From the NCBI RefSeq assembly GCF_003202235.1, contig NZ_MASU01000023.1, positions 1 through 64,000 of the forward strand: a stretch of 64,000 bases of DNA. Direction: 5' to 3'. Shown here in pieces: positions 1 through 64,000 of the stretch. The notes beneath the pieces were generated by a model, which did no database searches, was not told where the DNA came from, and was given only the letters and a program-made list of their open reading frames with translations. The stretch comes from Prauserella flavalba. Its GTDB lineage: Bacteria > Actinomycetota > Actinomycetes > Mycobacteriales > Pseudonocardiaceae. Positions within the stretch are counted from its first letter, which is position 1; each line of letters starts with the position of its first letter. The translations under genes and the position numbers were made by a program.

Positions 1-2
1 CC

Positions 3-902
3 AGCCCGCTCGTGGAGGTGGACGGCCGCCGCATGCGGGTGTCCAACCTGGACAAGGTCCTCTATCCGCACGTGGGCTTCACGAAGGGTGAGGTACTCGA
101 CTACTACGCGCGTATCGCCCCGGTGCTGCTGCCGCACGTCAAGGACCGGCCGCTGACGCTCAAGCGCTACCCCAACGGCGTGGAGGGCAAGTCGTTCTTC
201 GAGAAGGACGTCTCGCGGCACGCGCCGGAGTGGGTGCGCACGGTGTGCATCGAGACGCCGGGCAGCTCCCGCGGCTCCGACAAGGCCGACTACGCACTGA
301 TCCAGGACCTGCCCACGCTCGTCTGGGTGGCCAACCTCGCGAGCCTGGAGCTGCACATTCCACAGTGGACCGTCGGTCCGCGCGGCGCGAAGCGCAAGCC
401 GGACCTGCTCGTGTTCGACCTCGACCCCGGCGAGCCCGCGACGATCGTGGAGTGCTGCGAGGTCGCGCTGCGGCTGCGGGACGAACTCGCCGAGGACGGT
501 ATCGAGGCCTACCCCAAGACCAGCGGCTCCAAGGGCATGCAGCTGTACTCGCCGGTTCGCGTGCGCTCGGCGGAGCGGACCCGCGAGTACGCCAAGCAGC
601 TCGCCGAACGCCTGGAGAAGGCGATGCCCGAGCTGGTGGTGTCGCGGATGGCGAAGAACCTGCGCCCGCACAAGGTGTTCATCGACTGGAGCCAGAACAA
701 CACGCAGAAGACCACCGTGGCGCCGTACTCGCTGCGGGCGCGGCCGTCGCCGACCGTGTCGACTCCGCTGCTGTGGGACGAGGTCGCCGAGTGCGAGACA
801 GCGGCCGACCTCGTGTTCACCGCCGACGAGGTGCTGGAGCGCGTCGAGGAGCACGGCGACCTCTTCGAGCCGCTGCTCGCCGGGGACCGCCCGGCGCTGT
901 GA
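3..902 (+). CDS. LigD-type polymerase domain protein (NHEJ primase-polymerase), 5' end cut by window edge
   Basis: Archaeo-eukaryotic primase-polymerase of the LigD Pol family, which fills and extends ends in non-homologous end joining. The catalytic Asp pair is visible as VFDLDPGEP near 417-425, followed by the family's SGSKGMQLY segment and the late FIDWSQNN motif. The first internal GTG is at 12, but the frame is open to the window edge (SPLVEVDGRR before VSNLDKVLYP), so the true start probably lies upstream. There is no ligase or nuclease domain; it ends after the polymerase domain at about 300 residues, so this is a stand-alone polymerase subunit. Ku and ligase genes are not in view. Confidence 0.9.
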   Translation, partial: SPLVEVDGRRMRVSNLDKVLYPHVGFTKGEVLDYYARIAPVLLPHVKDRPLTLKRYPNGVEGKSFFEKDVSRHAPEWVRTVCIETPGSSRGSDKADYALIQDLPTLVWVANLASLELHIPQWTVGPRGAKRKPDLLVFDLDPGEPATIVECCEVALRLRDELAEDGIEAYPKTSGSKGMQLYSPVRVRSAERTREYAKQLAERLEKAMPELVVSRMAKNLRPHKVFIDWSQNNTQKTTVAPYSLRARPSPTVSTPLLWDEVAECETAADLVFTADEVLERVEEHGDLFEPLLAGDRPAL

Positions 903-954
903 GGCGTTCGCGCTGGGCAACCCATCGCGCGCTGCTGGAGACCGTGGCCGACGT

Positions 955-960
955 TATGCT
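955..960 (+). promoter_or_regulatory. -10 hexamer TATGCT of leaderless phosphatase gene
   Basis: TATGCT lies 7 nt before the ATG at 968 with no Shine-Dalgarno in between, the usual spacing for a leaderless actinobacterial transcript. Confidence 0.5.
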
Positions 961-967
961 CCTCCTC

Positions 968-2581
968 ATGCCGAGGTCGGTCGATTCGGGGGGCCACGCG
1001 GAGAGCCGCCTCCGCCGCATCGAGGCGGTCACGGACAGCGCCCTCGCCCATCTCGATCTGGAGCAGCTGCTGCCGGAGCTGCTCAAACGCGTGCGCGAAC
1101 TCCTCGACGCCGACACCGCCACCGTGCTGCTGCTCGACAGCGGCGGCGAGCACCTGGTGGCCGCGGCGGCCTCCGGCATCGAGGAGGAGGTGCGCCAGGG
1201 CGTGCGGATCCCGATCGGGGAGGGTTTCGCCGGGCACATCGCGGCCTCCCGTAAACCCCTGGTGATCCAGCAGGTCGATCCGACGACCGTGGTCAACCCG
1301 CTGCTGTGGGAGAAGGGCATCCGCTCGCTGGCCGGTGTCCCGCTGCTCGCCGGAGGCGAGATGCTCGGGGTGCTGCACGTCGGCACGCTCGACTCCACCC
1401 CGTTCACCGAGGACGACGTCGAGGTACTCCAGGTCGCGGGCGACCGGCTGGCGCTGGCGACCCGCACCGGGCTCACGCGCGGCGAGCGGGCCGCGGCGTC
1501 CGCGCTGCAGCGCACGCTGCTGCCCGCCCTGTTGCCCGCCATTCCCGGCTTGCAACTTTCGGCGAGGTACGCCCCCGGCGAGGCGAGCGGCGTCAGCGGC
1601 GACTGGTACGACGTGTTCACCCTGCCGTCGGGCTGGCTGTGCGTCGCGGTCGGCGACGTGGTGGGGCGTGGGCTGGCCGCGGCGACGGTGATGAGCAGGG
1701 TGCGCACGGCCACCCGCTCGTACGCGCTCGACTCGGACAGCCCCACCGAGGTGCTGACGCGGCTCGACCGGCACATGCGCCACTTCGAGCCGCAGACGAT
1801 GGTGACGATGGCGTACGCGATGTGGGAGCCCTCGCTCAGCCGGATCCACCTGTCGCTCGCCGGGCATCTCGCACCGGTGCTCGCGCGGCCGGGCGAGCGG
1901 GCCGAGCTGATCGAAGTGCCGGTGGACCCGCCGATCGGCATCGGCACCGCTCCCGTGCAGCGCCGCAGCGTGACGGTCGGCATCCCGCAGGGCGCGACGG
2001 TGCTGTTCTACACCGACGGCCTCGTCGAGCGACGCGACCGCTCACTCGACGACGGGCTGGCGCTGCTGTGTGAAACCGTCGCCACGGGCCCGACCGAGCC
2101 GCTGTGCTCGCGTGTGATGTCGCGGCTCGTCGGCACCAGCCCCACCGACGACGACATCGCCGTGCTCGCCATGCGCAGACAGGAGGCCGAGGAGCTGCGG
2201 GAGATCAGCTTCGAGCTGGACGCGATCCCCGAGGTGCTCGCCGACGTCCGCGCGACGCTGCGCCGCTGGCTGCCGTCGGCAGGCGCGACACCGGAGGAGG
2301 CCGGGGACATGCTCGTGGTGGTCGGCGAGGCGTGCTCCAACGTCATCGAGCACGCGTACGGTCCGCTCGGCGGCACGCTCTCGCTGCGGCTCGAGGCACG
2401 CGAAGGGGAGGTACTCGCCACCGTGGGCGACACCGGCCACTGGCGATCGCCCCGCGGCACCCACCGGGGGAAGGGAACGGAGCTCATGCACCAGCTCAGC
2501 GACGACCTCAGGTTCGAACACGGACCGGGAGGAACCCTCGTGCACATCCGCAAGAACGTCACCGGCGGCGATCCGGCATGA
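968..2581 (+). CDS. GAF-SpoIIE phosphatase-HATPase partner-switching regulator
   Basis: A 537-residue cytoplasmic regulator with three modules: GAF sensor (about 20-165), SpoIIE/PP2C serine phosphatase (about 185-395, with SGDWYD, VGDVVGRG, YTDGLVE and DDIAVLA metal-site motifs) and an RsbW-like HATPase kinase (about 410-530, with GEACSNVIEHAYG and VGDTG). Such proteins dephosphorylate or phosphorylate STAS antagonists in stress signalling, and the next gene, overlapping by 4 nt, is a STAS protein. I chose ATG 968 because of the TATGCT box 7 nt upstream; ATG 956 in the same frame is the alternative. The frame stays open far upstream into the LigD gene, but that part is an antisense-like shadow. 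Confidence 0.9.
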   Translation: MPRSVDSGGHAESRLRRIEAVTDSALAHLDLEQLLPELLKRVRELLDADTATVLLLDSGGEHLVAAAASGIEEEVRQGVRIPIGEGFAGHIAASRKPLVIQQVDPTTVVNPLLWEKGIRSLAGVPLLAGGEMLGVLHVGTLDSTPFTEDDVEVLQVAGDRLALATRTGLTRGERAAASALQRTLLPALLPAIPGLQLSARYAPGEASGVSGDWYDVFTLPSGWLCVAVGDVVGRGLAAATVMSRVRTATRSYALDSDSPTEVLTRLDRHMRHFEPQTMVTMAYAMWEPSLSRIHLSLAGHLAPVLARPGERAELIEVPVDPPIGIGTAPVQRRSVTVGIPQGATVLFYTDGLVERRDRSLDDGLALLCETVATGPTEPLCSRVMSRLVGTSPTDDDIAVLAMRRQEAEELREISFELDAIPEVLADVRATLRRWLPSAGATPEEAGDMLVVVGEACSNVIEHAYGPLGGTLSLRLEAREGEVLATVGDTGHWRSPRGTHRGKGTELMHQLSDDLRFEHGPGGTLVHIRKNVTGGDPA

Positions 2582-2898
2582 CGACGGCGAACGTCGAGGT
2601 GCTGTCGTCCGACGCCGGTGCGATCGAGATCGCGGTCACCGGCGAGGTGGACCTCTCCAACTGCGAGGTCGTCCAGGACGACATCTTCGCCGCGATCACC
2701 AACCACCTGCTGACCGTCCGCCTCAACCTCGCCGGTGTCACGTACCTCGACAGCGCGGGCCTGCGGATCCTCTTCGCGCTCGCGGAGCGGCTGCGGCTGC
2801 TGCAGACGGAGTGCCAGGTCATGGCCCCGTTCGGCTCGGCAAGCAGGCGGGTCATCGAACTGTCGGGCCTCAGCAACCTGGTGGAACTCCGGCCCTGA
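2578..2898 (+). CDS. STAS-domain anti-sigma factor antagonist
   Basis: A 106-residue single STAS domain. The phosphorylatable Ser59 sits in the conserved YLDSAGLRIL motif. In this family the unphosphorylated form sequesters an anti-sigma kinase. ATGA overlap with the upstream phosphatase/kinase gene implies translational coupling and makes that protein its likely partner. No sigma factor is adjacent, so the output is unknown. Confidence 0.9.
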   Translation: MTTANVEVLSSDAGAIEIAVTGEVDLSNCEVVQDDIFAAITNHLLTVRLNLAGVTYLDSAGLRILFALAERLRLLQTECQVMAPFGSASRRVIELSGLSNLVELRP

Positions 2899-2912
2899 CA
2901 AGGAAAACCCGC

Positions 2913-2918
2913 TAGCTT
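2913..2918 (+). promoter_or_regulatory. -10 hexamer TAGCTT of leaderless gene
   Basis: TAGCTT is followed by 6 nt and a GTG at 2925. This decides the start in favour of the second of two consecutive GTG codons. Confidence 0.5.
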
Positions 2919-2924
2919 GGCGTG

Positions 2925-3515
2925 GTGACCTCGGCTCCGGAGCAAGAGAGCGGCAACAGGGTGCTCGCGGGCAGCTGGGTGGTGCTCCTGCTCCTGCTCA
3001 TGATCGGCGGCGGCGGTGCGGGCGCGTTCGGGCTCGGCACGCTGGCGCGGGACTCGGGACTGCTCGACGGTGACTCCCCGGTGCTGATCCCCGTCTGGAT
3101 CGCCGGGATCGCCGTAGGCGGCATGACCGGCATGGCCATCGCGGTCGGCCTCCGCGCGCTGCCCCGCCGGCTCCGCGACGGCAGGCTCGGAGAGGTGGCC
3201 AGGCTGATCCTCGTCTGTGCCGGGGCGACGGCACTCGGCACGGTGGCGTACCTCGGGATCGTCGGCGGCCTCGTGTCCGTGTGCGCTCTCGTGCTGCCGC
3301 ACGGAGTGACCGAGTTCCTCGCGGTCATGCTCTCGATCTTCGGGCTGCCCGTCGTCGGCCCCGCGACCTACCACCTCGTCAGCCGAGGGCAACGGCGCGG
3401 GCGGGCGGGCGCTCAGCAGGAGGCCGGCTCCGCCACACCCGGGCAGGGCAGCCGGCGCGGCGGCACACCGTGCGTCTCCGGCCGGTACTCGAAATGCCAC
3501 CACTCGTTGTCGTAG
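2925..3515 (+). CDS. small integral membrane protein of unknown function
   Basis: About 196 residues with four predicted hydrophobic segments (VLLLLLMIGGGGAGAFG, VWIAGIAVGGMTGMAIAVG, LILVCAGATALGTVAYLGIV and a fourth around EFLAVMLSIFGLPVVG). No recognised motif. The last about 35 residues are polar and lie over the 3' end of the convergent peptidase gene, giving a 103-nt tail-to-tail overlap. Either the tail is a real extension or a conserved core has run on to a chance stop. Function unknown. Confidence 0.6.
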   Translation: MTSAPEQESGNRVLAGSWVVLLLLLMIGGGGAGAFGLGTLARDSGLLDGDSPVLIPVWIAGIAVGGMTGMAIAVGLRALPRRLRDGRLGEVARLILVCAGATALGTVAYLGIVGGLVSVCALVLPHGVTEFLAVMLSIFGLPVVGPATYHLVSRGQRRGRAGAQQEAGSATPGQGSRRGGTPCVSGRYSKCHHSLS

Positions 3516-3961
3516 GTGCGGTAGAGGTCGTGACGCGCGCCGTGTTTCTCCAGCCACAGCGCGCCTTCCCGCGGGCGGACGTCGAGCGCGATCCCGGCGA
3601 CGTGCCCCGATTCGGCGGGCGGCAGCACGCGCAGGCGCGCCGCGGCCGGTGAGCCGCAGCGCCGCACCTCCTCGTCGAAAAGCCGTTGCTGCGCCGCGGG
3701 ATCCCGGTGCCCCGAGGTGAGCCCGATCAGCTGGCCGTGCCGCCAGAACGCCTCGGTACGCGCGGCGGTGAACGCGGCCCTCGCGCCGTCGGTGAGCCCC
3801 GTGAGGTCCTCGGCGGGGAAGCGCAGGCCCAGTGCCCACCCGCAGGCGAGCTCACGGGCCCGCCGAGGACGCCACACCAGCGCGGGCAGCAGCAACACGA
3901 CGGCGAGGAACACCGTGACGACGGCGAAGAGCCGATCCCGGATGGTGGGTGGTTGGTCCAT
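3413..3961 (-). CDS. VanY-family D-alanyl-D-alanine carboxypeptidase
   Basis: A 182-residue membrane-anchored peptidase. One N-terminal hydrophobic helix (VVTVFLAVVLLLPALVW) is followed by a peptidase M15B/VanY domain with the zinc motif SGHVAGIALD (SxHxxGxAxD) and the closing NEWWHFEY motif. It should trim terminal D-Ala from peptidoglycan peptides outside the membrane. The ATG at 3961 gives the helix directly after a short cytoplasmic stretch. Divergent from the PAP2 gene across 142 bp; its 3' end overlaps the upstream membrane gene. Confidence 0.85.
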   Translation of the reverse strand: MDQPPTIRDRLFAVVTVFLAVVLLLPALVWRPRRARELACGWALGLRFPAEDLTGLTDGARAAFTAARTEAFWRHGQLIGLTSGHRDPAAQQRLFDEEVRRCGSPAAARLRVLPPAESGHVAGIALDVRPREGALWLEKHGARHDLYRTYDNEWWHFEYRPETHGVPPRRLPCPGVAEPASC

Positions 3962-4103
3962 ACCGCTCACGGTCGGCGGCGGATGTGCGCACCTCGCGCC
4001 ACGCGTGTCACAGTTCGTCGACAGCTTCGCCCGCCGCGGGTCTGTGACAGAACCATGACATTTCCCGCACGAGCCCGGGACATCGCCGGGTGACACTGGT
4101 CCG

Positions 4104-4733
4104 GTGGTAACGGATGTGCGGGCCCGGACGCGCGACGGCGGGGCGGGACTCCTGCTGGCGGCCGTGGCGTGCGTGCTCGGACTTCTGGTGACCTGTGCCG
4201 TCTTCGTGTGGACGCCAGCCGGCCAGGAACTGGACCAGCTTCTGCTGGCCGGTCCCGGCCGGGACGGTGCGGCCGACGGGGCGGCGATGGCCCTGCTGTC
4301 GGTCGTGGGCGATCCGCTGGTGCTGGCCGTCGTGCTCGGCGGAGTGCTCGTCGCGGGGATGCTGAGCGGGAGGACCCGTGCCGCGCTCGCGGGCATCGTG
4401 CTGTTCGGCTGCTCGGTCGCGGGCGCGCGGGTGCTCAAGTCCGTGGTGACGCGGCCCGACCTCGACGTCACCGGATCGACCACACACAACAGCTTTCCCA
4501 GCGGGCACGTCGCGGCGACGACGGCGATCGTGCTGGCCGTCCTGCTCGTGCTGCCCGCGAAGGTCCGCTGGTGGGCCGCCGTACCGGGCCTCGCGGGAGC
4601 CGTCCTCGTCGGCGCCGCCACGATGATCGCGGGCTGGCACCGGCTCAGCGACGTCCTCGGCGCGATGCTGCTCGCCGGGGCGATCGGGTGTGTCGCCTTC
4701 TGGTCGGCGGGCGGCGCCCGGCGGCGGCTGTGA
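4104..4733 (+). CDS. PAP2-family membrane phosphatase
   Basis: A 209-residue integral membrane phosphatase (type 2 phosphatidic acid phosphatase fold). The three signature blocks are visible: KSVVTRP, SFPSGH and GWHRLSDVLG. Substrates in the family are lipid phosphates such as undecaprenyl pyrophosphate or phosphatidate; which one cannot be told here. GTG start; GACACT with a 6-nt gap suggests a leaderless start. The next gene (response regulator) begins 12 nt downstream. Confidence 0.85.
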   Translation: MVTDVRARTRDGGAGLLLAAVACVLGLLVTCAVFVWTPAGQELDQLLLAGPGRDGAADGAAMALLSVVGDPLVLAVVLGGVLVAGMLSGRTRAALAGIVLFGCSVAGARVLKSVVTRPDLDVTGSTTHNSFPSGHVAATTAIVLAVLLVLPAKVRWWAAVPGLAGAVLVGAATMIAGWHRLSDVLGAMLLAGAIGCVAFWSAGGARRRL

Positions 4734-4737
4734 TACT
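4732..4737 (+). promoter_or_regulatory. possible -10 GATACT of response regulator
   Basis: GATACT overlaps the PAP2 stop codon and ends 7 nt before the regulator GTG at 4745; a weak leaderless-type element. Confidence 0.3.
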
Positions 4738-4744
4738 CGGCGGC

Positions 4745-5422
4745 GTGTCACGGGTGTTGCTGATCGAGGACGACGCGGCGGTGCGTCAGGGGCTCGAGCT
4801 CGCGCTCGGCAGGCAGGGACACCGCGTGGACGCGGTGGAGTCGGGCGAGAGCGGACTGGACCGGTTGCGCACCGAGCCGCCCGACGTCGTGGTGCTGGAC
4901 CTGATGCTCCCCGGCATCGACGGCTTCGAGGTCTGCCGCCGCATCCAGGCCACCAGCGAGGTGCCGATCATCATGCTCACCGCGCGCGGCGACGACATGG
5001 ACGTGGTGGCCGGGCTGGAGGCCGGCGCCGACGACTACGTGGTGAAACCGGTGCAGGCGAGGGTGCTGGAGGCGCGTATCCGCGCGGTGCTGCGGCGCAC
5101 CGGCCGCGAGCAGGCGGCGCCGGAGGAGCGGTACGGCGACCTGACGATCGACCGCTCCGGGCTGGTGGTGACCAGGCAGGGCGCGCGCGTCGGGCTGACG
5201 CCCACCGAACTGCGGCTGCTGCTGGAGCTGTCGGCGACGCCCGGCCGCGTGTACAGCCGCCAGCAGCTGCTGGAATCGGTGTGGGACCAGGGATATCTCG
5301 GCGACTCGCGGCTCGTCGACGCGTGCGTGCAACGGTTGCGCGCGAAGATCGAGGACGATTCGGCGGCCCCGGTGTACGTGCAGACCGTGCGCGGGTTCGG
5401 GTACCGGTTCGGGCCGTTGTGA
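4745..5422 (+). CDS. OmpR/PhoB-family response regulator (CseB-like)
   Basis: A 225-residue DNA-binding response regulator. Receiver domain 1-115 has acidic pocket EDD (9-10), phospho-acceptor Asp52 in VVLDLMLPG and Lys101 in YVVKPV. A winged-helix DNA-binding domain follows (130-225, ending VQTVRGFGYRF). The histidine kinase gene overlaps its stop by 4 nt. The kinase-plus-lipoprotein order resembles CseB/CseC and MtrA/MtrB-LpqB envelope-stress systems, so an envelope signal is likely; the assignment to Cse is inference. Confidence 0.93.
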   Translation: MSRVLLIEDDAAVRQGLELALGRQGHRVDAVESGESGLDRLRTEPPDVVVLDLMLPGIDGFEVCRRIQATSEVPIIMLTARGDDMDVVAGLEAGADDYVVKPVQARVLEARIRAVLRRTGREQAAPEERYGDLTIDRSGLVVTRQGARVGLTPTELRLLLELSATPGRVYSRQQLLESVWDQGYLGDSRLVDACVQRLRAKIEDDSAAPVYVQTVRGFGYRFGPL

Positions 5423-6852
5423 GCCGCCTCGGAAGCCTGCGGACCCGCCTGCTGCTCGCGTTCGCGACGCTGAGCGTGCTCACCGCGGTGGCCGTGGCCG
5501 GGGCGAGCTACGTGCAGTCGCGCAACCTGGTGCTGCAACAGGCACAGGACGCCGCCGTGGTGTCGATGACGACCCGGCTGGAGACGCTGTTCCCCCTGCG
5601 GGATCCGGAGCCGGACGAGGCGGGGCTTCGCGAGATCGCCGGCGTCGTCACCGACCGGGAGACCTCCGCCGTCGCGATCCACGGTGGCGCGCGGTCGGCG
5701 GGCGGGCTCGACCCCGAGGTGATCCCGGGGGAACTGCGCCTGACGGTGAGCGACGGCCGGATCGCGTGGCAGCGGGTGCAATTCGGCGGTGCGCCCGTGC
5801 TGATGATCGGGACGCCGTTGCTGATCGTGGGGCCCGACGGGATGACCGAGCCGTCCGGCATCGAGGTCTACACCGCGCGCAGCCTGCTCGCCGAGCAGCA
5901 CAGCATCGAGCAGCTCGCCGAGCGGGCGTGGCTCATCGGCGGGGTGGCGCTGGCGGTCGCGGTCGCCGTCGCCCTGCTGGCCGCCCGCGGTGTGCTGCGT
6001 CCGGTGCGGGAGCTGGGCGACGCGGCGCGGCGGCTCGGCGAGGGCGACCTGAGCACCCGGATCGCCGTCCGGGGCTCCGACGAACTGGCCGAGGTCGGCC
6101 ACACCTTCAACGACACGGCCGCCCAGCTGCAGCGGCACGTCGAGCGCCTGCGCGCGATGGAGGCCGACGCGCGGCGCTTCGTGGCCGACGTCTCGCACGA
6201 GCTGCGCACGCCGCTGGCGGCCGTCGCCGCGGTCGCGGACATCCTCGACGAGGACGCCGACGCCCTGCCCGACGAGCTCGGCCGCGCGGCCAGGCTCGTC
6301 AGCCAGGAGGCCCACAACCTGACCCGGCTCGTCAACGACCTGATGGAGATCAGCAGGTTCGACTCCGGCGCCGCGGCTTTGGAACCGGACGAGGTGGACG
6401 TGGCAGAGGTGGTGCGGGCGAGCCTGCGGGCGCGGGGTTTCACCGAGCGCGTCGAGACCGAACTGCCCCCGGTGACGGCCGTGGTCGATCCCCGGCGGGT
6501 GGACGTCATTGTCGCGAACCTCGTCGGCAACGCGCTGCGGCACGGCGAGCCGCCCGTGTCCGTGCGGCTGACGGGCGACGCGGAGTGGGTGACGGTGGAG
6601 GTGCGCGACCACGGGCCCGGACTCGACGCCGCCGTGCTGCCGCACGTGTTCGACCGGTTCTACAAGGCCGACGCGGCGAGGGCGCGTTCCGAGGGCAGCG
6701 GCCTCGGGCTGGCGATCGCGAGGGAGAACGCGGTGCTGCACCACGACGGCACGCGCAGGGGCGAGCTCACGGCTGCGTCCGCCCCCGACGGCGGGGCCGT
6801 GTTCACGCTGCGCCTGCCGCGGTGGGCAGGAGAGAGGGAGGCGCACGCATGA
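5419..6852 (+). CDS. membrane sensor histidine kinase (CseC-like)
   Basis: A 477-residue sensor kinase: TM1 near residues 10-30, an extracytoplasmic sensor of about 140 residues, TM2 near 171-195, HAMP, HisKA with phospho-His260 in FVADVSHELRTPLA, and HATPase with N box NLVGNALRHGE and G box GSGLGLAIA. The GTG start lies in GTGA over the regulator stop, so the two are translationally coupled. It should phosphorylate the adjacent regulator in response to an envelope signal. Confidence 0.93.
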   Translation: MSRLGSLRTRLLLAFATLSVLTAVAVAGASYVQSRNLVLQQAQDAAVVSMTTRLETLFPLRDPEPDEAGLREIAGVVTDRETSAVAIHGGARSAGGLDPEVIPGELRLTVSDGRIAWQRVQFGGAPVLMIGTPLLIVGPDGMTEPSGIEVYTARSLLAEQHSIEQLAERAWLIGGVALAVAVAVALLAARGVLRPVRELGDAARRLGEGDLSTRIAVRGSDELAEVGHTFNDTAAQLQRHVERLRAMEADARRFVADVSHELRTPLAAVAAVADILDEDADALPDELGRAARLVSQEAHNLTRLVNDLMEISRFDSGAAALEPDEVDVAEVVRASLRARGFTERVETELPPVTAVVDPRRVDVIVANLVGNALRHGEPPVSVRLTGDAEWVTVEVRDHGPGLDAAVLPHVFDRFYKADAARARSEGSGLGLAIARENAVLHHDGTRRGELTAASAPDGGAVFTLRLPRWAGEREAHA

Positions 6853-7301
6853 GGCGCGGGCTGTGGCCGGGTGTCGCCGCGCTGCTGGCGCTCGCCGGGT
6901 GCGGCGTGCAGCCGAGCGGGGTGATCGTCGGCGCGTCACCACCGAGCGGGGCGGCGGCACCGGGCCCTGCCACGACCCTGTACTTCCTCTCAGCTGGCAG
7001 GCCCTTCCCGGTGCTGCGTGCCGGGCCGCCGCTGTCCTATGCGGACACGCTGGCGGAGCTCGCGGCCGGCCCGACGGAGGAGGAGCGAGCACGCGGGCTC
7101 GGCACCGAGGTGCCGCCGGAGGCCGCGCCGTTCACGGTGACGGCGAGCGGCGCGGGCCGCGTGGTGGTGACCCTGTCCATGTCGCCGGAGCGGCTGTCCA
7201 CTGTGGCCACCGAGCAGATCGCGTGCACGGCGGCGGACCGCCGCGGCGAGGTGGTGCTCTTCGGCGAGGGCCAGGGTCGCTCCGCGAGGTGCCCGCGGTA
7301 G
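6849..7301 (+). CDS. GerMN/LpqB-like lipoprotein of the two-component operon
   Basis: A 150-residue secreted lipoprotein: signal peptide with lipobox LALAGC, then a proline-rich linker and one domain resembling the GerMN segment of LpqB/CseA-type proteins (TTLYFLSAGRPFPV, LAELAAGPTEEE). The start overlaps the kinase stop as ATGA. By analogy with MtrB-LpqB it could modulate the neighbouring kinase from outside the membrane; this is inference. Confidence 0.8.
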   Translation: MRRGLWPGVAALLALAGCGVQPSGVIVGASPPSGAAAPGPATTLYFLSAGRPFPVLRAGPPLSYADTLAELAAGPTEEERARGLGTEVPPEAAPFTVTASGAGRVVVTLSMSPERLSTVATEQIACTAADRRGEVVLFGEGQGRSARCPR

Positions 7302-7314
7302 AGCCGGGGTGAGA

Positions 7315-7320
7315 TACCGT
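7315..7320 (+). promoter_or_regulatory. -10 hexamer TACCGT of leaderless gene
   Basis: TACCGT, then 6 nt, then ATG at 7327; no ribosome-binding site between. Confidence 0.55.
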
Positions 7321-7326
7321 TCGGCC

Positions 7327-7719
7327 ATGCGCAGGAACAGGCTCGTCGGCGTGGTCGTCGCGCTCGTGGTGGTGTGGATCGTGGTCGTCACCGTGCTGAT
7401 CTCGCGCGAGCCCGAGCCCGGCGCCGCCTCGCCCGCCGAGCTGCGCGACCGGCTCGAACGCGCGCTGACCGAGCGCGACGCCGACGAGTTCGGGCTGCTG
7501 CTCGGCGGGCCGGGCGGGCAGGCCGACGACTTCGCCCAGACCTACGTCGACGAGCTGCGCGGCACGACGGGCGTGAGCGTCTCCCTGCGGCCGGACGGCA
7601 CCGAGCCGCGCGTGGCGACGGTGAGCGGAACCCGCAGCGACGGCGAGCCGTTCACCTACGACCTCAGCGTGAGCGAGGCAGGCGGCCGCTGGCACGTCGA
7701 CCTCACCCCGCCCCTGTAG
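7327..7719 (+). CDS. single-pass membrane protein with extracytoplasmic domain, unknown function
   Basis: A 130-residue protein with one N-terminal helix (LVGVVVALVVVWIVVVTVLI) and a compact exported domain. Alternating strands at the end (RVATVSGTRSDGEPFTYDLS) suggest an NTF2/SnoaL-like fold, a weak guess. ATG 7327 is preferred over GTG 7309 because the TACCGT box lies between them. It ends 22 nt before the kinase cluster and probably belongs to the preceding envelope locus. Confidence 0.6.
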   Translation: MRRNRLVGVVVALVVVWIVVVTVLISREPEPGAASPAELRDRLERALTERDADEFGLLLGGPGGQADDFAQTYVDELRGTTGVSVSLRPDGTEPRVATVSGTRSDGEPFTYDLSVSEAGGRWHVDLTPPL

Positions 7720-7741
7720 CGGATCCGCACGAAAGGGTTCC

Positions 7742-9439
7742 ATGACCAAGATCTTCAACGACCCCGCCGACTTCGCGGGCGACATGCTTTCCGGGTTCGC
7801 GCGCGCGTTCCCCGGGTTCGTGCAGCGGGTGCCCGGCGGGGTGGTCAGGGCGACGCAGGCGGCACCGGGCAAGGTCGCGGTGGTGGTCGGCGGCGGCAGC
7901 GGGCACTACCCGGCGTTCGCGGGCTGGGTGGGCCCCGGTCTCGCCGACGCCGCCGTGGTGGGCTACGTCTTCTCCTCGCCGTCCACGCAGCAGGTGGTGG
8001 CCGTCGCCACGGCCGCCGACGCGGGCGCGGGCGTGGTGCTCAGCTACGGCAACTACGCGGGCGACGTGCTGAACTTCGAGGCCGCCCGCGCCCAGCTCAC
8101 CGACGCGGGCATCCCGGTGCGCTCGGTGGTGGTGAGCGACGACCTCGCGAGCGCGCCGCGGGACGAACGGTCCCTTCGCCGCGGCACGGCGGGCGATCTG
8201 GTGGTCGTGAAGATCGCCGGGGCCGCGGCCGAGGCCGGATACGACCTCGAGGGCGTGGTCCGCGTCGCCGAGCGCACCAACGCGGCGACGGTGTCGCTCG
8301 GGATCGCGTTCGAGGGTCCGACGCCGCCGGGTTCCCGTGGTCCGCTGTTCACCGTGCGCGACGGCCGGATGGGCGTCGGACTCGGCATCCACGGCGAGCC
8401 TGGCGTGTCGGAGGAACCGCTGCTCGGTGCGCGCGAGCTGGCCGGGCTGCTCGTCGGGCGGGTCCTCGCCGAGCGCCCCGACGGCGCGCGCAGGGCGACC
8501 GTGCTGCTCAACGGTATGGGCGCTACCAAGTACGAGGAACTGTTCGTGCTGTGGAACGAGGTCGTGCCCGCGCTGGAGGCCGAAGGGGTCGAGATCGTCG
8601 AGCCCGAGGTCGGCGAGCTGATCACAAGCCTCGACATGGCGGGGCTGTCGCTGACGATCACGTGGCTCGACGACGAACTGGAGGCGCTCTGGGGCGCGCC
8701 TGCGCAGAGCCCCGCCTACCGCAAGGGTCCCGCCGAGGCCGCCCCGCTCACGCCGAGGCCGGTGCCCGAGATCGCCGAGCGCGCGATCCCGGAGGCGAGC
8801 GAGGCGTCGCGGCACGTGGCGAAACTGGTGCACGCGGCGTTCGAGACCGCGGCGGCCGCGCTCGCCGAGGCCGAACCGGAGCTGGGCGAGCTCGACTCGG
8901 TGGCCGGCAACGGCGACCACGGGCGCGTCATGGCCAGGGGTGCCCGCGCGGCGGCGACCGCCGCGGGCAGGGCCGTCGAGGCAGGGGCGGGCACGGCCAC
9001 GACGCTGCTGTTCGCCGCCGACGCCTGGAGCGACCGGGCCGGCGGTTCCTCCGGTGCGCTGTGGGGTGCGGGACTGCGCGCGGCCGCGCGGGTGCTCTCC
9101 GACACCGACCCGCCCGCGAACGCCGTGCAGGCCGCGTGCCGTTCCGCGCTCGACGCCGTGACCGCCTACGGCAACGCGCGCGTCGGCGACAAGACCGTGG
9201 TGGACGCGTTCCTGCCGTTCACCGAGAGCCTCGAGGCCGACCTCGCCGCCGAGCTGCCGCTCGGCCCGGCGTGGGTCAACGCCTCGGCGGTCGCCGCGCG
9301 GGCGGCCGAGGCGACCGCGTCGCTGAGTCCCCGGCTCGGCAGAGCGCGCCCGCTGGCGGCGCGCAGCCTCGGCCACCGCGACCCGGGCGCGGTGTCGTTC
9401 GCCGTGGTGGTCACGGCGATCGCGGAGCACGTCGCATGA
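7742..9439 (+). CDS. DhaK-DhaL fusion kinase 1 (erythrulose or dihydroxyacetone kinase)
   Basis: A 565-residue single-chain ATP-dependent ketose kinase. The DhaK domain (1-330) carries [10 protein letters not shown] and the substrate-binding His217 in GIHGEPG. The DhaL domain (355-565) carries the Mg-ATP site LDSVAGNGDHG, where canonical DhaL has Asp the second position is Asn390, unlike kinase 2. GAAAGG precedes the ATG. The SorC regulator overlaps its stop, and the whole run to 16446 is co-directional. It may be the D-erythrulose or L-erythrulose kinase of the pathway; the two cannot be assigned from sequence alone. Confidence 0.9.
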   Translation: MTKIFNDPADFAGDMLSGFARAFPGFVQRVPGGVVRATQAAPGKVAVVVGGGSGHYPAFAGWVGPGLADAAVVGYVFSSPSTQQVVAVATAADAGAGVVLSYGNYAGDVLNFEAARAQLTDAGIPVRSVVVSDDLASAPRDERSLRRGTAGDLVVVKIAGAAAEAGYDLEGVVRVAERTNAATVSLGIAFEGPTPPGSRGPLFTVRDGRMGVGLGIHGEPGVSEEPLLGARELAGLLVGRVLAERPDGARRATVLLNGMGATKYEELFVLWNEVVPALEAEGVEIVEPEVGELITSLDMAGLSLTITWLDDELEALWGAPAQSPAYRKGPAEAAPLTPRPVPEIAERAIPEASEASRHVAKLVHAAFETAAAALAEAEPELGELDSVAGNGDHGRVMARGARAAATAAGRAVEAGAGTATTLLFAADAWSDRAGGSSGALWGAGLRAAARVLSDTDPPANAVQAACRSALDAVTAYGNARVGDKTVVDAFLPFTESLEADLAAELPLGPAWVNASAVAARAAEATASLSPRLGRARPLAARSLGHRDPGAVSFAVVVTAIAEHVA

Positions 9440-10383
9440 ACACCGCGCGCAGGGCCACGGTGCTGCGGGCTGCGGAGCTGTACTACGACGAGCACCTCAC
9501 GATGGAGGCGATCGCGCAGGAGCTGGGCTGCTCGCGCGCGACCGTGTCGCGCCTGGTCGGAGAGGCCCGCACCGCCGGGCTCGTGGAGATCACCGTGCAT
9601 CGCAGCGGCAGGGCGGCGAGCACGCTCGAACGCCTCATCGCGGAGCGCTACGGGGCGGAGGCCACGGTCGTCTCCCCTCCGGAGCGGGCGACCGAGGGCG
9701 AACGGCTGCTGCACGTCGCGACGCAGGCGGCGGCGAAGCTGCGGCTCACGCTCTCGCCCGACACCACGATCGCGGTCACGTGGGGCATCACCATCGCCAC
9801 GCTCGCCCGCAACCTCACACCCGGCGTGGTCCCCGGGCTGCAGGTGGTGCAGATGAGCGGGTCGGGCAACACGTTCTCCTCCGGCGCCGAGTACGCCTCG
9901 GGGGTGTTCGACCGCTTCGGCGCGGTACTCGGCGCCCGGGTGCACCATTTCCCGGTGCCCGCGTTCTTCGACTCGGCCGCAACGCGGGCGGCGCTGTGGG
10001 CTGAGCACAGCGTCCAGCGCATCGTTCGCCTGCAGCAGCGGGCCGACGTCGCGCTGTTCTCCGTCGGCGCGCTCGGCGGCGGCATCCCCGGCCACCTCTA
10101 CCGCGCCGGTTACCTCGATCGCGACGACCTGCGCTCGCTCACCGAGCAGGGCGTGGTGGGAGACCTCGGCACGGTGTTCCTCCACGCCACCGGGTCGAGT
10201 ACCGACCTCGCGATGAACCAGCGCTCGAGCGGCCTGCCGATCGAGACGCTGCGCCGCATCCCCCGCCGCCTGTGCGTCGCACTCGGCGAGGCCAAGGCCC
10301 CCGTGCTGCGGGCCGCGCTGCTCGCGGGCGCCGTCACCGAGCTGATCGTCGACACGAGGGCCGCCGAACCCCTCGTCGGCTGA
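9436..10383 (+). CDS. SorC/DeoR-type sugar-binding transcriptional regulator
   Basis: A 315-residue regulator: N-terminal HTH (MEAIAQELGCSRATVSRLVGEA, about residues 20-42) and a large SorC sugar-phosphate-binding domain (about 60-310) of ribose-5-phosphate-isomerase-like fold. ATGA overlap with kinase 1. SorC proteins sense phosphorylated pathway intermediates, so an erythrulose or erythrose phosphate is a reasonable effector. The likely target is the 146-bp gap after it, which holds a short palindrome before the transporter-led operon. Confidence 0.88.
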   Translation: MNTARRATVLRAAELYYDEHLTMEAIAQELGCSRATVSRLVGEARTAGLVEITVHRSGRAASTLERLIAERYGAEATVVSPPERATEGERLLHVATQAAAKLRLTLSPDTTIAVTWGITIATLARNLTPGVVPGLQVVQMSGSGNTFSSGAEYASGVFDRFGAVLGARVHHFPVPAFFDSAATRAALWAEHSVQRIVRLQQRADVALFSVGALGGGIPGHLYRAGYLDRDDLRSLTEQGVVGDLGTVFLHATGSSTDLAMNQRSSGLPIETLRRIPRRLCVALGEAKAPVLRAALLAGAVTELIVDTRAAEPLVG

Positions 10384-10419
10384 ACACATTCTCATCCGAG
10401 GCCGCTTCTGGATCGAAAC

Positions 10420-10435
10420 GGCTACCGAAATAGCC
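10420..10435. promoter_or_regulatory. short inverted repeat GGCTA-N6-TAGCC, candidate operator
   Basis: The only clear dyad in the gap between the regulator gene and the MFS gene. A TAGCAT hexamer (10489-10494) downstream could be the operon -10. Assignment to the SorC protein is inference. Confidence 0.3.
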
Positions 10436-10529
10436 CCGATAACTGCAACTCCGTTCACCGACACTGGGCCGTTCTGGTTACGCGTGCTTAGCATCGCCGC
10501 AATCTTCAGCGCGTGTCAGGAGTGTCGAC

Positions 10530-11879
10530 GTGGACGCCACCCAGCAGTCCCCCGTTGAGCGCTCGGCGATCAGAAAGGTCGCCGTGCGGCTCGTGCCCTT
10601 CGTGGCACTCATGTTCTTCATCAACTACCTCGACCGGACCGCGATCTCGTTCGCCGGCCCGAACGGGATGAACGACGACCTCGGCCTCACCGCCGCCCAG
10701 TACGGCTTCGCCTCCGGGGTGTTCTTCGTCGGCTACATCCTGCTTGAGGTGCCCAGCAACATCGCACTGCACCGCTTCGGTGCCCGCAAGTGGCTCGCGC
10801 GGATCATGGTGTCGTGGGGCATCGTCTCGCTGCTGTTCACCTGGGTGGACAGCGTCGGCGGCCTCTACACGCTGCGCCTGCTGCTCGGCATCGCCGAGGC
10901 CGGGTTCTTCCCCGGCGCGATCCTGTTCCTCTCGCTGTGGGTGCCCGCGCGGCACCGGAGCAAGATCCTCGCGCTGTTCTACCTCGCGCAACCGCTCACC
11001 ACGGTCATCGGCGCCCCGCTCGCGGGCGCGCTCATCGAGCAGCACGGCGTGTTCGGCCTCGAGGGCTGGCGCTTCATGTTCCTGTGTGTTTCGGTGCCCG
11101 CGATCCTGGTCGGCATCGCCACCTGGTTCTACCTCAGCGACCGGCCCGCCGACGCGAAGTGGCTGACCCAGGCCGAGAAGGACTGGCTCACCGCCGAGCT
11201 CGAGGGTGAGGCCAAGACCAAGACCGGATCCGGTTCGCACAAGGGCGGCGTGCTGGCCGCGCTGCGCAGCGGTCGCGTGTGGACGCTCGCGCTCATCTAC
11301 TTCGGCTTCATCTACGGCCTCTACGCACTCGCGTTCTTCCTGCCGACGATCATCAGCGGCTTCGAGGAGGACTTCGGCACCACGTTCACGGTGCTCGAGA
11401 AGGGCCTCATCACGGCGATCCCTTACGTGCCGGCGGCGATCGTGCTGTACCTGTGGTCGCGCGACGCGACCAGGCGCGGCCTGCAGACGTGGCACATCGC
11501 ACTGCCCGCGCTCGTCGGCGGCGTGAGCGTCCCGATCGCGCTGTTCATGGGTTCGCCCGCGGCGACGATCGTGGTCATCACCATCACGGCGTGCGCGATC
11601 TTCGCGGCACTGCCCAACTTCTGGACCGTGCCCGCGCAGTTCCTCACCGGCGCGGCCGCCGCCGTCGGCATCGCGCTCATCAACACCTTCGGCAACGTCG
11701 CCGGCTTCGCCGCCGGATACGTCACCGGGTTCCTCAACGACGCCACGGGCTCCTACGTCCTACCCATGTTCGTCGTCGGCGGGCTGATGGTGCTCTCCGC
11801 GGTGCTGATGGTGGCGCTGGCCAAGCGGGGCCGCGTGCAGACCGGCGACCCCGACGAGAAAGCGGTGACCAAGGCATGA
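10530..11879 (+). CDS. MFS transporter, anion:cation symporter (ACS) family
   Basis: A 449-residue 12-helix permease. The N terminus ([20 protein letters not shown], then [19 protein letters not shown]) is typical of ACS-family carriers for hexuronates, glucarate, tartrate and other sugar acids. AGGAG lies 8 nt before the GTG. It overlaps kinase 2 by 4 nt and heads the catabolic run, so it should import the pathway substrate. An organic anion such as apionate fits the downstream enzymes better than a neutral polyol. Confidence 0.9.
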
Positions 11880-13609
11880 CCAGGCTGTTCAACGACCCGG
11901 CCGAGTTCGCCGACGAGGTGCTCGACGGCTTCGTCGCGGCACACCGGCGGTGGGTCCGGCGCGTGCAGGGCGGCGTGGTGCGCAACACCGCCAAGACGCC
12001 GGGGCAGGTCGCGGTGCTCGTCGGTGGCGGTTCCGGCCACTACCCCGCGTTCACCGGGCTCGTCGGCCAGGGCCTCGCCCACGGCGCGGTGTCGGGCAAC
12101 ATCTTCGCCTCGCCCTCGGCGCAGCAGGCGTGCTCGGTCGCGAAGGCCGCCGAGAGCGGCGGCGGCGTGCTGCTGCTGTTCGGCAACTACGCGGGCGACG
12201 TGCTCCACTTCGGACACGCGGCGGAGATACTGACGCAGCAGGGCATTCCCACGAGGACGTTCGCGGTCACCGACGACGTGTCGAGCGCACCCGCCGACCA
12301 GGCCGCCAAGCGGCGTGGCGTCGCGGGCGACCTCACCGTGTTCAAGGCCGCCGCCGCGGCCGCCGAAGCGGGGCTCGGCCTCGACGAGGTGTACCGCGTC
12401 GCCGAGCGCGCCAACGACCGCACCCGCTCGCTCGGCGTCGCGTTCTCCGGCTGCACGCTGCCCGGCGCGGACGCGCCGCTGTTCACGGTCCCCGAGGGGA
12501 GGATGGCCGTGGGCATGGGCATCCACGGCGAGCCCGGCATCGACGAGGCCGACGTGCCGAGCGCCGACGGGCTGGCCGAGCTGTTCGTGAGCACACTGCT
12601 CGCCGACCTGCCCGCCGACCTCACCGACGTGCGCGGGCAGCGGGCGGGCGTGATCCTCAACGGGCTCGGCACCGTGAAGCACGAGGAGCTGTTCGTCGTC
12701 TACCGGCGCGTGGCGCAGTTGCTCGCCGAGGCGGGCGTCGAGGTGGTGGACCCCGAGGTCGGCGAGTTCGTCACGAGCTTCGACCTCGCGGGCGCCTCGC
12801 TCACCCTGTTCTGGCTGGACGAGGAGCTGGAGCGGTACTGGACGGCCCCCGCCGACGCGCCCGCGTTCCGCAAGGGCTCGCTCACCCCGGCGCCGCCCGC
12901 GCCCGAGGACCTCGCCGTGGACTCGGCCGAACAGACCGTGCCCGAGGCGAGCGAGGAGTCCCGCGAGGCGGCAGGCGTCGTACTCACCGCGCTGGAGGCC
13001 GTGCGCAAGGTGATCGACGGCAACGCCGACGAGCTGGGCCGGATCGACGCGGTCGCCGGCGACGGCGACCACGGCATCGGCATGCAGCGCGGCGCGGTCG
13101 CCGCCGTCGACGCCGCGCGGGAGGCGCTGCGGCTCGGCGCCGGTGCGGGCACGCTGCTCGCGCTCGCGGGCGACGCGTGGGCCGACAAGGCGGGCGGCAC
13201 GTCCGGCGCACTGTGGGGCCTGCTGCTGCGCAGCATCGCGAACACGTTGGGGGACAAGGGGAAGCCCACCGCCGCGACCGTGAGCCAGGGGGTCGCGGCC
13301 GGGCTGGAGAGCGTGCTCAAGGTCGGCGGGGCGAAGGTCGGCGACAAGACGATGGTCGACGTGCTGGTGCCCTTCGCCGAGGCGCTCGCGGCCGGGGTCG
13401 GCGAGTCGAGGGGGCTCGCCGAGGCGTGGGGGCACGCGGCCGAGCAGGCCGACGCCGCCGCGAAGGCGACCGCGGACCTGGTGCCGAGGATCGGCAGGGC
13501 CAGGCCACTCGCCGAGAAGAGCGTGGGAACGCCCGATGCGGGCGCGGTGTCGCTGGCGCTCATCGCCGGCGTCGTGCACGGCGTGCTCGCCGACAGGAAA
13601 GGTGTGTGA
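11876..13609 (+). CDS. DhaK-DhaL fusion kinase 2 (L-erythrulose kinase candidate)
   Basis: A 577-residue paralogue of kinase 1 with the same domain order. Substrate His217 lies in GIHGEPG and the complete DhaL metal motif [11 protein letters not shown] has Asp391, Asp396 and Asp398. It would phosphorylate L-erythrulose to L-erythrulose 1-phosphate. It overlaps the transporter stop (ATGA) and the next gene (TGATG), so it is inside the operon proper, which makes it the better LerK candidate. Dihydroxyacetone kinase is the conservative alternative. Confidence 0.9.
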
Positions 13610-14082
13610 TGACGGCTCAGAAGTGGCGCATCGTGGTCGGGTCGGACGACGCCGGCTTCGACTACAAGGAGGCGCTCAAGGCGGACCTGGAGGCGAGCGA
13701 GCTCGTCGAGTCCGTTGTGGACGTCGGGGTGGACGCGGAGGGGCACACCCCGTACCCGACCGTCGCGGTCACCGCGGCCGAGCTGATCGCCAAGGGCGAG
13801 GCCGACCGCGCGCTGCTCGTGTGCGGCACGGGCCTCGGCGTGGCGATCTCGGCCAACAAGGTGCCCGGCATCCGCGCCGTCACCGCCCACGACAGCTTCT
13901 CCGTCGAGCGCTCCGTGCTGAGCAACAACGCGCAGGTGCTCACCTTCGGACAGCGCGTGATCGGCCTCGAACTGGCCCGCAGGCTCGCCCGCGAGTGGCT
14001 CACCTACACCTTCGACGAGAACTCTCCGTCGGCGAAGAAGGTGCAAGTGCTCACGGACTACGAGAGCGTGGGTTCGTGCTGA
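13609..14082 (+). CDS. RpiB/LacAB-family sugar-phosphate isomerase (EryI-like)
   Basis: A 157-residue isomerase with N-terminal [14 protein letters not shown] and the catalytic loop [22 protein letters not shown]. In erythritol, threitol and apionate routes a member of this family (EryI) interconverts D-erythrulose 4-phosphate and D-erythrose 4-phosphate; canonical RpiB acts on ribose 5-phosphate. AGGAAAGG precedes the ATG, which overlaps the kinase stop. Context favours the tetrose role. Confidence 0.9.
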
Positions 14083-14804
14083 CCCTGGGCATCAGCCTGA
14101 AGCTGTACTTCTCCCACGCCAGGACACTGGCGTGGAGCAGGGACGTGGCCGCGCTCGCCTCGCACGAGGCGATCGCGGGGGGGCACGCCGAGCTGTTCGT
14201 GCTCCCCTCGTTCCCGAGCATCCCGGCCGTGACCGAGATCTTCGCGGGCACGCCGGTGCGGGTGGGCGCGCAGGACCTGTGCGCCGACGACAGCGGCGCG
14301 TTCACCGGCGAGGTGGGCGGGCCGCTGCTGCGCGAGCTGGGCTGCGCCTACGCCGAGGTGGGCCACGCCGAACGGCGGCGTCTCTACGGCGAGGACGACG
14401 CGACCGTCGCCCGCAAGACCGCGGCGGCACTGCGCAACGACCTGGTGCCGGTGCTGTGCGTCGGCGAACCCGACCGGGTGCCCTCGGCCGAGGCAGCCGA
14501 CCGCTGCGTCGCCGAGGTGGCATCCGCGCTCGGCGTCTCCTCGGGCCCCGTGGTGGTCGCCTACGAGCCGCACTGGGCGATCGGCGCCGCGCGGCCCGCG
14601 CCCGAGTCGCACATCGCCGAGGTGTGCGGCACGCTCAAGGACCGCCTCGGCGTCCGCGTGATCTACGGCGGCAGTGCCGGGCCGGGCCTGCTGACCCGGC
14701 TCGGCACCTCGGTCGGCGGGCTGTTCCTCGGCCGGTTCGCGCACGACCCCGCCGCCGTCGGGAAGATCCTGGACGAGGCGCTGGCACTGGCGAAGGGATC
14801 CTGA
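14076..14804 (+). CDS. triosephosphate-isomerase-like enzyme (EryH-like)
   Basis: A 242-residue TIM-barrel isomerase. TPI catalytic residues are present: Lys in GISLKLYF, electrophile His in EVGHAERR, base Glu in [10 protein letters not shown]. The usual Asn-x-Lys of glycolytic TPI is Ser-Leu-Lys here, consistent with a paralogue for L-erythrulose 1-phosphate to D-erythrulose 4-phosphate rather than glycolysis. GTG 14076 overlaps the RpiB-like stop by 7 nt. It sits between the kinase/RpiB pair and the decarboxylase-like gene. Confidence 0.88.
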
Positions 14805-15601
14805 TGGCGATCGGACTGAGCACGTACGCGTTCTTCTGGCGCATCTCCGACCGCGCCGAGAAACCGCTGACGCTCACGCGGATGCTGGAGCAGACCAGGG
14901 AGCTCGGCGCGGACGTCTTCCAGATCTGCGACCACCCACCGGTCGAGTCACTGTCCACAACGGAGCTGCGCGAGCTGCGGTCCGTGGCCGGCGACCTCGG
15001 GGTGACCCTTGAACTCGGCACGCGGGGCGTGCGGCCGGAGCACCTGAAGCGCTACCTCGACCTCGCCGAGGCGCTCGACGTGACGCTCGTGCGCAGCATG
15101 CTGTACTCCGCCGCCGACCGGCCCACGCTCGCCGAGGCCACCGAACGGCTCCGCGAGGCCGTGCCCGGCTACGCCGAGCGCGGCGTGACGCTCGCGCTGG
15201 AGACCTACGAGCAGGTGGCGTCGGCCGACCTCGTCGACGTCGTGGAGGCCGTCGGCAGCGACCACCTCGGCATCTGCCTCGACCCGGCCAACTGCGTGGC
15301 GAACCTCGAGCACCCGAGGCAGGTCGTGGAGACCACCGCCCGGCACGTGGCCAACCTCCACGTCAAGGACTTCGACTTCGCCCGCCAGGCGGGCTGGGTC
15401 GGATTCACGCTCTCCGGCTGCAGGCTCGGCGAGGGGCGCCTCGACTACGGCGCCATGATCGAGCGGGTCAGACCCGCCGAGAAGAACATCAACCAGATCG
15501 TGGAGCACTGGCTTCCGCTGCAGGACGACTTCGAGACCACCTGCAGGCTGGAGGACGAGTGGACGCGGCACAGTGTGGAATTCCTAAGGAGCAACTCATG
15601 A
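14804..15601 (+). CDS. xylose-isomerase-like TIM barrel enzyme (OiaC-like decarboxylase candidate)
   Basis: A 265-residue AP-endonuclease-2/xylose-isomerase-like TIM barrel. Metal-site style residues appear in LALETYE, LGICLDPAN and NLHVKDFDF. Known activities in the family include isomerases, epimerases and 3-oxo-isoapionate decarboxylase (OiaC). With an ApnO-like gene next door (ATGA overlap) and erythrulose kinases upstream, OiaC is the best inference. A hydroxypyruvate-isomerase-like role is the alternative. Confidence 0.75.
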   Translation: MAIGLSTYAFFWRISDRAEKPLTLTRMLEQTRELGADVFQICDHPPVESLSTTELRELRSVAGDLGVTLELGTRGVRPEHLKRYLDLAEALDVTLVRSMLYSAADRPTLAEATERLREAVPGYAERGVTLALETYEQVASADLVDVVEAVGSDHLGICLDPANCVANLEHPRQVVETTARHVANLHVKDFDFARQAGWVGFTLSGCRLGEGRLDYGAMIERVRPAEKNINQIVEHWLPLQDDFETTCRLEDEWTRHSVEFLRSNS

Positions 15602-16446
15602 CCACGGTCACCGTCGTCGGCGCGGGCGGCAAGATGGGCCAGCGCGTCTCCAACAACCTCGCGAAGAGCGACTACCGCGTCCTCTACAGCGAGAACTCGC
15701 CCAACGGGCGGGAACTGCTGGCGAGCCAGGGCCGCGAGGTGTCCGACTCGGCCGAGGCCGCGCGCGAGAGCGACGTCGTGATCCTCGCCGTGCCGGACGT
15801 CGTGCTCGGCAAGGTGTCCGAGGCGCTCGTGCCGGAGCTGAAGCCGGGCGCGATCGTGCTGACCCTCGACCCGGCGGCGGCGTACGCGGGCCTGCTGCAC
15901 AAGCGCGACGACATCGAGTACGCCGTGGCGCACCCGTGCCACCCCTCGGTGTTCCTGGAGCGCACCACCAAGGAGGAGTACGCCGACACCTTCGGCGGAA
16001 TCGCGGCACCGCAGGAGGTCGTCGCCGCGTTCGAGTCGGACAACGAGACCGCACGCAAGCTCGCCGACGACGTCATCCGCGTGATGTACGCACCCGTCGT
16101 GGACGTCCACTGGGTGACCGTGAAGCAGCTCGCGGTCCTGGAGCCGACGCTCGTGGAGACGGTCGCCTGCATGGTGGGCTCGCTGCTCAACGAGGCACTG
16201 CACGAGACCGTGCACACCGTCGGCGTCCCCGAGTCCGCCGCGCGCGCCATGCTGCTCGGCCACGTGCAGGTGGCGCTCACCAACACGTTGCGCGGGTCCA
16301 ACCCGTTCTCCGACGCGTGCCTCATCGCGATGGACTACGGGCGCGAGACGATCGTGAAGGACGACTGGAAGAAGATCTTCGACGACCGCGAGCTCGACAA
16401 GGTGATCGCGCGGATGCTGAAGATCGACGCGGTGAAGCGCTCCTGA
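15598..16446 (+). CDS. NAD-dependent dehydrogenase with PGDH_C domain (ApnO-like D-apionate oxidoisomerase)
   Basis: A 282-residue protein: Rossmann domain starting VTVVGAGGKMGQRV and an all-helical C-terminal domain of the phosphogluconate-dehydrogenase-C type (HPCHPSVFLER, ending DACLIAMDYGRETIVKDDWK). D-apionate oxidoisomerases have this architecture and make 3-oxo-isoapionate. A strong AAGGAG lies 6 nt before the ATG, which overlaps the preceding stop. Last gene of the overlapping run. The specific substrate is inferred from context. Confidence 0.78.
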   Translation: MTTVTVVGAGGKMGQRVSNNLAKSDYRVLYSENSPNGRELLASQGREVSDSAEAARESDVVILAVPDVVLGKVSEALVPELKPGAIVLTLDPAAAYAGLLHKRDDIEYAVAHPCHPSVFLERTTKEEYADTFGGIAAPQEVVAAFESDNETARKLADDVIRVMYAPVVDVHWVTVKQLAVLEPTLVETVACMVGSLLNEALHETVHTVGVPESAARAMLLGHVQVALTNTLRGSNPFSDACLIAMDYGRETIVKDDWKKIFDDRELDKVIARMLKIDAVKRS

Positions 16447-16460
16447 CCCACAATGGGGCC

Positions 16461-17294
16461 ATGCGCTATCTCCGGCTCGGCCCCGGCGACCGGCTGCCCG
16501 TCCTCGGTCAGGGCACCTGGCACATGGGTGAACGCGGACGTGACCGGAAGGCCGAGGTCGAGGCCCTGCGACTGGGTCTCGACCTCGGCGTTTCCCTGAT
16601 CGACACCGCGGAGATGTACGGCGACGGCGGCGCCGAGGAGGTCGTCGGCGAAGCGATCGCGGGCCGCCGCGACGAGACGTTCCTGGTCAGCAAGGTCCTG
16701 CCGCACAACGCGAGCCTGCGCGGCACGATCGCGGCGTGCGAGCGGAGCCTTCGCCGCCTCGGCACCGACCGGCTCGACCTGTACCTGCTGCACTGGCGCG
16801 GCGGGCACCCGCTGGCGGAGACCCTGGAGGCGCTGGACCGGCTGCGCACCGACGGCAAGATCCGGCACTTCGGGGTCAGCAACTTCGACCGCGACGACCT
16901 GCGCGAGACGTGGCGGACGCCGTGCGGCGAGCACGTGGTGACCGACCAGGTGCTCTACAACCTCACGCGGCGCGGCCCCGAGTTCGACCTGCTGCCGTGG
17001 TGCCGGGAGCGCGGGGTGCCGGTGATGGCGTACTCGCCGATCGAGCAGGGCAGGCTGCTGCGTGACCGCGTGCTCGCCGAGGTCGCGCAGCGGCACGGCG
17101 TGACGCCCGCGCAGCTCGCGATCGCGTGGGTGCTCCACCAGCCGGGGGTGTGCGCGATCCCGAAGGCGGCGACGCGCGAGCACGTGGAACAGAACGCCGC
17201 GGCCCTGGAGGTGACCCTCACGCCGGAGGACCTCTCGGCCCTCGACACCCGCTTCCCACCCCCAAGCCGCCCGGAACCCCTTGAAATGCTCTGA
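16461..17294 (+). CDS. aldo/keto reductase
   Basis: A 277-residue NADPH-dependent (beta/alpha)8 oxidoreductase. The Asp-Tyr-Lys-His tetrad is seen in IDTAEMYGDGG, LVSKVLP and LLHWRG; the cofactor-site IPKAATREH segment is near the end. It starts 14 nt after the apionate-type operon behind a CACAAT box (6-nt gap), so it may have its own leaderless promoter. Its substrate is unknown; membership in the sugar-acid pathway is possible but unproven. Ends just before a long hairpin. Confidence 0.9.
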   Translation: MRYLRLGPGDRLPVLGQGTWHMGERGRDRKAEVEALRLGLDLGVSLIDTAEMYGDGGAEEVVGEAIAGRRDETFLVSKVLPHNASLRGTIAACERSLRRLGTDRLDLYLLHWRGGHPLAETLEALDRLRTDGKIRHFGVSNFDRDDLRETWRTPCGEHVVTDQVLYNLTRRGPEFDLLPWCRERGVPVMAYSPIEQGRLLRDRVLAEVAQRHGVTPAQLAIAWVLHQPGVCAIPKAATREHVEQNAAALEVTLTPEDLSALDTRFPPPSRPEPLEML

Positions 17295-17304
17295 CCCCGT
17301 CCCT

Positions 17305-17363
17305 CCGTCCCCCAAGGCCACCTTTGTTGCGTTGAACGCAACTAAGGTGGCCTTGGGGGACGG
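17305..17363. terminator. 29-bp-stem hairpin between convergent genes (AAGGCCACCTT repeat family)
   Basis: Left arm 17305-17333, one central base, right arm 17335-17363: 28 of 29 positions pair. It fills the gap between the aldo/keto reductase stop (17294) and the exporter stop (17366) exactly, so it can terminate both strands. Core AAGGCCACCTT ... AAGGTGGCCTT is shared with four other intergenic sites in the window. Confidence 0.85.
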
Positions 17364-18902
17364 TCACCGTGGCGGGGAGGGCTCCGTTCGTGGGAGTTGG
17401 CGGCGCAGGAGTGTGGCCGAGAGGACGGCGAGTGCGGCGAAGACGGCGGCGCCGACCCAACCCACCGCGTTCAGGCCCTCGGTGAACGCCTCGCGCGCGG
17501 AGCCCAGCAGCTCGGCTCCGGTCGGCGAGGGCAGCTCGCCCGCCGCCGCGGCGGCTCCGTTCACGCCCTCCCGCGCCGACTCCGCGACGTCGGCGGGTAC
17601 CCCCGTGGGGAGCACGAGCCCCGCCCGGTACACGGCCGCGCCGAGGCTGCCGAGTGCCGCCAGCCCGAGCGCGATCCCCAGCTCGTTGCCGGTCTCCGAG
17701 ATCGACGACGCCGACCCGGCCTTCTCCGGTGGCGCCGAGCCGACGACCAGGTCCGTGCCGAGCGCCGTCGGCGGAGCCACGCCGACACACGCGAGCGTGA
17801 AGCCGACCATCAGCAGCAGCGCCCCACCGGTGCCGCTCACCTGCGTGATCACCACACAGCCCACAGCCGCGACGAGCAGCGAGACCACCAGCACGTGCGG
17901 CACCGGAAAGCGGCGGGCCAGGTGCGGCGCGAGCTGCGCACTGACGATCATGGCAAGCGCTTGCGGCGCCAGCCACAGCCCCGACTGCAACGGCGAATGC
18001 CCCGCGACCGTCTGCAGGTACTGCGGCACGTAGAGGAACGTCCCCGCCATCACGACGCCGCCGAGCATCATCACCAGCAACATCGTGCTGAACGCGCCGC
18101 GGCGGAACAGGCGGACGTCGACGAGCGGGTCGGCGAGCGTGCGCTGCCGCCACACGAACGCCACGCCCATCGCGAGCCCGCCCGCGATCGCGAGTCCCTG
18201 CGGCCAGCGCCAGCCGTGCGCGGCCAGCTCCTTGAGACCCCACACCACCGGCAGGATCGCGGCGAGCGACAGCACGACGCTGACGAGGTCGAGCCGCCCG
18301 GCCACGGGAGCCCGGTACTCCGGCAGCAGCCGCTGCCCCGCCACCAGCAGCACGAGCATCACGGGAACGCCGAGCAGGAACACCGCGCCCCACCAGAAGA
18401 ACTCGAGGATCACGCCGCCGACGATCGGGCCGACCGCGGTGCCGACCATGAAGCAACTCATCCACGCCGCGATCGCCACCGCGCGCTGGTGGGCGTCGGC
18501 GAACATGTTGCTGATCAGCGCGAGCGTGGAGGGCATGAGCGTCGCACCCGCGACACCGAGCAGCGCGCGAGCGGCGATGAGCATCTCCGCACTGGTCGAG
18601 TAGGCCGCCACCAGCGAGGCCGCGGTGAACGCGCTCGCCCCGATGAGCAGCAGCCGCCGCCTGCCGATCCGGTCGCCGAGCGTGCCCATCGTCACCAGGA
18701 AGCCGGCAACGAGGAAGCCGTAGATGTCGAGGATCCACAGCTGCTGGGTGCTGCTCGCGCCGAGGTCGGCGCTCAGGTGCGGCAGCGCCAGGAAGAGCAC
18801 GCTCATGTCGAGCGACACCAGCAACGTCGGCAGCGCCAGCATCGCGAGCCCGACCCACTCCCTGCGGCCCGCCCTCGTCGCGGGCTGTTCCATCGTCACC
18901 AT
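17364..18902 (-). CDS. DHA2-family (14-TM) MFS drug exporter
   Basis: A 512-residue proton-driven exporter of the QacA/SmvA type. Motif A is present as GTLGDRIGRRRLLL and motif C as ALLGVAGATLMPS; at least 13 hydrophobic segments can be counted. GGAGGAG lies 5 nt before ATG 18902. Divergent from the sigma factor gene across a gap with a perfect 13-bp-arm inverted repeat. The exported compound is unknown. Confidence 0.9.
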   Translation of the reverse strand: MVTMEQPATRAGRREWVGLAMLALPTLLVSLDMSVLFLALPHLSADLGASSTQQLWILDIYGFLVAGFLVTMGTLGDRIGRRRLLLIGASAFTAASLVAAYSTSAEMLIAARALLGVAGATLMPSTLALISNMFADAHQRAVAIAAWMSCFMVGTAVGPIVGGVILEFFWWGAVFLLGVPVMLVLLVAGQRLLPEYRAPVAGRLDLVSVVLSLAAILPVVWGLKELAAHGWRWPQGLAIAGGLAMGVAFVWRQRTLADPLVDVRLFRRGAFSTMLLVMMLGGVVMAGTFLYVPQYLQTVAGHSPLQSGLWLAPQALAMIVSAQLAPHLARRFPVPHVLVVSLLVAAVGCVVITQVSGTGGALLLMVGFTLACVGVAPPTALGTDLVVGSAPPEKAGSASSISETGNELGIALGLAALGSLGAAVYRAGLVLPTGVPADVAESAREGVNGAAAAAGELPSPTGAELLGSAREAFTEGLNAVGWVGAAVFAALAVLSATLLRRQLPRTEPSPPR

Positions 18903-18912
18903 CTCGGCTCCT

Positions 18913-18926
18913 CCCGTGTTCACGGG
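18913..18926. promoter_or_regulatory. CCCGTG-TT-CACGGG palindrome upstream of exporter
   Basis: A perfect 14-bp dyad just upstream of the exporter Shine-Dalgarno; could be an operator or a leader hairpin. Confidence 0.35.
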
Positions 18927-18947
18927 GGACAGACCGGGGCAGGCCGG

Positions 18948-18977
18948 AGAACTCATCGCGCCCTCGCGATGAGTTCT
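18948..18977. promoter_or_regulatory. 13-bp-arm perfect inverted repeat in divergent promoter region
   Basis: Arms AGAACTCATCGCG and CGCGATGAGTTCT separated by CCCT. It lies midway between the exporter and sigma-factor starts, a typical operator position. A related AACTCATCGCGAG stretch recurs at 20608-20620. Confidence 0.55.
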
Positions 18978-19033
18978 TCCTGTCGGTGGGGTCTGTCAGG
19001 ATGAGGACCTCGAGGCAGCGAAAGGGCACGGCC

Positions 19034-20068
19034 ATGCCGCATACCAAGGTCGACGACGAGTTCCTGCGCCAGGCGGATCCGTTCCGGCGCGAACTGCTCG
19101 CGCACTGCTACCGCATGCTCGGCTCGGCACACGACGCCGAGGACCTGGTGCAGGAGACCTACTTGCGCGCGTGGCGCGCCTACGACAGGTTCGAGGGCCG
19201 CTCGTCGCTGCGCACGTGGCTGCACCGCATCGCCACCACGGCGTGCCTGACGGCACTGGAAAGCAGGAACAAGCGGCCGATGCCCACCGGGCTCGGCGGC
19301 GGCAGCGCCGATCCCGGCGACGACCTCGCCGACCGGCCCGAGGTCCCGTGGCTGGAGCCGATCCCCGACGTGCTGGCGGGCGCCGCGCCGAGCGACCCCG
19401 CCACGATCGTCACCGAGCGGGAGAGCATCCGCCTCGCACTCGTCGCCGCGTTGCAGCACCTGCCGCCCCGGCAGCGGGCGGTGCTGATCCTGCGAGACGT
19501 TCTCAAGTGGCGGGCCGCCGAGGTCGCCGAGGCCGTCGGGGTCACCACCACGGCCGTCAACAGCATCCTGCAGCGCGCCCGCGCGCAGCTCGCGCAGGTG
19601 TCGCCGACGCCGGACGACGTCGAGGAGCCCGCCGCGGCGGACCAGCGGGAGCTGCTGGAGAAGTACGTCGACGCGTTCGAGCGCAAGGACGTACCCGCCC
19701 TCGTGGAGCTGTTCACCACCGACATCGTGTGGGAGATGCCGCCGTTCGCCTCCTGGTACTCGGGTGCCGCCGACGTGGGCACACACCTGGCCGAGCGCTG
19801 CCCGGCGCGTCCCGGCGGCGTGCTCATGGTGCCGGTGGAGGCCAACGGGCAGCCCGCGTTCGCCCAGTACCTGCGCGACCCCGAGAGTGGCGAGTTCCGG
19901 GCCTTCACGCTGCAGGTGCTCACGTTGACGCGTGGGGGAATCGGCCACGTCGCCAACTTCATGGACACGCGGCTGTTCGAGCTGTTCGGCCTGCCGCCCA
20001 CGCAGCCGTCACCCGGGGTCGCGGCCGAGGAAGGCCAGCAGCCGGTCGCCGGGGCCGGCCAGCGGTGA
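19034..20068 (+). CDS. ECF sigma factor with C-terminal SnoaL domain (SigG-like)
   Basis: A 344-residue sigma factor: region 2 (ELLAHCYRMLGSAHDAEDLVQETYLRAWR), a long linker with PTGLGGGS and EVPWLEPIPD typical of actinobacterial SigG-like proteins, region 4 (LPPRQRAVLILRDVLKWRAAEVAEAVG), then a SnoaL/NTF2-like domain (about 205-320) that regulates activity in place of an anti-sigma factor. AAAGG precedes ATG 19034. Its 3' end overlaps the convergent DinB-like gene by 60 nt. Promoter targets are unknown; the divergent exporter is a candidate. Confidence 0.9.
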   Translation: MPHTKVDDEFLRQADPFRRELLAHCYRMLGSAHDAEDLVQETYLRAWRAYDRFEGRSSLRTWLHRIATTACLTALESRNKRPMPTGLGGGSADPGDDLADRPEVPWLEPIPDVLAGAAPSDPATIVTERESIRLALVAALQHLPPRQRAVLILRDVLKWRAAEVAEAVGVTTTAVNSILQRARAQLAQVSPTPDDVEEPAAADQRELLEKYVDAFERKDVPALVELFTTDIVWEMPPFASWYSGAADVGTHLAERCPARPGGVLMVPVEANGQPAFAQYLRDPESGEFRAFTLQVLTLTRGGIGHVANFMDTRLFELFGLPPTQPSPGVAAEEGQQPVAGAGQR

Positions 20069-20566
20069 CACCGCGACCGGCGCGGCGAACCGTGAAGGCC
20101 GGTCGGCACCGCTGACGAACAGGGGCACGAGCTCCAGCAGCTCGCGCGCGAGCGCGCGCGGAATGGGGCGGTCCGCATCGCAGGCGCGGGCGACGTCCCA
20201 GCCGTGCACGGCGACCTCGACGGCGCCGGCGCCCGCGACGAGGCCGGCCGCGAGCGGGCTGCCCGCGACGGAGATCGTGCCCGCGTCACCGGCGGAGGTC
20301 CACTCGCCCATGAGGTGACAGGCCCGCTCGCGCAGGGCGCCCACGAGGTCGGCGGGGTCGCTTCGGCTGGGCGGATCGAGCGCGATGACGCCGATGTCCG
20401 CGGCCTCGGACAGCGCGAGCAGCGAGTCGTCCATGTGCCCGAGCAGGTCGCCGAGGTCCCAGCGCCGGCAAGGTGTCGCCCGGGGCAGCGTCTCGCGGCT
20501 GACCAGGCGCAGGCTTCCGAGCGTGTAGCCGATCGCCCGCTCGAGCAGGTCCACCTCGTCGCCCAT
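20009..20566 (-). CDS. DinB/maleylpyruvate-isomerase-fold protein (TIGR03086-like)
   Basis: A 185-residue four-helix-bundle protein of the mycothiol-dependent maleylpyruvate isomerase N-terminal type. Conserved features are PCRRWDLGDLLGHMDDSL near the start and VHGWDVARA in the second half; their His residues are candidate metal ligands. GGAGGT lies 6 nt before ATG 20566. Substrate and thiol dependence are unknown. Tail-to-tail overlap with the sigma factor gene. Confidence 0.8.
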   Translation of the reverse strand: MGDEVDLLERAIGYTLGSLRLVSRETLPRATPCRRWDLGDLLGHMDDSLLALSEAADIGVIALDPPSRSDPADLVGALRERACHLMGEWTSAGDAGTISVAGSPLAAGLVAGAGAVEVAVHGWDVARACDADRPIPRALARELLELVPLFVSGADRPSRFAAPVAVSPLAGPGDRLLAFLGRDPG

Positions 20567-20615
20567 CGCCCACCTCCGTCGGGAGTACAGACCGGCGAAA
20601 CCGCACAAACTCATC

Positions 20616-20699
20616 GCGAGTCGTGCACTCCGGACCGCGAGTCGTGCGCTCCCGACGGCGAGTCGTGCACTCCGGACCGCGAGTTGTGCGTTCCCGACC
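20616..20699. repeat. four tandem copies of a 21-bp repeat
   Basis: Unit GCGAGTCGTGCACTCCGGAC plus one base, four head-to-tail copies at exactly 21-bp period with a few substitutions. Located between the DinB-like gene and the SIS gene. The same unit recurs at 63940-64000. Confidence 0.85.
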
Positions 20700-20703
20700 G
20701 TGC

Positions 20704-21420
20704 CTAGAGCCCGAGGTTCAGCTCCGGGATCCGGTCCCCGTAGCGGGCGACCAGCTCGGCATTGCGCTCGTCGCCACCGGGCACGTTCGCGCTCGTCCAC
20801 AGCGGCAGCACCACGCCCCGTCGCACGGCGAGCCCGTCGAGTGCCGCGAGCAGGGCCGACCACACGTACGCGCCGAGGATCGTCGACACCGCAGCCGTCC
20901 TCGGCGCCGCGGCCGGATGCACGACGTCGCCCGGCGGTACCCCGGTGTCGAGCACCACCGTCGCGTGGTCGGCGAGCCGGGTGCCGGACCGGTCACTCGC
21001 CTGTGCCGACGCGGCCAGCGACGTCACCGCGATCACGGGCACGCCCCGCGCGAGCGCCGTCTGCGCGATCTCCACCGGGTACGGGTTGCGCCCGCTCGTG
21101 GAGAACACCACCACCACGTCGGCGGGCGTCGGCTCAGCGGCCTCGATCAACGCCCGCCCCCGCCCCGGCTCGCGTTCCGCGCCCGAGCTGCGCAGCGCGC
21201 CCAGCAGCGGCAGCACCTGCGGATCCCACAGCGGCCGGACCGCGGCGAGCCCGCCCGCGCGGTAGAACGTCTCGCACACCATCGCCAGCGAATGCCCGGC
21301 ACCGGCGGCGTACACGAGGCCGTCGCCAGCCACAGCGTCGAGTACCAGTGCCGCCGCCCGTTGGATGTCACCGTGCCGCGCGTCGAGTCCGTCGAGCAGC
21401 TCCCGGACGTTCTCCCGCAT
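20704..21420 (-). CDS. SIS-domain sugar isomerase (UPF0309-like)
   Basis: A 238-residue sugar-isomerase-domain protein. The phosphosugar-binding pattern is visible as VYAAGAGHSLAMV and VVFSTSGRNPYPVEIA. Relatives act on N-acetylated hexosamine phosphates or bind them. It is divergent from a sialidase and has a DasR-like dre motif about 50 bp upstream, so a role in amino-sugar use is inferred. Confidence 0.82.
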   Translation of the reverse strand: MRENVRELLDGLDARHGDIQRAAALVLDAVAGDGLVYAAGAGHSLAMVCETFYRAGGLAAVRPLWDPQVLPLLGALRSSGAEREPGRGRALIEAAEPTPADVVVVFSTSGRNPYPVEIAQTALARGVPVIAVTSLAASAQASDRSGTRLADHATVVLDTGVPPGDVVHPAAAPRTAAVSTILGAYVWSALLAALDGLAVRRGVVLPLWTSANVPGGDERNAELVARYGDRIPELNLGL

Positions 21421-21470
21421 GCTGGAGCCTCCTTCGATCGCCTGGTCACGCTAGAGCTCGCCAACGCGAT

Positions 21471-21482
21471 TCGTCCAGACCA
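21471..21482. promoter_or_regulatory. DasR/GntR dre-like site
   Basis: TCGTCCAGACCA matches the known dre core TGGTCTAGACCA at 10 of 12 positions. It lies in the SIS gene upstream region. Confidence 0.4.
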
Positions 21483-21491
21483 ATTTCAATC

Positions 21492-21521
21492 TTGACCACC
21501 GGCCGCGCACCACTCTAGGTT
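21492..21521 (+). promoter_or_regulatory. sialidase promoter TTGACC-N18-TAGGTT
   Basis: -35 at 21492-21497, -10 at 21516-21521; the predicted start of transcription falls inside the palindrome at 21525-21542. Confidence 0.5.
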
Positions 21522-21524
21522 CTT

Positions 21525-21542
21525 ACATAGGACGTCCTATGT
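21525..21542. promoter_or_regulatory. 18-bp perfect palindrome, candidate GntR-type operator
   Basis: ACATAGGACGTCCTATGT is fully self-complementary and overlaps the expected transcription start of the sialidase gene, so binding there would repress. Confidence 0.6.
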
Positions 21543-21576
21543 CCAGTTCACTCCCCCAGCAGCAAGGAGGCTGCCG

Positions 21577-22749
21577 ATGCCCGCTGTGTCTCGCCGCACC
21601 GCCCTCTCCCTCGCCGGAGCCACCGTGGCCGGTCTCGCACTCGCACCGTCCGCCGGCGCGGCCACCCGCGCCGCGTCGGTGCCGTTCACATCGGGCACCG
21701 AGGGCTACCACACCTTCCGCATCCCCGCGCTCGTCCGCACGGCCTCGGGCGAACTGCTCGCGTTCGCCGAGGGCCGCGTCGAGTCGGCGGGCGACACCGG
21801 CGCGATCGAGGTGGTGCTGCGGCGGTCGGCCGACGGCGGGCGCACGTGGGGCCCGCTCTCCGTGGTGTCGAGCAACGGCAACGCCACCGCGGGCAACCCG
21901 GCGCCGGTGGTGCTGGACGGCGGCGACATCGTCCTGCTCACCACGCGCAACGGCCACGTCACCGAACGGGAGATCATGGAGGGCCTAGTGTCCGAAGCGG
22001 ACACCAGGCGCGTGTTCGTGCAGCGCAGCACCGACGGCGGGCACACGTTCTCGCCCGCGCGGGAGATCACGGCGCAGGCGAAGGAACCCGGCTGGCGTTG
22101 GTACGCGACCGGACCCTGCCACGCCATCCAGCTGCGGCACGGCAGGCACGCGGGCCGCATCGTGGTGCCCGCCAACCACTCCGCCTCGCCGCGGGCGGGC
22201 TCACCCGACACCGGCGCGGAGGCGAAGTACTACGGCGGGCACTGCCTGCTCAGCGACGACGGCGGCCACACCTGGCGCATCGGCTTCACCGACACGCGCA
22301 CCGACGGCTGGATCGCCGCCAACGAGACCACCGTGGCCGAGCTGCCCGACGGCACGCTGTACTTCAACAGCCGCGACCAGGGCGAATCGCCCGCGCACCG
22401 TCTCGACGCCTACAGCAGCGACGGCGGCGAGACGCTCGACGCGCCCTACCGCGAGCAGCCCGCGCTCACAGGCCCTCGCGTGCAGGGCAGCGTGCTGCAG
22501 ACATCCAGGGGCGACGTGCTGCTGTTCGCCGGACCGTCCAATCCGGACGCCCGACGCGCGATGAGCCTCCGGGTCAGCGGCGACCGGGGTCGCACGTGGC
22601 GGACGGCGCACACCGTGTCCGACGCGCCCGCCGCGTACTCCGACCTGGTGCAGCTCGACGCCCGCACCGTCGGCCTGCTCTACGAGACCGGGACCGGCGG
22701 CAGCTACGAGACGATCGCCTTCGAGCGGCTGCCGATCCCGCGTCCCTGA
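21577..22749 (+). CDS. secreted exo-alpha-sialidase (GH33)
   Basis: A 390-residue six-bladed-propeller sialidase exported by a Tat-type signal (SRRTALSLAGATVAGLALA). The FRIPAL motif carries the catalytic-triad Arg. Five Asp-box-like motifs are visible (SADGGRTW, STDGGHTF, SDDGGHTW, SSDGGETL, SGDRGRTW). The late YSDL and YETGTGGSYE segments fit the nucleophilic Tyr region. AAGGAGG precedes the ATG. It should release terminal sialic acids from host or environmental glycans. Convergent with the amidohydrolase (4-nt gap). Confidence 0.92.
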   Translation: MPAVSRRTALSLAGATVAGLALAPSAGAATRAASVPFTSGTEGYHTFRIPALVRTASGELLAFAEGRVESAGDTGAIEVVLRRSADGGRTWGPLSVVSSNGNATAGNPAPVVLDGGDIVLLTTRNGHVTEREIMEGLVSEADTRRVFVQRSTDGGHTFSPAREITAQAKEPGWRWYATGPCHAIQLRHGRHAGRIVVPANHSASPRAGSPDTGAEAKYYGGHCLLSDDGGHTWRIGFTDTRTDGWIAANETTVAELPDGTLYFNSRDQGESPAHRLDAYSSDGGETLDAPYREQPALTGPRVQGSVLQTSRGDVLLFAGPSNPDARRAMSLRVSGDRGRTWRTAHTVSDAPAAYSDLVQLDARTVGLLYETGTGGSYETIAFERLPIPRP

Positions 22750-22753
22750 CCCG

Positions 22754-24382
22754 TCAGCTCGGCGCGTCGCCGAACTTCTCCGCCCCGTGCACGGCGCGGC
22801 CCGCGACGAACGTCGCCAGCACGCCGATGTCGCCGATCCGTTCGCTGGGCACGGTGGTGGGGTCGTCGTCGAGCAACACCAGGTCCGCGAACGCGCCCGC
22901 CGACAGGTGGCCGCGCTCGTGCTCCTGGCCGGCCGCGTAGGCGGAGTGGAGGGTGTAGGCGCGCAGGGCCTCCTCGGCGTCCACCCGCTCGTGGGTGCTC
23001 AGCACCGCACCGGCCTTGGTGGTGCGCTCGACCATCGACCGGATGCCGAGCAGCGGCGCCCCGGCCGACACGCACGGGCGATCGGAGCTGCCCGGCACCC
23101 GCAGCCCGGCGTCCACAAAGGACTTGTGCCGGTAGAGCCACGGCACGCGGTCCTCGCCGATCGCCTCGGCCATCGTGTCGCCGATCTCGTACAGGAACCG
23201 GGCCTGCGGCACCGGGACGACGTCGAGCGCGGCCATCCTGGCGAGCTGCTCGGGACGGACCATCGCCGCGTGCTCGATGCGGTGCCGCACACCGGGCCTC
23301 GGCAGCACACGCTGCGCTTCCTCGAAGGTGTCGAGCGTGAGGTCGATCGCGCGGTCACCGATCGCGTGCGCGGCGATGCGCCAGCCGCCCCTGTGCGCGG
23401 CGAGCATGCGTTCCCGCAGCACGTCGGGATCGTCCCCGAGCACGCCAAGGCCGCCATGCCCGCAGAACGGCTCCGTCACCGCGGCCGTACGGCTCGACAG
23501 CGCGCCGTCGGTGAAGATCTTCATCGGCCCGATGCGCAGGAAGTCGTCACCGAAACCCGTGCGCAGACCCAGATCGAGCCCGAAGGCGTCGCCGTGCAGC
23601 GGGTGCAGCATCTCGCTGGCGGGCATAAGCTCCACCCGCAGCGGCAGGAGCCCACGCTGTCGCGCCAGCTGGTAGGCCGCGGCCTCCGCCGGGCTGTGCC
23701 CGATCCAGCCGCCGCCGATCCCGGCCTCGGTGACGTGCGTGAGGCCCTCGGCGACGTACACGCGCGCCGCCCGGTCGATCGCCTCCACCAGCTCCTCGAC
23801 GGGGTACGGCTTGACGAGCGCGTCGACCAGCTGCTGCGCCTGCTCGGCCAGCAGGCCCGTGGGCGCACCGTCGTCGTCCAGCTCGACGACGCCGCCTTCC
23901 GGCACCTTCGCGGAGCCGTCGAGCACCCCCGCCTGCGCGAGAATGGCGCTGCTCGCCACGCACATGTGCGCCGAACGGTGCTTCAGCCACACCGGCCTGC
24001 CGCCGCCGGCCCGGTCGAGCGCGGCGCGGTCGGGATGCCCGCCGAGGACGAAGTCGTCGTAGCCGGAGCCGATCACCCAGCCGTCGGAGGGCAGGTTCGC
24101 CGCCCGCGCCGCGACCGCGTCGTAGAGCTCCTCCGGCGTGCGGCAGACCGAAAGGTCCAGCTCCGCCAGCGAAAGGCCGTACCACACCATGTGGTTGTGC
24201 GCGTCGGCGAAGCCGGGGGTGAGCACGGCACCGTCGCCGTCGACGACGTGCCGCGCGGTCAGCCCCTCGACCTCCTCGTCGACGCCGACGATGCGGCCGT
24301 TCAGCACGCCGACCGTGTGCGCGCGGGGCCGGTCACCGGTCAGGGTCAACGCCCGCACGTCACGCAGCAGCAAGTCCAGCAT
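22754..24382 (-). CDS. YtcJ-like metal-dependent amidohydrolase
   Basis: A 542-residue amidohydrolase-3 family enzyme. First metal motif DAHNHMVW, carboxylated-Lys region near GPMKIFTDGAL, His ligands in AAHAIGDRA and HRIEHAAMV, and the C-terminal HLSAGAFADLVLLDDDP of composite-domain amidohydrolases. Substrate unknown (N-substituted formamide or exoenzyme-like amides are known in the group). Confidence 0.88.
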   Translation of the reverse strand: MLDLLLRDVRALTLTGDRPRAHTVGVLNGRIVGVDEEVEGLTARHVVDGDGAVLTPGFADAHNHMVWYGLSLAELDLSVCRTPEELYDAVAARAANLPSDGWVIGSGYDDFVLGGHPDRAALDRAGGGRPVWLKHRSAHMCVASSAILAQAGVLDGSAKVPEGGVVELDDDGAPTGLLAEQAQQLVDALVKPYPVEELVEAIDRAARVYVAEGLTHVTEAGIGGGWIGHSPAEAAAYQLARQRGLLPLRVELMPASEMLHPLHGDAFGLDLGLRTGFGDDFLRIGPMKIFTDGALSSRTAAVTEPFCGHGGLGVLGDDPDVLRERMLAAHRGGWRIAAHAIGDRAIDLTLDTFEEAQRVLPRPGVRHRIEHAAMVRPEQLARMAALDVVPVPQARFLYEIGDTMAEAIGEDRVPWLYRHKSFVDAGLRVPGSSDRPCVSAGAPLLGIRSMVERTTKAGAVLSTHERVDAEEALRAYTLHSAYAAGQEHERGHLSAGAFADLVLLDDDPTTVPSERIGDIGVLATFVAGRAVHGAEKFGDAPS

Positions 24383-24437
24383 CCGTGTCCTCTCACGCCA
24401 GGTTGTCCTACCGTCAACGGCAGCCTAGGCGCATGGT

Positions 24438-24455
24438 GCACGGCCGGGGCCGTGC
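24438..24455 (-). terminator. GC-rich hairpin terminator
   Basis: Arms GCACGGCC and GGCCGTGC with a GG loop, 20 nt past the stop of the PRC-barrel gene on the minus strand; no clear U tract, as common in actinobacteria. Confidence 0.5.
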
Positions 24456-24474
24456 CCGTCGAGGACTCCGGAGG

Positions 24475-25431
24475 TCACTTCCCGCGGCGGTCTCCCTTCA
24501 CGGTGTGGTCGTCGATGTCGATCTGTTCCTTGCGCACCTCGTCGGTGATCGTCTGCTCCTCGGTGACCTGTTCGGTGCCGATGCGCACACGCTCCACGGG
24601 CACGGTCTCCTTCTTCACGACGGGCCGCTCGGCGTGCAGGATGACCTCCTGCTCGTCCTCGCCGATCTTGGCGCTGCCGTCGTGGATGCCGTCGGTGATC
24701 GGCTCGCGCTCGATCCGCACCTCCTCGTGGCTGACGGGCACGCTGATCTGCTGCTCCTCGGTGACGACGTGCTTGCGCAGGCGCACGCGACCGGTCTCGA
24801 CCTGCTCGGTGGAGACCTTGAGCTGCTCCTCGCTGCGGGTCATGGACTCGCCCGTGGCGCCCTTCGACCGGTCCCGCTGCCGGCCACGCAGGCTCTCGGC
24901 GCCCGACATGCGCTGGCCCTGACGCTCACCGGCCTGGCCCGCTAGCTGTCCTGCCGCTTGACCGGTGGGCTGGGCGGCCGCGTGCCTGCCGGACTGGGTC
25001 ATGGACTCGGTCGGCTGGGTGGCCTGGTCGCTGCCGGAGCGCGTGCCCATGCCCTGCATGCCGGCCATCGACTGACGTTCGTCCTTGCCGCGGCGGGCGT
25101 TCTCCATCGTGCTGCGCGGCGCGGGCAGATCGTAGTAGCGGTAGAGCTCGACGCTCTCCTCCTGCGAGAGGTGCCCGTCGGCCTCGATCCTCGGAGCGTC
25201 GGACACCTTGTCCTTCGCGACCTGGACGTGCAGCCCGTCGGAGTCGAGGCTGGCGCCGCGGAGGGGCACGAAGCTCTCCTTCTGACCGAACATTCCGGTC
25301 CGCACCGTGACCCATTCGGGCTCGTGGGTGTCGTCGGCGAGGTAGACGGTGCCCACCTTGCCGATCTTGCTTCCGCGCTGGTCGACGACCGTGCTGTCGA
25401 CGAGATCGTCCGGCCTCATGGTGTGGGTCAT
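24475..25431 (-). CDS. PRC-barrel and DUF2382 stress-response protein
   Basis: About 318 residues: N-terminal PRC barrel (IGKVGTVYLADDTHEPEWVTVRTG), a Gln/Gly/Met-rich low-complexity linker (about 115-200) and a C-terminal DUF2382 domain with repeated strand pairs (EEQQISVPVSHEEVRIEREP, VVKKETVPVERVRIG). Relatives are general-stress proteins of unknown biochemistry. AGAGG supports ATG 25431, with GTG 25437 as alternative. Confidence 0.88.
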   Translation of the reverse strand: MTHTMRPDDLVDSTVVDQRGSKIGKVGTVYLADDTHEPEWVTVRTGMFGQKESFVPLRGASLDSDGLHVQVAKDKVSDAPRIEADGHLSQEESVELYRYYDLPAPRSTMENARRGKDERQSMAGMQGMGTRSGSDQATQPTESMTQSGRHAAAQPTGQAAGQLAGQAGERQGQRMSGAESLRGRQRDRSKGATGESMTRSEEQLKVSTEQVETGRVRLRKHVVTEEQQISVPVSHEEVRIEREPITDGIHDGSAKIGEDEQEVILHAERPVVKKETVPVERVRIGTEQVTEEQTITDEVRKEQIDIDDHTVKGDRRGK

Positions 25432-25610
25432 GATCACGGTTCCTCTCGGTTGCCGTTGTCACTGACCCGATGGGGATCCGGGAGGCACTGAGCGAATGCC
25501 CGAGGCCCCGGGACGGCAACCGTGGAACCGCTCATGTGGGTGAAGTGCATGCTGTCCAGCGGAAGACGGCTCCTGCCTCGAGCGACCGGATCGGGGAACA
25601 CTGTTGCCTC

Positions 25611-26282
25611 GTGCGAGACCGCTGTCTGCACGACGCACCGTTACCAGCCGGCCGGGACTTCGTGTCCGGGAGATTCGCCGTCGTGACCGGCGGGGGCCGC
25701 CACCTCGGCCGCGCGATCGCGCTCAGGCTCGCCGAGTCCGGCTGGGACTGCCTCGTCGCCGGACCCGACGAGACCGAGCTGACCGTCACCGCCAAGTCGA
25801 CTTCGGCATCCGCCGGCACGATCGCGGTGTGCCCCCGCGACGTCGCGAGCCCGGACGGCAGGCACACGCTGACCTCGCTCGCGGCCGGCATCGCCGAGAG
25901 CATCGGCCTCTTCGTCAACGTTGATCCTCAGGAGGACCCGCGGACCGTCTCGGCCCTTTCCCGGTGGGCCATTCAACGGATGAGCGGCGCCGGCGGGTCG
26001 GTGGTCAACGTGGGGCGCGGGCTGGCCGCGCTGACCCGTGAGCTCGCCGTTGCCGCCGCGCGCTGGAACGTCCGCGTGAACACCGTGGCACCTGGGATGA
26101 TCAAGACTCCTGAGCACGACGTCAGCCCCGAGATGGCGCAGCTGTTGTGTGACGCGACACCGTTGCGGCGGCTCGGCACACCCGACGACGTCGCCGCGGT
26201 CGTGGAGTTCCTCGCCTCCGACGGCGCCGCGTTCGTCACCGGTGCCGAGTGGGTCGTCGACGGCGGCTGGTCGGTGTGGTGA
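25611..26282 (+). CDS. degenerate short-chain dehydrogenase lacking the catalytic Ser-Tyr-Lys
   Basis: About 223 residues with an SDR Rossmann start (FAVVTGGGRHLGRAIALRLAE) and a normal SDR ending (VRVNTVAPGMIKTP, LGTPDDVAAVVEFLASD, GAEWVVDGGW). The middle is shortened: NNAG is replaced by VNVD, and GSVVNVGRGLAALTRELA runs straight from strand 5 into helix 6, so the Ser and YxxxK catalytic residues are absent. Probably not an oxidoreductase; could bind ligand or be decaying. GTG 25611 has CACTGT 6 nt upstream; GTG 25662 is the alternative. Confidence 0.65.
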   Translation: MRDRCLHDAPLPAGRDFVSGRFAVVTGGGRHLGRAIALRLAESGWDCLVAGPDETELTVTAKSTSASAGTIAVCPRDVASPDGRHTLTSLAAGIAESIGLFVNVDPQEDPRTVSALSRWAIQRMSGAGGSVVNVGRGLAALTRELAVAAARWNVRVNTVAPGMIKTPEHDVSPEMAQLLCDATPLRRLGTPDDVAAVVEFLASDGAAFVTGAEWVVDGGWSVW

Positions 26283-26424
26283 GGCTCAGTTCAGCCTCCA
26301 GCTGACCCACCCAGTCCACAGTGGACAGGATGTACCGACCACGGTGATCCTGCACCAGCCGCAGGTAGCGCGGTACACCCGAGCCCCCGGTCAAGCGTGA
26401 GCCGGAACACCACTCACTCCGAAC

Positions 26425-27039
26425 CTACGACGATGGATCGAGTCGGAGCGCCGCAGCCGCATGGTCGAACCACGCGGCGAGGAACCGCTCGGGGTCCGTG
26501 TCGCCGGGCGTGTGCCCGATGAGCGTGTCGAGGATCGGGTAGTAGGTCAGCGACGCGAGCAGCACGGCGGCCGTCGCCTCCGGATCGGCGACGGCCGCCT
26601 CGCCGCGCTCACACAGCCCGGCGATCCACTCCCCGCAGACGCGATAGAGATGGGCGAGCACGCCCTGCCACATCCGCTCGAACAGTTCCGGAAAGCCGCC
26701 GAATTCGCGGATCATGATCCTGATCAGGTCCCGCTCGCTGTCCATGACCGCCCACACGACATCCGCCAGAAGCCGCAACGCCTCCCTCGGGTCCTCTGGC
26801 AGTTCGGCGACCGCCTCGGCGTGCTTCCTCGCGAGCGTCTCGACGTTGCGGGTGACCGCGTGTTCAAGCAGCGCCTTCTTCGAGGGGAAGTGCTTGTAGA
26901 GCGCGCCGGAGCCACCCGTGAGCCCGCTGGCGACCTGGATGTCCACGACCGATGTCGCGTCGTAGCCGCGGCTGGCGAAGAGCCTGATGGCCTCGTCGAG
27001 GATGCGGTGCCGCGTCTCGCCAGGCGTTGTTCGAGCCAT
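26425..27039 (-). CDS. TetR-family repressor
   Basis: A 204-residue regulator: N-terminal HTH (RILDEAIRLFASRGYDATSVVDIQVASGL...YKHFPSKKALL) and an alpha-helical ligand domain. Start ATG 27039 lies inside a 34-bp perfect palindrome that also holds the start of the divergent SRPBCC gene, so it should repress both itself and that gene. Ligand unknown, probably lipophilic given the partner. Confidence 0.92.
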   Translation of the reverse strand: MARTTPGETRHRILDEAIRLFASRGYDATSVVDIQVASGLTGGSGALYKHFPSKKALLEHAVTRNVETLARKHAEAVAELPEDPREALRLLADVVWAVMDSERDLIRIMIREFGGFPELFERMWQGVLAHLYRVCGEWIAGLCERGEAAVADPEATAAVLLASLTYYPILDTLIGHTPGDTDPERFLAAWFDHAAAALRLDPSS

Positions 27040-27067
27040 AGTAAGAGAGTACTCTCTTACTATGGCT
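27034..27067. promoter_or_regulatory. 34-bp perfect palindrome containing two divergent start codons
   Basis: Arms 27034-27050 and 27051-27067 are perfectly complementary (core GTAAGAGAGTACTCTCTTAC). Each half carries a TACTCT hexamer 6 nt before its ATG, so operator, both -10 boxes and both start codons coincide. TTGTTC (27027-27032) is a plausible -35 for the plus-strand gene with a 17-nt spacer. Confidence 0.8.
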
Positions 27068-27526
27068 GGAGTGACGGTGGAGCGGACCGTCCGGTGCACG
27101 CCAGAGGAGTTCCTCGCGCTGGTGATGGACGCCGAGCGGTACGCGAAGATCGACGACAAGCTAGGACACATCGACTGGGTGCACCGCGACGGAGACGTCA
27201 CCCAGTTCAAATTCCGCTCACGACTGCCCGGCCTGCCGGGGCCCGCGCCGAAGGTCGTGTCGCGGATGCGGCTCACCCCGGGCGAGCGGGTCGACATCGA
27301 ATACGCCCCGCCGCCGCACAACCGGCTCGTTCGCAGGCTGTCCACCTTCGCGGCAAGCTTCGTCTGCGAACCCGCCGAGGACGGCACGAAGGTGACCAGG
27401 TCGGTCGAGATCGGCTTCCCGCCCGCGCTGCGATGGCTCGCCGAGCCGCTCCTGCGCCGGGCACTGCGCCGTGACGTCGAGCGCGAGATCGACGGCGCGA
27501 AGGCACTTCTGGAGCGGAGGAAGTAG
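27062..27526 (+). CDS. SRPBCC (START/polyketide-cyclase-like) protein
   Basis: A 154-residue helix-grip-fold protein (VERTVRCTPEEFLALVMDAERYAKID at the start, long C-terminal helix). The family binds lipids or aromatic ligands in a deep pocket. Its start codon is within the TetR operator and appears leaderless. Function unknown; co-control with the TetR gene is the main clue. Confidence 0.85.
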   Translation: MAGVTVERTVRCTPEEFLALVMDAERYAKIDDKLGHIDWVHRDGDVTQFKFRSRLPGLPGPAPKVVSRMRLTPGERVDIEYAPPPHNRLVRRLSTFAASFVCEPAEDGTKVTRSVEIGFPPALRWLAEPLLRRALRRDVEREIDGAKALLERRK

Positions 27527-27539
27527 AAAGGGAGTGTGG

Positions 27540-27612
27540 AGCCGGCAAGGGGACTCGAACCCCTGACCTGCTGTTTACAAGACAGCTGCTCTACCAACTG
27601 AGCTATGCCGGC
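27540..27612 (-). tRNA. tRNA-Thr (anticodon TGT)
   Basis: Cloverleaf reads from 27612 down: 5' GCCGGCA pairs with TGCCGGC, D arm TAGCTCAGTTGGTAGAG, anticodon stem-loop with TGT at 27577-27579, T arm GGTTCGAGTCC. CCA is encoded next (27537-27539). Confidence 0.95.
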
Positions 27613-27833
27613 CTGGCTCGCGGACACGCGAGCGCGGGCCCACTATATCCGCCACCGGCTCACCGAGACCTCCCGGCCGCGCGCGTTCGCCCGACTGCCG
27701 CACGGCCTCCGGAAAGTTAGATTGGTCGCCGGTCGCGGTGAACGGAAAACGTGGCGGACGCCACGGTGGTCAGCATGCAACGGCCGGAGCGCGCCGGTCG
27801 ATGCTACGCGCGGAACCAGTAAGGAGGTGGCTG

Positions 27834-29348
27834 ATGAAACTACGGCCGCGCGCGAGAACGGCGCTGAACCGCCGGCACGCGTGGCAGATCCTGGAAGCAC
27901 CGGCCGAGGAACGGGCAGAGAAGCGAGTCCCACGGCAACAGCGCGGCCGCACGCTGCGCCAGCGGGCCTGGCACATCCTCGAAGCACCGACCGGCGAGCT
28001 TCCCGTGGTCGAGCCCCCGGCGACCATGGGTCCAGAACTTCCCGACGAAGCGACCCTGCATCTGGTCCTCGACCTCGTCGTCCGCATCGGCGAGGTCCAG
28101 ATGGCCAGTGGCGCGGGCGCTTCCGACGTGACCGCGACGATCCTCGCCCTGACCCGTGCCCTCGGTCTACCTCACTGTGAGGTGGACGTCATTTTCACGT
28201 CCATCACCGTCAGCTGTCATCGAGGCAGCGACCTCTCGCCCGTGACGGCGGTGCGCGTGGTCCGCGCGCGCAGCCTCGACTACACGCGGCTCTCCGACAC
28301 CGAGCGTCTCGTGCAGCAGCTGCTGCGCGGCAAGCTCAGCGCGGAGGAGGGCTACGCCGAACTGCACCGCATCACCAACGCGAAGCACCCGTACCCGCGC
28401 TGGGTTTCCACGCTCGCGTGGGGCGGTATGGCGGCCTCGATCTCACTGCTGCTGGGAGCCTCCGGCTGGGCGGCGATGGTCGCGTTCGTGATCAGCGCCG
28501 TCGTCGACCGCGTCGGCCGGATCCTGAACAAGCTGTCGCTGCCGTTCTTCTTCCAGCAGGTGGTCGGCGGGTTCGTCGCCACGCTGGCGGCGATCACGTT
28601 CGTCAACCTCGACATCATTCCCGAGGACAGACCGACGCTCGTGGTCGCCGCGGCACTGACCGTGCTCCTGTCCGGGCTCTCGACGGTCTCGGCGGTGCAG
28701 GACGCGATCACCGGCTACTACGTGACCGCGGCGGGCCGCAGTCTCGAGGTGGCGCTGATGAGTGCCGGGCTGATAACCGGCGTCGCGGCCGCGATCGGGC
28801 TCGCGGAACGCCTCGGCGTCGAGCGGACGCCGATCCCCGCGATCGACGCGCTCACGGCGGTGAACCTGCCCATCGTGATCCTCGCCGGGACCGGTGCGGC
28901 CGCGTGCTTCGCCCTCGCGTCGTACTCCAGCTTGCGCCCGATGGCGGTTGCGGCGGCGGCGGGTGCCGTCGGCGCGGGCGCCTACGGCGCGCTGACGATG
29001 CTGGACTCGAGCCAGATCATCGCCTCCGCGCTCGCCGCCACGTTGGTCGGCCTCGGCGGTGGCGTGCTCGCCCGCAGGCTGCGGGTGACCCCGCTGGTGG
29101 TCGCTGTGTCCGGCATCACGCCGTTGCTTCCCGGTTTCGCGACGTACCGCGGCCTGTCGCAACTGGCGGACTTCGGCACGGCGACCCAGCTGATGGAGGC
29201 GGTCGCGATCGGCCTGGCACTGGCCGCGGGAGTGGTGCTCGGCGAGTGGCTCGCGCAGCCGCTGCGCACCGGTCTCGGCAGGCTCGAGCGCAAGCTCGCA
29301 GGGCCCCGGATGGCCGGTCCGCTCGACGCTGGAAGCCGTCTGGAGTAA
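27834..29348 (+). CDS. ThrE-family threonine/serine exporter
   Basis: A 504-residue exporter. A hydrophilic N-terminal half (about 60-190, with MASGAGASDVTATI and VRARSLDYTRLSDTERL) precedes about ten membrane helices. Residues 15-75 hold a duplicated HAWQILEAP / RAWHILEAP motif. AAGGAGG lies just before ATG 27834. In Corynebacterium ThrE exports threonine and serine by proton antiport. It lies directly downstream of tRNA-Thr, read in the opposite direction. Confidence 0.9.
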   Translation: MKLRPRARTALNRRHAWQILEAPAEERAEKRVPRQQRGRTLRQRAWHILEAPTGELPVVEPPATMGPELPDEATLHLVLDLVVRIGEVQMASGAGASDVTATILALTRALGLPHCEVDVIFTSITVSCHRGSDLSPVTAVRVVRARSLDYTRLSDTERLVQQLLRGKLSAEEGYAELHRITNAKHPYPRWVSTLAWGGMAASISLLLGASGWAAMVAFVISAVVDRVGRILNKLSLPFFFQQVVGGFVATLAAITFVNLDIIPEDRPTLVVAAALTVLLSGLSTVSAVQDAITGYYVTAAGRSLEVALMSAGLITGVAAAIGLAERLGVERTPIPAIDALTAVNLPIVILAGTGAAACFALASYSSLRPMAVAAAAGAVGAGAYGALTMLDSSQIIASALAATLVGLGGGVLARRLRVTPLVVAVSGITPLLPGFATYRGLSQLADFGTATQLMEAVAIGLALAAGVVLGEWLAQPLRTGLGRLERKLAGPRMAGPLDAGSRLE

Positions 29349-29359
29349 GCACATCGCGA

Positions 29360-29365
29360 TAGTGT
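29360..29365 (+). promoter_or_regulatory. -10 hexamer TAGTGT of leaderless otsA
   Basis: TAGTGT, 6 nt, then ATG 29372. Confidence 0.55.
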
Positions 29366-29371
29366 TTTCAC

Positions 29372-30817
29372 ATGCCCGCGACAGCCACGAAGTCCGAAGC
29401 ACGCGCCGAGTTCGTCGTCGTCGCCAACCGGTTACCGGTGGACCTCGACCGTGCTGAAGACGGCACCCAGCGTTGGACACAGAGCCCCGGCGGGCTCGTG
29501 TCCGCGCTGGAGCCGTTCCTGCGCTCCCGCAAGGGGGCCTGGGTGGGCTGGCCCGGGGTTCCGGACGTCGAGGTGGACGAGTTCAGCGACGAAGGGCTCG
29601 TCCTCCACCCGGTGACGCTCACGTCCACCGACGTTCGCGACTACTACGAGGGTTTCTCCAACGCCACGCTGTGGCCGCTCTATCACGACGTGGTCGCCAG
29701 GCCGATCTTCGACCGCGGCTGGTGGGAGAGCTACGTCCGCGTCAACCGCCGCTTCGCCGAGGCGAGCGCGGCGGTGGCGGGCGAGGGCGCGACCGTGTGG
29801 GTGCAGGACTACCAGCTCCAGCTCGTCCCGAGCATGCTCCGCGAGCTGCGGCCCGATCTGCGGATCGGCTTCTTCCTGCACATCCCGTTCCCGCCGGTGG
29901 AGCTGTTCATGCAGATGCCGTGGCGGGCGGAGATCGTGCGCGGGCTCATCGGCGCCGACCTCGTGGGTTTCCACCGGCCGGGTGGCGCGCAGAACTTCCT
30001 GTGGCTGGCCCGGCAGCTGATCGGCCTGGAGCCGAGCAGGGGTTCGGTCGGCGTCCGCTCGAGACCGGGCATGGTGCAGGTCGGCGACCGCACCGTTCGC
30101 GTCGGCGCGTTCCCGATCTCGATCGACGCCGCGGGGCTCGACTCGCTCGCCCGCACCAAGGCCGTCGCCGACCGGGCCGCGCAGGTGCGCGCCGACCTCG
30201 GCAACCCGGAGACGATCCTGCTCGGCGTCGACCGCCTCGACTACACCAAGGGGATCGACCTGCGCCTGCAGGCCTTCCACGAGCTGCTGCAGGAGGGCAG
30301 GGTCAAGCCAGAGAACGTGACGTTCGTCCAGCTCGCCACCCCGAGCCGCGAGCGCGTGGAGCACTACCAGCGCATGCGCGGGGAGATCGAGCAGATGGTG
30401 GGCCGCATCAACGGCGAGTTCGCCCGCGTGGGCCACCCGGTCGTGCACTACCTTCACCAGTCGGTGAACCGGACGGAGCTCGCGGCATTCTTCTCCGCCG
30501 CCGACGTCATGGTGGTGACCCCGCTGCGTGACGGCATGAACCTGGTCTGCAAGGAGTACGTGGCGTGCAGGCACGACCTCGGCGGCGCGCTCGTCCTGTC
30601 GGAGTTCGCCGGCGCCGCGGCCGAGCTGAGCAGTGCGTTCCTGGTCAACCCGCACGACCTGGACGGGGTGAAGAATGCGCTGGAACAGGCTATTACGCTC
30701 GACCCCGCGGAAGGTCGGCGTAGGATGCGCGCCTTGCGTCGTCAGGTCCTGACGCACGACGTCGACAGGTGGGCGCGCTCGTTCCTCGAGGCTCTCGGGT
30801 CCGAGACGGCCGCCTGA
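29372..30817 (+). CDS. otsA: trehalose-6-phosphate synthase
   Basis: A 481-residue GT20 enzyme joining UDP- or GDP-glucose to glucose 6-phosphate. The start [49 protein letters not shown] and the late [16 protein letters not shown] motifs are all intact. The phosphatase fusion gene follows 33 nt downstream, so T6P synthesis and dephosphorylation are co-expressed. Confidence 0.95.
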
Positions 30818-30850
30818 CTCCCCAGACCACTGCGAGCTCCTTGAGGAGGA

Positions 30851-33385
30851 GTGTTGACAGCCGAGGCCCTGCCCGCTGAGCTGCGGCGCGCGATCATGCA
30901 GATCGCCAGGACGCCGCGCCTGCTGGTCGCCTGCGACTACGACGGCACGTTGGCGCCGATCATGGAGAATCCGGACGAGGCGCGCCCTCGCTCCGAGTCG
31001 GTCGGAGCGCTGCGCTCGCTCGCCGGGCTCCACGAGACCACCACGGCCGTCATCTCCGGCCGCGCGCTGCGTGACCTCGCGACCCTGTCCCGCCTCCCCT
31101 CCGAGGTGCATCTCGTCGGCAGCCACGGCTCCGAGTTCGACATCGGCTTCGTCCACGAGCTCGACGCGCACGCCCGCGACCTGCACAGGCGCGTCGAGGA
31201 GGAGCTGGACCGGCTCATCGAGGGCGTCGCGGGCGCGTCGCTGGAGGTGAAGCCCGCGAGCATCGCCGTGCACGTCCGCCGCGCCTCGCGCGAGGACGCA
31301 CACCGCATCGTCGAGGCCGTCCACAATGGACCATGCACGTGGGACGGCGTTTCGACCACCGACGGCAAAGAGGTCGTCGAGCTCTCGGTTGTCCAGACCA
31401 ACAAGGGCGCCGCGCTCGACACCCTCCGGCACCAGGTGGGCGCCACGGCTGCCGTGTTCATCGGCGACGACGTCACCGACGAGAAGGCGTTCGCGCGGCT
31501 CGCGGGGCCCGACCTGGGCATCAAGGTCGGTGGGGGCGAGAGCCTCGCCCAGTACAACGTGGACGATCCCGAGCAGGTCGCCACCGTGCTCGCGTTCATG
31601 CTCGAGGAGCGGCGGAACTGGCTCTACGGTGAGCAGTCTCCCCCGATCGAGCGGCTTTCGATGCTCGCGTCGGAACGCTCCGTGGCGCTGGTGACACCCG
31701 ACGCGAAGCTCACCTGGCTGTGTCACCCCGGCCCCGACGCGCCCGCCGTGTTCGCCGACCTGCTCGGCGGCGAGAGCGCGGGCCACTTCTCGATCAAGCC
31801 GCATCGCAACGGGCTGCCGCTCGGCCAGCGCTACCTGCCCAACACGATGACGGTGGAGACACGCTGGTCGCGCCTGCTGGTCACCGACTACATGGAACCG
31901 GAGTGCCCCGCGCACCGCACGGACATCGTGCGCGTCATCTCCGGTGAGGCCGCCGCGTCGATCGTGTTCGCGCCCCGGCCCGAGTTCGGCGGCGTGCCCG
32001 TGCGGCTGCTGCCGGAGGAGGACGGCCTCCGGGTGCTCGGCACGTCGGAGCCGTTCGTGCTGCGCGCGCCCGGCGTCCAGTGGGAGATCACGAGCGACGG
32101 GCTGCACGACACGGCCAGCGCGCTCGTGCAGCCCGAGCCGGGCAGGCCGGTGGTGCTGGAACTGCGCTGCGGGACGACCGACCTCGGCCCGCACGACCTG
32201 CCCGAGCTGGACCGCCGCGCCAAGGCCGGCGAGTACTGGAGCTCCTGGGCGACGACGCTGAAGCTGCCGACGGTGGAACCGGAGCTGGTGGCCCGCTCCG
32301 CGCTCACGCTGCGCGGGCTCGCCGACGCCGACACCGGCGGCGTGATGGCCGCGGCGACCACGTCGCTGCCCGAGGAGATCGGCGGCGTCCGGAACTGGGA
32401 CTACCGGTACTGCTGGATCCGTGACGGCGCCATGACCGTGCGCGAGCTGGTGACGCTGGGCTCGCTGGAGGAGGCCGACGGCTTCCTGCGCTGGCTGCAC
32501 GGCGTGCTGTCGACGCTGGCTGGCCCCGAGCGTCTGCACCCGCTGTACACGCTGTCGGGCACGCAGCTGGGCGCCGAGGCCGTGATCGACTCGCTGCCCG
32601 GGTACAAGGGCTCGCGCCCGGTGCGCGTCGGCAACCTGGCGAACCACCAGGTGCAGCTCGACGTGTTCGGCCCGGTGGTCGAGCTGGTGGTCACGCTGGC
32701 GGAGGCGCGCGGCATGCTGCGCGACGAGGACTGGCAGATGGTGCGCGCGATGGCCGAGGCGGTCAAGCGGCGCTGGAACGAGCCCGACCACGGCATCTGG
32801 GAGGAGCGGCACATGCCGCGTCACCGGGTGTATTCGCGGGTGATGTGCTGGCTGACGCTGGACCGGGCGATCAAGCTCGCCGAGGTCTACGACCGGCCGA
32901 TCCCGGCCGGCTGGCCGGAGCTGCGCGACGAGATCGCGGCGGACGTGCTGGAGAAGGGCTGGAACGCGGAGGTCAACGCGTTCACCACGGCATACGACGG
33001 CACGGACCTGGACGCGGCGTCGCTGTTCGTGGGCCTGTCGGGGCTGCTGGACCCGCAGGACGAGCGGTTCCAGCAGACGGTGACGGCGATCGAGGCCGAG
33101 CTGCGCAGCGGGTCGACGGTCTACCGCTACCACCGCGACGACGGCCTGCCGGGCGGCGAGGGCGGCTTCCACCTGTGCGCGGCGTGGATGATCGAGGCGT
33201 ACCTGCTGACGGGCCGCCGCACGGAGGCGCAGGAGCTGTTCGAGCAGCTGGTCGACGCGGCGGGCCCGACGGGCTTGCTGCCGGAGCAGTACGACCCGAT
33301 CGCGGAACGCTCCCTGGGCAACCACCCACAGGCGTACTCGCACATCGGCCTGATCCGCTGCGCCCGCCTCCTGGCAGCCCAGTAA
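30851..33385 (+). CDS. otsB: trehalose-6-phosphate phosphatase fused to a GH15 domain
   Basis: An 844-residue two-domain protein. Residues about 15-255 are a HAD trehalose phosphatase (VACDYDGTLAPI nucleophile Asp, GDDVTDEKAF). Residues about 265-840 are a GH15 glucoamylase/trehalase-like unit with WDYRYCWIRDG and the late PEQYDP general-base region. In actinobacteria GH15 enzymes can be trehalases, so one chain may both make and degrade trehalose. GAGGAGGA abuts GTG 30851; TTG 30854 has better spacing. Followed by hairpin repeats. Confidence 0.9.
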   Translation: MLTAEALPAELRRAIMQIARTPRLLVACDYDGTLAPIMENPDEARPRSESVGALRSLAGLHETTTAVISGRALRDLATLSRLPSEVHLVGSHGSEFDIGFVHELDAHARDLHRRVEEELDRLIEGVAGASLEVKPASIAVHVRRASREDAHRIVEAVHNGPCTWDGVSTTDGKEVVELSVVQTNKGAALDTLRHQVGATAAVFIGDDVTDEKAFARLAGPDLGIKVGGGESLAQYNVDDPEQVATVLAFMLEERRNWLYGEQSPPIERLSMLASERSVALVTPDAKLTWLCHPGPDAPAVFADLLGGESAGHFSIKPHRNGLPLGQRYLPNTMTVETRWSRLLVTDYMEPECPAHRTDIVRVISGEAAASIVFAPRPEFGGVPVRLLPEEDGLRVLGTSEPFVLRAPGVQWEITSDGLHDTASALVQPEPGRPVVLELRCGTTDLGPHDLPELDRRAKAGEYWSSWATTLKLPTVEPELVARSALTLRGLADADTGGVMAAATTSLPEEIGGVRNWDYRYCWIRDGAMTVRELVTLGSLEEADGFLRWLHGVLSTLAGPERLHPLYTLSGTQLGAEAVIDSLPGYKGSRPVRVGNLANHQVQLDVFGPVVELVVTLAEARGMLRDEDWQMVRAMAEAVKRRWNEPDHGIWEERHMPRHRVYSRVMCWLTLDRAIKLAEVYDRPIPAGWPELRDEIAADVLEKGWNAEVNAFTTAYDGTDLDAASLFVGLSGLLDPQDERFQQTVTAIEAELRSGSTVYRYHRDDGLPGGEGGFHLCAAWMIEAYLLTGRRTEAQELFEQLVDAAGPTGLLPEQYDPIAERSLGNHPQAYSHIGLIRCARLLAAQ

Positions 33386-33401
33386 CCCGCTAGACCGGTC
33401 C

Positions 33402-33418
33402 GCAGTGAAGGCCACCTT
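33402..33418. repeat. single arm of the GAAGGCCACCTT repeat
   Basis: GCAGTGAAGGCCACCTT without its own adjacent partner; it could pair with the hairpin at 33474-33520. Confidence 0.6.
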
Positions 33419-33473
33419 GCCTGCGCCCACCCGTCTCCCGCCACCACCCAAACGGAGGCGCTCCGCGCCGCTG

Positions 33474-33520
33474 TGCCACCCAACTGCAGTGAAGGTGGCC
33501 TTCACTGCAGTTGGGTGGCA
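33474..33520. terminator. 22-bp-stem hairpin, GAAGGTGGCCTTC family, between convergent genes
   Basis: Perfect arms 33474-33495 and 33499-33520 around TGG. Sits between the otsB-fusion stop and the DUF559-like gene stop (33542, minus). Confidence 0.8.
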
Positions 33521-33541
33521 CGCGTCAGGGTTGGGAGCACG

Positions 33542-34504
33542 TCAGGCAGCGTCCGCGATGCGGACCGCGGGACGGGGACGAGCGGCAGCCGCTCTGTACG
33601 CGGCGTTCAGCTCGGCGACAACCGCGCCGGGGTCATTCAACAGGCGGGACGGCAGCGTCTGCACGACCGTCACACCCACCTCCGCGTAGCGGGTGTTTCT
33701 CGCCAACGTTCTCGCGTAGCCGTCGGCGGAGAAGTGGAAGTCGAGCGAGTCGACCTCCCACGCCAGGCCCACGTCGTCCCACCAGGCGTCGGGACAGGCG
33801 ACATAAGTGCCGTCCGGCCCGCGGAGCTCGTGGTTCCAGTGCGTGGGCGGCACTGCGACATCAGCCACGATGCGACGGGCGTGGAACTCGGCGACGGAGC
33901 GGAGCCGCTCGATCTGAGCCAGCACCCGGCGAGGTATCGCGGTGCCCCGCTGAGTGCCGTGTTCCAGCTCGTACGACAACGTCTCCGTAGCGCACTGCCC
34001 ACGCTGTACGGCCTCGATCAGTAGCTTGGCCACCGGGTCAGCGGCCCTGATCCGGCGGGCGGCATCGAGCACGGCACGCACGGGCGGCGCCAGTGGTACT
34101 TGATCGCGCCGGATCGCGGTCGGCATTCGTTTCGTTCGCTCCACCGTGAGGAAGCCACTGCTTTGCAGTTTGTGTTCATGCGGCACCAACACGTGCACAC
34201 CGGCCGAGGCAGGTAGTGCCGTGTCCCGGAACCCGAGCCTCCGGCAAGCCTCCACGCCGGTGACGACGGCGTCCCCACCTGCGAACAACAACGCAGCGAC
34301 GACCCGCTGCTCCTGAGTCGGCGGCGAAGTCTGGAACACGACGACGCCCGGCAGCAGGCGACGCCACGGTCCGTCCGGCAGGCAGCGCCGATACACGGTG
34401 CTGCTCGGCATGCCCAGCGCTTCCAGCGAAGCGACCCGGACAACACCGAGCCGGCTCCGTTGCCGCAGCAATTCGGGGTAGTCGGCCCAACGTCCTCTCT
34501 TCAC
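33542..34504 (-). CDS. DUF559/Vsr-like endonuclease-fold protein with AbiEi-like N terminus
   Basis: About 320 residues. The N-terminal half (SRLGVVRVASLEALGMPSSTVYRRC...WRRLLPGVVVF) looks like an AbiEi-type winged-helix transcriptional domain. The C-terminal part (VACPDAWWDDVGLAWEVDSLDFHFS) has the spacing of a PD-(D/E)xK/Vsr-like nuclease core. Such proteins are widespread orphans in actinobacteria; toxin, repair or regulatory roles are unproven. GTG 34504 gives VKRGRWADYPELLRQ; ATG 34576 is possible but adds an unlikely leader. Confidence 0.6.
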   Translation of the reverse strand: MKRGRWADYPELLRQRSRLGVVRVASLEALGMPSSTVYRRCLPDGPWRRLLPGVVVFQTSPPTQEQRVVAALLFAGGDAVVTGVEACRRLGFRDTALPASAGVHVLVPHEHKLQSSGFLTVERTKRMPTAIRRDQVPLAPPVRAVLDAARRIRAADPVAKLLIEAVQRGQCATETLSYELEHGTQRGTAIPRRVLAQIERLRSVAEFHARRIVADVAVPPTHWNHELRGPDGTYVACPDAWWDDVGLAWEVDSLDFHFSADGYARTLARNTRYAEVGVTVVQTLPSRLLNDPGAVVAELNAAYRAAAARPRPAVRIADAA

Positions 34505-34605
34505 CAGACAGATCCTGGAAACCACCGCGCCGAAAACGAACCCCCAATCTCCCCACCTGTGGACAACCACCCCCATGTGGACAACTCGCTCGCCACACCC
34601 CGACC

Positions 34606-34658
34606 GCAGTGAAGGCCACCTTCACTGCGTTGAACGCAGGCATGGTGGCCTTCACTGC
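34606..34658. repeat. hairpin repeat, GAAGGCCACC family
   Basis: Outer arms GCAGTGAAGGCCACC and GGTGGCCTTCACTGC plus inner GCGTT/AACGC; the segment between them (TTCACT versus AGGCAT) does not pair. It lies downstream of the MoaD-like gene (minus strand), so it may be its terminator. Confidence 0.75.
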
Positions 34659-34673
34659 AGTTGGGCCACTCGG

Positions 34674-34946
34674 TCAGCCGCCGGCTACCGAGGGGATGAT
34701 CACCACTTCCGTATGGGGTTGCAGAGGGGTTGCGGGGCCGGCGAGGCGGCGGCACTCCTCGCCGTCCACGTAGAAGTTGACGTAGCGGCGCAAGGCTCCC
34801 CGTTCGTCTCGCAGACGCCGTTCCAGCGCCGGGTACCGCTCTCCCAGTGCGTCCAGCGCAGCGCCCAGCGTGCCCGCCGCCACTTCCACGTGCGACACCC
34901 CGCCGGCCAGCCCGCGCAGCATCGACGGCAGTCCCACCGAGGCCAT
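34674..34946 (-). CDS. MoaD/ThiS-family ubiquitin-like sulfur-carrier protein
   Basis: A 90-residue beta-grasp protein ending in Gly-Gly (IIPSVAGG), the C terminus that is adenylated and thiocarboxylated in MoaD/ThiS. NFYVDGEECRRL and ATPLQPHTEVVI match the family. Its ATG directly follows the stop of the BNR-repeat gene, so the two form an operon. No molybdopterin or thiamin genes are nearby, so the sulfur acceptor is unknown. Confidence 0.88.
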   Translation of the reverse strand: MASVGLPSMLRGLAGGVSHVEVAAGTLGAALDALGERYPALERRLRDERGALRRYVNFYVDGEECRRLAGPATPLQPHTEVVIIPSVAGG

Positions 34947-36029
34947 TCAGATCACCGCGGCGCGCACGCAGAGCACGTCGGGCAGGTGACCGGCCACCTG
35001 GGCCCACGTGTCGCCCTCGTCGGCGCTCGCCCACACCTCGCCGGAGCGCGAGCCGAAGTACACGCCCGCCGGGTCGGCACTGTCCGTGCACATCGCGTCA
35101 CGCATGACGGCGGACCAGAAGCCCACGTCGGGAAGGCCCTTGGACAGACCCGTCCACGAGTTTCCCGCGTTCTCACTGCGATACACACGGCACCGGCCCT
35201 GCGGCGGGAACCGCATCATCGACGACTCGAGCGGGAACGAGTAGATCACCTCGGACCGAGACGGGTGCGCGACCATCGGGAATCCGAAGTCGGCGGGCAG
35301 GCCCTCCGCGATCGACTCCCAGTTGCGCCCGCCGTCGGCACTTCGGTACACGCCGCTGTGGTTCTGCAGGTACTGCCGGTCGGGGTTCGCGGCATCCACC
35401 GCCACCTTGTGCACGCACTGGCCGTACTCCGGGTACTGCTGCCCCTCCGGCATGAACTCGGCGAAGATCCCGCTGTTCGACGCGGTCCAGCTCGCGCCGC
35501 CGTCCTCGGTGCGGTAGACCCCGCCGGTGGACATCGCGACGTTCACGCGCGCCGGGTCTCTCGGGTCCGGCAGCACGGTGTGCAGGGCCTTGCCCCCGCC
35601 GCCGGGCATCCAGTGCTCCCGGTGCGGGTGGTCCCACAGGCCCCGCACGAACTCGTACGTGCGACCTCCGTCGACGGACTTGAACAGTGCCGTCGGCTCC
35701 ACACCCACGTACACCACGTCGGACTCGGGGCCGTACGCGAACTGCCACACGCCCTCCAGCGCGGCGCCGGTGTCCTCGGGGAAGGAGACGGGCGCGTCGT
35801 CGGGCTCGCTCCACGTCTCCCCCAGGTCATCGCTCGTGACGACGGTGGGCCCGAAATGGCTGTTCAGCACGGCCGCCGACAGTCGCGGTGTCTCGCGCCG
35901 CATGTCGATGCCGATCGCCTTCACGTCCGCGATCGGGAACTGCGGGCCGGACACGTCCCAGTGCCGTCTGTCCCGGCTGCGCGCGAGCCAGAGGCCCTTG
36001 CGCGTGCCGATGGCGAGCAGGATTTCCAT
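34947..36029 (-). CDS. WD40/YVTN/BNR-repeat beta-propeller protein
   Basis: A 360-residue cytoplasmic propeller with no signal peptide. Asp-box-like blade motifs recur (SDDLGETW, SVDGGRTY, TEDGGASW, SADGGRNW, SENAGNSW, SADEGDTW), as in sialidase/VPS10-type propellers. No FRIP motif, so not a sialidase. The WMPGGGGKALHTVLPDP segment is unusual. GGAGGTGA is well placed for ATG 36029. Paired with the MoaD-like gene; function unknown. Confidence 0.82.
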   Translation of the reverse strand: MEILLAIGTRKGLWLARSRDRRHWDVSGPQFPIADVKAIGIDMRRETPRLSAAVLNSHFGPTVVTSDDLGETWSEPDDAPVSFPEDTGAALEGVWQFAYGPESDVVYVGVEPTALFKSVDGGRTYEFVRGLWDHPHREHWMPGGGGKALHTVLPDPRDPARVNVAMSTGGVYRTEDGGASWTASNSGIFAEFMPEGQQYPEYGQCVHKVAVDAANPDRQYLQNHSGVYRSADGGRNWESIAEGLPADFGFPMVAHPSRSEVIYSFPLESSMMRFPPQGRCRVYRSENAGNSWTGLSKGLPDVGFWSAVMRDAMCTDSADPAGVYFGSRSGEVWASADEGDTWAQVAGHLPDVLCVRAAVI

Positions 36030-36040
36030 GGTCACCTCCA

Positions 36041-36056
36041 TGTGAGTCACATCACA
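36041..36056 (-). promoter_or_regulatory. CRP/GlxR-type site TGTGA-N6-TCACA
   Basis: TGTGAGTCACATCACA fits the cAMP-receptor consensus exactly. It lies 12 bp upstream of the BNR gene start, a position that suits repression. Confidence 0.5.
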
Positions 36057-36153
36057 TCGAAGGCTACGCCGCAACACCGACAGAACCCGGCCGCGTCTCA
36101 CCGGCGACGAGGCGGCCGGGAGGTCGTCGGGGGACTCCCCGGCCGCCTCCCTG

Positions 36154-37527
36154 TCACTTCACCGGCACGTACTTCACGGCGTGCACCGCACTCGCGAGAT
36201 CGCCGACCTCCAGCGCCTTGATGCCCTCCGGCAGCGGCCCCGGGTCGGGCGGCACCAGCGCGTGGGTGAACCCCAGCCGCACCGCCTCGGCGAGCCGCCT
36301 GCCGACCCCCGTCACCCTCCGCACCTCGCCGGCCAGCCCCACCTCGCCGATCGCGACGAGCCGGGGCGAGAGCGCCTCGTCGCTGAACGCCGACGAGACC
36401 GCCAGCGCCGCGGCGAGGTCCACGGCGGGCTCGGTGACCTTCATGCCCCCGACCGTGGCCGTGTAGACGTCCTTGTCGCCGAGCAGCACGCCGCCCCGCT
36501 TCTCCAGCACCGCGAGCACCATGCTCACCCGCGCCGAGTCGAGCCCGCTCACCGCGCGCCTCGGCTGGTTCAGGTGGGAACGCCCGACGAGGGCCTGCAC
36601 CTCGCACAGCAGCGGCCGCTTGCCCTCCACGGTCACCGTGACCGCCGTGCCGGGCACCGCCTCGGCGTGCCGGTTCAAAAACAGCCCCGAAGGGTCGGGG
36701 ACGCCGGTGATGCCGTCGTCGCGCAGCTCGAAGCAGCCGATCTCGTCGGCGGCGCCGAAGCGGTTCTTCACGCCGCGGACCATGCGCAACGTCGAGTGCC
36801 GGTCGCCCTCGAAGTGCAGGACCACGTCCACCAGGTGCTCCAGCACGCGGGGCCCGGCCACCGAGCCCTCCTTGGTCACGTGCCCCACCAGCACCACAGG
36901 AAGGCCGCGTTCCTTGGCGAGCGCCACGAGCCCCGCGGTCACGGCCCGCACCTGCGTGACCCCGCCGGGAGCGCCGTCGACCTGCGGCGACGACATCGTC
37001 TGCACGGAGTCGACGATCAGCAGGCCCGGCTTGACGTCGTCGACGTGGCCGAGGATCGACGAGAGGTCGCTCTCGGCGGCGAGGTACATCTCGCCGTGGA
37101 CGTTGCTGGTGCGCTCCGCCCTCAGCCGCACCTGGCCCGCGGACTCCTCGCCGGTGACGTACAGCGCGGCCCCCGCCCCGTCGGCGGCCGCCCATTGGTA
37201 GGCCACCTCCAGCAGCAGGGTGGACTTACCGACTCCCGGCTCACCGGCCAGCAGCACCACGACACCGGGCACGAGCCCGCCACCGAGCACGCGGTCCAGC
37301 TCCGAGACACCGGTGGGACGCGCGCGGGAACTCTCCACGTCGACGTCCGCGATGGGCCGCGCGGGCGCGCTCGGCGCTCCTGCCGCGACGCGCGCGATGG
37401 GCGGGCGCGTGTCACCGCGCTCCTCGATCGTCCCCCACGCCTGACACTCCGGGCAGCGACCGACCCACTTCGCGACCTCGAGACCGCATTCGGCGCAGCG
37501 GTAGCTGCTGGACCCCTTCTTGACCAC
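36154..37527 (-). CDS. radA: DNA repair protein RadA
   Basis: A 457-residue RecA-like helicase/recombination mediator: C4 zinc finger CAECG...CPEC, Walker A GEPGVGKST, the RadA-specific KNRFG motif and a C-terminal Lon-protease-like domain (VYTATVGGMKVTEPAVDLA). GTG start. The neighbour lpqE is upstream in the same direction, as in mycobacteria, but disA does not follow it here. Confidence 0.96.
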   Translation of the reverse strand: MVKKGSSSYRCAECGLEVAKWVGRCPECQAWGTIEERGDTRPPIARVAAGAPSAPARPIADVDVESSRARPTGVSELDRVLGGGLVPGVVVLLAGEPGVGKSTLLLEVAYQWAAADGAGAALYVTGEESAGQVRLRAERTSNVHGEMYLAAESDLSSILGHVDDVKPGLLIVDSVQTMSSPQVDGAPGGVTQVRAVTAGLVALAKERGLPVVLVGHVTKEGSVAGPRVLEHLVDVVLHFEGDRHSTLRMVRGVKNRFGAADEIGCFELRDDGITGVPDPSGLFLNRHAEAVPGTAVTVTVEGKRPLLCEVQALVGRSHLNQPRRAVSGLDSARVSMVLAVLEKRGGVLLGDKDVYTATVGGMKVTEPAVDLAAALAVSSAFSDEALSPRLVAIGEVGLAGEVRRVTGVGRRLAEAVRLGFTHALVPPDPGPLPEGIKALEVGDLASAVHAVKYVPVK

Positions 37528-37563
37528 GCGCAGACCGTAGCCGGGGGCACCGACAAAGCGGCG

Positions 37564-38106
37564 TCAGTGACCGCCTTCGCCGTGTCCTTCCTCGGCGACC
37601 CTCGGCTCCGAGGGGGCCATCACGGGCAGCTCGACGTCGACCGGGCCCGCGTCGCGGAAGGTCAGCGTCGCGATGACGGTCTGGCCGGGGCGGATCTCGC
37701 GCTTGAGGCCCTCGAGCACGATCTCGCCGTGGAGCTGCTTGCCCGCGCCGGGCTCGTTCGGCCCGATGGCCAGTGCCGTACCGGCGGGGACGGCGCGGTC
37801 ACCCTGGACGGAGACGTTGGTCGCGGCGTCGGACGAGACCGACACCAGCTCGTCGTTGCGGCCGCTCCGGTTGACGATGCTCATGAGCACCTCGGCGTCG
37901 GAGCCCTCGAGGTAGGCGGCCGGCTGCACGTCCTCGGGGTAGGCGAGCTCGGCGTTGCGGATCGCGATGTCCTTCACCTCGGCCGACGCGCCGTTGATCG
38001 CCGCAGCCTGGGTGTCGGTCTGGGTGATCTGCCCCGCCCCGCACCCCGCGACGAGCAACGCGGTACCGAGACCGAGAACGGCCGAGCCCAGCATGCGACG
38101 TTTCAC
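37564..38106 (-). CDS. lpqE: LpqE-like lipoprotein
   Basis: A 180-residue secreted lipoprotein with lipobox LLVAGC and a beta-rich domain distantly like PCuAC/DUF461 (LMSIVNRSGRNDELVSVSS, LKREIRPGQTVIATLTFRDAG), and a His/Glu-rich tail. Located between radA and divergent carD exactly as lpqE in Mycobacterium. Function unknown; metal binding is suggested by the tail. GTG start with GGAGGG. Confidence 0.88.
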   Translation of the reverse strand: MKRRMLGSAVLGLGTALLVAGCGAGQITQTDTQAAAINGASAEVKDIAIRNAELAYPEDVQPAAYLEGSDAEVLMSIVNRSGRNDELVSVSSDAATNVSVQGDRAVPAGTALAIGPNEPGAGKQLHGEIVLEGLKREIRPGQTVIATLTFRDAGPVDVELPVMAPSEPRVAEEGHGEGGH

Positions 38107-38415
38107 TTCCGAGTCCCTCCTAGCTAAGGACTTGCCCTGCCGCGCAGACTATCCCGGCGCCATATTCAGGGCGCGACGTGGTGGCCACTCGAGTGGTGCG
38201 ACCCACCCCACAGCCCAAGATCAAACGTCCACAATGGATTCTATTAACGCCGGGAAAAGCATCCGCGCCCACCTGCGTGAGTATGCGAATCGACGGTTTG
38301 TCAACCCCTGGGCGCCCCTTGATCAGGCCACTGACCTGCGAGGACGAGTGCGGGTGGCTGGTTAGCCCTGGATGCTCCGTGCTAAGCTGGATACAGCGAA
38401 AGGGGCAGAGGACAC
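38107..38415. other. 309-bp lpqE-carD divergent promoter region, no gene
   Basis: Holds a possible lpqE -10 (TAGTCT on the minus strand, 38146-38151) and a carD extended -10 (38379-38388). The stretch 38230-38250 is locally A/T-rich. I see no open frame with coding bias. Confidence 0.5.
38383..38388 (+). promoter_or_regulatory. carD -10 TAAGCT with extended TGC
   Basis: TGC-TAAGCT gives an extended -10; a leader of about 20 nt with AGAGGA precedes ATG 38416. Confidence 0.5.
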
Positions 38416-38907
38416 ATGGTTTTCAAGGTCGGAGAGACCGTCGTCTACCCGCACCACGGTGCCGCACTCATCGAAGCGATCGAGACACGCGTGATCAAGG
38501 GCGAGGAAAAGCAATACCTCGTCCTCAAGGTCGCGCAGGGAGATCTCACCGTTCGCGTTCCCGCCGACAACGCCGAGATCGTCGGCGTGCGTGATGTCGT
38601 GGGTCAGGACGGCCTCAACCGCGTCTTCGACGTGCTGCGTGCACCTCACACCGACGAGCCGACCAACTGGTCGCGTCGGTACAAGGCCAACCTCGAGAAG
38701 CTCGCCTCCGGCGACGTGAACAAGGTGGCCGAAGTGGTGCGCGACCTCTGGCGGCGTGAGAAGGACCGTGGCCTTTCCGCTGGTGAGAAGCGGATGTTGG
38801 CCAAGGCGCGACAGATCCTGGTGAGCGAGCTGGCTCTCGCCGAGGGCACCGACGAGGGCAAGGCCGAGGTGCTCCTCGACGAGGTTCTGGAAACCGCGGC
38901 GGTCTAG
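38416..38907 (+). CDS. carD: RNA polymerase-binding transcription factor CarD
   Basis: A 163-residue global regulator. The N-terminal Tudor-like RNAP-interaction domain ([21 protein letters not shown]) contacts the beta subunit, and a C-terminal helical DNA-binding domain carries the upstream-fork Trp in [15 protein letters not shown]. It stabilises open complexes, mainly at rRNA promoters. Followed directly by ispD and ispF in the usual actinobacterial order. Confidence 0.97.
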
Positions 38908-38912
38908 CAACC

Positions 38913-39560
38913 CTGAACGTCATCGCACTGGTTCCCCTCGAGGAGCACGACCATCGCCTTTCCGGGGCGCTGATCAATTTCCGGGGCGAGCCGTTGCTGT
39001 CGCATGCCGTTCGCGGCCTGCTGCACTCGGACTGCGTGGACCGGGTGGTCGTGGCAGGCCCGCCGCAGAATCTGACCGCGTACGAGACCGTGCTCGAATC
39101 GGTCGCGGACACGCGGGTACGAGTAGTCGCCGGGGGCGCCGGCCGTGCCGAATCGGTGCGGTCGGCGTTCGCGGCCTGCTCGGCGACACCGTCGGACGTG
39201 GTGCTCGTGCACGATCCGGCGCGACCCTTCACACCGGCCGCCACCATCCGTGCGGTCGTCGATTCGGTGCGCTCCGGGGCGCTGGCAGCGGTCCCCGTCG
39301 AGCCCGTCACCGACACCATCAAGCTCGTCGACTCCGACGACGTCGTGTGCGGTACGCGGGACCGCTCGAAACTGCGTTTCACCCAGACCCCGCAAGGCTT
39401 TCTCGCCGACGTGCTGCGCCAGGCCGGTCCGGCCGAGCCGCTCGGCGAACTGGGGGCCAAGGTGCACACCGTCGCCGGACATCCCCACGCCATGCGCCTC
39501 GCGACGTCGTTCGACCTCGCCGTCATCGAGGCCCTGTTGACCTCGGAGAAACGCCAGTGA
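38913..39560 (+). CDS. ispD: divergent 2-C-methyl-D-erythritol 4-phosphate cytidylyltransferase (IspD-like)
   Basis: About 215 residues, between carD and ispF where IspD belongs. [19 protein letters not shown] and FTQTPQGF match IspD. But the CTP-binding GxGxR-x-PK loop is replaced ([23 protein letters not shown], no Lys), and the TDDAS segment is missing. No ATG/GTG/TTG precedes the first strand: the frame begins best at CTG 38913 (LNVIALVP), while TTG 38994 would remove strand 1. Catalytic competence is uncertain. Confidence 0.75.
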
Positions 39561-40021
39561 GAATCGGCCAGGGCATCGACGTGCACCCCATCGAGGCCGG
39601 CCGGGAGTGCTGGGTCGCCGGGCTGCGCTGGGACGGAGTGGACGGCTGCGCGGGCCATTCCGACGGCGACGTGGCGGCCCACGCGCTGTGCGACGCACTG
39701 CTGTCGGCGGCCGGGCTCGGGGACCTCGGCGGCGTCTTCGGCACCGGCGACCCGCGCTGGGCGGGCGCGCACGGCGTCGCGTTCCTGGCCGAGGCCCGCA
39801 GGCTCGTCGAGGAGGCCGGCTACCGCGTCGGCAACGCCGTGGTGCAGGTCATCGGCAACCAGCCCCGCATCGGCACCCGCCGGGCCGAGGCGCAGCGGGT
39901 GCTGGGTGAGGCCGTCGGCGGCGACGTGAGCGTGTCCGGCACGACGACCGACGGGCTCGGCCTCACCGGCCGAGGCGAGGGCATCGCCGCGATCGCGACC
40001 ACCCTGCTCGTCCCCCGGTAA
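39557..40021 (+). CDS. ispF: 2-C-methyl-D-erythritol 2,4-cyclodiphosphate synthase
   Basis: A 154-residue MEP-pathway enzyme forming the cyclic diphosphate. Zinc site [29 protein letters not shown] and the C-terminal [17 protein letters not shown] are all intact. GTGA overlap with ispD. Confidence 0.95.
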
Positions 40022-40025
40022 CCGG

Positions 40026-40031
40026 TAACCT
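40026..40031 (+). promoter_or_regulatory. -10 hexamer TAACCT of leaderless HAD gene
   Basis: TAACCT, 6 nt, then GTG 40038. Confidence 0.55.
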
Positions 40032-40037
40032 GGATCT

Positions 40038-40724
40038 GTGACGATTCAGGCAGTGATGTTCGACTTCTCCGGCACCCTCTTCCGACTCGAGCAGAACGAG
40101 ACCTGGCTCAGCGACCTGACCGACCACAACGGCGATCCTCTCGACGTCGAGGCGCAGGCCGAGATGATGCGGCGGATGACGGCGCCGGTCACGCTCACGG
40201 TCGACCTCGACGACGAGCACCGGAACGCCTGGGAGAACCGCGACCTTGACCCCGGCCAGCACCAGAAGGTGTACCTGGAGGTGCTGCGGCAGTCCGGCGT
40301 CGCGCGCGTCGAGCAGGCCAAGGCGCTCTACGACCGGCTCATCGACCCGTCCGAGTGGACGCCCTACCCCGACACCGAGCAGGTACTGAAGACGCTCGCG
40401 GGCAGGGGCGTGCGCGTCGGCGTGCTCAGCAACATCGCCTTCGACATCCGCCCCGCCTTCACCGAGCGCGGGCTCGACGAGTACGTGGACGAGTTCGTGC
40501 TGTCGTTCGAGGTGGGGGCCATCAAGCCCGACCCGGTGATCTTCCGGAACCTGCTCGACCGGCTCGGCACGGCCCCCGAGCACACGCTGATGGTCGGCGA
40601 CAGCTCCCAGGCCGACGGCGGAGCCAGGGCGCTCGGCTGCCCGTTCGCCCTGGTGGACCCGCTCCCGACGAGCGAGCGCACCGACGGCCTGCTGACCGCC
40701 CTGCGCGAGCACTCCGTGCTCTGA
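40038..40724 (+). CDS. HAD-superfamily hydrolase (subfamily IA)
   Basis: A 228-residue phosphatase-like enzyme. Motif [10 protein letters not shown] (second Asp replaced by Ser: DFSGT), motif [11 protein letters not shown], motif III K in AIKPDPVIF, motif [11 protein letters not shown]. The Ser at the acid/base position is unusual for a phosphatase and hints at altered chemistry. Leaderless start; 16 nt before cysS. Confidence 0.85.
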
Positions 40725-40728
40725 CCCG

Positions 40729-40734
40729 TACCAT
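40729..40734 (+). promoter_or_regulatory. -10 hexamer TACCAT of leaderless cysS
   Basis: TACCAT, 6 nt, then GTG 40741. Confidence 0.55.
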
Positions 40735-40740
40735 TTCCGC

Positions 40741-42123
40741 GTGGTCCTACATCTCTACGACACCGCTACCAGGGACGTGCGGGAGTTCCACCCCGCACGT
40801 AGTGGAACGGCGTCCATGTACGTCTGTGGGGCCACCGTCCAGGGCATCCCGCACATCGGCCACGTCCGTGGCGCGCTGAACTACGACGTGCTCAGGCGCT
40901 GGCTGGTCCACAGTGGACTCGACGTGCTCATGGTCCGCAACGTCACCGACATCGACGACAAGATCCTCACCAAGGCCGCCGACGCGGGCAGGCCGTGGTG
41001 GGAGTGGGCCGCGACCCACGAGCGCGCCTTCGAGGACGCCTACACCGCGCTGGGCTGCCTGCCGCCGTCGATCGCGCCGCGCGCCACCGGCCACGTCACT
41101 CAGATGATCGAGCTGATGCGGCGACTGATCGACAAGGGGCACGCCTACGCCGAGGGCGGGGACGTCTATTTCGCGGTGAACTCCTTCGACGGCTACGGCG
41201 CGCTGTCCGGGCAGCGGCTCGACGAGGTCCAGCAGGGCGAGACGCTGGCCGAGGGCAAGCGCGACCCCCGCGACTTCACCCTGTGGAAGGGCAGCAAGCC
41301 GGGTGAGCCGTCGTGGCCGACCCCGTGGGGTTCCGGCAGGCCGGGCTGGCACCTCGAGTGCTCGGCGATGGCGACGACCTACCTCGGCGCCGAGTTCGAC
41401 ATCCACGGCGGCGGCGTCGACCTGGTGTTCCCGCACCACGAGAACGAGCGCGCGCAGTCCAACGCGGCAGGCGACCCGTTCGCGCGGTTCTGGCTGCACA
41501 ACGCGTGGGTGACGCTCTCGGGCGAGAAGATGTCAAAGTCACTCGGCAACGTCGTGTCGATCCCGGAGATGCTGCGCCGCTACCGCGCGGTGGAGCTCCG
41601 GTACTACCTCATCCAGCCGCACTACCGGTCGACGATCGAGTACTCCGACGCCGCCCTGTCGGAGTCGGCGCAGGGCTACCGGCGCGTCGAGCAGTTCCTC
41701 CGGCGCGTCGCGGGCTCGGCTGGCGAGGTCCACATCGGACGCCTTCCCGCCGAGTTCACCGCCGCGCTCGATGACGACCTCGGCACGCCGCAGGCCTTCG
41801 CCGTGCTGCACAACACCGTGCGTGACGGCAACGCCGCCCTCGACGCGGCCGACTCCGCCAAGGCGCTGGAGCTGGCCGAGACCGTGCGGGCGATGACCGA
41901 CGTGCTCGGTCTCGACCCGCTGTCGGAGCAGTGGGCCGAGGTCGGGGGCTCGTCGGAGGCCAAGGCGCTCGACACGCTCATCGAAGGGATGCTGGCGGCG
42001 CGGCAGCAGGCCCGCAAGGACAAGGACTTCGCGAGGGCCGACGCCATCCGCGACCAGCTGACCGCTGCCGGCATCGCGGTGGAAGACACCCCCAATGGTC
42101 CCTTGTGGACAGTGAGAGACTGA
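40741..42123 (+). CDS. cysS: cysteinyl-tRNA synthetase
   Basis: A 460-residue class I synthetase: PHIGHVRG (HIGH), zinc Cys in YVCGATVQG, the SAMA zinc region [13 protein letters not shown] as EKMSKSLGN, and a DALR domain. Part of the ispDF-cysS-rlmB block typical of actinobacteria. Confidence 0.97.
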
Positions 42124-42126
42124 GAC

Positions 42127-43095
42127 ATGGCAGGCAACTCCCGGCGCCGCGGCGCGATTCGCAAGGCCGGCACCAAGAAGGGCCAGGTCGTCGGTTCCGG
42201 CGGCCAGCGGCGCAAGGGCCTCGAAGGCAAGGGCCCGACGCCGAGGGCCGAGGAGCGGAAGGGGCACCCGGCACAGCGCAAGGCCGCCGCGGCCGCCGCA
42301 CGGGCCGAGAAGAAACGCAACGTCGCCAAGAAGCAGGCCGAGGGTCCCGAGATCATCGCGGGCCGCAACCCGGTGGTCGAGGCGCTGCGAGCCGACGTGC
42401 CGGCGACCGCGCTGTACGTGGCGCTCAACATCGACGCCGACGACCGCGTCAAGGACGCCGTGCACCGGGCGGCCGACAAGGGCATCTCGATCCTCGAGGT
42501 GCCGCGTGACGAGCTCGACCGCAGGACCGGCGGCGCCGTGCACCAGGGCCTCGGCCTGCAGGTGCCGCCGTTCGAGTACACCCACCCGGACGACCTGCTG
42601 GCGATGGCGAGGGACTCGGGTGAGGCGCCGCTGATCGTGGCGCTCGACGGCGTGACCGACCCGCGCAACCTGGGCGCGGTGATCCGCTCGGCGGCCGCGT
42701 TCGGGGCGCACGGCGTGCTGCTTCCGGCCCGGCGCAGCGCGGGCATGACGGCCGTGGCGTGGCGCACCAGCGCCGGCACTGCGGCGCGGCTGCCCGTCGC
42801 GGTGGCGACGAACCTGACGCGGCAGCTGCAGGCGTGGGCCTCCGAAGGTCTCATGATCGCCGGGCTGGACGCCGACGCGTCGCTCGACATCGACTCGCTC
42901 GACCTCGCCACGGATCCGCTGGTGATCGTCGTGGGCTCCGAGGGGCGCGGTCTCTCGCGGCTCGTGCGGGAGAACTGCGACGTGACGGTGTCGATTCCGA
43001 TGGCGCCCGGCGTCGAGTCACTCAACGCGTCGGTGGCCGCGAGCGTGCTGCTCGCCGAGGTCGCGAGGCGGCGGAGGGCCGAGGGCCGCGTCTAG
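42127..43095 (+). CDS. rlmB: 23S rRNA (guanosine-2'-O-)-methyltransferase RlmB
   Basis: A 322-residue SpoU/TrmH enzyme. A basic N-terminal extension (about 1-70) precedes the substrate-binding domain ([14 protein letters not shown]). The SPOUT motifs are [32 protein letters not shown] and [18 protein letters not shown]. Starts 3 nt after cysS. Confidence 0.95.
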
Positions 43096-43197
43096 GGCCC
43101 GGCATGGCGGAGGCCACTTGACGGCGGTCTTCACCACGCGGGGCTCCCTACTCCGTTAGGGTCACGTTGCCGCATCGTGCCCAGGGGGTCCCACCGG

Positions 43198-44634
43198 ATG
43201 TCGTTCGTGTCGCCACTCTTCCTGTGGTACTTCATGCCCGCGGTGCTCGTCGCGGTGCTGGTGTGCCCCCGGAGCTGGCGAAACGGCATCGTCGCGGTGG
43301 CGAGCCTGATCTTCTACGCGACGGGCGCCGGGTCGTTCACGCTGCTGCTGCTCGCGTGCATGGCGATCAACTTCGCGGCGGGTCCCGCGCTGGAACCCGA
43401 CGAATGGGGCATGCGGCCCGACAACCGGCGGCGCTGGCTGCTCATCGGCGTGATCGCGTTCGACCTGTCGATCCTGCTGGTGTGGAAGTACGCGGGCTTC
43501 GCGACCGAGCAGATCGCCTGGTTCGCGCAGCTGTTCGGCGGCGACTTCCCCATCGCGGAGCTGGCGCTGCCGATCGGGATCTCGTTCTTCACGTTCCACC
43601 ACATCTCGTACGTCGTCGACATCTACCGGGGTGAGCGGCACGCCCTGCGCAACCCGGTGTCGTTCGCGACGTACATCTCGATGTTCCCGCAGCTGGCGGC
43701 CGGCCCGATCGTGCGGTACCGGGAGATCGCCGACCAGCTGCCACAGCACCGTTCGCACCGGTTCGACGACATCGCGGCCGGATTCCCCCGGTTCGCGCTG
43801 GGCCTGGTCAAGAAGGCCGTGATCGCCGACTCGCTGGCCCGGATGGTGGACGCGTGCTTCGCGACGCCCGCCGACGAGATGACGTTCGCGATCGCGTGGC
43901 TCGGCGCGATCGGCTACACGCTGCAGCTCTACTTCGACTTCTCCGGCTACTCCGACATGGCGATCGGGCTCGGCCGGATGCTGGGCTTCCGGCTCCCGGA
44001 GAACTTCGCGCGGCCGTACTCGTCGGTGACGATCACGGAGTTCTGGCGGCGCTGGCACATGTCGCTGTCGCGGTGGTTCCGGGACTACGTGTACATCCCG
44101 CTGGGCGGCAACCGCGCGGGCGCGCGCAAGACGTACCGGAACCTGTGCATCGTGTTCGTGCTGACGGGGTTCTGGCACGGGGCGGCGTGGACGTTCGTCG
44201 TGTGGGGTGTCTACCACGGTGCGCTGCTGATCATCGAGCGCGCGTGCGGCTGGGACAAGGCGCCGAGGGATTCGGCGGCGCGCGCGGCGAGGCGGGCGCT
44301 GACGCTGGTGCTGGCGATCTTCGGCTGGGTGCTGTTCCGCTCGCCCGACATGGCGCACGCGGTGACGATGCTGGGGCACATGCTGGTGCCCGATTTCGAC
44401 GGCCTCTCGGAGCTCGTCGAGGCGTCGCTGACGAATCAGCGCCTGGTGCTCCTGCTGGGCGCGGCGGCGATCTTCTTCCTCCCGGCGCACCCGGTGACGG
44501 GCCCGCTGCTGGAGTCGGCGCGCAGCAGGCCGGCGACGGTGCTGCGGATCGGCATCATGACGGTGGGCCTCGCCTACGCGGCGATCCTGGTGGCGACGGG
44601 CACGTTCAGCCCGTTCCTGTACTACCAGTTCTGA
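43198..44634 (+). CDS. AlgI-like MBOAT O-acyltransferase
   Basis: A 478-residue multi-pass membrane acyltransferase. SRWFRDYVYIPLGGNR and the active-site His in GFWHGAAWTFVVWGVYHG are intact. It would transfer acyl groups to an exported polymer. The usual SGNH/AlgX-type partner is not next to it. AGGGGGT lies 8 nt before ATG 43198. It borders the accessory island with the IS element. Confidence 0.9.
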   Translation: MSFVSPLFLWYFMPAVLVAVLVCPRSWRNGIVAVASLIFYATGAGSFTLLLLACMAINFAAGPALEPDEWGMRPDNRRRWLLIGVIAFDLSILLVWKYAGFATEQIAWFAQLFGGDFPIAELALPIGISFFTFHHISYVVDIYRGERHALRNPVSFATYISMFPQLAAGPIVRYREIADQLPQHRSHRFDDIAAGFPRFALGLVKKAVIADSLARMVDACFATPADEMTFAIAWLGAIGYTLQLYFDFSGYSDMAIGLGRMLGFRLPENFARPYSSVTITEFWRRWHMSLSRWFRDYVYIPLGGNRAGARKTYRNLCIVFVLTGFWHGAAWTFVVWGVYHGALLIIERACGWDKAPRDSAARAARRALTLVLAIFGWVLFRSPDMAHAVTMLGHMLVPDFDGLSELVEASLTNQRLVLLLGAAAIFFLPAHPVTGPLLESARSRPATVLRIGIMTVGLAYAAILVATGTFSPFLYYQF

Positions 44635-45116
44635 CGCCCAGGTGGTCCGGTCCTCGGGTCGCCCCGTTCGCATACCCTCCTGACCTGCGCGTTGTTTGTC
44701 GATCTTTCTCGAGAGTTCTCACGCCTGCCCGCCGCCTGACGGCCTGGAGACGGCCTGGCGGCCTCCGGCCACGCCTCCCCCATCGTCCCGATACGCAGCC
44801 TCCTCAGCGGCCGCTGCACCGGGCCAAGGCACGCTTTCCCGCCTGACGCGGTGTGGCGGCCGTTGGACGATCCGGCGTCCGGGGCGGTGGGGAACTGTCT
44901 CGTCGCCTGCGGCGGCGCGCTGGCACCCACCTGCGCGCGGCCGTCCGCGCGGCCCGCCGGGCGTAGCGGAGCGGGAGCCCGGCGTGTGCGGCGGCGCGGG
45001 CGATGGCGGCGGAGGCGTTGTGAATCTCGCAGAGCTGCGCCTCGCTGGGCAGCTTCTCGCCGTCCGGCGGCGGTACTCCTTGCGATCTGCTTGTGGCGCG
45101 GTTCGTCGTCGTTCGA
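44635..45116. other. 482-bp region with no intact gene; possible coding remnant on the minus strand
   Basis: From about 45090 to 44930 one minus-strand frame has G/C at almost every third position and reads EKLPSEAQLCEIHNASAA and onward, but has no start or recognisable domain. It may be the remains of a gene truncated before the IS element arrived. Nothing else visible. Confidence 0.3.
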
Positions 45117-45191
45117 GAAGTTGTCGCTTCCGGCTGAATACTGACCCTCTGGTTCCGCGCGAACTTTGACCCACCCCATGACGATCATGAG

Positions 45192-46436
45192 GTGCTGAAC
45201 GTGGAGGACTGGGCGGAGATTCGCCGGTTGCATCGGGCGGAGGGGATGGCGGTTCGGGCTATCGCCCGCCGGCTCGGGATCTCGAGGAACACGGTGCGGA
45301 AGGCGCTCGCGTCGCACGCACCTCCGAAGTACGAGCGGCCGGCGAAGGGCTCGATTGTGGATGCGGTGGAGCCGCAGATCCGGGCGCTGCTGGCGGAGTT
45401 CCCGGACATGCCCTCAACGGTGATCCTTGAGCGGGTGGGCTGGCAGCGCGGGAAGACGGTGTTCTTCGAGCGGGTGCAGCAGCTGCGGCCGCTGTTCAAA
45501 CCGACCGATCCGGCCTCGCGCACGGAATACCAGCCGGGCGAACTGGCGCAGTGCGATCTGTGGTTCCCGCCTGTGGACATCCCGCTCAGATTCGGGCAGG
45601 TGGGCCGCCCACCGGTGTTGGTCATGGTCTCCGGCTACTCGCGGATCATGGCCGCCCGGATGCTGCCCTCGCGGCAGAGTCCGGACCTGCTGGCCGGGCA
45701 TTGGGCGCTGATCAGCGACTGGGGCCGGGTGTCCAAGGCGCTGGTGTGGGACAACGAGGCCGCTGTCGGGCAGTGGCGCGGCGGCAAGCCGCAGCTGACC
45801 GAAGCGATGAACGCCTTCCGCGGAACGCTCGGCATCAAGGTGATCCAGTGCCGCCCGGCAGACCCGGAAGCCAAGGGACTGGTCGAGCGGGCCAACGGCT
45901 ATCTGGAGACCTCGTTCCTGCCCGGCCGCGCCTTCACCAGCCCCGCCGATTTCAACACCCAGCTCGAGGACTGGCTGGTGCGGGCCAACACCCGGCAGCA
46001 CCGTCGGTTGGGCTGCCGCCCGATCGACCGCTGGGAGGCCGACAAGGCGGCGATGCTCGAGCTACCGCCGGTCGCCCCGGTGGTGGGGTGGCGCAGCACC
46101 ACCCGGCTCCCGCGCGACCACTACGTGCGGCTGGACTCCAACGACTACTCCGTGCACCCCAGCGCCGTCGGTCGCCGGGTGGAGATCAGCGCCGACCTCG
46201 ACGCGGTCGTGGTCACCCTCGCCGGTGTCGAGGTCGCCCGGCATGCCCGTTGCTGGGCCGATCACCAAAGCATCACCGACCCGGTGCACGCCGCCGCGGC
46301 CGCCGAACTACGGCAGGCCCGTCGACTGGTCGCTGTCGCTCCGGTGCAGACCGCTGTCGAGCAGCGCAGCCTGGCCGACTACGACCGACTGTTCGGCCTC
46401 ACCGACACCCCGGTCAGTGCCGAGGGGGTCGCGTGA
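45192..46436 (+). CDS. istA: IS21-family transposase IstA
   Basis: A 414-residue DDE transposase: N-terminal HTH (MAVRAIARRLGISRNTVRKAL), rve-type core with Asp in AQCDLWFPP, Asp in LVWDNEAAV and Glu in AKGLVERANGYLE, and a C-terminal beta barrel (LDSNDYSVHPSAVGRRVEI). GTG start shortly inside the left inverted repeat. Its stop overlaps the istB ATG. Confidence 0.95.
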   Translation: MLNVEDWAEIRRLHRAEGMAVRAIARRLGISRNTVRKALASHAPPKYERPAKGSIVDAVEPQIRALLAEFPDMPSTVILERVGWQRGKTVFFERVQQLRPLFKPTDPASRTEYQPGELAQCDLWFPPVDIPLRFGQVGRPPVLVMVSGYSRIMAARMLPSRQSPDLLAGHWALISDWGRVSKALVWDNEAAVGQWRGGKPQLTEAMNAFRGTLGIKVIQCRPADPEAKGLVERANGYLETSFLPGRAFTSPADFNTQLEDWLVRANTRQHRRLGCRPIDRWEADKAAMLELPPVAPVVGWRSTTRLPRDHYVRLDSNDYSVHPSAVGRRVEISADLDAVVVTLAGVEVARHARCWADHQSITDPVHAAAAAELRQARRLVAVAPVQTAVEQRSLADYDRLFGLTDTPVSAEGVA

Positions 46437-47236
46437 TGGCCAGCAAGACAAGCAACGGCAACGGCCGCAATGTGGCATCCGAGATCGCCTACCTGACCCG
46501 GGCGTTGAAGGCACCCTCGCTGGCCGGGTCGGTGGAGCGGCTGGCCGAACGGGCCCGCGCCGAGACCTGGACCTATGAGGAATTCCTGGCCGCCTGCCTG
46601 CAACGTGAGGTCGCCGCCCGCGAAGCCCACGGCGGCGAAGGCCGCATCCGCTCGGCCCGATTCCCGTCGCGCAAATCGCTGGAGGAGTTCGACTTCGATC
46701 ACCAGCGCTCGCTCAAGCGGGACACCATCACCCACCTCGGCACCCTGGACTTCATCACTGGCAAGGACAACGTGGTCTTCCTCGGCCCACCCGGCACCGG
46801 CAAGACCCACCTGTCCATCGGATTAGGCATCCGGGCCTGCCAGGCCGGGCACCGTGTCGCCTTCGCCACCGCCGCCGAATGGGTCGCCCGGCTGGCCGAC
46901 GCCCACCACGCTGGCAAGCTGCAAGAGGAGCTCGTCAAGCTCGGCCGCATCCCGCTGCTCATCGTCGACGAGGTCGGCTACATCCCCTTCGAAGCCGAAG
47001 CCGCGAACCTGTTCTTCCAGCTGGTGTCCAGCCGCTACGAACGAGCCTCGCTGATCGTCACCAGCAACAAGCCCTTCGGCCGCTGGGGTGAAGTCTTCGG
47101 CGACGACGTCGTCGCCGCCGCGATGATCGACCGCCTCGTCCACCACGCCGAAGTCATCTCACTGAAGGGAGACAGCTATCGACTCAAGGACCGAGACCTC
47201 GGCCGCGTCCCAGCGGCCACCAAGACCAACGACTAG
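46436..47236 (+). CDS. istB: IS21-family helper ATPase IstB
   Basis: A 266-residue AAA+ ATPase that aids target capture: Walker A GPPGTGKTHL, Walker B LLIVDEVGYIPF, sensor SLIVTSNKPF and the MIDRLVHHAEVI segment. TGATG overlap with istA; ends 9 nt before the right inverted repeat. Confidence 0.95.
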   Translation: MASKTSNGNGRNVASEIAYLTRALKAPSLAGSVERLAERARAETWTYEEFLAACLQREVAAREAHGGEGRIRSARFPSRKSLEEFDFDHQRSLKRDTITHLGTLDFITGKDNVVFLGPPGTGKTHLSIGLGIRACQAGHRVAFATAAEWVARLADAHHAGKLQEELVKLGRIPLLIVDEVGYIPFEAEAANLFFQLVSSRYERASLIVTSNKPFGRWGEVFGDDVVAAAMIDRLVHHAEVISLKGDSYRLKDRDLGRVPAATKTND

Positions 47237-47507
47237 CAACATCCCGGGGTGGGTCAACCTTCACCCGGAACAACCGGGTCAGGATTCAAGCGGCGTTGAC
47301 AGAAGTCCGGTGCTCGCCGAACAGCAATTTTGACGCCTGCGGACACGCAGGCTCCTCGGCGGCCTCGGCCCTCGCTTCGCCGAGCGTCCCTCCGCGGGTT
47401 CTCGCTGCTCACGGGCACCGGCCATTCTTGGCCGCCCGGTGACCTTGTTCGGGCACGCCGGGGGCAGCAGCGTGAGCGGCGGACCGCATCGAGGCAGGTG
47501 ACGAGAG

Positions 47508-48065
47508 ATGAACCAGAAGGTGGACCTGGCGAGCCGTTACGAGGGCGCGGACGCCACGGGCTCCATTCACATCGCGATGAACCCCCAGGCACTCGTGCTC
47601 AGCGTGAGCATCAACGAGGGTTGGCGCAAGAAGCTGGCTCCCGAGCAGTTCGCCGACGCGCTACTCGACGCGTATCGGGAAGCCATGCAGACGGCGATCT
47701 CGGCAGCGGCCACGGCGGGAAGCTCCGGGGCCGCGCGGGGACCGGCGAGCCAGGCCATAGCGAAGATCCTGCGCGATTACGACGACGATGGCCCATCCGC
47801 TGACTGGTACACCGGTATCCGGGCGAAACTCGATCGGATCAAGCAGCGCCGGAAAGCCATCGAGGAGTACGTCGCGGAAGCCAGGGTCGACCCGATCGAC
47901 CGAGAGGTGCGCGGCCCGAACGGATATCTCACCTTCCAGCTGCAACGCGGAATTCCGGTCAGCGTCACCGCTGCGGTGCCCGCGTTGCGATCAGCGAGCA
48001 CCGAGCTGCTCCGCAAGGACGCGATGGCGGCATTTCGCGCGGCGAATCTGACGGCCGAGAACTGA
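47508..48065 (+). CDS. YbaB/EbfC-like protein, first gene of a type VII secretion module
   Basis: About 185 residues. The first 70 (TGSIHIAMNPQALVLSVSINEGW...FADALLDAYREAMQTA) have the strand-strand-helix pattern of YbaB/EbfC-like proteins often found beside WXG100-type genes in this family. The rest (a linker, then WYTGIRAKLDRIKQRR) is not recognised. It may act as a chaperone or partner for the next two products. Lower GC than the core genes, and 200 bp from the IS element. Confidence 0.6.
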   Translation: MNQKVDLASRYEGADATGSIHIAMNPQALVLSVSINEGWRKKLAPEQFADALLDAYREAMQTAISAAATAGSSGAARGPASQAIAKILRDYDDDGPSADWYTGIRAKLDRIKQRRKAIEEYVAEARVDPIDREVRGPNGYLTFQLQRGIPVSVTAAVPALRSASTELLRKDAMAAFRAANLTAEN

Positions 48066-48112
48066 CGGCTCCGACCGGCAACGAAAACAACCAATACTTG
48101 GAAAGGGTTCAC

Positions 48113-48490
48113 ATGCCTGGCTACGAAGTCATCAGCTCGGCGGTGCGCGCCGAGGCACCGAAGTGGGACGAGTTCACCGAGGTGGTGAAGACGACCCGAG
48201 CGTTCATCCAGGGTGCCACCCTGGAGAGGACCGCCTTCTTCGTTCTGACCCCCACGGCGGGCATCGAGATCAACCTGGCCCCGGAGACCCATCAGCAGGC
48301 GTACGAGAAGGTTCGCACCTACATGGATTCCGTTCTTCAGGGCGCCGAGGTGGAATTTCCGCAAATCGGGGACGCCTTGATCAAGGCCGCCAACAAGTAC
48401 GACCAGGCCGAGGAAGAGGTCGAATTCGACCTCAACGAAATCTGGACCATCAACAACGAGTTCCACAAGCCCGCGAAGCAACACGGGTAA
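48113..48490 (+). CDS. EspC/DUF2580-like ESX secretion-associated protein
   Basis: A 125-residue mainly helical protein (APKWDEFTEVVKTTRAFIQG, then HQQAYEKVRTYMDSVLQGA). A C-terminal type VII export signal YxxxE is visible as YDQAE. No catalytic motif. GGAAAGG precedes ATG 48113. Probably a secreted partner of the following larger protein. The EspC assignment rests on size, helices and motif only. Confidence 0.6.
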   Translation: MPGYEVISSAVRAEAPKWDEFTEVVKTTRAFIQGATLERTAFFVLTPTAGIEINLAPETHQQAYEKVRTYMDSVLQGAEVEFPQIGDALIKAANKYDQAEEEVEFDLNEIWTINNEFHKPAKQHG

Positions 48491-48552
48491 ATCCTGTTCC
48501 TCCGCTCACCACCTGGTCAACATTCCGACCTCAACCGACCGAGGAGTCAGCC

Positions 48553-49287
48553 ATGCCACCCACCTTCGCGGAGCTGGAGACCTCATGGAACGAGTCGTTC
48601 TCCGAAGCCAAGGACGCCATCGGGCAAATCCAGAATTTTTTCACACAAATCGACAACGAAACGAGCATGGCCGTCGAAATCCTGTCCTCCGCCGTCAAGG
48701 TCGGCGTCAAGAGGCTGGGGGAACTGAAGGACGATCTCGTTGCGATGTACAACGAGGCCGAGCCTCATCAACTGCCGGTGATCTCGTTGATGAAGCAGAG
48801 CTTTGCCTGGCTCGACAACGTCAAGAGTCCCATCTCGAATCTCTCCCCGCAGGTCACGATCTGGCGCGACCAGAACCTGTCCAGCTGGGGAGGTGGCGCG
48901 GGCCGCGCATACCTGCTCGAAAAAACGACACAACAGAAAGCTGCGATCGACGACGTCTCGAAGAATGCGGACAAGATCAGCGAATGGCTGATGGACATCG
49001 CGCAGCGGAACGTCGAATACATGCTCGAGTTCGTCGACAAGCTCGGCGTGATAGTCGGCCATTACGCGGGCGCAGCGGCCGCCGCGGCTACCCTGGTCGG
49101 CATCGCCGAGGCAATCGGTGATGCGGCAGATGCGGTTGCCGCGGTCTTCGCCGAAATGGTGGACCAGTTGACCGACGTTGCGTCCAGGTTCATGCTCGCG
49201 GTATCCGACGAACGAAAGATCGACAGCATTACGACCGACAACACCGCGCTTCCGGGCGGCAAATGGCCGGAGTCGGTTGTCGGCTAG
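48553..49287 (+). CDS. WXG/LXG-like putative type VII secretion substrate
   Basis: A 244-residue helical protein: long amphipathic helices (1-110), a SSWGGGAGRAYLLEKT turn resembling WxG, then an Ala-rich helix (YAGAAAAAATLVGIAEAIGDAADAVAAVFAEM). The C-terminal tail is short with no recognisable toxin domain. GAGGAG precedes ATG 48553. Likely exported together with the upstream EspC-like protein; no secretion ATPase or membrane core is in the window. Confidence 0.6.
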   Translation: MPPTFAELETSWNESFSEAKDAIGQIQNFFTQIDNETSMAVEILSSAVKVGVKRLGELKDDLVAMYNEAEPHQLPVISLMKQSFAWLDNVKSPISNLSPQVTIWRDQNLSSWGGGAGRAYLLEKTTQQKAAIDDVSKNADKISEWLMDIAQRNVEYMLEFVDKLGVIVGHYAGAAAAAATLVGIAEAIGDAADAVAAVFAEMVDQLTDVASRFMLAVSDERKIDSITTDNTALPGGKWPESVVG

Positions 49288-49346
49288 GGCATGACCGGCG
49301 CGAGCGGCGCCGATGAGTTTTCCCGGCCCCCCGGGTCTACCCCGGC

Positions 49347-49967
49347 ATGAACAACAACGTGACCGCCAACCTCGCCGTCTCGCTCGACGGCTACACCGCC
49401 GGGCCCGGGCAGACTCTCGACAATCCCTTCGGTACCGGGGCGGACGCCCTCACCGCGTGGATGTTCGAGACCGACCTGCCGGGGCGCGAGCGCGACAAGC
49501 AGCTGCTCTCCGACATCCACGCCAACACGGGCGCGCACATCATGGGGCGCAACATGTTCGGGCCAGGGCGCGGCGCCTGGGACCAGAGCTGGACCGGGTG
49601 GTGGGGTGACGAGCCGCCCTACCACGCACCTGTCTTCGTCCTGACCCACCACGAGCGGGCGCCGCTGAAGATGCAGGGCGGCACCACGTTCACGTTCGTC
49701 ACCGACGGCATCGAGTCGGCACTCGAGCAGGCTCGCGCGGCCGCGGGCGAGCAGGACGTGGAGATCGCGGGCGGGGCCGCCACCGTGCGCCAGTACCTGG
49801 CCGCCGGTCTGCTCGACGAGCTGTGGCTTCATCTCGTTCCCGTGACGATGGGTGCCGGTGAGCGACTCCTCGACGGGGTCCACGGGCTGGCCATGGAACC
49901 CGTCGAGGTGATCGGCTCGCCCACCGTGACCCACCTGCGGTACCGCGTCAGCCGCCCAGCCCGATAG
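49347..49967 (+). CDS. dihydrofolate-reductase-family protein (RibD C-terminal-like)
   Basis: A 206-residue RibD-C-type reductase. ANLAVSLDGYTAGP start, IMGRNMFGPGRG cofactor-phosphate loop, VEIAGGAATVRQYLAAGLLDELWLHLVPV. Relatives are NADPH reductases of unknown substrate and minor trimethoprim-type DHFR homologues. Its end overlaps the SLC13 gene by 20 nt tail to tail. Confidence 0.9.
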   Translation: MNNNVTANLAVSLDGYTAGPGQTLDNPFGTGADALTAWMFETDLPGRERDKQLLSDIHANTGAHIMGRNMFGPGRGAWDQSWTGWWGDEPPYHAPVFVLTHHERAPLKMQGGTTFTFVTDGIESALEQARAAAGEQDVEIAGGAATVRQYLAAGLLDELWLHLVPVTMGAGERLLDGVHGLAMEPVEVIGSPTVTHLRYRVSRPAR

Positions 49968-51561
49968 CGGCGACCATGAGCGGGATCAGGAGTGCGATCA
50001 GGATCGCGCCCGCGACGTCGAAGAACGCGCCGGAGCGGATCATCTTCGTGATGGGCACCGCTCCGGACCCGTAGACGATCGCGTTCTGCGGCGTCGACAC
50101 CGGCAGCATGAAGCCGAACGACGCCGCGAACGTCGCCGCCAGCGCCGGGATGAACGGGTTGACCCCCGCGGCCTCGGCGATCGGGATGATGATCGGAACC
50201 ACCACCGCCGCCGACGCGGTGTTGGACGTCGTCTCCGACACCACGATCGCCAGCAGCACCGCGAAGATCACCAGCGTGACGCTGCTCGTGAAGCCGAGCG
50301 CGTTGGCCAGACCCGTGCCGACGCGCTCGGCGAGGCCCGTGTCCCGCAGCAGCGTGCCGAAGATGATGCCCGTGCCGAAGAGCAACACCGTGCCCCAGTC
50401 GATGCGCGCCGCCTCCGTCCACGTGAGCGTGAACCTGCGCTCCGGCCAGTTCACCGGCAGCAGGAACAGCAGCGCGGCGCCGAGCACGGCCACGACGCCC
50501 TCGTCGAGCCGGTTGCTGATCATGTCGTAGGCCTCCGAGTCGCCGCCCGCGACGAGCGCGACGATGCCCGGCGTCACCCACAGCACCACGGTGACCAGGA
50601 ACGCGATGAGGGTGTTCCACTCCGCGCGGGAGAGCTTGCCGAGCTTCTCCCGCTCGGCGGCGACGTACTCCTCGACGCCGGAGAGCCGCTTGACCTCGGG
50701 TCGGTTCAGCAGGATCAGCACCGCGGCGAGCACCACGAACATCAGCACGCACACGGGCAGGGCCATGACCGTCCACTGCAGGAAGGAGATCCGCTCGCCG
50801 GTCGCCTCCTCGATCAGCTCCCTGCCGATGAGGTTCGGCGGCGAGCCGATCGGCGTCAGCAGCCCGCCGACGCTCGCACCGTAGGCGAGCACGAGCATCA
50901 GCGCGATACCCACTCGCAGCCGCAGCGGATCGAAGTTCTCCCCTTCCGGTGTCTGCCTACGGATGAGCTCCGCGATCACCGACAGCAGGCCGACCGCGGT
51001 CGGCAGCAGCATCGCGACCGTCGCCGTGTTGGAGATGAACGCCGAAATGACGCACGTGACGGCGCCGAGCGCCACGATCACGCGCCACGTGCTCTTGCCG
51101 ACGCCCGGCAGGCTCAGGATCCGGAACGCGAACCTGCGTGCCAGCCCGTGCCGCAACATCGCCTGCGCCAGGATGAACGCGCCGATGAACACGAACACCG
51201 TCGACGAACCGAACGGAGCCAGCACGTCGTCGGCGGGCAGCACGCCGAGTATCACGATCGCGGCGACCCCGATGAGGCCGCCGACCGGGATCGGCACCGG
51301 CTCGCACACCCAGAGCACCACGACGCCCAGCAACACGGCCGCGAGCTGTTGCTGCGAGGAGTCGAGCGCGGTCGGCACGAACAGGAAGACGATCGTCACC
51401 AGGGGCGCGAGAACGAAGCCGACCGTTCTGCGCGCTCTTTCGAACCGTTCCTCGGCCGGCGTCAGCTTCTGCTCGGCCAGCCCGCGATAGGTACTTCCGG
51501 AGAGCAGGGCCGACGTGACGCTCTGCGTACGCCCGCCTTCGGCATCATCGCTTGGTCCCAT
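49948..51561 (-). CDS. SLC13/DASS-family anion permease
   Basis: A 537-residue divalent anion:Na+ symporter-type permease with two SNT substrate/sodium motifs (FISNTATVAML and TTSNTASAAVVV) in inverted halves, and VGGLLTPIGSPPNLIG. Substrates in the family are dicarboxylates, phosphate or sulfate. Leaderless start: TAGGGT 6 nt before the ATG, with a CRP-like site over the -35. Confidence 0.9.
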   Translation of the reverse strand: MGPSDDAEGGRTQSVTSALLSGSTYRGLAEQKLTPAEERFERARRTVGFVLAPLVTIVFLFVPTALDSSQQQLAAVLLGVVVLWVCEPVPIPVGGLIGVAAIVILGVLPADDVLAPFGSSTVFVFIGAFILAQAMLRHGLARRFAFRILSLPGVGKSTWRVIVALGAVTCVISAFISNTATVAMLLPTAVGLLSVIAELIRRQTPEGENFDPLRLRVGIALMLVLAYGASVGGLLTPIGSPPNLIGRELIEEATGERISFLQWTVMALPVCVLMFVVLAAVLILLNRPEVKRLSGVEEYVAAEREKLGKLSRAEWNTLIAFLVTVVLWVTPGIVALVAGGDSEAYDMISNRLDEGVVAVLGAALLFLLPVNWPERRFTLTWTEAARIDWGTVLLFGTGIIFGTLLRDTGLAERVGTGLANALGFTSSVTLVIFAVLLAIVVSETTSNTASAAVVVPIIIPIAEAAGVNPFIPALAATFAASFGFMLPVSTPQNAIVYGSGAVPITKMIRSGAFFDVAGAILIALLIPLMVAAIGLGG

Positions 51562-51567
51562 ACCGGG

Positions 51568-51573
51568 ACCCTA
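51568..51573 (-). promoter_or_regulatory. -10 hexamer TAGGGT of leaderless SLC13 gene
   Basis: On the minus strand TAGGGT is followed by CCCGGT and then ATG at 51561. Confidence 0.55.
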
Positions 51574-51580
51574 TCGAGTC

Positions 51581-51596
51581 AGTGATCCACGTCACT
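51581..51596. promoter_or_regulatory. CRP/GlxR-like site AGTGA-N6-TCACT
   Basis: AGTGATCCACGTCACT is a dyad with the GTGA-N6-TCAC core of cAMP-receptor sites, placed over the -35 region of the SLC13 promoter. Confidence 0.45.
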
Positions 51597-51620
51597 AGGC
51601 CTCACGGCTCAATGCCCGGA

Positions 51621-52322
51621 TCAATGTCCGGTCTCCGGCACGAGCGCGAGCTGGTCCGGGTGGAAGGCGTCGCGCTGCGGCGGCGGCAGCCACGCCTCCG
51701 GCCGGTTGCTCTTGTGCTTGCCCAGTTCCGTGAGGCTCAGCGGCGCGCCGAAGTCGGTGCCGTACGAGTCGGTCTTGTCGATTCGCACCAGGTGCGTCTC
51801 CTCGGGCGGCAATCCGATGCCGATCGCGATCACGTACGCGTCGGGCAGCTCGGAGGTGAAGCCGGCCCACGCTCCCGCGAAGTGCCACACCCGCGCCCGC
51901 ACCGGCTCGCCCTCGACCCGCCAGGTCACCTGAGGCCACTCCTCGTACCGCTTCGCCTGCTTCTCCGCGTGCTCGACGAGCGCGAGAATCAGCCCGTCGG
52001 GGCGCGGCACGGACCCGTCCGGAAGGGTCAGGTTGACCAGGCCGAACGCGCCGCCGAAGGCCACCTCGGCGAGCGGGTCACCGCCGTTGGGGCACATGGT
52101 CTCGTCGTAGCGCGGCCTCGGCAGCGTGCCGATCCGGACACCGTGCTCGCTCCCCTGCCGCCGATGCCCGAGCCACAGCGCCCACGGCCGGCCGTCGGGG
52201 GCCCCTTCGAAGAAGTCCACCCAGCGAGGGCCCCGGAAACCCCAGTCGAGCCCGTAGACGGCGAAGTCGACGGGCAACGATGTTTTGTCTGCGACATCCG
52301 AGTTCACCCGGAAATACTGCAC
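51621..52322 (-). CDS. conserved hypothetical protein
   Basis: A 233-residue soluble protein starting MQYFRVNSDVADK, with no signal, helix bundle or catalytic motif I recognise. Tryptophan-rich central strands (WPQVTWRVEGEPVRARVWHF) suggest a beta-rich fold. GTG 52322 is preferred because the N terminus has a typical start-like strand; GTG 52307 is possible. Isolated between SLC13 and a hairpin repeat. Confidence 0.6.
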   Translation of the reverse strand: MQYFRVNSDVADKTSLPVDFAVYGLDWGFRGPRWVDFFEGAPDGRPWALWLGHRRQGSEHGVRIGTLPRPRYDETMCPNGGDPLAEVAFGGAFGLVNLTLPDGSVPRPDGLILALVEHAEKQAKRYEEWPQVTWRVEGEPVRARVWHFAGAWAGFTSELPDAYVIAIGIGLPPEETHLVRIDKTDSYGTDFGAPLSLTELGKHKSNRPEAWLPPPQRDAFHPDQLALVPETGH

Positions 52323-52445
52323 TCTTCAACCCGCATCGGCAGCTCGATCGTTACCAAGCCGCAGCATTGGGTGACGCTGCGCGAGATCGCCCGTGACGGT
52401 CCGGAGTGGACGATTCCACAGTGGAGCGCGCAAGGGCACACCCCA

Positions 52446-52502
52446 CTGCAGTGAAGGCCACCTTCACTGCGTTGAACGCAGTGAAGGTGGCCTTCACTGC
52501 AG
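52446..52502. terminator. 28-bp perfect-stem hairpin, GAAGGCCACCTT family
   Basis: Arms 52446-52473 and 52475-52502 are perfectly complementary around one base. It lies just past the stop of the DivIVA-like gene (minus strand). Confidence 0.85.
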
Positions 52503-52533
52503 CTACCCGACCAAGTGCTGGTGTGGACCTCGA

Positions 52534-53469
52534 TCAGGCCGGCTGGGTGGCGGGCTCCTTCTTCTTGCTCGCCTGCTCCGGCTCGGGCGACGGGCCGAGC
52601 CGCTCGATGGCGTCCCGCAGTGCGGTGTGGCTCGCGGCGAGGCGCTCGGCGACGACACTGCGCAGTTCGAGTGCCTCGGTGCGCTTGGCGTTGGCGTCGG
52701 CGAGCTTGCTCTCGGCCTCGGCGATCATCTTCTCGGAGCGGGCCTTCGCGGTGGAAACGAGCTCCTCCGCACGGCGCTCGGCCTCGGCGGTCTTGGCCGT
52801 GATGCTCTCGGCGGACGCCTTCTCCGCCGCGGCGATGCTCTCCGCGGACTTCTTCTCGGCGGCCGCGATCTCCTCGGCGGACTTCTTCTCCGCGGCGGCG
52901 ATCTTCTCGGCCGACGCCTTCTCCGCGCTGGCGATCTTGTCGGCGGATGCCTTCTCGGCGGCCGCGATGCTCTCCTGCGACTTCCGCTCGGCGGCCGTGC
53001 GGCGCTCCTTGGCCTCGGCGTCGAGGCGGTTGCGCTCCTGCTCGGCCTCGGCGGCCCGCTGCTCGGCGTCGGCTCGGGCCTTCTCGCGGGTCTTGTCCGC
53101 GTAGGCGTCGGCGGCCGAGCGCGTGGCCGCTGCCTCCTCCTCGGCCTTCTTGCGGAGGTCGGCGATCTCCTCCTCGGCGAGCTGCATCATCGTCTTGACG
53201 CGCTCGCTCATGGCCGCGGGCCCTGACGGGTCCTCGACCATGCGGGTCAGCGCCGCCTTGGCCTCGGTGAGCTCCTGCTGCGCGTAGCTGAGCGCCTTGG
53301 TGAGGTCGGCGACCGACGCCGTGGCCTCGTCGCGGCTGCGGGCCGTGCGCTTGAGCTCGGTGGACAGCTTCTTCAGGTGCTCGTCGACCTGTACCTGGTC
53401 GTAGCCTCGGAAGACCGTGGTGAACTGGGTGGACCTGGTGGGGTTGGGAGGTACTCCGGCTTCTGCCAT
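52534..53469 (-). CDS. DivIVA-like coiled-coil protein with hendecad repeats
   Basis: A 311-residue cytoplasmic coiled coil. The N-terminal DivIVA-type segment (FTTVFRGYDQVQVDEHLKKL, residues 16-36) usually targets curved membrane or the pole. Then continuous helix, with six 11-residue units at 163-228 of the type xSAEKIAAAEK. Probably a polar-growth or cytoskeletal scaffold related to actinobacterial Wag31-like proteins. Divergent from the DUF445 gene. Confidence 0.85.
   Translation of the reverse strand: MAEAGVPPNPTRSTQFTTVFRGYDQVQVDEHLKKLSTELKRTARSRDEATASVADLTKALSYAQQELTEAKAALTRMVEDPSGPAAMSERVKTMMQLAEEEIADLRKKAEEEAAATRSAADAYADKTREKARADAEQRAAEAEQERNRLDAEAKERRTAAERKSQESIAAAEKASADKIASAEKASAEKIAAAEKKSAEEIAAAEKKSAESIAAAEKASAESITAKTAEAERRAEELVSTAKARSEKMIAEAESKLADANAKRTEALELRSVVAERLAASHTALRDAIERLGPSPEPEQASKKKEPATQPA
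52786..52983 (-). repeat. six 33-bp in-frame tandem repeats (hendecads)
   Basis: Encodes residues 163-228 of the DivIVA-like protein: units KSQESIAAAEK, ASADKIASAEK, ASAEKIAAAEK, KSAEEIAAAEK, KSAESIAAAEK and ASAESITAKTA. Confidence 0.85.
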
Positions 53470-53583
53470 TCGGCAACCTTAATGAGTCCACAGGTGGAAT
53501 CCCATACCTCCAAACGGACGCTTTCTGGACTGGCCCGATACTGTGCGTGCAACGCTGCGCCCACGTGGGGAGGGACGTCTGAA

Positions 53584-54813
53584 TTGGACGCGGTCCTCGA
53601 CGACATCGCCCGGCACTGGCCGCTGTACGCGGCCATTCCGTTCGTCGCCGCGCTGATCGGCTACGTCACCAAACGGGTCGCCATCGAGATGATGTTCCGG
53701 CCGCTGGAGTGGACCGGAATCAGGGGGACGTTCCTCGGCTGGCAGGGCGTCGTTCCCCGGCACGGCGGGCGCATGGCCGCCATCGCGACCGATCTGCTCA
53801 CCGCGAATTTGCTCGATATTCGCGACGTGTTCGACCGGATCGACTCGGGGCGGATCGCGCGCGAGATCGAGCAGCCGCTGCTGCGGGCCGTCGACGACAT
53901 CGCCCGCGACGTCCTCGCCGAGTACCACCCGCGCATGTGGGACCGGCTGCCGCCGATGGCGCAGGAGCTGATCGTCAAACAGCTGCAGGCGTCTTCACCC
54001 CGGCTCGTCGGGCAGCTCATGGACGAGGTACGGGAGAACCTCGACGACGTGCTCGACGTCAAGCACATGACCGTGCAGCGGCTGACGCAGGACAAGGCGC
54101 TGCTGGTGCGGCTCATCCGCGAGACGTCCCGGCCCGAGATGGCGTTCATCGCCCGCTCCGGCATCTACTTCGGATTCGTGCTCGGCATCGTGCAGTCGGT
54201 TATCTGGGCGGTGACGAAGGAGCCGCTGGTGATGCCGATCTTCGGTGCCTGCATCGGCTTCTTCACCGACTGGCTCGCGATCAAGCTGATCTTCGTGCCG
54301 CGCGAGCCGATCCGCGTGTTCCACCGCTTCACGGTGCAGGGCAAGTTCCAGCGGCGGCGCACCGAGGTGGCGCGGCAGTACGGCGAGCTGATCGCCCGCG
54401 AGGTGCTGACCGTGCCGAACCTGATGGAGTCGATCCTGCGCGGCCCGCGCTCCGACCGGCTGATGGCGATGATCCGGCGCATGGTGGCCGAGGCGATCGA
54501 CGAGCAGACCAGCGCCGCGAAGCCGCTGGTCACCGTGGCCATCGGCACGCGACGGCTCGAGGAGATGAAGCGCGCAGCGGCGGCGAAGGCGATCGAGCGG
54601 CTGCCCGACACCGTGTCCCACGCGGAGGGCTACCTCACCAAGGCGATGAACGTCGCCAACATGGTCGAAGAACGGATGATGAAGCTGACGCCGGTGGAGT
54701 ACGAGGGCCTGCTGCGGCCGGCCTTCCGGCAGGACGAGTGGAAGCTCATCGCCGTCGGTGGCGTCATCGGCTTCATCGTTGGTGAGCTGCAGGTACTCCT
54801 GATGCTGCACTGA
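53584..54813 (+). CDS. DUF445-family membrane protein
   Basis: About 409 residues: N-terminal hydrophobic segment (LYAAIPFVAALIGYVTKRVAIEMMF with the family VTKRVAIEMMFRPLEW motif), a second membrane region near 200-245 (FTDWLAIKLIFVP repeats the same theme), and a C-terminal helix. Family function unknown. TTG 53584 is the best start I can find, with a distant GGGAGGGA. Its 3' end overlaps the zinc permease gene by 41 nt. Confidence 0.85.
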   Translation: MDAVLDDIARHWPLYAAIPFVAALIGYVTKRVAIEMMFRPLEWTGIRGTFLGWQGVVPRHGGRMAAIATDLLTANLLDIRDVFDRIDSGRIAREIEQPLLRAVDDIARDVLAEYHPRMWDRLPPMAQELIVKQLQASSPRLVGQLMDEVRENLDDVLDVKHMTVQRLTQDKALLVRLIRETSRPEMAFIARSGIYFGFVLGIVQSVIWAVTKEPLVMPIFGACIGFFTDWLAIKLIFVPREPIRVFHRFTVQGKFQRRRTEVARQYGELIAREVLTVPNLMESILRGPRSDRLMAMIRRMVAEAIDEQTSAAKPLVTVAIGTRRLEEMKRAAAAKAIERLPDTVSHAEGYLTKAMNVANMVEERMMKLTPVEYEGLLRPAFRQDEWKLIAVGGVIGFIVGELQVLLMLH

Positions 54814-55666
54814 CGGCGTCGACGGCACCGTGCCGTTCGCGACCCCGCACGTAGGCGACCACGCGGCACACCAGATAGATGGTGAACGAGATCGCGGTGA
54901 CGAAGAAGCTCACGGGCGCACCCGGCGCGAGCGAGAGCACGATGCCGCCGATCGCGGCGACCTCCGCGAACACCACGGCGAGCACGGTCGCCCGCAGCGG
55001 GCTGGCCGTGAGCCTGGCCGCCGCGGCGGCCGGGGTGACCATGAGCGCCACCACCAGCAGCGCGCCGACGATCTGCACGCCCAGCGCGGTCGCGATGCCG
55101 ACGAGCACCGCGAACAGCGGCGACAGCAGGCCGACCGGGACGCCCTTGGCGACCGCGACGGCGGGATCGACGCTCGCGAACAGCAGCGGCCGGTAGATCA
55201 GGCCCAGCACCACGAGCACCACGACCGCCGCGACCAGCAGCGCCGTGAGGTCCTGCGGCTCGACGGCGACGATCTGGCCGACGAGGATGCCGAACTTGTT
55301 CGACGCCCTGCCCTCGTAGAACCACAGCAGGAGGACGCCGAGGCCGAGCCCGAAGGACAGGATCACGCCGATCACGGAGTCGCGCTCGGACTCGCGACCG
55401 CCGAGCAACCCGAGCAACAGCGCGGCCACCACCGCGCCCAGCAGCGCGCCGTAACTCACGCCGATGCCCAGTAGCAGCGCCGCGGCCGCACCGGTGAACG
55501 CCAGCTCGGCGGTGCCGTGCACGGCGAACGACATCCGGCGCATCACGATGAGCGGGCCGAGCGTGCCCGCGACGAGGCCGAGCACGGCCGCGGCGAGCAG
55601 CGCCGTCTGCACGAAGTCAAGGCCGAGCAGGCGCGCGGTCAGTTCGAAGTCGAACAGCTTGTCCAT
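54773..55666 (-). CDS. znuB: zinc/manganese ABC transporter permease
   Basis: A 297-residue ABC-3 family permease with about eight helices and the conserved GTLGPLIVMRRMSFAVHGTAE and QIVGALLVVALMVTPAAAA segments. Third gene of a znuA-znuC-znuB operon, starting 6 nt after the ATPase. Zinc is favoured by the Zur-like site upstream of the operon. Confidence 0.9.
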   Translation of the reverse strand: MDKLFDFELTARLLGLDFVQTALLAAAVLGLVAGTLGPLIVMRRMSFAVHGTAELAFTGAAAALLLGIGVSYGALLGAVVAALLLGLLGGRESERDSVIGVILSFGLGLGVLLLWFYEGRASNKFGILVGQIVAVEPQDLTALLVAAVVVLVVLGLIYRPLLFASVDPAVAVAKGVPVGLLSPLFAVLVGIATALGVQIVGALLVVALMVTPAAAAARLTASPLRATVLAVVFAEVAAIGGIVLSLAPGAPVSFFVTAISFTIYLVCRVVAYVRGRERHGAVDAVSAASGVPAAHQR

Positions 55667-55672
55667 GATCGG

Positions 55673-56491
55673 TTACGACACCCGCTCGTCGACGTGATGG
55701 TGCACCTCGTCCTCGCACAGCGCGCTCTGCGCACCGGCGACGTGGATCTGCCCGCCGACCCGCAGCACCTCCACGCGCGTGCGGTACAGCTCGGACAGCG
55801 TCCGCGAGTTCATCACCTCGTCGGGCGTGCCGATGCGGAACTGGCCGTTGACCAGGTACAGCACTCGATCCACATAGGACAGGATCGGATTGATCTCGTG
55901 GGTGACGAACAGCACGGCGGTGCCGGCCTCGCGCCTGCGCCGGTCGATCAGCTCGCTCACCACGCGCTGGTGGGTGAGGTCGAGCGAGGCCAGCGGCTCG
56001 TCACACAGCAGGACGTCGGGTTCGCCGATGAGCGCCTGCGCGACCCGCAGCCGCTGCTGCTCGCCGCCGGAGAGCCTGCCGACCGGCGAGGAGGCGTAGG
56101 ACTCCGCGCCGACCGAGTCGACGAGCTCCGCGACCCGGCGCCGCCGCCTGCCCGCGCCGAGCAGGCCGAAGCCCCAGCGATCGCCGTCGAGGCCGAGCCC
56201 GACGAGATCGGTGCCGCGCAGCGTGAGCTGCTCGTCCATCGCGCGCTGCTGTGGGATGTAGCCAACCTTGCGGTTGCCCCTGCCCGGCGACCTGCCGACC
56301 ACGCGGACCTTGCCCGCGCTCAGCGACTGGAGCCCGAGCAGCACGCGCAGCAGGCTGGTCTTGCCGGAGCCGTTCGGACCGAGCACGGCCAGGAACTCAC
56401 CGGGCTGGACATCGAGGTCGAGACCCGACCACAGGACCCGGTCGCCGAACCGCAGCCCCGCGCCCTCGATCTCGACGACTCCGCGACTCAC
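55673..56491 (-). CDS. znuC: zinc/manganese ABC transporter ATPase
   Basis: A 272-residue ABC ATPase: Walker A GPNGSGKTS, signature LSGGEQQRLR, Walker B VLLCDEPLASLD, H-loop FVTHE. The His-rich tail EDEVHHHVDE may bind metal. The GTG start overlaps the binding-protein stop (GTGA). Confidence 0.93.
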   Translation of the reverse strand: MSRGVVEIEGAGLRFGDRVLWSGLDLDVQPGEFLAVLGPNGSGKTSLLRVLLGLQSLSAGKVRVVGRSPGRGNRKVGYIPQQRAMDEQLTLRGTDLVGLGLDGDRWGFGLLGAGRRRRRVAELVDSVGAESYASSPVGRLSGGEQQRLRVAQALIGEPDVLLCDEPLASLDLTHQRVVSELIDRRRREAGTAVLFVTHEINPILSYVDRVLYLVNGQFRIGTPDEVMNSRTLSELYRTRVEVLRVGGQIHVAGAQSALCEDEVHHHVDERVS

Positions 56492-57465
56492 TGACCCAGT
56501 GCTCCCGCCAACGCGTCCACCTGCGTGCTCATCCAGGCAATGTAGTCCGTCGTGCCCTCGGGCAGCGTCTCGGTCACGTCGACGACGGGCACGCCGGCGT
56601 CCTTCGCCGTGCCGACGAGCTTCTCGGTCACGGGCGTGACGGTCTGGGAGTTGTTCACGACGGCCCGCACCTGCTTGCCGGACACGAGCTCGGTGACCTG
56701 CTGCTGTGCGGCGACGGGCACGTCGGTCTCGTTCTCGATGGCTTCGGCGTAGTCGTGCGGCGTGGCGTCGGTGATGCCCGCGGACTCGAGCAGGTAGTGC
56801 GCGACCGGTTCGGTGGCGACCACCTTGGTGCCGGGGTGATCGGTGCCGATCTTCTCGATGCGCTGGGTCAGCTCGTCGAGGTCGGCCTTGAACGCCTCGG
56901 CGTTGTCGGTGAAGGTCTGCTTGGCGCCCGCGTCGAGCTCGCTGAGCCGGGCGGCGACCTTGTCGGCGACCTCCGCGACGACGTGCAGGTCGTACCAGAC
57001 GTGCTCATTCACCTCGCCGTGGTCGTGGCCGTGCTCCTCGCCGCCCTCCCCTGCGTGCTCCCCGGCGTGCTCGTCGCCGTGCGCGTGGCCCTCGCCCTCG
57101 AAGGCGACCACGGGCTCGCCGCCGGAGTTCTGCCCCGCGAGCTGCTCGAAGAACTCGTCGTACCCGCCGCCGTTGTAGACGAGCAGCTGGGCGTCCTGCA
57201 CGTCGGCGGCGTCCTCGGCGCTGGCCTGGTACGAGTGCGGGTCTGCGGAGGGGTCCTCGACGATCGACTTCACGTCGACGTGGTCGCCGCCGACCGCCTC
57301 CACGACGCTGCCCCACACGTTCGTCGACGCGACGACGGAGATGCGGCCGTCCTCGCTCGCCTGCCCGCTGCCTCCTCCGCCGTCACCGCACGCGGTGAGG
57401 CCAAGGGCCAGCGCTGTGAGCACCGAGGTCGTGGCGAACAGGCGCCTGGCACGGCGAGAGCTCAT
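56488..57465 (-). CDS. znuA: zinc-binding lipoprotein of ABC transporter
   Basis: A 325-residue cluster A-I solute-binding lipoprotein: lipobox LGLTAC, metal ligands in NVWGSVV..DPHSYQ and HVWYDLH, and a His/Glu/Gly-rich loop (about 125-160, GHAHGDEHAGEHAG) typical of zinc-binding ZnuA. ATG 57465; a Zur-like dyad lies about 50 bp upstream. Confidence 0.93.
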   Translation of the reverse strand: MSSRRARRLFATTSVLTALALGLTACGDGGGGSGQASEDGRISVVASTNVWGSVVEAVGGDHVDVKSIVEDPSADPHSYQASAEDAADVQDAQLLVYNGGGYDEFFEQLAGQNSGGEPVVAFEGEGHAHGDEHAGEHAGEGGEEHGHDHGEVNEHVWYDLHVVAEVADKVAARLSELDAGAKQTFTDNAEAFKADLDELTQRIEKIGTDHPGTKVVATEPVAHYLLESAGITDATPHDYAEAIENETDVPVAAQQQVTELVSGKQVRAVVNNSQTVTPVTEKLVGTAKDAGVPVVDVTETLPEGTTDYIAWMSTQVDALAGALGQ

Positions 57466-57512
57466 CGGCAAACACACTCCGTCAACATCAGTGGTGGGTG
57501 ACAGTCGGTAGG

Positions 57513-57531
57513 GATAATGGAAACCATTGTC
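57513..57531. promoter_or_regulatory. Zur-like operator
   Basis: Dyad centred on AATGGAAACCATT, extended to 19 bp with one mismatch, upstream of the zinc transporter operon. Similar A/T-rich AATG...CATT dyads are bound by actinobacterial Zur. Confidence 0.5.
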
Positions 57532-57639
57532 GGTTCAACTTTACCCTAACCGGTGACGAACACACAGCTCAGCGACCGACGTCACGACTCACCGTCAAGA
57601 TGTGACGGACGCGGGGCAGAACTTCTGCATTGGCTTCTG

Positions 57640-57652
57640 AACCGTTACGGTT
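57640..57652. promoter_or_regulatory. AACCGT-T-ACGGTT palindrome over the LacI gene -10
   Basis: A 13-bp dyad overlapping the hexamer TACGGT (57646-57651), which ends 6 nt before ATG 57658. Half-sites with CG steps suit LacI-family autoregulation. Confidence 0.5.
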
Positions 57653-57657
57653 TGTTC

Positions 57658-58758
57658 ATGAACCGGCCGATGCGAACCCGGCGGCAGGCGACTCTGGCGT
57701 CCCTTGCCGCCGAGCTGGGCGTGTCCAGGACGACGGTCTCGAACGCCTACAACCGGCCGGATCAGCTATCACCCGAGCTGCGCAAACGCGTTCTGGAGAC
57801 AGCCAGGCGCCTCGGCTACCCCGGTCCCGACCCGGTGGCCCGCTCCCTGCGTACCCGCAAGGCGGGCGCGGTGGGTCTTCTGCTCACCGAGAACCTCTCG
57901 TACGCGTTCCGTGACCCGGCCGCCGTCGGCGTGCTGGAGGGTCTCGCGCTCGCGTGCGAGGACGCGGGCGTCGGCCTGCACCTCGTTCCGGCGAGCCCCG
58001 GCAGGGAGGACGTCGCCGCCGTGCACCGCGCCGGCGTCGACGGCTTCGTCGTCTACTCCGTTCCCGACGATGACCCGCACCTCGCCGCGGTGCTCCAGCG
58101 CCCGGTGCCCACCGTGATCGTCGACCAGCCCGAAGTCGAGGGCGTCGACCGCGTCGGACCCGACGACGAGGCCGCCACCGTGAGCCTCGCCAACCACCTC
58201 GTCGCACTCGGCCACCGGCAGGTCGGCGTGTTGTGCATGCGCCTGGCCCGCGACCGCAACGACGACTTCGTGCCGATGTCGCGCCAGCAGGAGGCGCACT
58301 ACCACGTGCAGCGCACCCGGCTCGCCGCGCTGGCGAGGACCTTCGAGGCCGCGGGCGTGGCCTGGGAGAGCGTGCCGGTGGTGGAGCGCTTCGAGCACAA
58401 CGTCGACGACGGCGCCTCCGCGGCCCGCCAGCTGCTCGACGCCCACCCGCGCGTGACCGCGCTGATCTGCACCTCGGACATCCTCGCGCTCGGCGCGCTC
58501 GCCGAGGCGGGACGGCGCGGCCTGCGCGTACCCGCCGACCTCACGATCACCGGCTTCGACGGCATCGCCGAGGCCACGCGCGCCGGGCTGACCACCGTGC
58601 ACCAGCCGGTGCTGGAGAAGGGCAAGTCGGCGGGCAGGCTGCTCCTCGGCGCCGCCGACCGAGTGGCACCCAAGGTGATCACACTGCCCACCGAACTGCG
58701 CGTCGGCACCACGTCCGCCCCGCCCCGCACCGCCGAGGAACGCTGGTTCGGCCCGTAA
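57658..58758 (+). CDS. LacI-family transcriptional regulator
   Basis: A 366-residue regulator: N-terminal HTH (TLASLAAELGVSRTTVSNAYNRPDQLS, residues 10-36) and a periplasmic-binding-like domain (GAVGLLLTENLSYAF ... ALICTSDILALGALAEAGRRG). ATG 58 of this stretch, 57658, is chosen for the TACGGT box 6 nt upstream. Effector unknown; no sugar genes adjoin it apart from the divergent zinc operon. Confidence 0.9.
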   Translation: MNRPMRTRRQATLASLAAELGVSRTTVSNAYNRPDQLSPELRKRVLETARRLGYPGPDPVARSLRTRKAGAVGLLLTENLSYAFRDPAAVGVLEGLALACEDAGVGLHLVPASPGREDVAAVHRAGVDGFVVYSVPDDDPHLAAVLQRPVPTVIVDQPEVEGVDRVGPDDEAATVSLANHLVALGHRQVGVLCMRLARDRNDDFVPMSRQQEAHYHVQRTRLAALARTFEAAGVAWESVPVVERFEHNVDDGASAARQLLDAHPRVTALICTSDILALGALAEAGRRGLRVPADLTITGFDGIAEATRAGLTTVHQPVLEKGKSAGRLLLGAADRVAPKVITLPTELRVGTTSAPPRTAEERWFGP

Positions 58759-58819
58759 CCGACGTGACGTTCGTCCGGCCGAGTTGTGCGAAGGACGGCA
58801 GCCCCGTTCCATTGAACGC

Positions 58820-59311
58820 ATGACGTCGATCGACCTGCTGCTCAAGCGCAACGAAGAACTGGGCAACATCGTGCCCGGCGACCGCTCGTCGGCCAGCCCA
58901 TCGCTGCACGTCGCGATCCTGACGTGCATGGACGCACGCATCCGCGTGTTCGAGCTGTTCGGACTGCTGCAGGGCGAGTCGCACGTGCTGCGCAACGCGG
59001 GCGGCGTCGTCACCGACGACATGATCCGCTCGCTCGCGCTCAGCCAGCGCAAGCTCGGCACCCGTGAGGTGCTGATCATGCAGCACACCAGCTGCGGGCT
59101 GAACATGGTGACCGAGGACAGCTTCAAGGACGAGCTCGAGGAGGCCAGCGGGCTGCGGCCGACCTGGGCCGTCGAGGCGTTCCGGGACGTAGAGGCCAGC
59201 GTTCGCCAATCGGTGCGGCGCGTGCAGACCAGCCCCTTCCTGCTCCACAAGGACATCGTGCGGGGCTTCGTCTACGACGTGCACACGGGCGCGCTCTCCG
59301 AGGTGTCCTGA
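58820..59311 (+). CDS. beta-class carbonic anhydrase
   Basis: A 163-residue beta-carbonic anhydrase. Zinc Cys and Asp-Arg dyad in LTCMDARIRV, then His and Cys in MQHTSCGLN. The length equals the short mycobacterial Rv1284-type enzyme rather than CanB. It starts 61 nt after the LacI gene and lies 15 nt before mutY, matching the mycobacterial order of carbonic anhydrase next to mutY. Confidence 0.93.
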   Translation: MTSIDLLLKRNEELGNIVPGDRSSASPSLHVAILTCMDARIRVFELFGLLQGESHVLRNAGGVVTDDMIRSLALSQRKLGTREVLIMQHTSCGLNMVTEDSFKDELEEASGLRPTWAVEAFRDVEASVRQSVRRVQTSPFLLHKDIVRGFVYDVHTGALSEVS

Positions 59312-59312
59312 C

Positions 59313-59318
59313 TAGAGT
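59313..59318 (+). promoter_or_regulatory. -10 hexamer TAGAGT of mutY
   Basis: TAGAGT overlapping the end of the carbonic anhydrase gene, 8 nt before ATG 59327. Confidence 0.45.
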
Positions 59319-59326
59319 CTCCGTCG

Positions 59327-60202
59327 ATGCCCATCGACACCGACACCCTCATCGACTGGTTCGACACGGTCGGCCGCGACCTGCCCTGGCGGCGCCCCGA
59401 ATGCACGGCGTGGGGCGTGCTGGTCAGCGAGATCATGCTCCAGCAGACGCCGGTCGCCCGTGTCGAACCGATCTGGCACGAATGGCTCGCCCGCTGGCCG
59501 CGTCCGTCCGACCTCGCCGCCGCGAGCCAGGGTGAGGTGCTGCGCGCATGGGGCAAGCTCGGTTACCCGAGGCGCGCGCTGCGCCTGCACGCCGCCGCCT
59601 CGGCCATCGCCACCGAACACGGCGACGTGGTTCCCTCCGACGTCGACACCCTGCTCTCGCTTCCGGGCATCGGCGCCTACACGGCCCGCGCCGTCGCCGC
59701 GTTCGCCTACGGCAAACGGGCGCCCGTGGTGGACACCAACGTCCGCAGGGTCGTCGCGAGGGCCGTGCACGGTGCGGGCGACGCGGGACCGCCGTCGAAC
59801 ACCCGCGACATGGCCGACGTCGAGGCGCTGCTGCCACGCTCCGAGTCCCGCGCGGCCCGGCTCTCCGCGGCGCTGATGGAGCTGGGCGCGCTGGTCTGCA
59901 CCGCGCGCTCCCCGCGCTGCGCGGACTGCCCCGTGACCGACGGCTGCGCGTGGCAGCACGCGGGCAGGCCCGCCTACGCCGGACCCGCCAAGCCCGTGCA
60001 GAAGTACGCGGGCACCGACCGGCACGTACGGGGTCTCCTGCTGGACGTGCTGCGGGGGACGTCGGGGCCGGTGGAGAAGGCAAGGCTCGACCTCGTGTGG
60101 TCGCAGGCGGGACAGCGCGACCGCTGCCTGGACTCGTTGCTGGTCGACGGGCTGGTGGAGCAGACGGCCGACGGAAGGTTCGCCCTGCCGGGCGAACATT
60201 GA
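59327..60202 (+). CDS. mutY: A/G-specific adenine DNA glycosylase
   Basis: A 291-residue glycosylase removing adenine opposite 8-oxoguanine. HhH motif LPGIGAYTARAV, catalytic Asp in VVDTNVRRV, and [4Fe-4S] cluster CTARSPRCADCPVTDGC. The C-terminal 8-oxoG-recognition (NUDIX-like) domain seen in E. coli MutY is reduced to about 60 residues, as in other actinobacteria. Confidence 0.95.
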   Translation: MPIDTDTLIDWFDTVGRDLPWRRPECTAWGVLVSEIMLQQTPVARVEPIWHEWLARWPRPSDLAAASQGEVLRAWGKLGYPRRALRLHAAASAIATEHGDVVPSDVDTLLSLPGIGAYTARAVAAFAYGKRAPVVDTNVRRVVARAVHGAGDAGPPSNTRDMADVEALLPRSESRAARLSAALMELGALVCTARSPRCADCPVTDGCAWQHAGRPAYAGPAKPVQKYAGTDRHVRGLLLDVLRGTSGPVEKARLDLVWSQAGQRDRCLDSLLVDGLVEQTADGRFALPGEH

Positions 60203-60229
60203 CAGCACGTAAGCGAATCTTGTTAATGT
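60199..60229 (+). promoter_or_regulatory. strong housekeeping promoter TTGACA-N19-TAATGT
   Basis: Consensus -35 TTGACA overlaps the mutY stop; TAATGT is preceded by TGT (extended -10). Drives the amidase gene. Confidence 0.65.
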
Positions 60230-60231
60230 TT

Positions 60232-60252
60232 CCCCTCGTTGCGATCGAGGGG
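60232..60252 (+). promoter_or_regulatory. leader hairpin that includes the amidase Shine-Dalgarno
   Basis: CCCCTCG / CGAGGGG with a 7-nt loop directly after the promoter; the GGGG part of the ribosome-binding site is in the 3' arm, so it could be masked. Confidence 0.45.
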
Positions 60253-60260
60253 AGATCGAG

Positions 60261-61232
60261 ATGACCGGCAAGCCAGTGTTCGACCGGCGCGCGCTGATCA
60301 AGGGCGGTATCGCCGCGACCGCGGTCGGCGCGGTCGCCACGTGGCAGGCGGGTCCCGCCGCCGCCTCCGCGCGCAAGGTGGCCGAACCGGTGATCTACGG
60401 AACCGACATCTGGGGAGCGCGGCCGCCGAGCAGCCCGATCGAGGTGCTCGACCGCAAGCCGACCTACATCGTCGTGCACCACACCGTGGAGCCCGGCAAC
60501 ACCGAGGACTACTCGCGCGAGCGCGCGTTCCAGATCTCGCGCGACATCCAGACGTTCCACATGGACACGCGCGGCTGGGCCGACTCGGGCCAGCAGTTCA
60601 CCAACAGCCGCGGCGGCCACATCACCGAGGGCAGGCACCGCAGCCTCGAGGTGTTGCGCGGCGGCGTGCAGCACGTGCTCGGCGCGAATGTCGGCAACCA
60701 CAACAGCGAGGTCATCGGCATCGAGAACGAGGGCCTCTACACCGAGGTCGACGTGCCGCAGGCGCTGTGGGACTCGCTGGTGCAGCTCGTGGCCTACATG
60801 GCAGACCAGTACGGCATCTCGACCGAGTTCATCAAGGGGCACAGGGACTTCAACTCGACGCAGTGCCCCGGCGACGTCCTCTACGCGCGGCTGCCGGAGC
60901 TGCGGGAGGCGGTCGCCGCCGAGCTGGGCATGCGTGCGCGCCAGCCCGTGGAGTGGCCGTTGCTCAGCGAGGGCGACACGGGTGACCGGGTGCGCGAGGC
61001 GCAGCGGCTGCTGCGGGCGCGTGGTGAGAACGTAGCGGTGGACGGCGTTTTCGGCCCGGCGACCCGTGACGCGGTGAGCTCGTTCGCCACCGCCAACGGA
61101 GTGCCCACGGCGACCTGCTACGCGTCGGCGCACGCCGACGAGCGGGGACTCCTCGGCGCCGACATCTGGCCGCTGCTCGCGCAGGGCACGAACCGCCAGG
61201 CCCTCAAGACCCACCTGGCCCGCATCGGCTGA
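60261..61232 (+). CDS. Tat-exported PGRP-type N-acetylmuramoyl-L-alanine amidase with peptidoglycan-binding domain
   Basis: A 323-residue exported cell-wall hydrolase. Twin-arginine signal FDRRALIKGGIAATAVG, amidase-2/PGRP domain (about 45-220; zinc ligands in IVVHHTVE and IKGHRDF...TQCPGD) and a C-terminal PG_binding_1 domain (SEGDTGDRVREAQRLLRARG, VDGVFGPATRDAV). It should cleave the bond between muramic acid and L-Ala. Confidence 0.93.
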   Translation: MTGKPVFDRRALIKGGIAATAVGAVATWQAGPAAASARKVAEPVIYGTDIWGARPPSSPIEVLDRKPTYIVVHHTVEPGNTEDYSRERAFQISRDIQTFHMDTRGWADSGQQFTNSRGGHITEGRHRSLEVLRGGVQHVLGANVGNHNSEVIGIENEGLYTEVDVPQALWDSLVQLVAYMADQYGISTEFIKGHRDFNSTQCPGDVLYARLPELREAVAAELGMRARQPVEWPLLSEGDTGDRVREAQRLLRARGENVAVDGVFGPATRDAVSSFATANGVPTATCYASAHADERGLLGADIWPLLAQGTNRQALKTHLARIG

Positions 61233-61234
61233 CC

Positions 61235-61317
61235 GCAGTGAAGGCCACCATCACTGCGTTCAATGCTGTCAAGGTGGCCTTCACTGCGTTCAACGCAGGC
61301 ATGGTGGCCTTCACTGC
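61235..61317. terminator. double GAAGGCCACC hairpin repeat between convergent genes
   Basis: Three arms of the family (61235-61249, about 61271-61288, 61303-61317) that can pair in alternative ways; it fills the gap between the amidase and the minus-strand hydrolase. Confidence 0.8.
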
Positions 61318-61326
61318 GGACGGTGG

Positions 61327-62109
61327 CTAGCGGTCGAGCACCTCCGAGAGGAAGGCTTCCACCGCGCCCCGGTAGTGCTCGGGCGCGTCGTCGTGCACCA
61401 CGTGCCCGGCGCCGGGCACGACGACGTGCCTGCCGCCGCCAGGGGCGCGCGCGGCCAGCTCCGCCTGCTGTCCCGGCGGCATCGCCGTGTCACCGGCCTC
61501 GATCACCAGCAGCGGGCACTCCACCTTGTCCACAAAGGACCAGTAGTCGCGGCGGCCCCATTCCGCCGCGATCTCGTACAGGTCTTCGAGGTTGGCCATC
61601 AGGTGGTAGCCGTCGGCCCGCTCCTCGACACACTCCGCGAAGTAGTCGCCCGTGCTGCCGAAGAACTCCCTGACGTGCGCGAGCGAACGGAACGGAACCG
61701 GCCACGACTCGAAGTGGCCCCGCCACGCGTCGACGGTGCGGCCGCGCTGGTCGGGCGCCATGTCCTCCACCACGACGGCCCGCACCAGCTCGGGCCGCGT
61801 CGCGGCGAGCACCCACGCATGTAGCCCGCCCATCGAGTGGCCGATGACGATCGCGGGCCCCTCGCCCAGCTCGGTCACCAGCTCGGCGACGTCGGCGACG
61901 AACTCCTCGGTCCGCCACTCTCCCGTTCGCCTCGCCCGCCCGTGGCCACGTGCGTCGAGCCCGACGACGTGCCCGTACGCCGTGAGCCACCTCGCGACGC
62001 CCCACCACGTCGTCGCCCTGCCCATGAGCCCGTGCAGCAACACGATGGGCGGCCCCTCGCCACCGAAGTCGACCACACCGTCCCTCGGCTGCATCGGCAC
62101 CTCGTTCAC
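61327..62109 (-). CDS. alpha/beta hydrolase
   Basis: A 260-residue alpha/beta hydrolase. Oxyanion motif LLHGLMGR, nucleophile elbow IGHSMGG, acid in LLVIEAGDTAMPPG, His in VPGAGHVVHDD. GTG 62109 has GGAAAG 6 nt upstream; ATG 62145 would overlap the divergent gene start. It occupies the position of Rv3591c between mutY and mhuD in mycobacteria. Substrate unknown. Confidence 0.9.
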   Translation of the reverse strand: MNEVPMQPRDGVVDFGGEGPPIVLLHGLMGRATTWWGVARWLTAYGHVVGLDARGHGRARRTGEWRTEEFVADVAELVTELGEGPAIVIGHSMGGLHAWVLAATRPELVRAVVVEDMAPDQRGRTVDAWRGHFESWPVPFRSLAHVREFFGSTGDYFAECVEERADGYHLMANLEDLYEIAAEWGRRDYWSFVDKVECPLLVIEAGDTAMPPGQQAELAARAPGGGRHVVVPGAGHVVHDDAPEHYRGAVEAFLSEVLDR

Positions 62110-62131
62110 GTCGTCTTTCCGGCCCTGCGCG

Positions 62132-62137
62132 TAGGCT
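62132..62137 (+). promoter_or_regulatory. -10 hexamer TAGGCT of leaderless M1 peptidase gene
   Basis: TAGGCT, 6 nt, then ATG 62144. Confidence 0.55.
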
Positions 62138-62143
62138 CCCGCC

Positions 62144-63586
62144 ATGATCTCCCGCCGCGCGCGGACCGGCCTGCTCCTCGGTCTGATCTGCACCCTAGCC
62201 GCGTGCACCGCACCCGGGTCCGACGAGCAGACCCGGCCGCAGCCCACCCCCGGCGTCCCGTCGCCCGGCGCGGCGGGCATCGGCGACCCGTACTACCCCG
62301 ACGACGGCAACGGCGGCTACGACGCGACGGGCTACGACGTGTCGATCGGCTACGACCCCGCCAACGGCCGCCTCACCGGCGACACCACCGTCACCGCACG
62401 CGCCACGCAGGACCTCGAGTCGTTCAACCTCGACCTGCGCGGCTTCAGGATCCGTTCCGTGGAGGTCGACGGCGAGCGCGCGGAGTTCGCGCGACAGGGC
62501 GACTTCGAGCTCGTGATCACGCCGGGCGAGCCGCTGACCAACGGCAGCGAGTTCACCGCGCGCGTCCGCTACGAGGGGACACCGCAGGACGCGTCGAGCG
62601 CCCAGCTTGGCGGCAACGGCTGGCAGCGCAGCGAGTCCGGCGGGGCGTTCGTGCTCGGCGAGCCGCAGTCGGGCTCCTACTGGTATCCGGTGAACGAGCA
62701 TCCGAGGGACAAGGCGACGTTCCGGCTCACCGCACGCGTGCCCCAGGACTGGACGGCGGTGTCGATCGGGCGCCAGGAAGGTTCCTCGACGGCGGACGGC
62801 TGGACCACGAGCACGTGGGTCGAGTCCGAGCCCGTCGCCAGCTACCTCACCACGGTCGCGATCGACCGGTTCACGATCGACCGGGGACGGCTTCCCGACG
62901 GAACCCCGGTGCTGAGCGCGTTCGCCCCCGGCGCCGAGGGCATCCGCCAGGACGCCGCGCGCGTACCCGAGATCATCGAGTTCCTCTCCGGCAAGTTCGG
63001 CGACTACCCGGCGACCTCGGCCGGGGGCATCTACCTCGGCGAGAACGTGGGCTACTCGCTGGAGACTCAGGGCAGGCCCACCTACACGGTGTCGGCCGAC
63101 CTGGAGACGATCGTCCACGAGCTGGCCCACCAGTGGTACGGCAACGAGGTGTCGGTGGAGTCGTGGGCCGACATCTGCCTCAACGAGTGTCTCGCGAGCT
63201 ATTCGCAGTGGCTGTGGGCCGAGGGCAAGGAGGGCGACGACCTCGACGCCCGCTACCGGCGCGCGGTCGACCAGCTGCGCGACGACCGGGAGTTCTGGGG
63301 TCAGCGGCTCTACGACATGGGCGCGGGCCACGAGTTCGAAGGCGTGTACGACAAGGGCATCCTCGCGTTGCACGCGCTGCGCAGGCAGATCGGCGACGAG
63401 GCGTTCCACCGGGTGCTGCGGGAATGGCCGGTCGAACACCGCGAGGGCAACGCGAGCTGGCCGAAGTTCGAGCGGTTCGTCGCCGACATCGCGGGCCAGG
63501 ACCTGGAGGGCTTCTTCGCCGACTGGTTCCGCGGCACCCAGCTGCCCGGTGACGAGCACCTCTATCCCGGCTCGCTGCGCCGGTAG
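62144..63586 (+). CDS. M1-family metallopeptidase lipoprotein
   Basis: A 480-residue secreted lipoprotein (lipobox CTLAAC) with an M1 aminopeptidase fold: N-terminal beta domain, then the zinc motif HELAHQW and third ligand Glu in LNECLASY. It is shorter than cytosolic PepN and lacks the large C-terminal helical domain. Likely cuts peptides outside the membrane. Confidence 0.92.
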   Translation: MISRRARTGLLLGLICTLAACTAPGSDEQTRPQPTPGVPSPGAAGIGDPYYPDDGNGGYDATGYDVSIGYDPANGRLTGDTTVTARATQDLESFNLDLRGFRIRSVEVDGERAEFARQGDFELVITPGEPLTNGSEFTARVRYEGTPQDASSAQLGGNGWQRSESGGAFVLGEPQSGSYWYPVNEHPRDKATFRLTARVPQDWTAVSIGRQEGSSTADGWTTSTWVESEPVASYLTTVAIDRFTIDRGRLPDGTPVLSAFAPGAEGIRQDAARVPEIIEFLSGKFGDYPATSAGGIYLGENVGYSLETQGRPTYTVSADLETIVHELAHQWYGNEVSVESWADICLNECLASYSQWLWAEGKEGDDLDARYRRAVDQLRDDREFWGQRLYDMGAGHEFEGVYDKGILALHALRRQIGDEAFHRVLREWPVEHREGNASWPKFERFVADIAGQDLEGFFADWFRGTQLPGDEHLYPGSLRR

Positions 63587-63590
63587 CTTC

Positions 63591-63596
63591 TAGGCT
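63591..63596 (+). promoter_or_regulatory. -10 hexamer TAGGCT of leaderless mhuD
   Basis: TAGGCT, 6 nt, then ATG 63603; identical to the box of the preceding gene. Confidence 0.55.
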
Positions 63597-63602
63597 GGGC
63601 AC

Positions 63603-63914
63603 ATGGCTGTTGTGAAGATCAACGCGATCGAGGTTCCGGAGGGCGCTGGCCCCGAGCTGGAGAAGCGGTTCGCCGCACGACTGCACGCCGTCGACTCGCA
63701 GCCCGGGTTCCTCGGCTTCGAGCTGCTGCGCCCTGTCGCCGGGGACAACCGCTACTTCGTCTACACGAAGTGGGAGACCGAGGAGCATTTCCAGGCGTGG
63801 GCCCAGGGTCCCTCGCGGGAGGCGCACGCCGGAGAGCGGGCCAAGCCGGTGGCCAGCGGAGCGAGCCTGCTCGAGTTCGAGGTGGTGCAGAGCTCGGCCC
63901 CCAAGGCCGACTGA
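63603..63914 (+). CDS. mhuD: MhuD-like heme-degrading monooxygenase
   Basis: A 103-residue ABM-fold protein. The MhuD heme-site residues Asn7, Trp66 and His75 fall at identical positions. MhuD opens heme to mycobilin and releases iron without CO. Its place after mutY and the hydrolase matches Rv3592. Leaderless start. Confidence 0.9.
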   Translation: MAVVKINAIEVPEGAGPELEKRFAARLHAVDSQPGFLGFELLRPVAGDNRYFVYTKWETEEHFQAWAQGPSREAHAGERAKPVASGASLLEFEVVQSSAPKAD

Positions 63915-63939
63915 ACCCCCTCAGCGCCCCGCCCCTGTC

Positions 63940-64000
63940 GCGAGTCGTGCACTCCCGACCGCGAGTCGTGCACTCCGGACGCCGAGTTCTGCGTTCCGGA
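63940..64000. repeat. 21-bp tandem repeat, three copies, running off the window
   Basis: Two full GCGAGTCGTGCACTCC-type units and a third variant unit truncated by the window end. Same family and same period as 20616-20699. Confidence 0.8.

Follow-up and report, generated by a model that had tools for sequence, protein, structure and literature searches.

Which substrate is served by an operon of Prauserella flavalba that joins kinases, isomerases, a TIM barrel and a PGDH_C dehydrogenase to an importer, and why does it hold two DhaK-DhaL kinases? The operon lies at 7742-16446 of the window, the 64,000-nucleotide stretch of contig NZ_MASU01000023.1 that was analysed, and a preliminary description had read it as a candidate D-apionate catabolic cluster. 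D-apionate is the acid made from apiose, a plant cell-wall sugar. From sequence comparisons, we consider it very probable that this is a D-apionate catabolic operon of the OiaC route. This kind of pathway is already known and is not new; the operon is a well-supported actinobacterial case, from a soil actinomycete, and DhaKL1, the first of the two kinases, is an unexpected part of the operon. The features are as follows.

7742-9439, + strand: DhaKL1, DhaK-DhaL kinase paralogue with Asn390 (Pfam Dak1 351 bits, Dak2 132 bits)
9436-10383, + strand: SorC-type sugar-binding regulator (Pfam Sugar-bind 178 bits)
10384-10529, no strand: 146-nt gap between the SorC and MFS genes, partly conserved in four Prauserella
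10530-11879, + strand: MFS importer of the anion:cation symporter type, GTG start (Pfam MFS_1 147 bits)
11876-13609, + strand: DhaKL2, DhaK-DhaL kinase, proposed LerK role (Pfam Dak1 366 bits, Dak2 156 bits)
13609-14082, + strand: RpiB-like isomerase, proposed EryI role (Pfam LacAB_rpiB 148 bits)
14076-14804, + strand: TPI-like isomerase, GTG start, proposed EryH role (Pfam TIM 159 bits)
14804-15601, + strand: xylose-isomerase-like TIM barrel, proposed OiaC role (Pfam AP_endonuc_2 79 bits)
15598-16446, + strand: PGDH_C dehydrogenase, proposed ApnO role (Pfam PGDH_C, PF16896, 211 bits against a cut-off of 25)

The seven junctions are, in gene order, an overlap of 4 nt, a gap of 146 nt and overlaps of 4, 1, 7, 1 and 4 nt. 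With all eight genes on the + strand and six of the seven junctions being overlaps of 1-7 nt, the co-directional, mostly overlapping arrangement described earlier holds, as do the family assignments of the eight genes, each of which was confirmed by Pfam. The 146-nt gap parts DhaKL1-SorC from a six-gene unit and likely holds the promoter of that unit. No palindromic operator was found in the window copy of the gap or in the copy at locus L067, and one imperfect palindromic pair was found in the L066 copy; a scan of 7600-16600 gave no sigma70-type promoter match. An AKR gene at 16461-17294, which follows the operon after a 14-nt gap and is matched in two of three other Prauserella loci (L049 and L051, not L050), was considered as a ninth member and left out.

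The D-apionate pathway reportedly described by Carter et al. 2018 (Nat Chem Biol 14:696) runs via the 3-oxo-isoapionate decarboxylase OiaC. For the window, families, conservation, gene context and predicted folds were computed, and from these we infer every substrate and reaction of the following route. The MFS protein would import D-apionate, the PGDH_C enzyme in the ApnO role would oxidise it and move a hydroxymethyl group to give 3-oxo-isoapionate, and the TIM barrel in the OiaC role would decarboxylate this product to L-erythrulose. DhaKL2, in the LerK role, would convert L-erythrulose to L-erythrulose 1-phosphate. The TPI-like enzyme (EryH role) would turn this into D-erythrulose 4-phosphate, and in the EryI role the RpiB-like enzyme would isomerise it to D-erythrose 4-phosphate, which would feed the pentose phosphate pathway. 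Expression would be controlled by SorC, possibly together with DhaKL1. The five roles that had been assigned to the cluster (ApnO, OiaC, LerK, EryH and EryI) are thus all represented, at the level of families. The lower half of the pathway is described in PMC10733421.

The gene set recurs widely among relatives. In the 80 relatives kept from the genome scan, which are loci of OiaC homologues from two phyla, the PGDH_C gene stands directly behind the OiaC-like gene in 76, and four other core genes, the kinase, RpiB-like and TPI-like genes among them, are also kept at full length in 60 (open reading frames from matches covering at least 80% of the query). The exceptions to adjacency are L097 and L109, without a PGDH_C gene in the stretch examined, L111, with only a distant, non-adjacent PGDH_C (43%), and L133, where the PGDH_C gene is upstream. 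A further 17 actinobacterial loci, several of them in genomes that also supply loci to the 80, have the TIM barrel and PGDH_C together in every case, with DhaKL2 in 16, TPI in 16, RpiB in 15 and MFS in 15. For the named loci of the two phyla, genes were also counted from tblastn matches that span 40% or more of the query. Contigs that end inside the cluster (e.g. L052, which is one of the 17, L068, L104, L107 and L138) lower the gene counts. The set is common in Streptomyces and Erwiniaceae and recurs in Pseudonocardiaceae too. Given this recurrence in the 17 loci and across two phyla, the eight-gene grouping is more than chance.

At the family level, the PF16896 score places the window PGDH_C protein in the D-apionate oxidoisomerase (ApnO) family; an NCBIfam search of the window proteins returned neither an ApnO nor an OiaC family, which counts against the D-apionate reading. 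The PGDH_C protein is 43.6% identical to PDB 5t57, which matches the product of a C. necator gene adjoining OiaK and RuBisCO-like genes at every one of its 270 aligned residues. Its predicted model also fits 5t57 best (TM 0.92), followed by 3c24 and ketol-acid reductoisomerases; the latter perform related chemistry, and we count this predicted fold match for the D-apionate reading. The TIM barrel adjoins this ApnO-type gene and has an intact metal site, in that E133, D160, H186 and E234, which we take to be the metal ligands, are invariant across 34 sequences. Its sequence gave weak matches only in the PDB. Of the two structure models, that of PGDH_C thus counts for its proposed role, and that of the TIM barrel resembles sugar isomerases and epimerases.

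This resemblance counts for a different reading, in which the operon serves L-erythrulose or tetritols, with the TIM barrel as an isomerase and PGDH_C as a reductase that feed the kinase. The kinase and isomerase families of the window are those of the lower pathway in the tetritol pathways of Mycolicibacterium smegmatis; those pathways start from tetritols and not from a sugar acid. In PMC10733421 and PMC12780249, the latter of which mentions the M. smegmatis pathway, DhaKL, TPI-like and RpiB-like enzymes form the lower tetritol pathway. However, the operon contains no polyol dehydrogenase, its importer is of an organic-acid family, and relatives of its PGDH_C stand with OiaK, OiaX and ApnL, which leaves a tetritol operon very improbable.

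The same PGDH_C relatives connect the D-apionate reading to clusters of the OiaK type, in Rhizobium N731 (L007), P. sprentiae (L006) and C. necator N-1 (L176), which carry OiaK plus a RuBisCO-like protein where the window has its proposed OiaC and LerK. The PGDH_C proteins of these clusters are 43-44% identical to that of the window. In P. sprentiae the gene adjoins an OiaK above its cut-off (the RuBisCO-like protein, at 444 bits, is under the OiaX cut-off of 700), and in Rhizobium N731 it stands with OiaX and ApnL above theirs (the kinase, at 474 bits, is under the OiaK cut-off of 700). P. sprentiae and C. necator N-1 carry the same importer as the window at 69-70% identity, whereas Rhizobium N731 has an ABC transporter and, like the window, TPI-like and RpiB-like genes. 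Since the window shares only PGDH_C and the importer with the P. sprentiae and C. necator clusters, the two routes are expected to begin with one and the same acid. The window genome itself gave no OiaX match and a best OiaK match of 100.6 bits, on another contig, against a cut-off of 700, so that an OiaK/RuBisCO-like route is not indicated; the lack of OiaX, the distance from the OiaK cut-off and the additional TPI and RpiB genes that the genome holds outside the operon all count for the D-apionate reading.

Could the same chemistry act on a different sugar acid, branched or related, with the OiaC-type clade having a substrate of its own? We regard this as improbable. The modest PGDH_C identity to the OiaK-associated proteins speaks for it, as do the close relatives of the importer: of all 12 plasmid records at 60-80% identity (control, 6 of 801 records below 60%), six, which belong to five Rhizobium strains, lack every queried pathway gene within ~8 kb. 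The importer identity to two OiaK-type clusters speaks against it. Within the OiaC-type clade, genes for ApnL-like lactonases (matches above 80 bits) lie near the cluster in 11 of the 80 loci, four of them actinobacterial, and an apiose-dehydrogenase-like gene in six, which also argues against another acid. On the other side, all seven of the 11 ApnL-like proteins scored with the ApnL model fall under its cut-off (190-395 against 750 bits), and the window genome gave no ApnL match. A full D-apiose pathway is thus not indicated; the same ApnL search found nothing in P. endophytica or P. cavernicola and picked up the Rhizobium N731 record (1055.5 bits). Taken together, the PGDH_C/TIM-barrel adjacency, the ApnL-like and apiose-dehydrogenase-like genes near some relatives, and the importer and PGDH_C common to OiaK clusters support the original D-apionate reading.

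The lower enzymes fit the D-apionate reading at family level. DhaKL2 scores 742 bits against the DhaKL-type kinase model NF011049 (cut-off 492) and is conserved in the cluster; we propose that it is a putative L-erythrulose kinase. The genome holds two TIM and two RpiB-family genes, consistent with dedicated isomerases. With 205.8 bits, the RpiB-like protein is above the 168.2-bit cut-off of TIGR02133, a model for ribose-5-phosphate isomerase, and it falls under the D-erythrulose-4-phosphate isomerase (DerI) equivalog NF051858 (146.7 against 240 bits), whose cut-off the Rhizobium N731 homologue exceeds (255.7 bits); these scores of the window protein count against the D-apionate reading. The TPI-like gene matches PDB 11ef, titled 'L-erythrulose-1-phosphate isomerase', but it matches five different TPI sequences better, and the hit therefore does not discriminate. 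A third DhaK of the genome (L001) was rejected as a pathway member: its DhaK and DhaL matches, 38-40% identical, lie in different reading frames.

Likened at family level to the known D-apionate OiaC route, the operon has the ApnO-, OiaC-, LerK-, EryH- and EryI-family genes with an organic-acid importer, but its host is actinobacterial, it lacks ApnL and apiose dehydrogenase, and it has an extra DhaKL1 beside SorC. The plasmid clusters of Pantoea sp. At-9b and Erwinia sp. E602 (L004, L005) combine MFS, DhaKL, TPI, TIM barrel, PGDH_C, SorC and rpiB as in the window, with the two key enzymes 57-58% and 65-67% identical to the window's; there, however, rpiB is divergent, SorC comes last and is just 28-30% identical, and DhaKL1 is missing. 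Both kinases noted in the cluster are present. Of the two, DhaKL2 alone is part of the conserved cluster; DhaKL1 is a Prauserella paralogue. In a search that scored four candidates per genome, DhaKL1 at an identity of at least 92% occurred in Prauserella only.

DhaKL1 carries Asn390 in all four Prauserella copies, where the other DhaKL kinases have Asp at the same DhaL position in 88 of 88. The 79 DhaKL2 rows that were compared contain certain genomes twice. When aligned with DhaL structures, Asn390 falls on the leading Asp of GDADHG, which we take to be a magnesium ligand of the metal site, and with this altered site DhaKL1 may not be LerK. The chance that it is nevertheless an active kinase for another substrate (e.g. 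D-erythrulose or dihydroxyacetone), and no sensor, seems to us evenly balanced. The retained active-site His motif GIHGEPG is consistent with activity, and so is the location of several of its 19 changed positions within the DhaK half. The gene is also strongly constrained, ranking first among the eight genes against P. endophytica and second against G409 (after RpiB) and P. cavernicola (after SorC), and it is more constrained than DhaKL2 by a clear margin in all three comparisons. Asn390 stands against an active kinase. A more doubtful proposal, which we put forward tentatively, is that DhaKL1 is a kinase-derived sensor that would bind L-erythrulose via the active-site His without phosphorylating it and would act with SorC to switch on the six-gene operon.

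A literature search for actinobacterial apiose catabolism returned, within the partial texts it covered, no paper on the subject. The D-apionate reading proposes a function, open to testing, for genes annotated generically as kinase, isomerase and dehydrogenase, and it would tie an unnamed importer and the generically titled PDB 5t57 to D-apionate use. It also suggests that organisms in which ApnL is not matched may use D-apionate itself as a nutrient. With its altered kinase paralogue next to SorC, the operon leads to a specific, testable regulatory idea: if DhaKL1 is a sensor, the operon would sense an intermediate of its own pathway through a second, diverged version of its kinase.

All eight co-directional genes that the preliminary description had placed at 7742-16446 are present there, Pfam and NCBIfam returned the families it had named, and the overlaps of 1-7 nt it had reported between neighboring genes were seen at six of the seven junctions. 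The sole non-overlapping junction, SorC/MFS, is a 146-nt gap, so that the genes probably fall into two units, one of two genes (DhaKL1-SorC) and one of six (MFS, DhaKL2, RpiB-like, TPI-like, TIM-barrel, and PGDH_C). The non-coding stretch ahead of the MFS gene (10384-10529) is conserved in part across four Prauserella; no palindrome was found in the window copy. An aldo-keto reductase gene (16461-17294) starts 14 nt past the operon, and two of the other three Prauserella loci have a counterpart at that position. The nearest named loci by TIM barrel are those of Prauserella endophytica (95%) and P. cavernicola (90%), indicating that the window comes from Prauserella or near kin.

The TIM-barrel protein, the proposed decarboxylase OiaC, is a member of a clade with a sharp boundary. 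Homologues of at least 56% identity occur in 15 of 297 genomes of the family, the window's own included, with the remaining matches at 39% or less; a homologue this close is found in 4 of 396 genomes of the phylum, again counting its own, and the plasmid collection holds two records at 57-58%, the next best being 38.5%. We scanned genome contigs for TIM-barrel relatives and retained the best 80 of 335 for locus counts. Within these 80 loci, the gene for PGDH_C, the proposed D-apionate oxidoisomerase ApnO, lies directly downstream of the TIM barrel in 76, spaced from an 8 nt overlap up to 74 nt; full-length DhaKL2, TPI, RpiB, and PGDH_C genes occur together in 60, some of the other 20 being truncated by contig ends; and all 63 full-length MFS genes share at least 68% identity with that of the window. 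Many of the clusters in the same best 80 of 335 loci belong to Streptomyces and Erwiniaceae. A tree of 85 TIM-barrel rows requires two phylum changes on supported branches, which would fit some transfer between Actinomycetota and Pseudomonadota but is no proof of it.

PGDH_C is upstream of the OiaC homologue in locus L133, is of a distant type (43%) and located further off in L111, and is absent from the fetched stretch of L097 and L109. The OiaC homologues of L097, L109, and L111 (57-59% identity) lie outside the usual cluster and have a GntR-like regulator after them, with Fe-ADH and chromate-transporter-like genes upstream in L097 and L111.

The TIM barrel was modelled confidently by AlphaFold2 (pLDDT 95.8), and among the 50 matches listed its likeness is to sugar isomerases and epimerases, at identities of 13-19%; therefore, the fold alone cannot separate a decarboxylase from an isomerase. 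Residues E133, D160, H186, and E234, taken here as the equivalents of the metal-binding residues in this fold, do not vary across 34 sequences. For PGDH_C, the model (pLDDT 88.7, weak around residue 118) matches 5t57 (TM 0.92) and 3c24 (TM 0.90), and the other matches listed (TM 0.63-0.76) comprise ketol-acid reductoisomerases together with the related protein BurG. The ketol-acid reductoisomerase family combines redox chemistry with carbon-group migration, as would be expected of an oxidoisomerase. Entry 5t57 is titled a semialdehyde dehydrogenase NAD-binding protein, but its 270 aligned residues are identical to a Cupriavidus necator N-1 pBB1 gene (L176 8001-8813) that adjoins OiaK and RuBisCO-like genes; it is therefore probably an ApnO structure with a generic title.

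Four lines of evidence point the same way, to D-apionate as the substrate. First, OiaK, a kinase of the other D-apionate route, adjoins the PGDH_C relative in Paraburkholderia sprentiae (822 bits against the NCBI model cut-off of 700). In the PGDH_C cluster of Rhizobium N731, OiaX (785.7 bits, cut-off 700) and the ApnL lactonase (1055.7, cut-off 750) score above their cut-offs, while the kinase falls below that of OiaK (474 bits). Second, the window importer is 69-70% identical to those of P. sprentiae and C. necator N-1, whose clusters contain PGDH_C, OiaK, and a RuBisCO-like gene. By tblastn, the only counterparts of window genes in these two regions are the importer and PGDH_C; therefore, in both, the PGDH_C enzyme would be expected to act on the imported acid. 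Third, ApnL-like genes lie within the fetched stretch of 11 of the best 80 of 335 loci, four of them actinobacterial (L125, L126, L140, and L143), and six of these 80 carry an oxidoreductase 50-54% identical to a Rhizobium protein that we take to be an apiose dehydrogenase. The seven of the 11 ApnL-like proteins that were scored all fall under the curated ApnL cut-off (190-395 bits). Fourth, the window genome has a separate TPI gene and a separate RpiB-family gene elsewhere and a single PGDH_C gene; the OiaX model found no match in this genome, and OiaK only a weak homologue on a different contig. Growth on D-apiose of a strain bearing an OiaK/OiaX-type cluster is described in a published study (PMC11747546).

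The importer link was also examined in twelve plasmid records with importers of 60-80% identity, the next among the matches listed being below 46%. Two carry the OiaC route (Pantoea and Erwinia) and four carry PGDH_C with OiaK (C. necator, two Caballeronia, and P. sprentiae); the RuBisCO-like gene lies between these two genes in C. necator and both Caballeronia, and several kilobases off in P. sprentiae. In the other six, from five Rhizobium strains, no queried pathway gene lies within ~8 kb of the importer; one of them, R. lusitanum, has a PGDH_C homologue elsewhere on the importer-bearing plasmid. Six more distant importers, used as a control, have no PGDH_C neighbor, and their annotated neighbors include tartrate and L-threonate genes. 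Because the outcome among close importers was mixed, the association between importer and pathway is real but not universal. The Rhizobium importers (L179-L184) are 71-72% identical to the window's, and the neighbors of that in L182 resemble amino-acid catabolism genes, e.g. ornithine cyclodeaminase and the histidine-utilisation repressor.

OiaC-PGDH_C clusters are also carried by eight Halomonadaceae loci (L084, L086, L099, L110, L117, L119, L130, and L132), seven of them with ApnL-like and/or apiose-dehydrogenase-like genes; no DhaKL, TPI, or RpiB match was found within the fetched stretch of these eight. L084 encodes the ApnL-like lactonase in one long frame. In four of the other loci it occupies two neighboring frames that share 4-14 nt, and these may represent a naturally two-subunit version of the enzyme.

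Split ApnL-like lactonases, by locus
L099, 6283-8429, split ApnL-like lactonase
L110, 6287-8427, split ApnL-like lactonase
L130, 7890-9817, split ApnL-like lactonase
L132, 6513-8457, split ApnL-like lactonase

DhaKL2 is the conserved kinase of the cluster: 79 of 79 rows, in which some genomes appear twice, keep the DhaL-domain GDGDHG motif. DhaKL1 shares 53% identity with it, and copies at 92-98% were found only in the window's genus, in four of 297 genomes searched, with the same cluster position in the three other Prauserella. All four DhaKL1 proteins differ from 88 other DhaKL proteins at 19 positions with 97% or greater fixation. Asn390 stands where all 88 have Asp and aligns with the first Asp of GDADHG in the DhaL structures 2btd and 3pnl, presumably one of three magnesium-binding Asp residues. 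The substrate His motif has been retained. DhaKL1 is not decaying, since its dN/dS is low (0.05-0.10 versus 0.17-0.23 for DhaKL2); among the eight genes, it ranks lowest in one comparison out of three and second lowest in the remaining two. DhaKL1 may either act on a new substrate or have turned into a sensor, and the latter is attractive because the gene is paired with SorC.

Gene families, conservation, and cluster context bear out well the proposal that this is a putative D-apionate operon. A D-apionate pathway of this kind was reportedly already described by Carter et al. 2018, and the window cluster, judged from its sequence, would be an actinobacterial member of that known kind.
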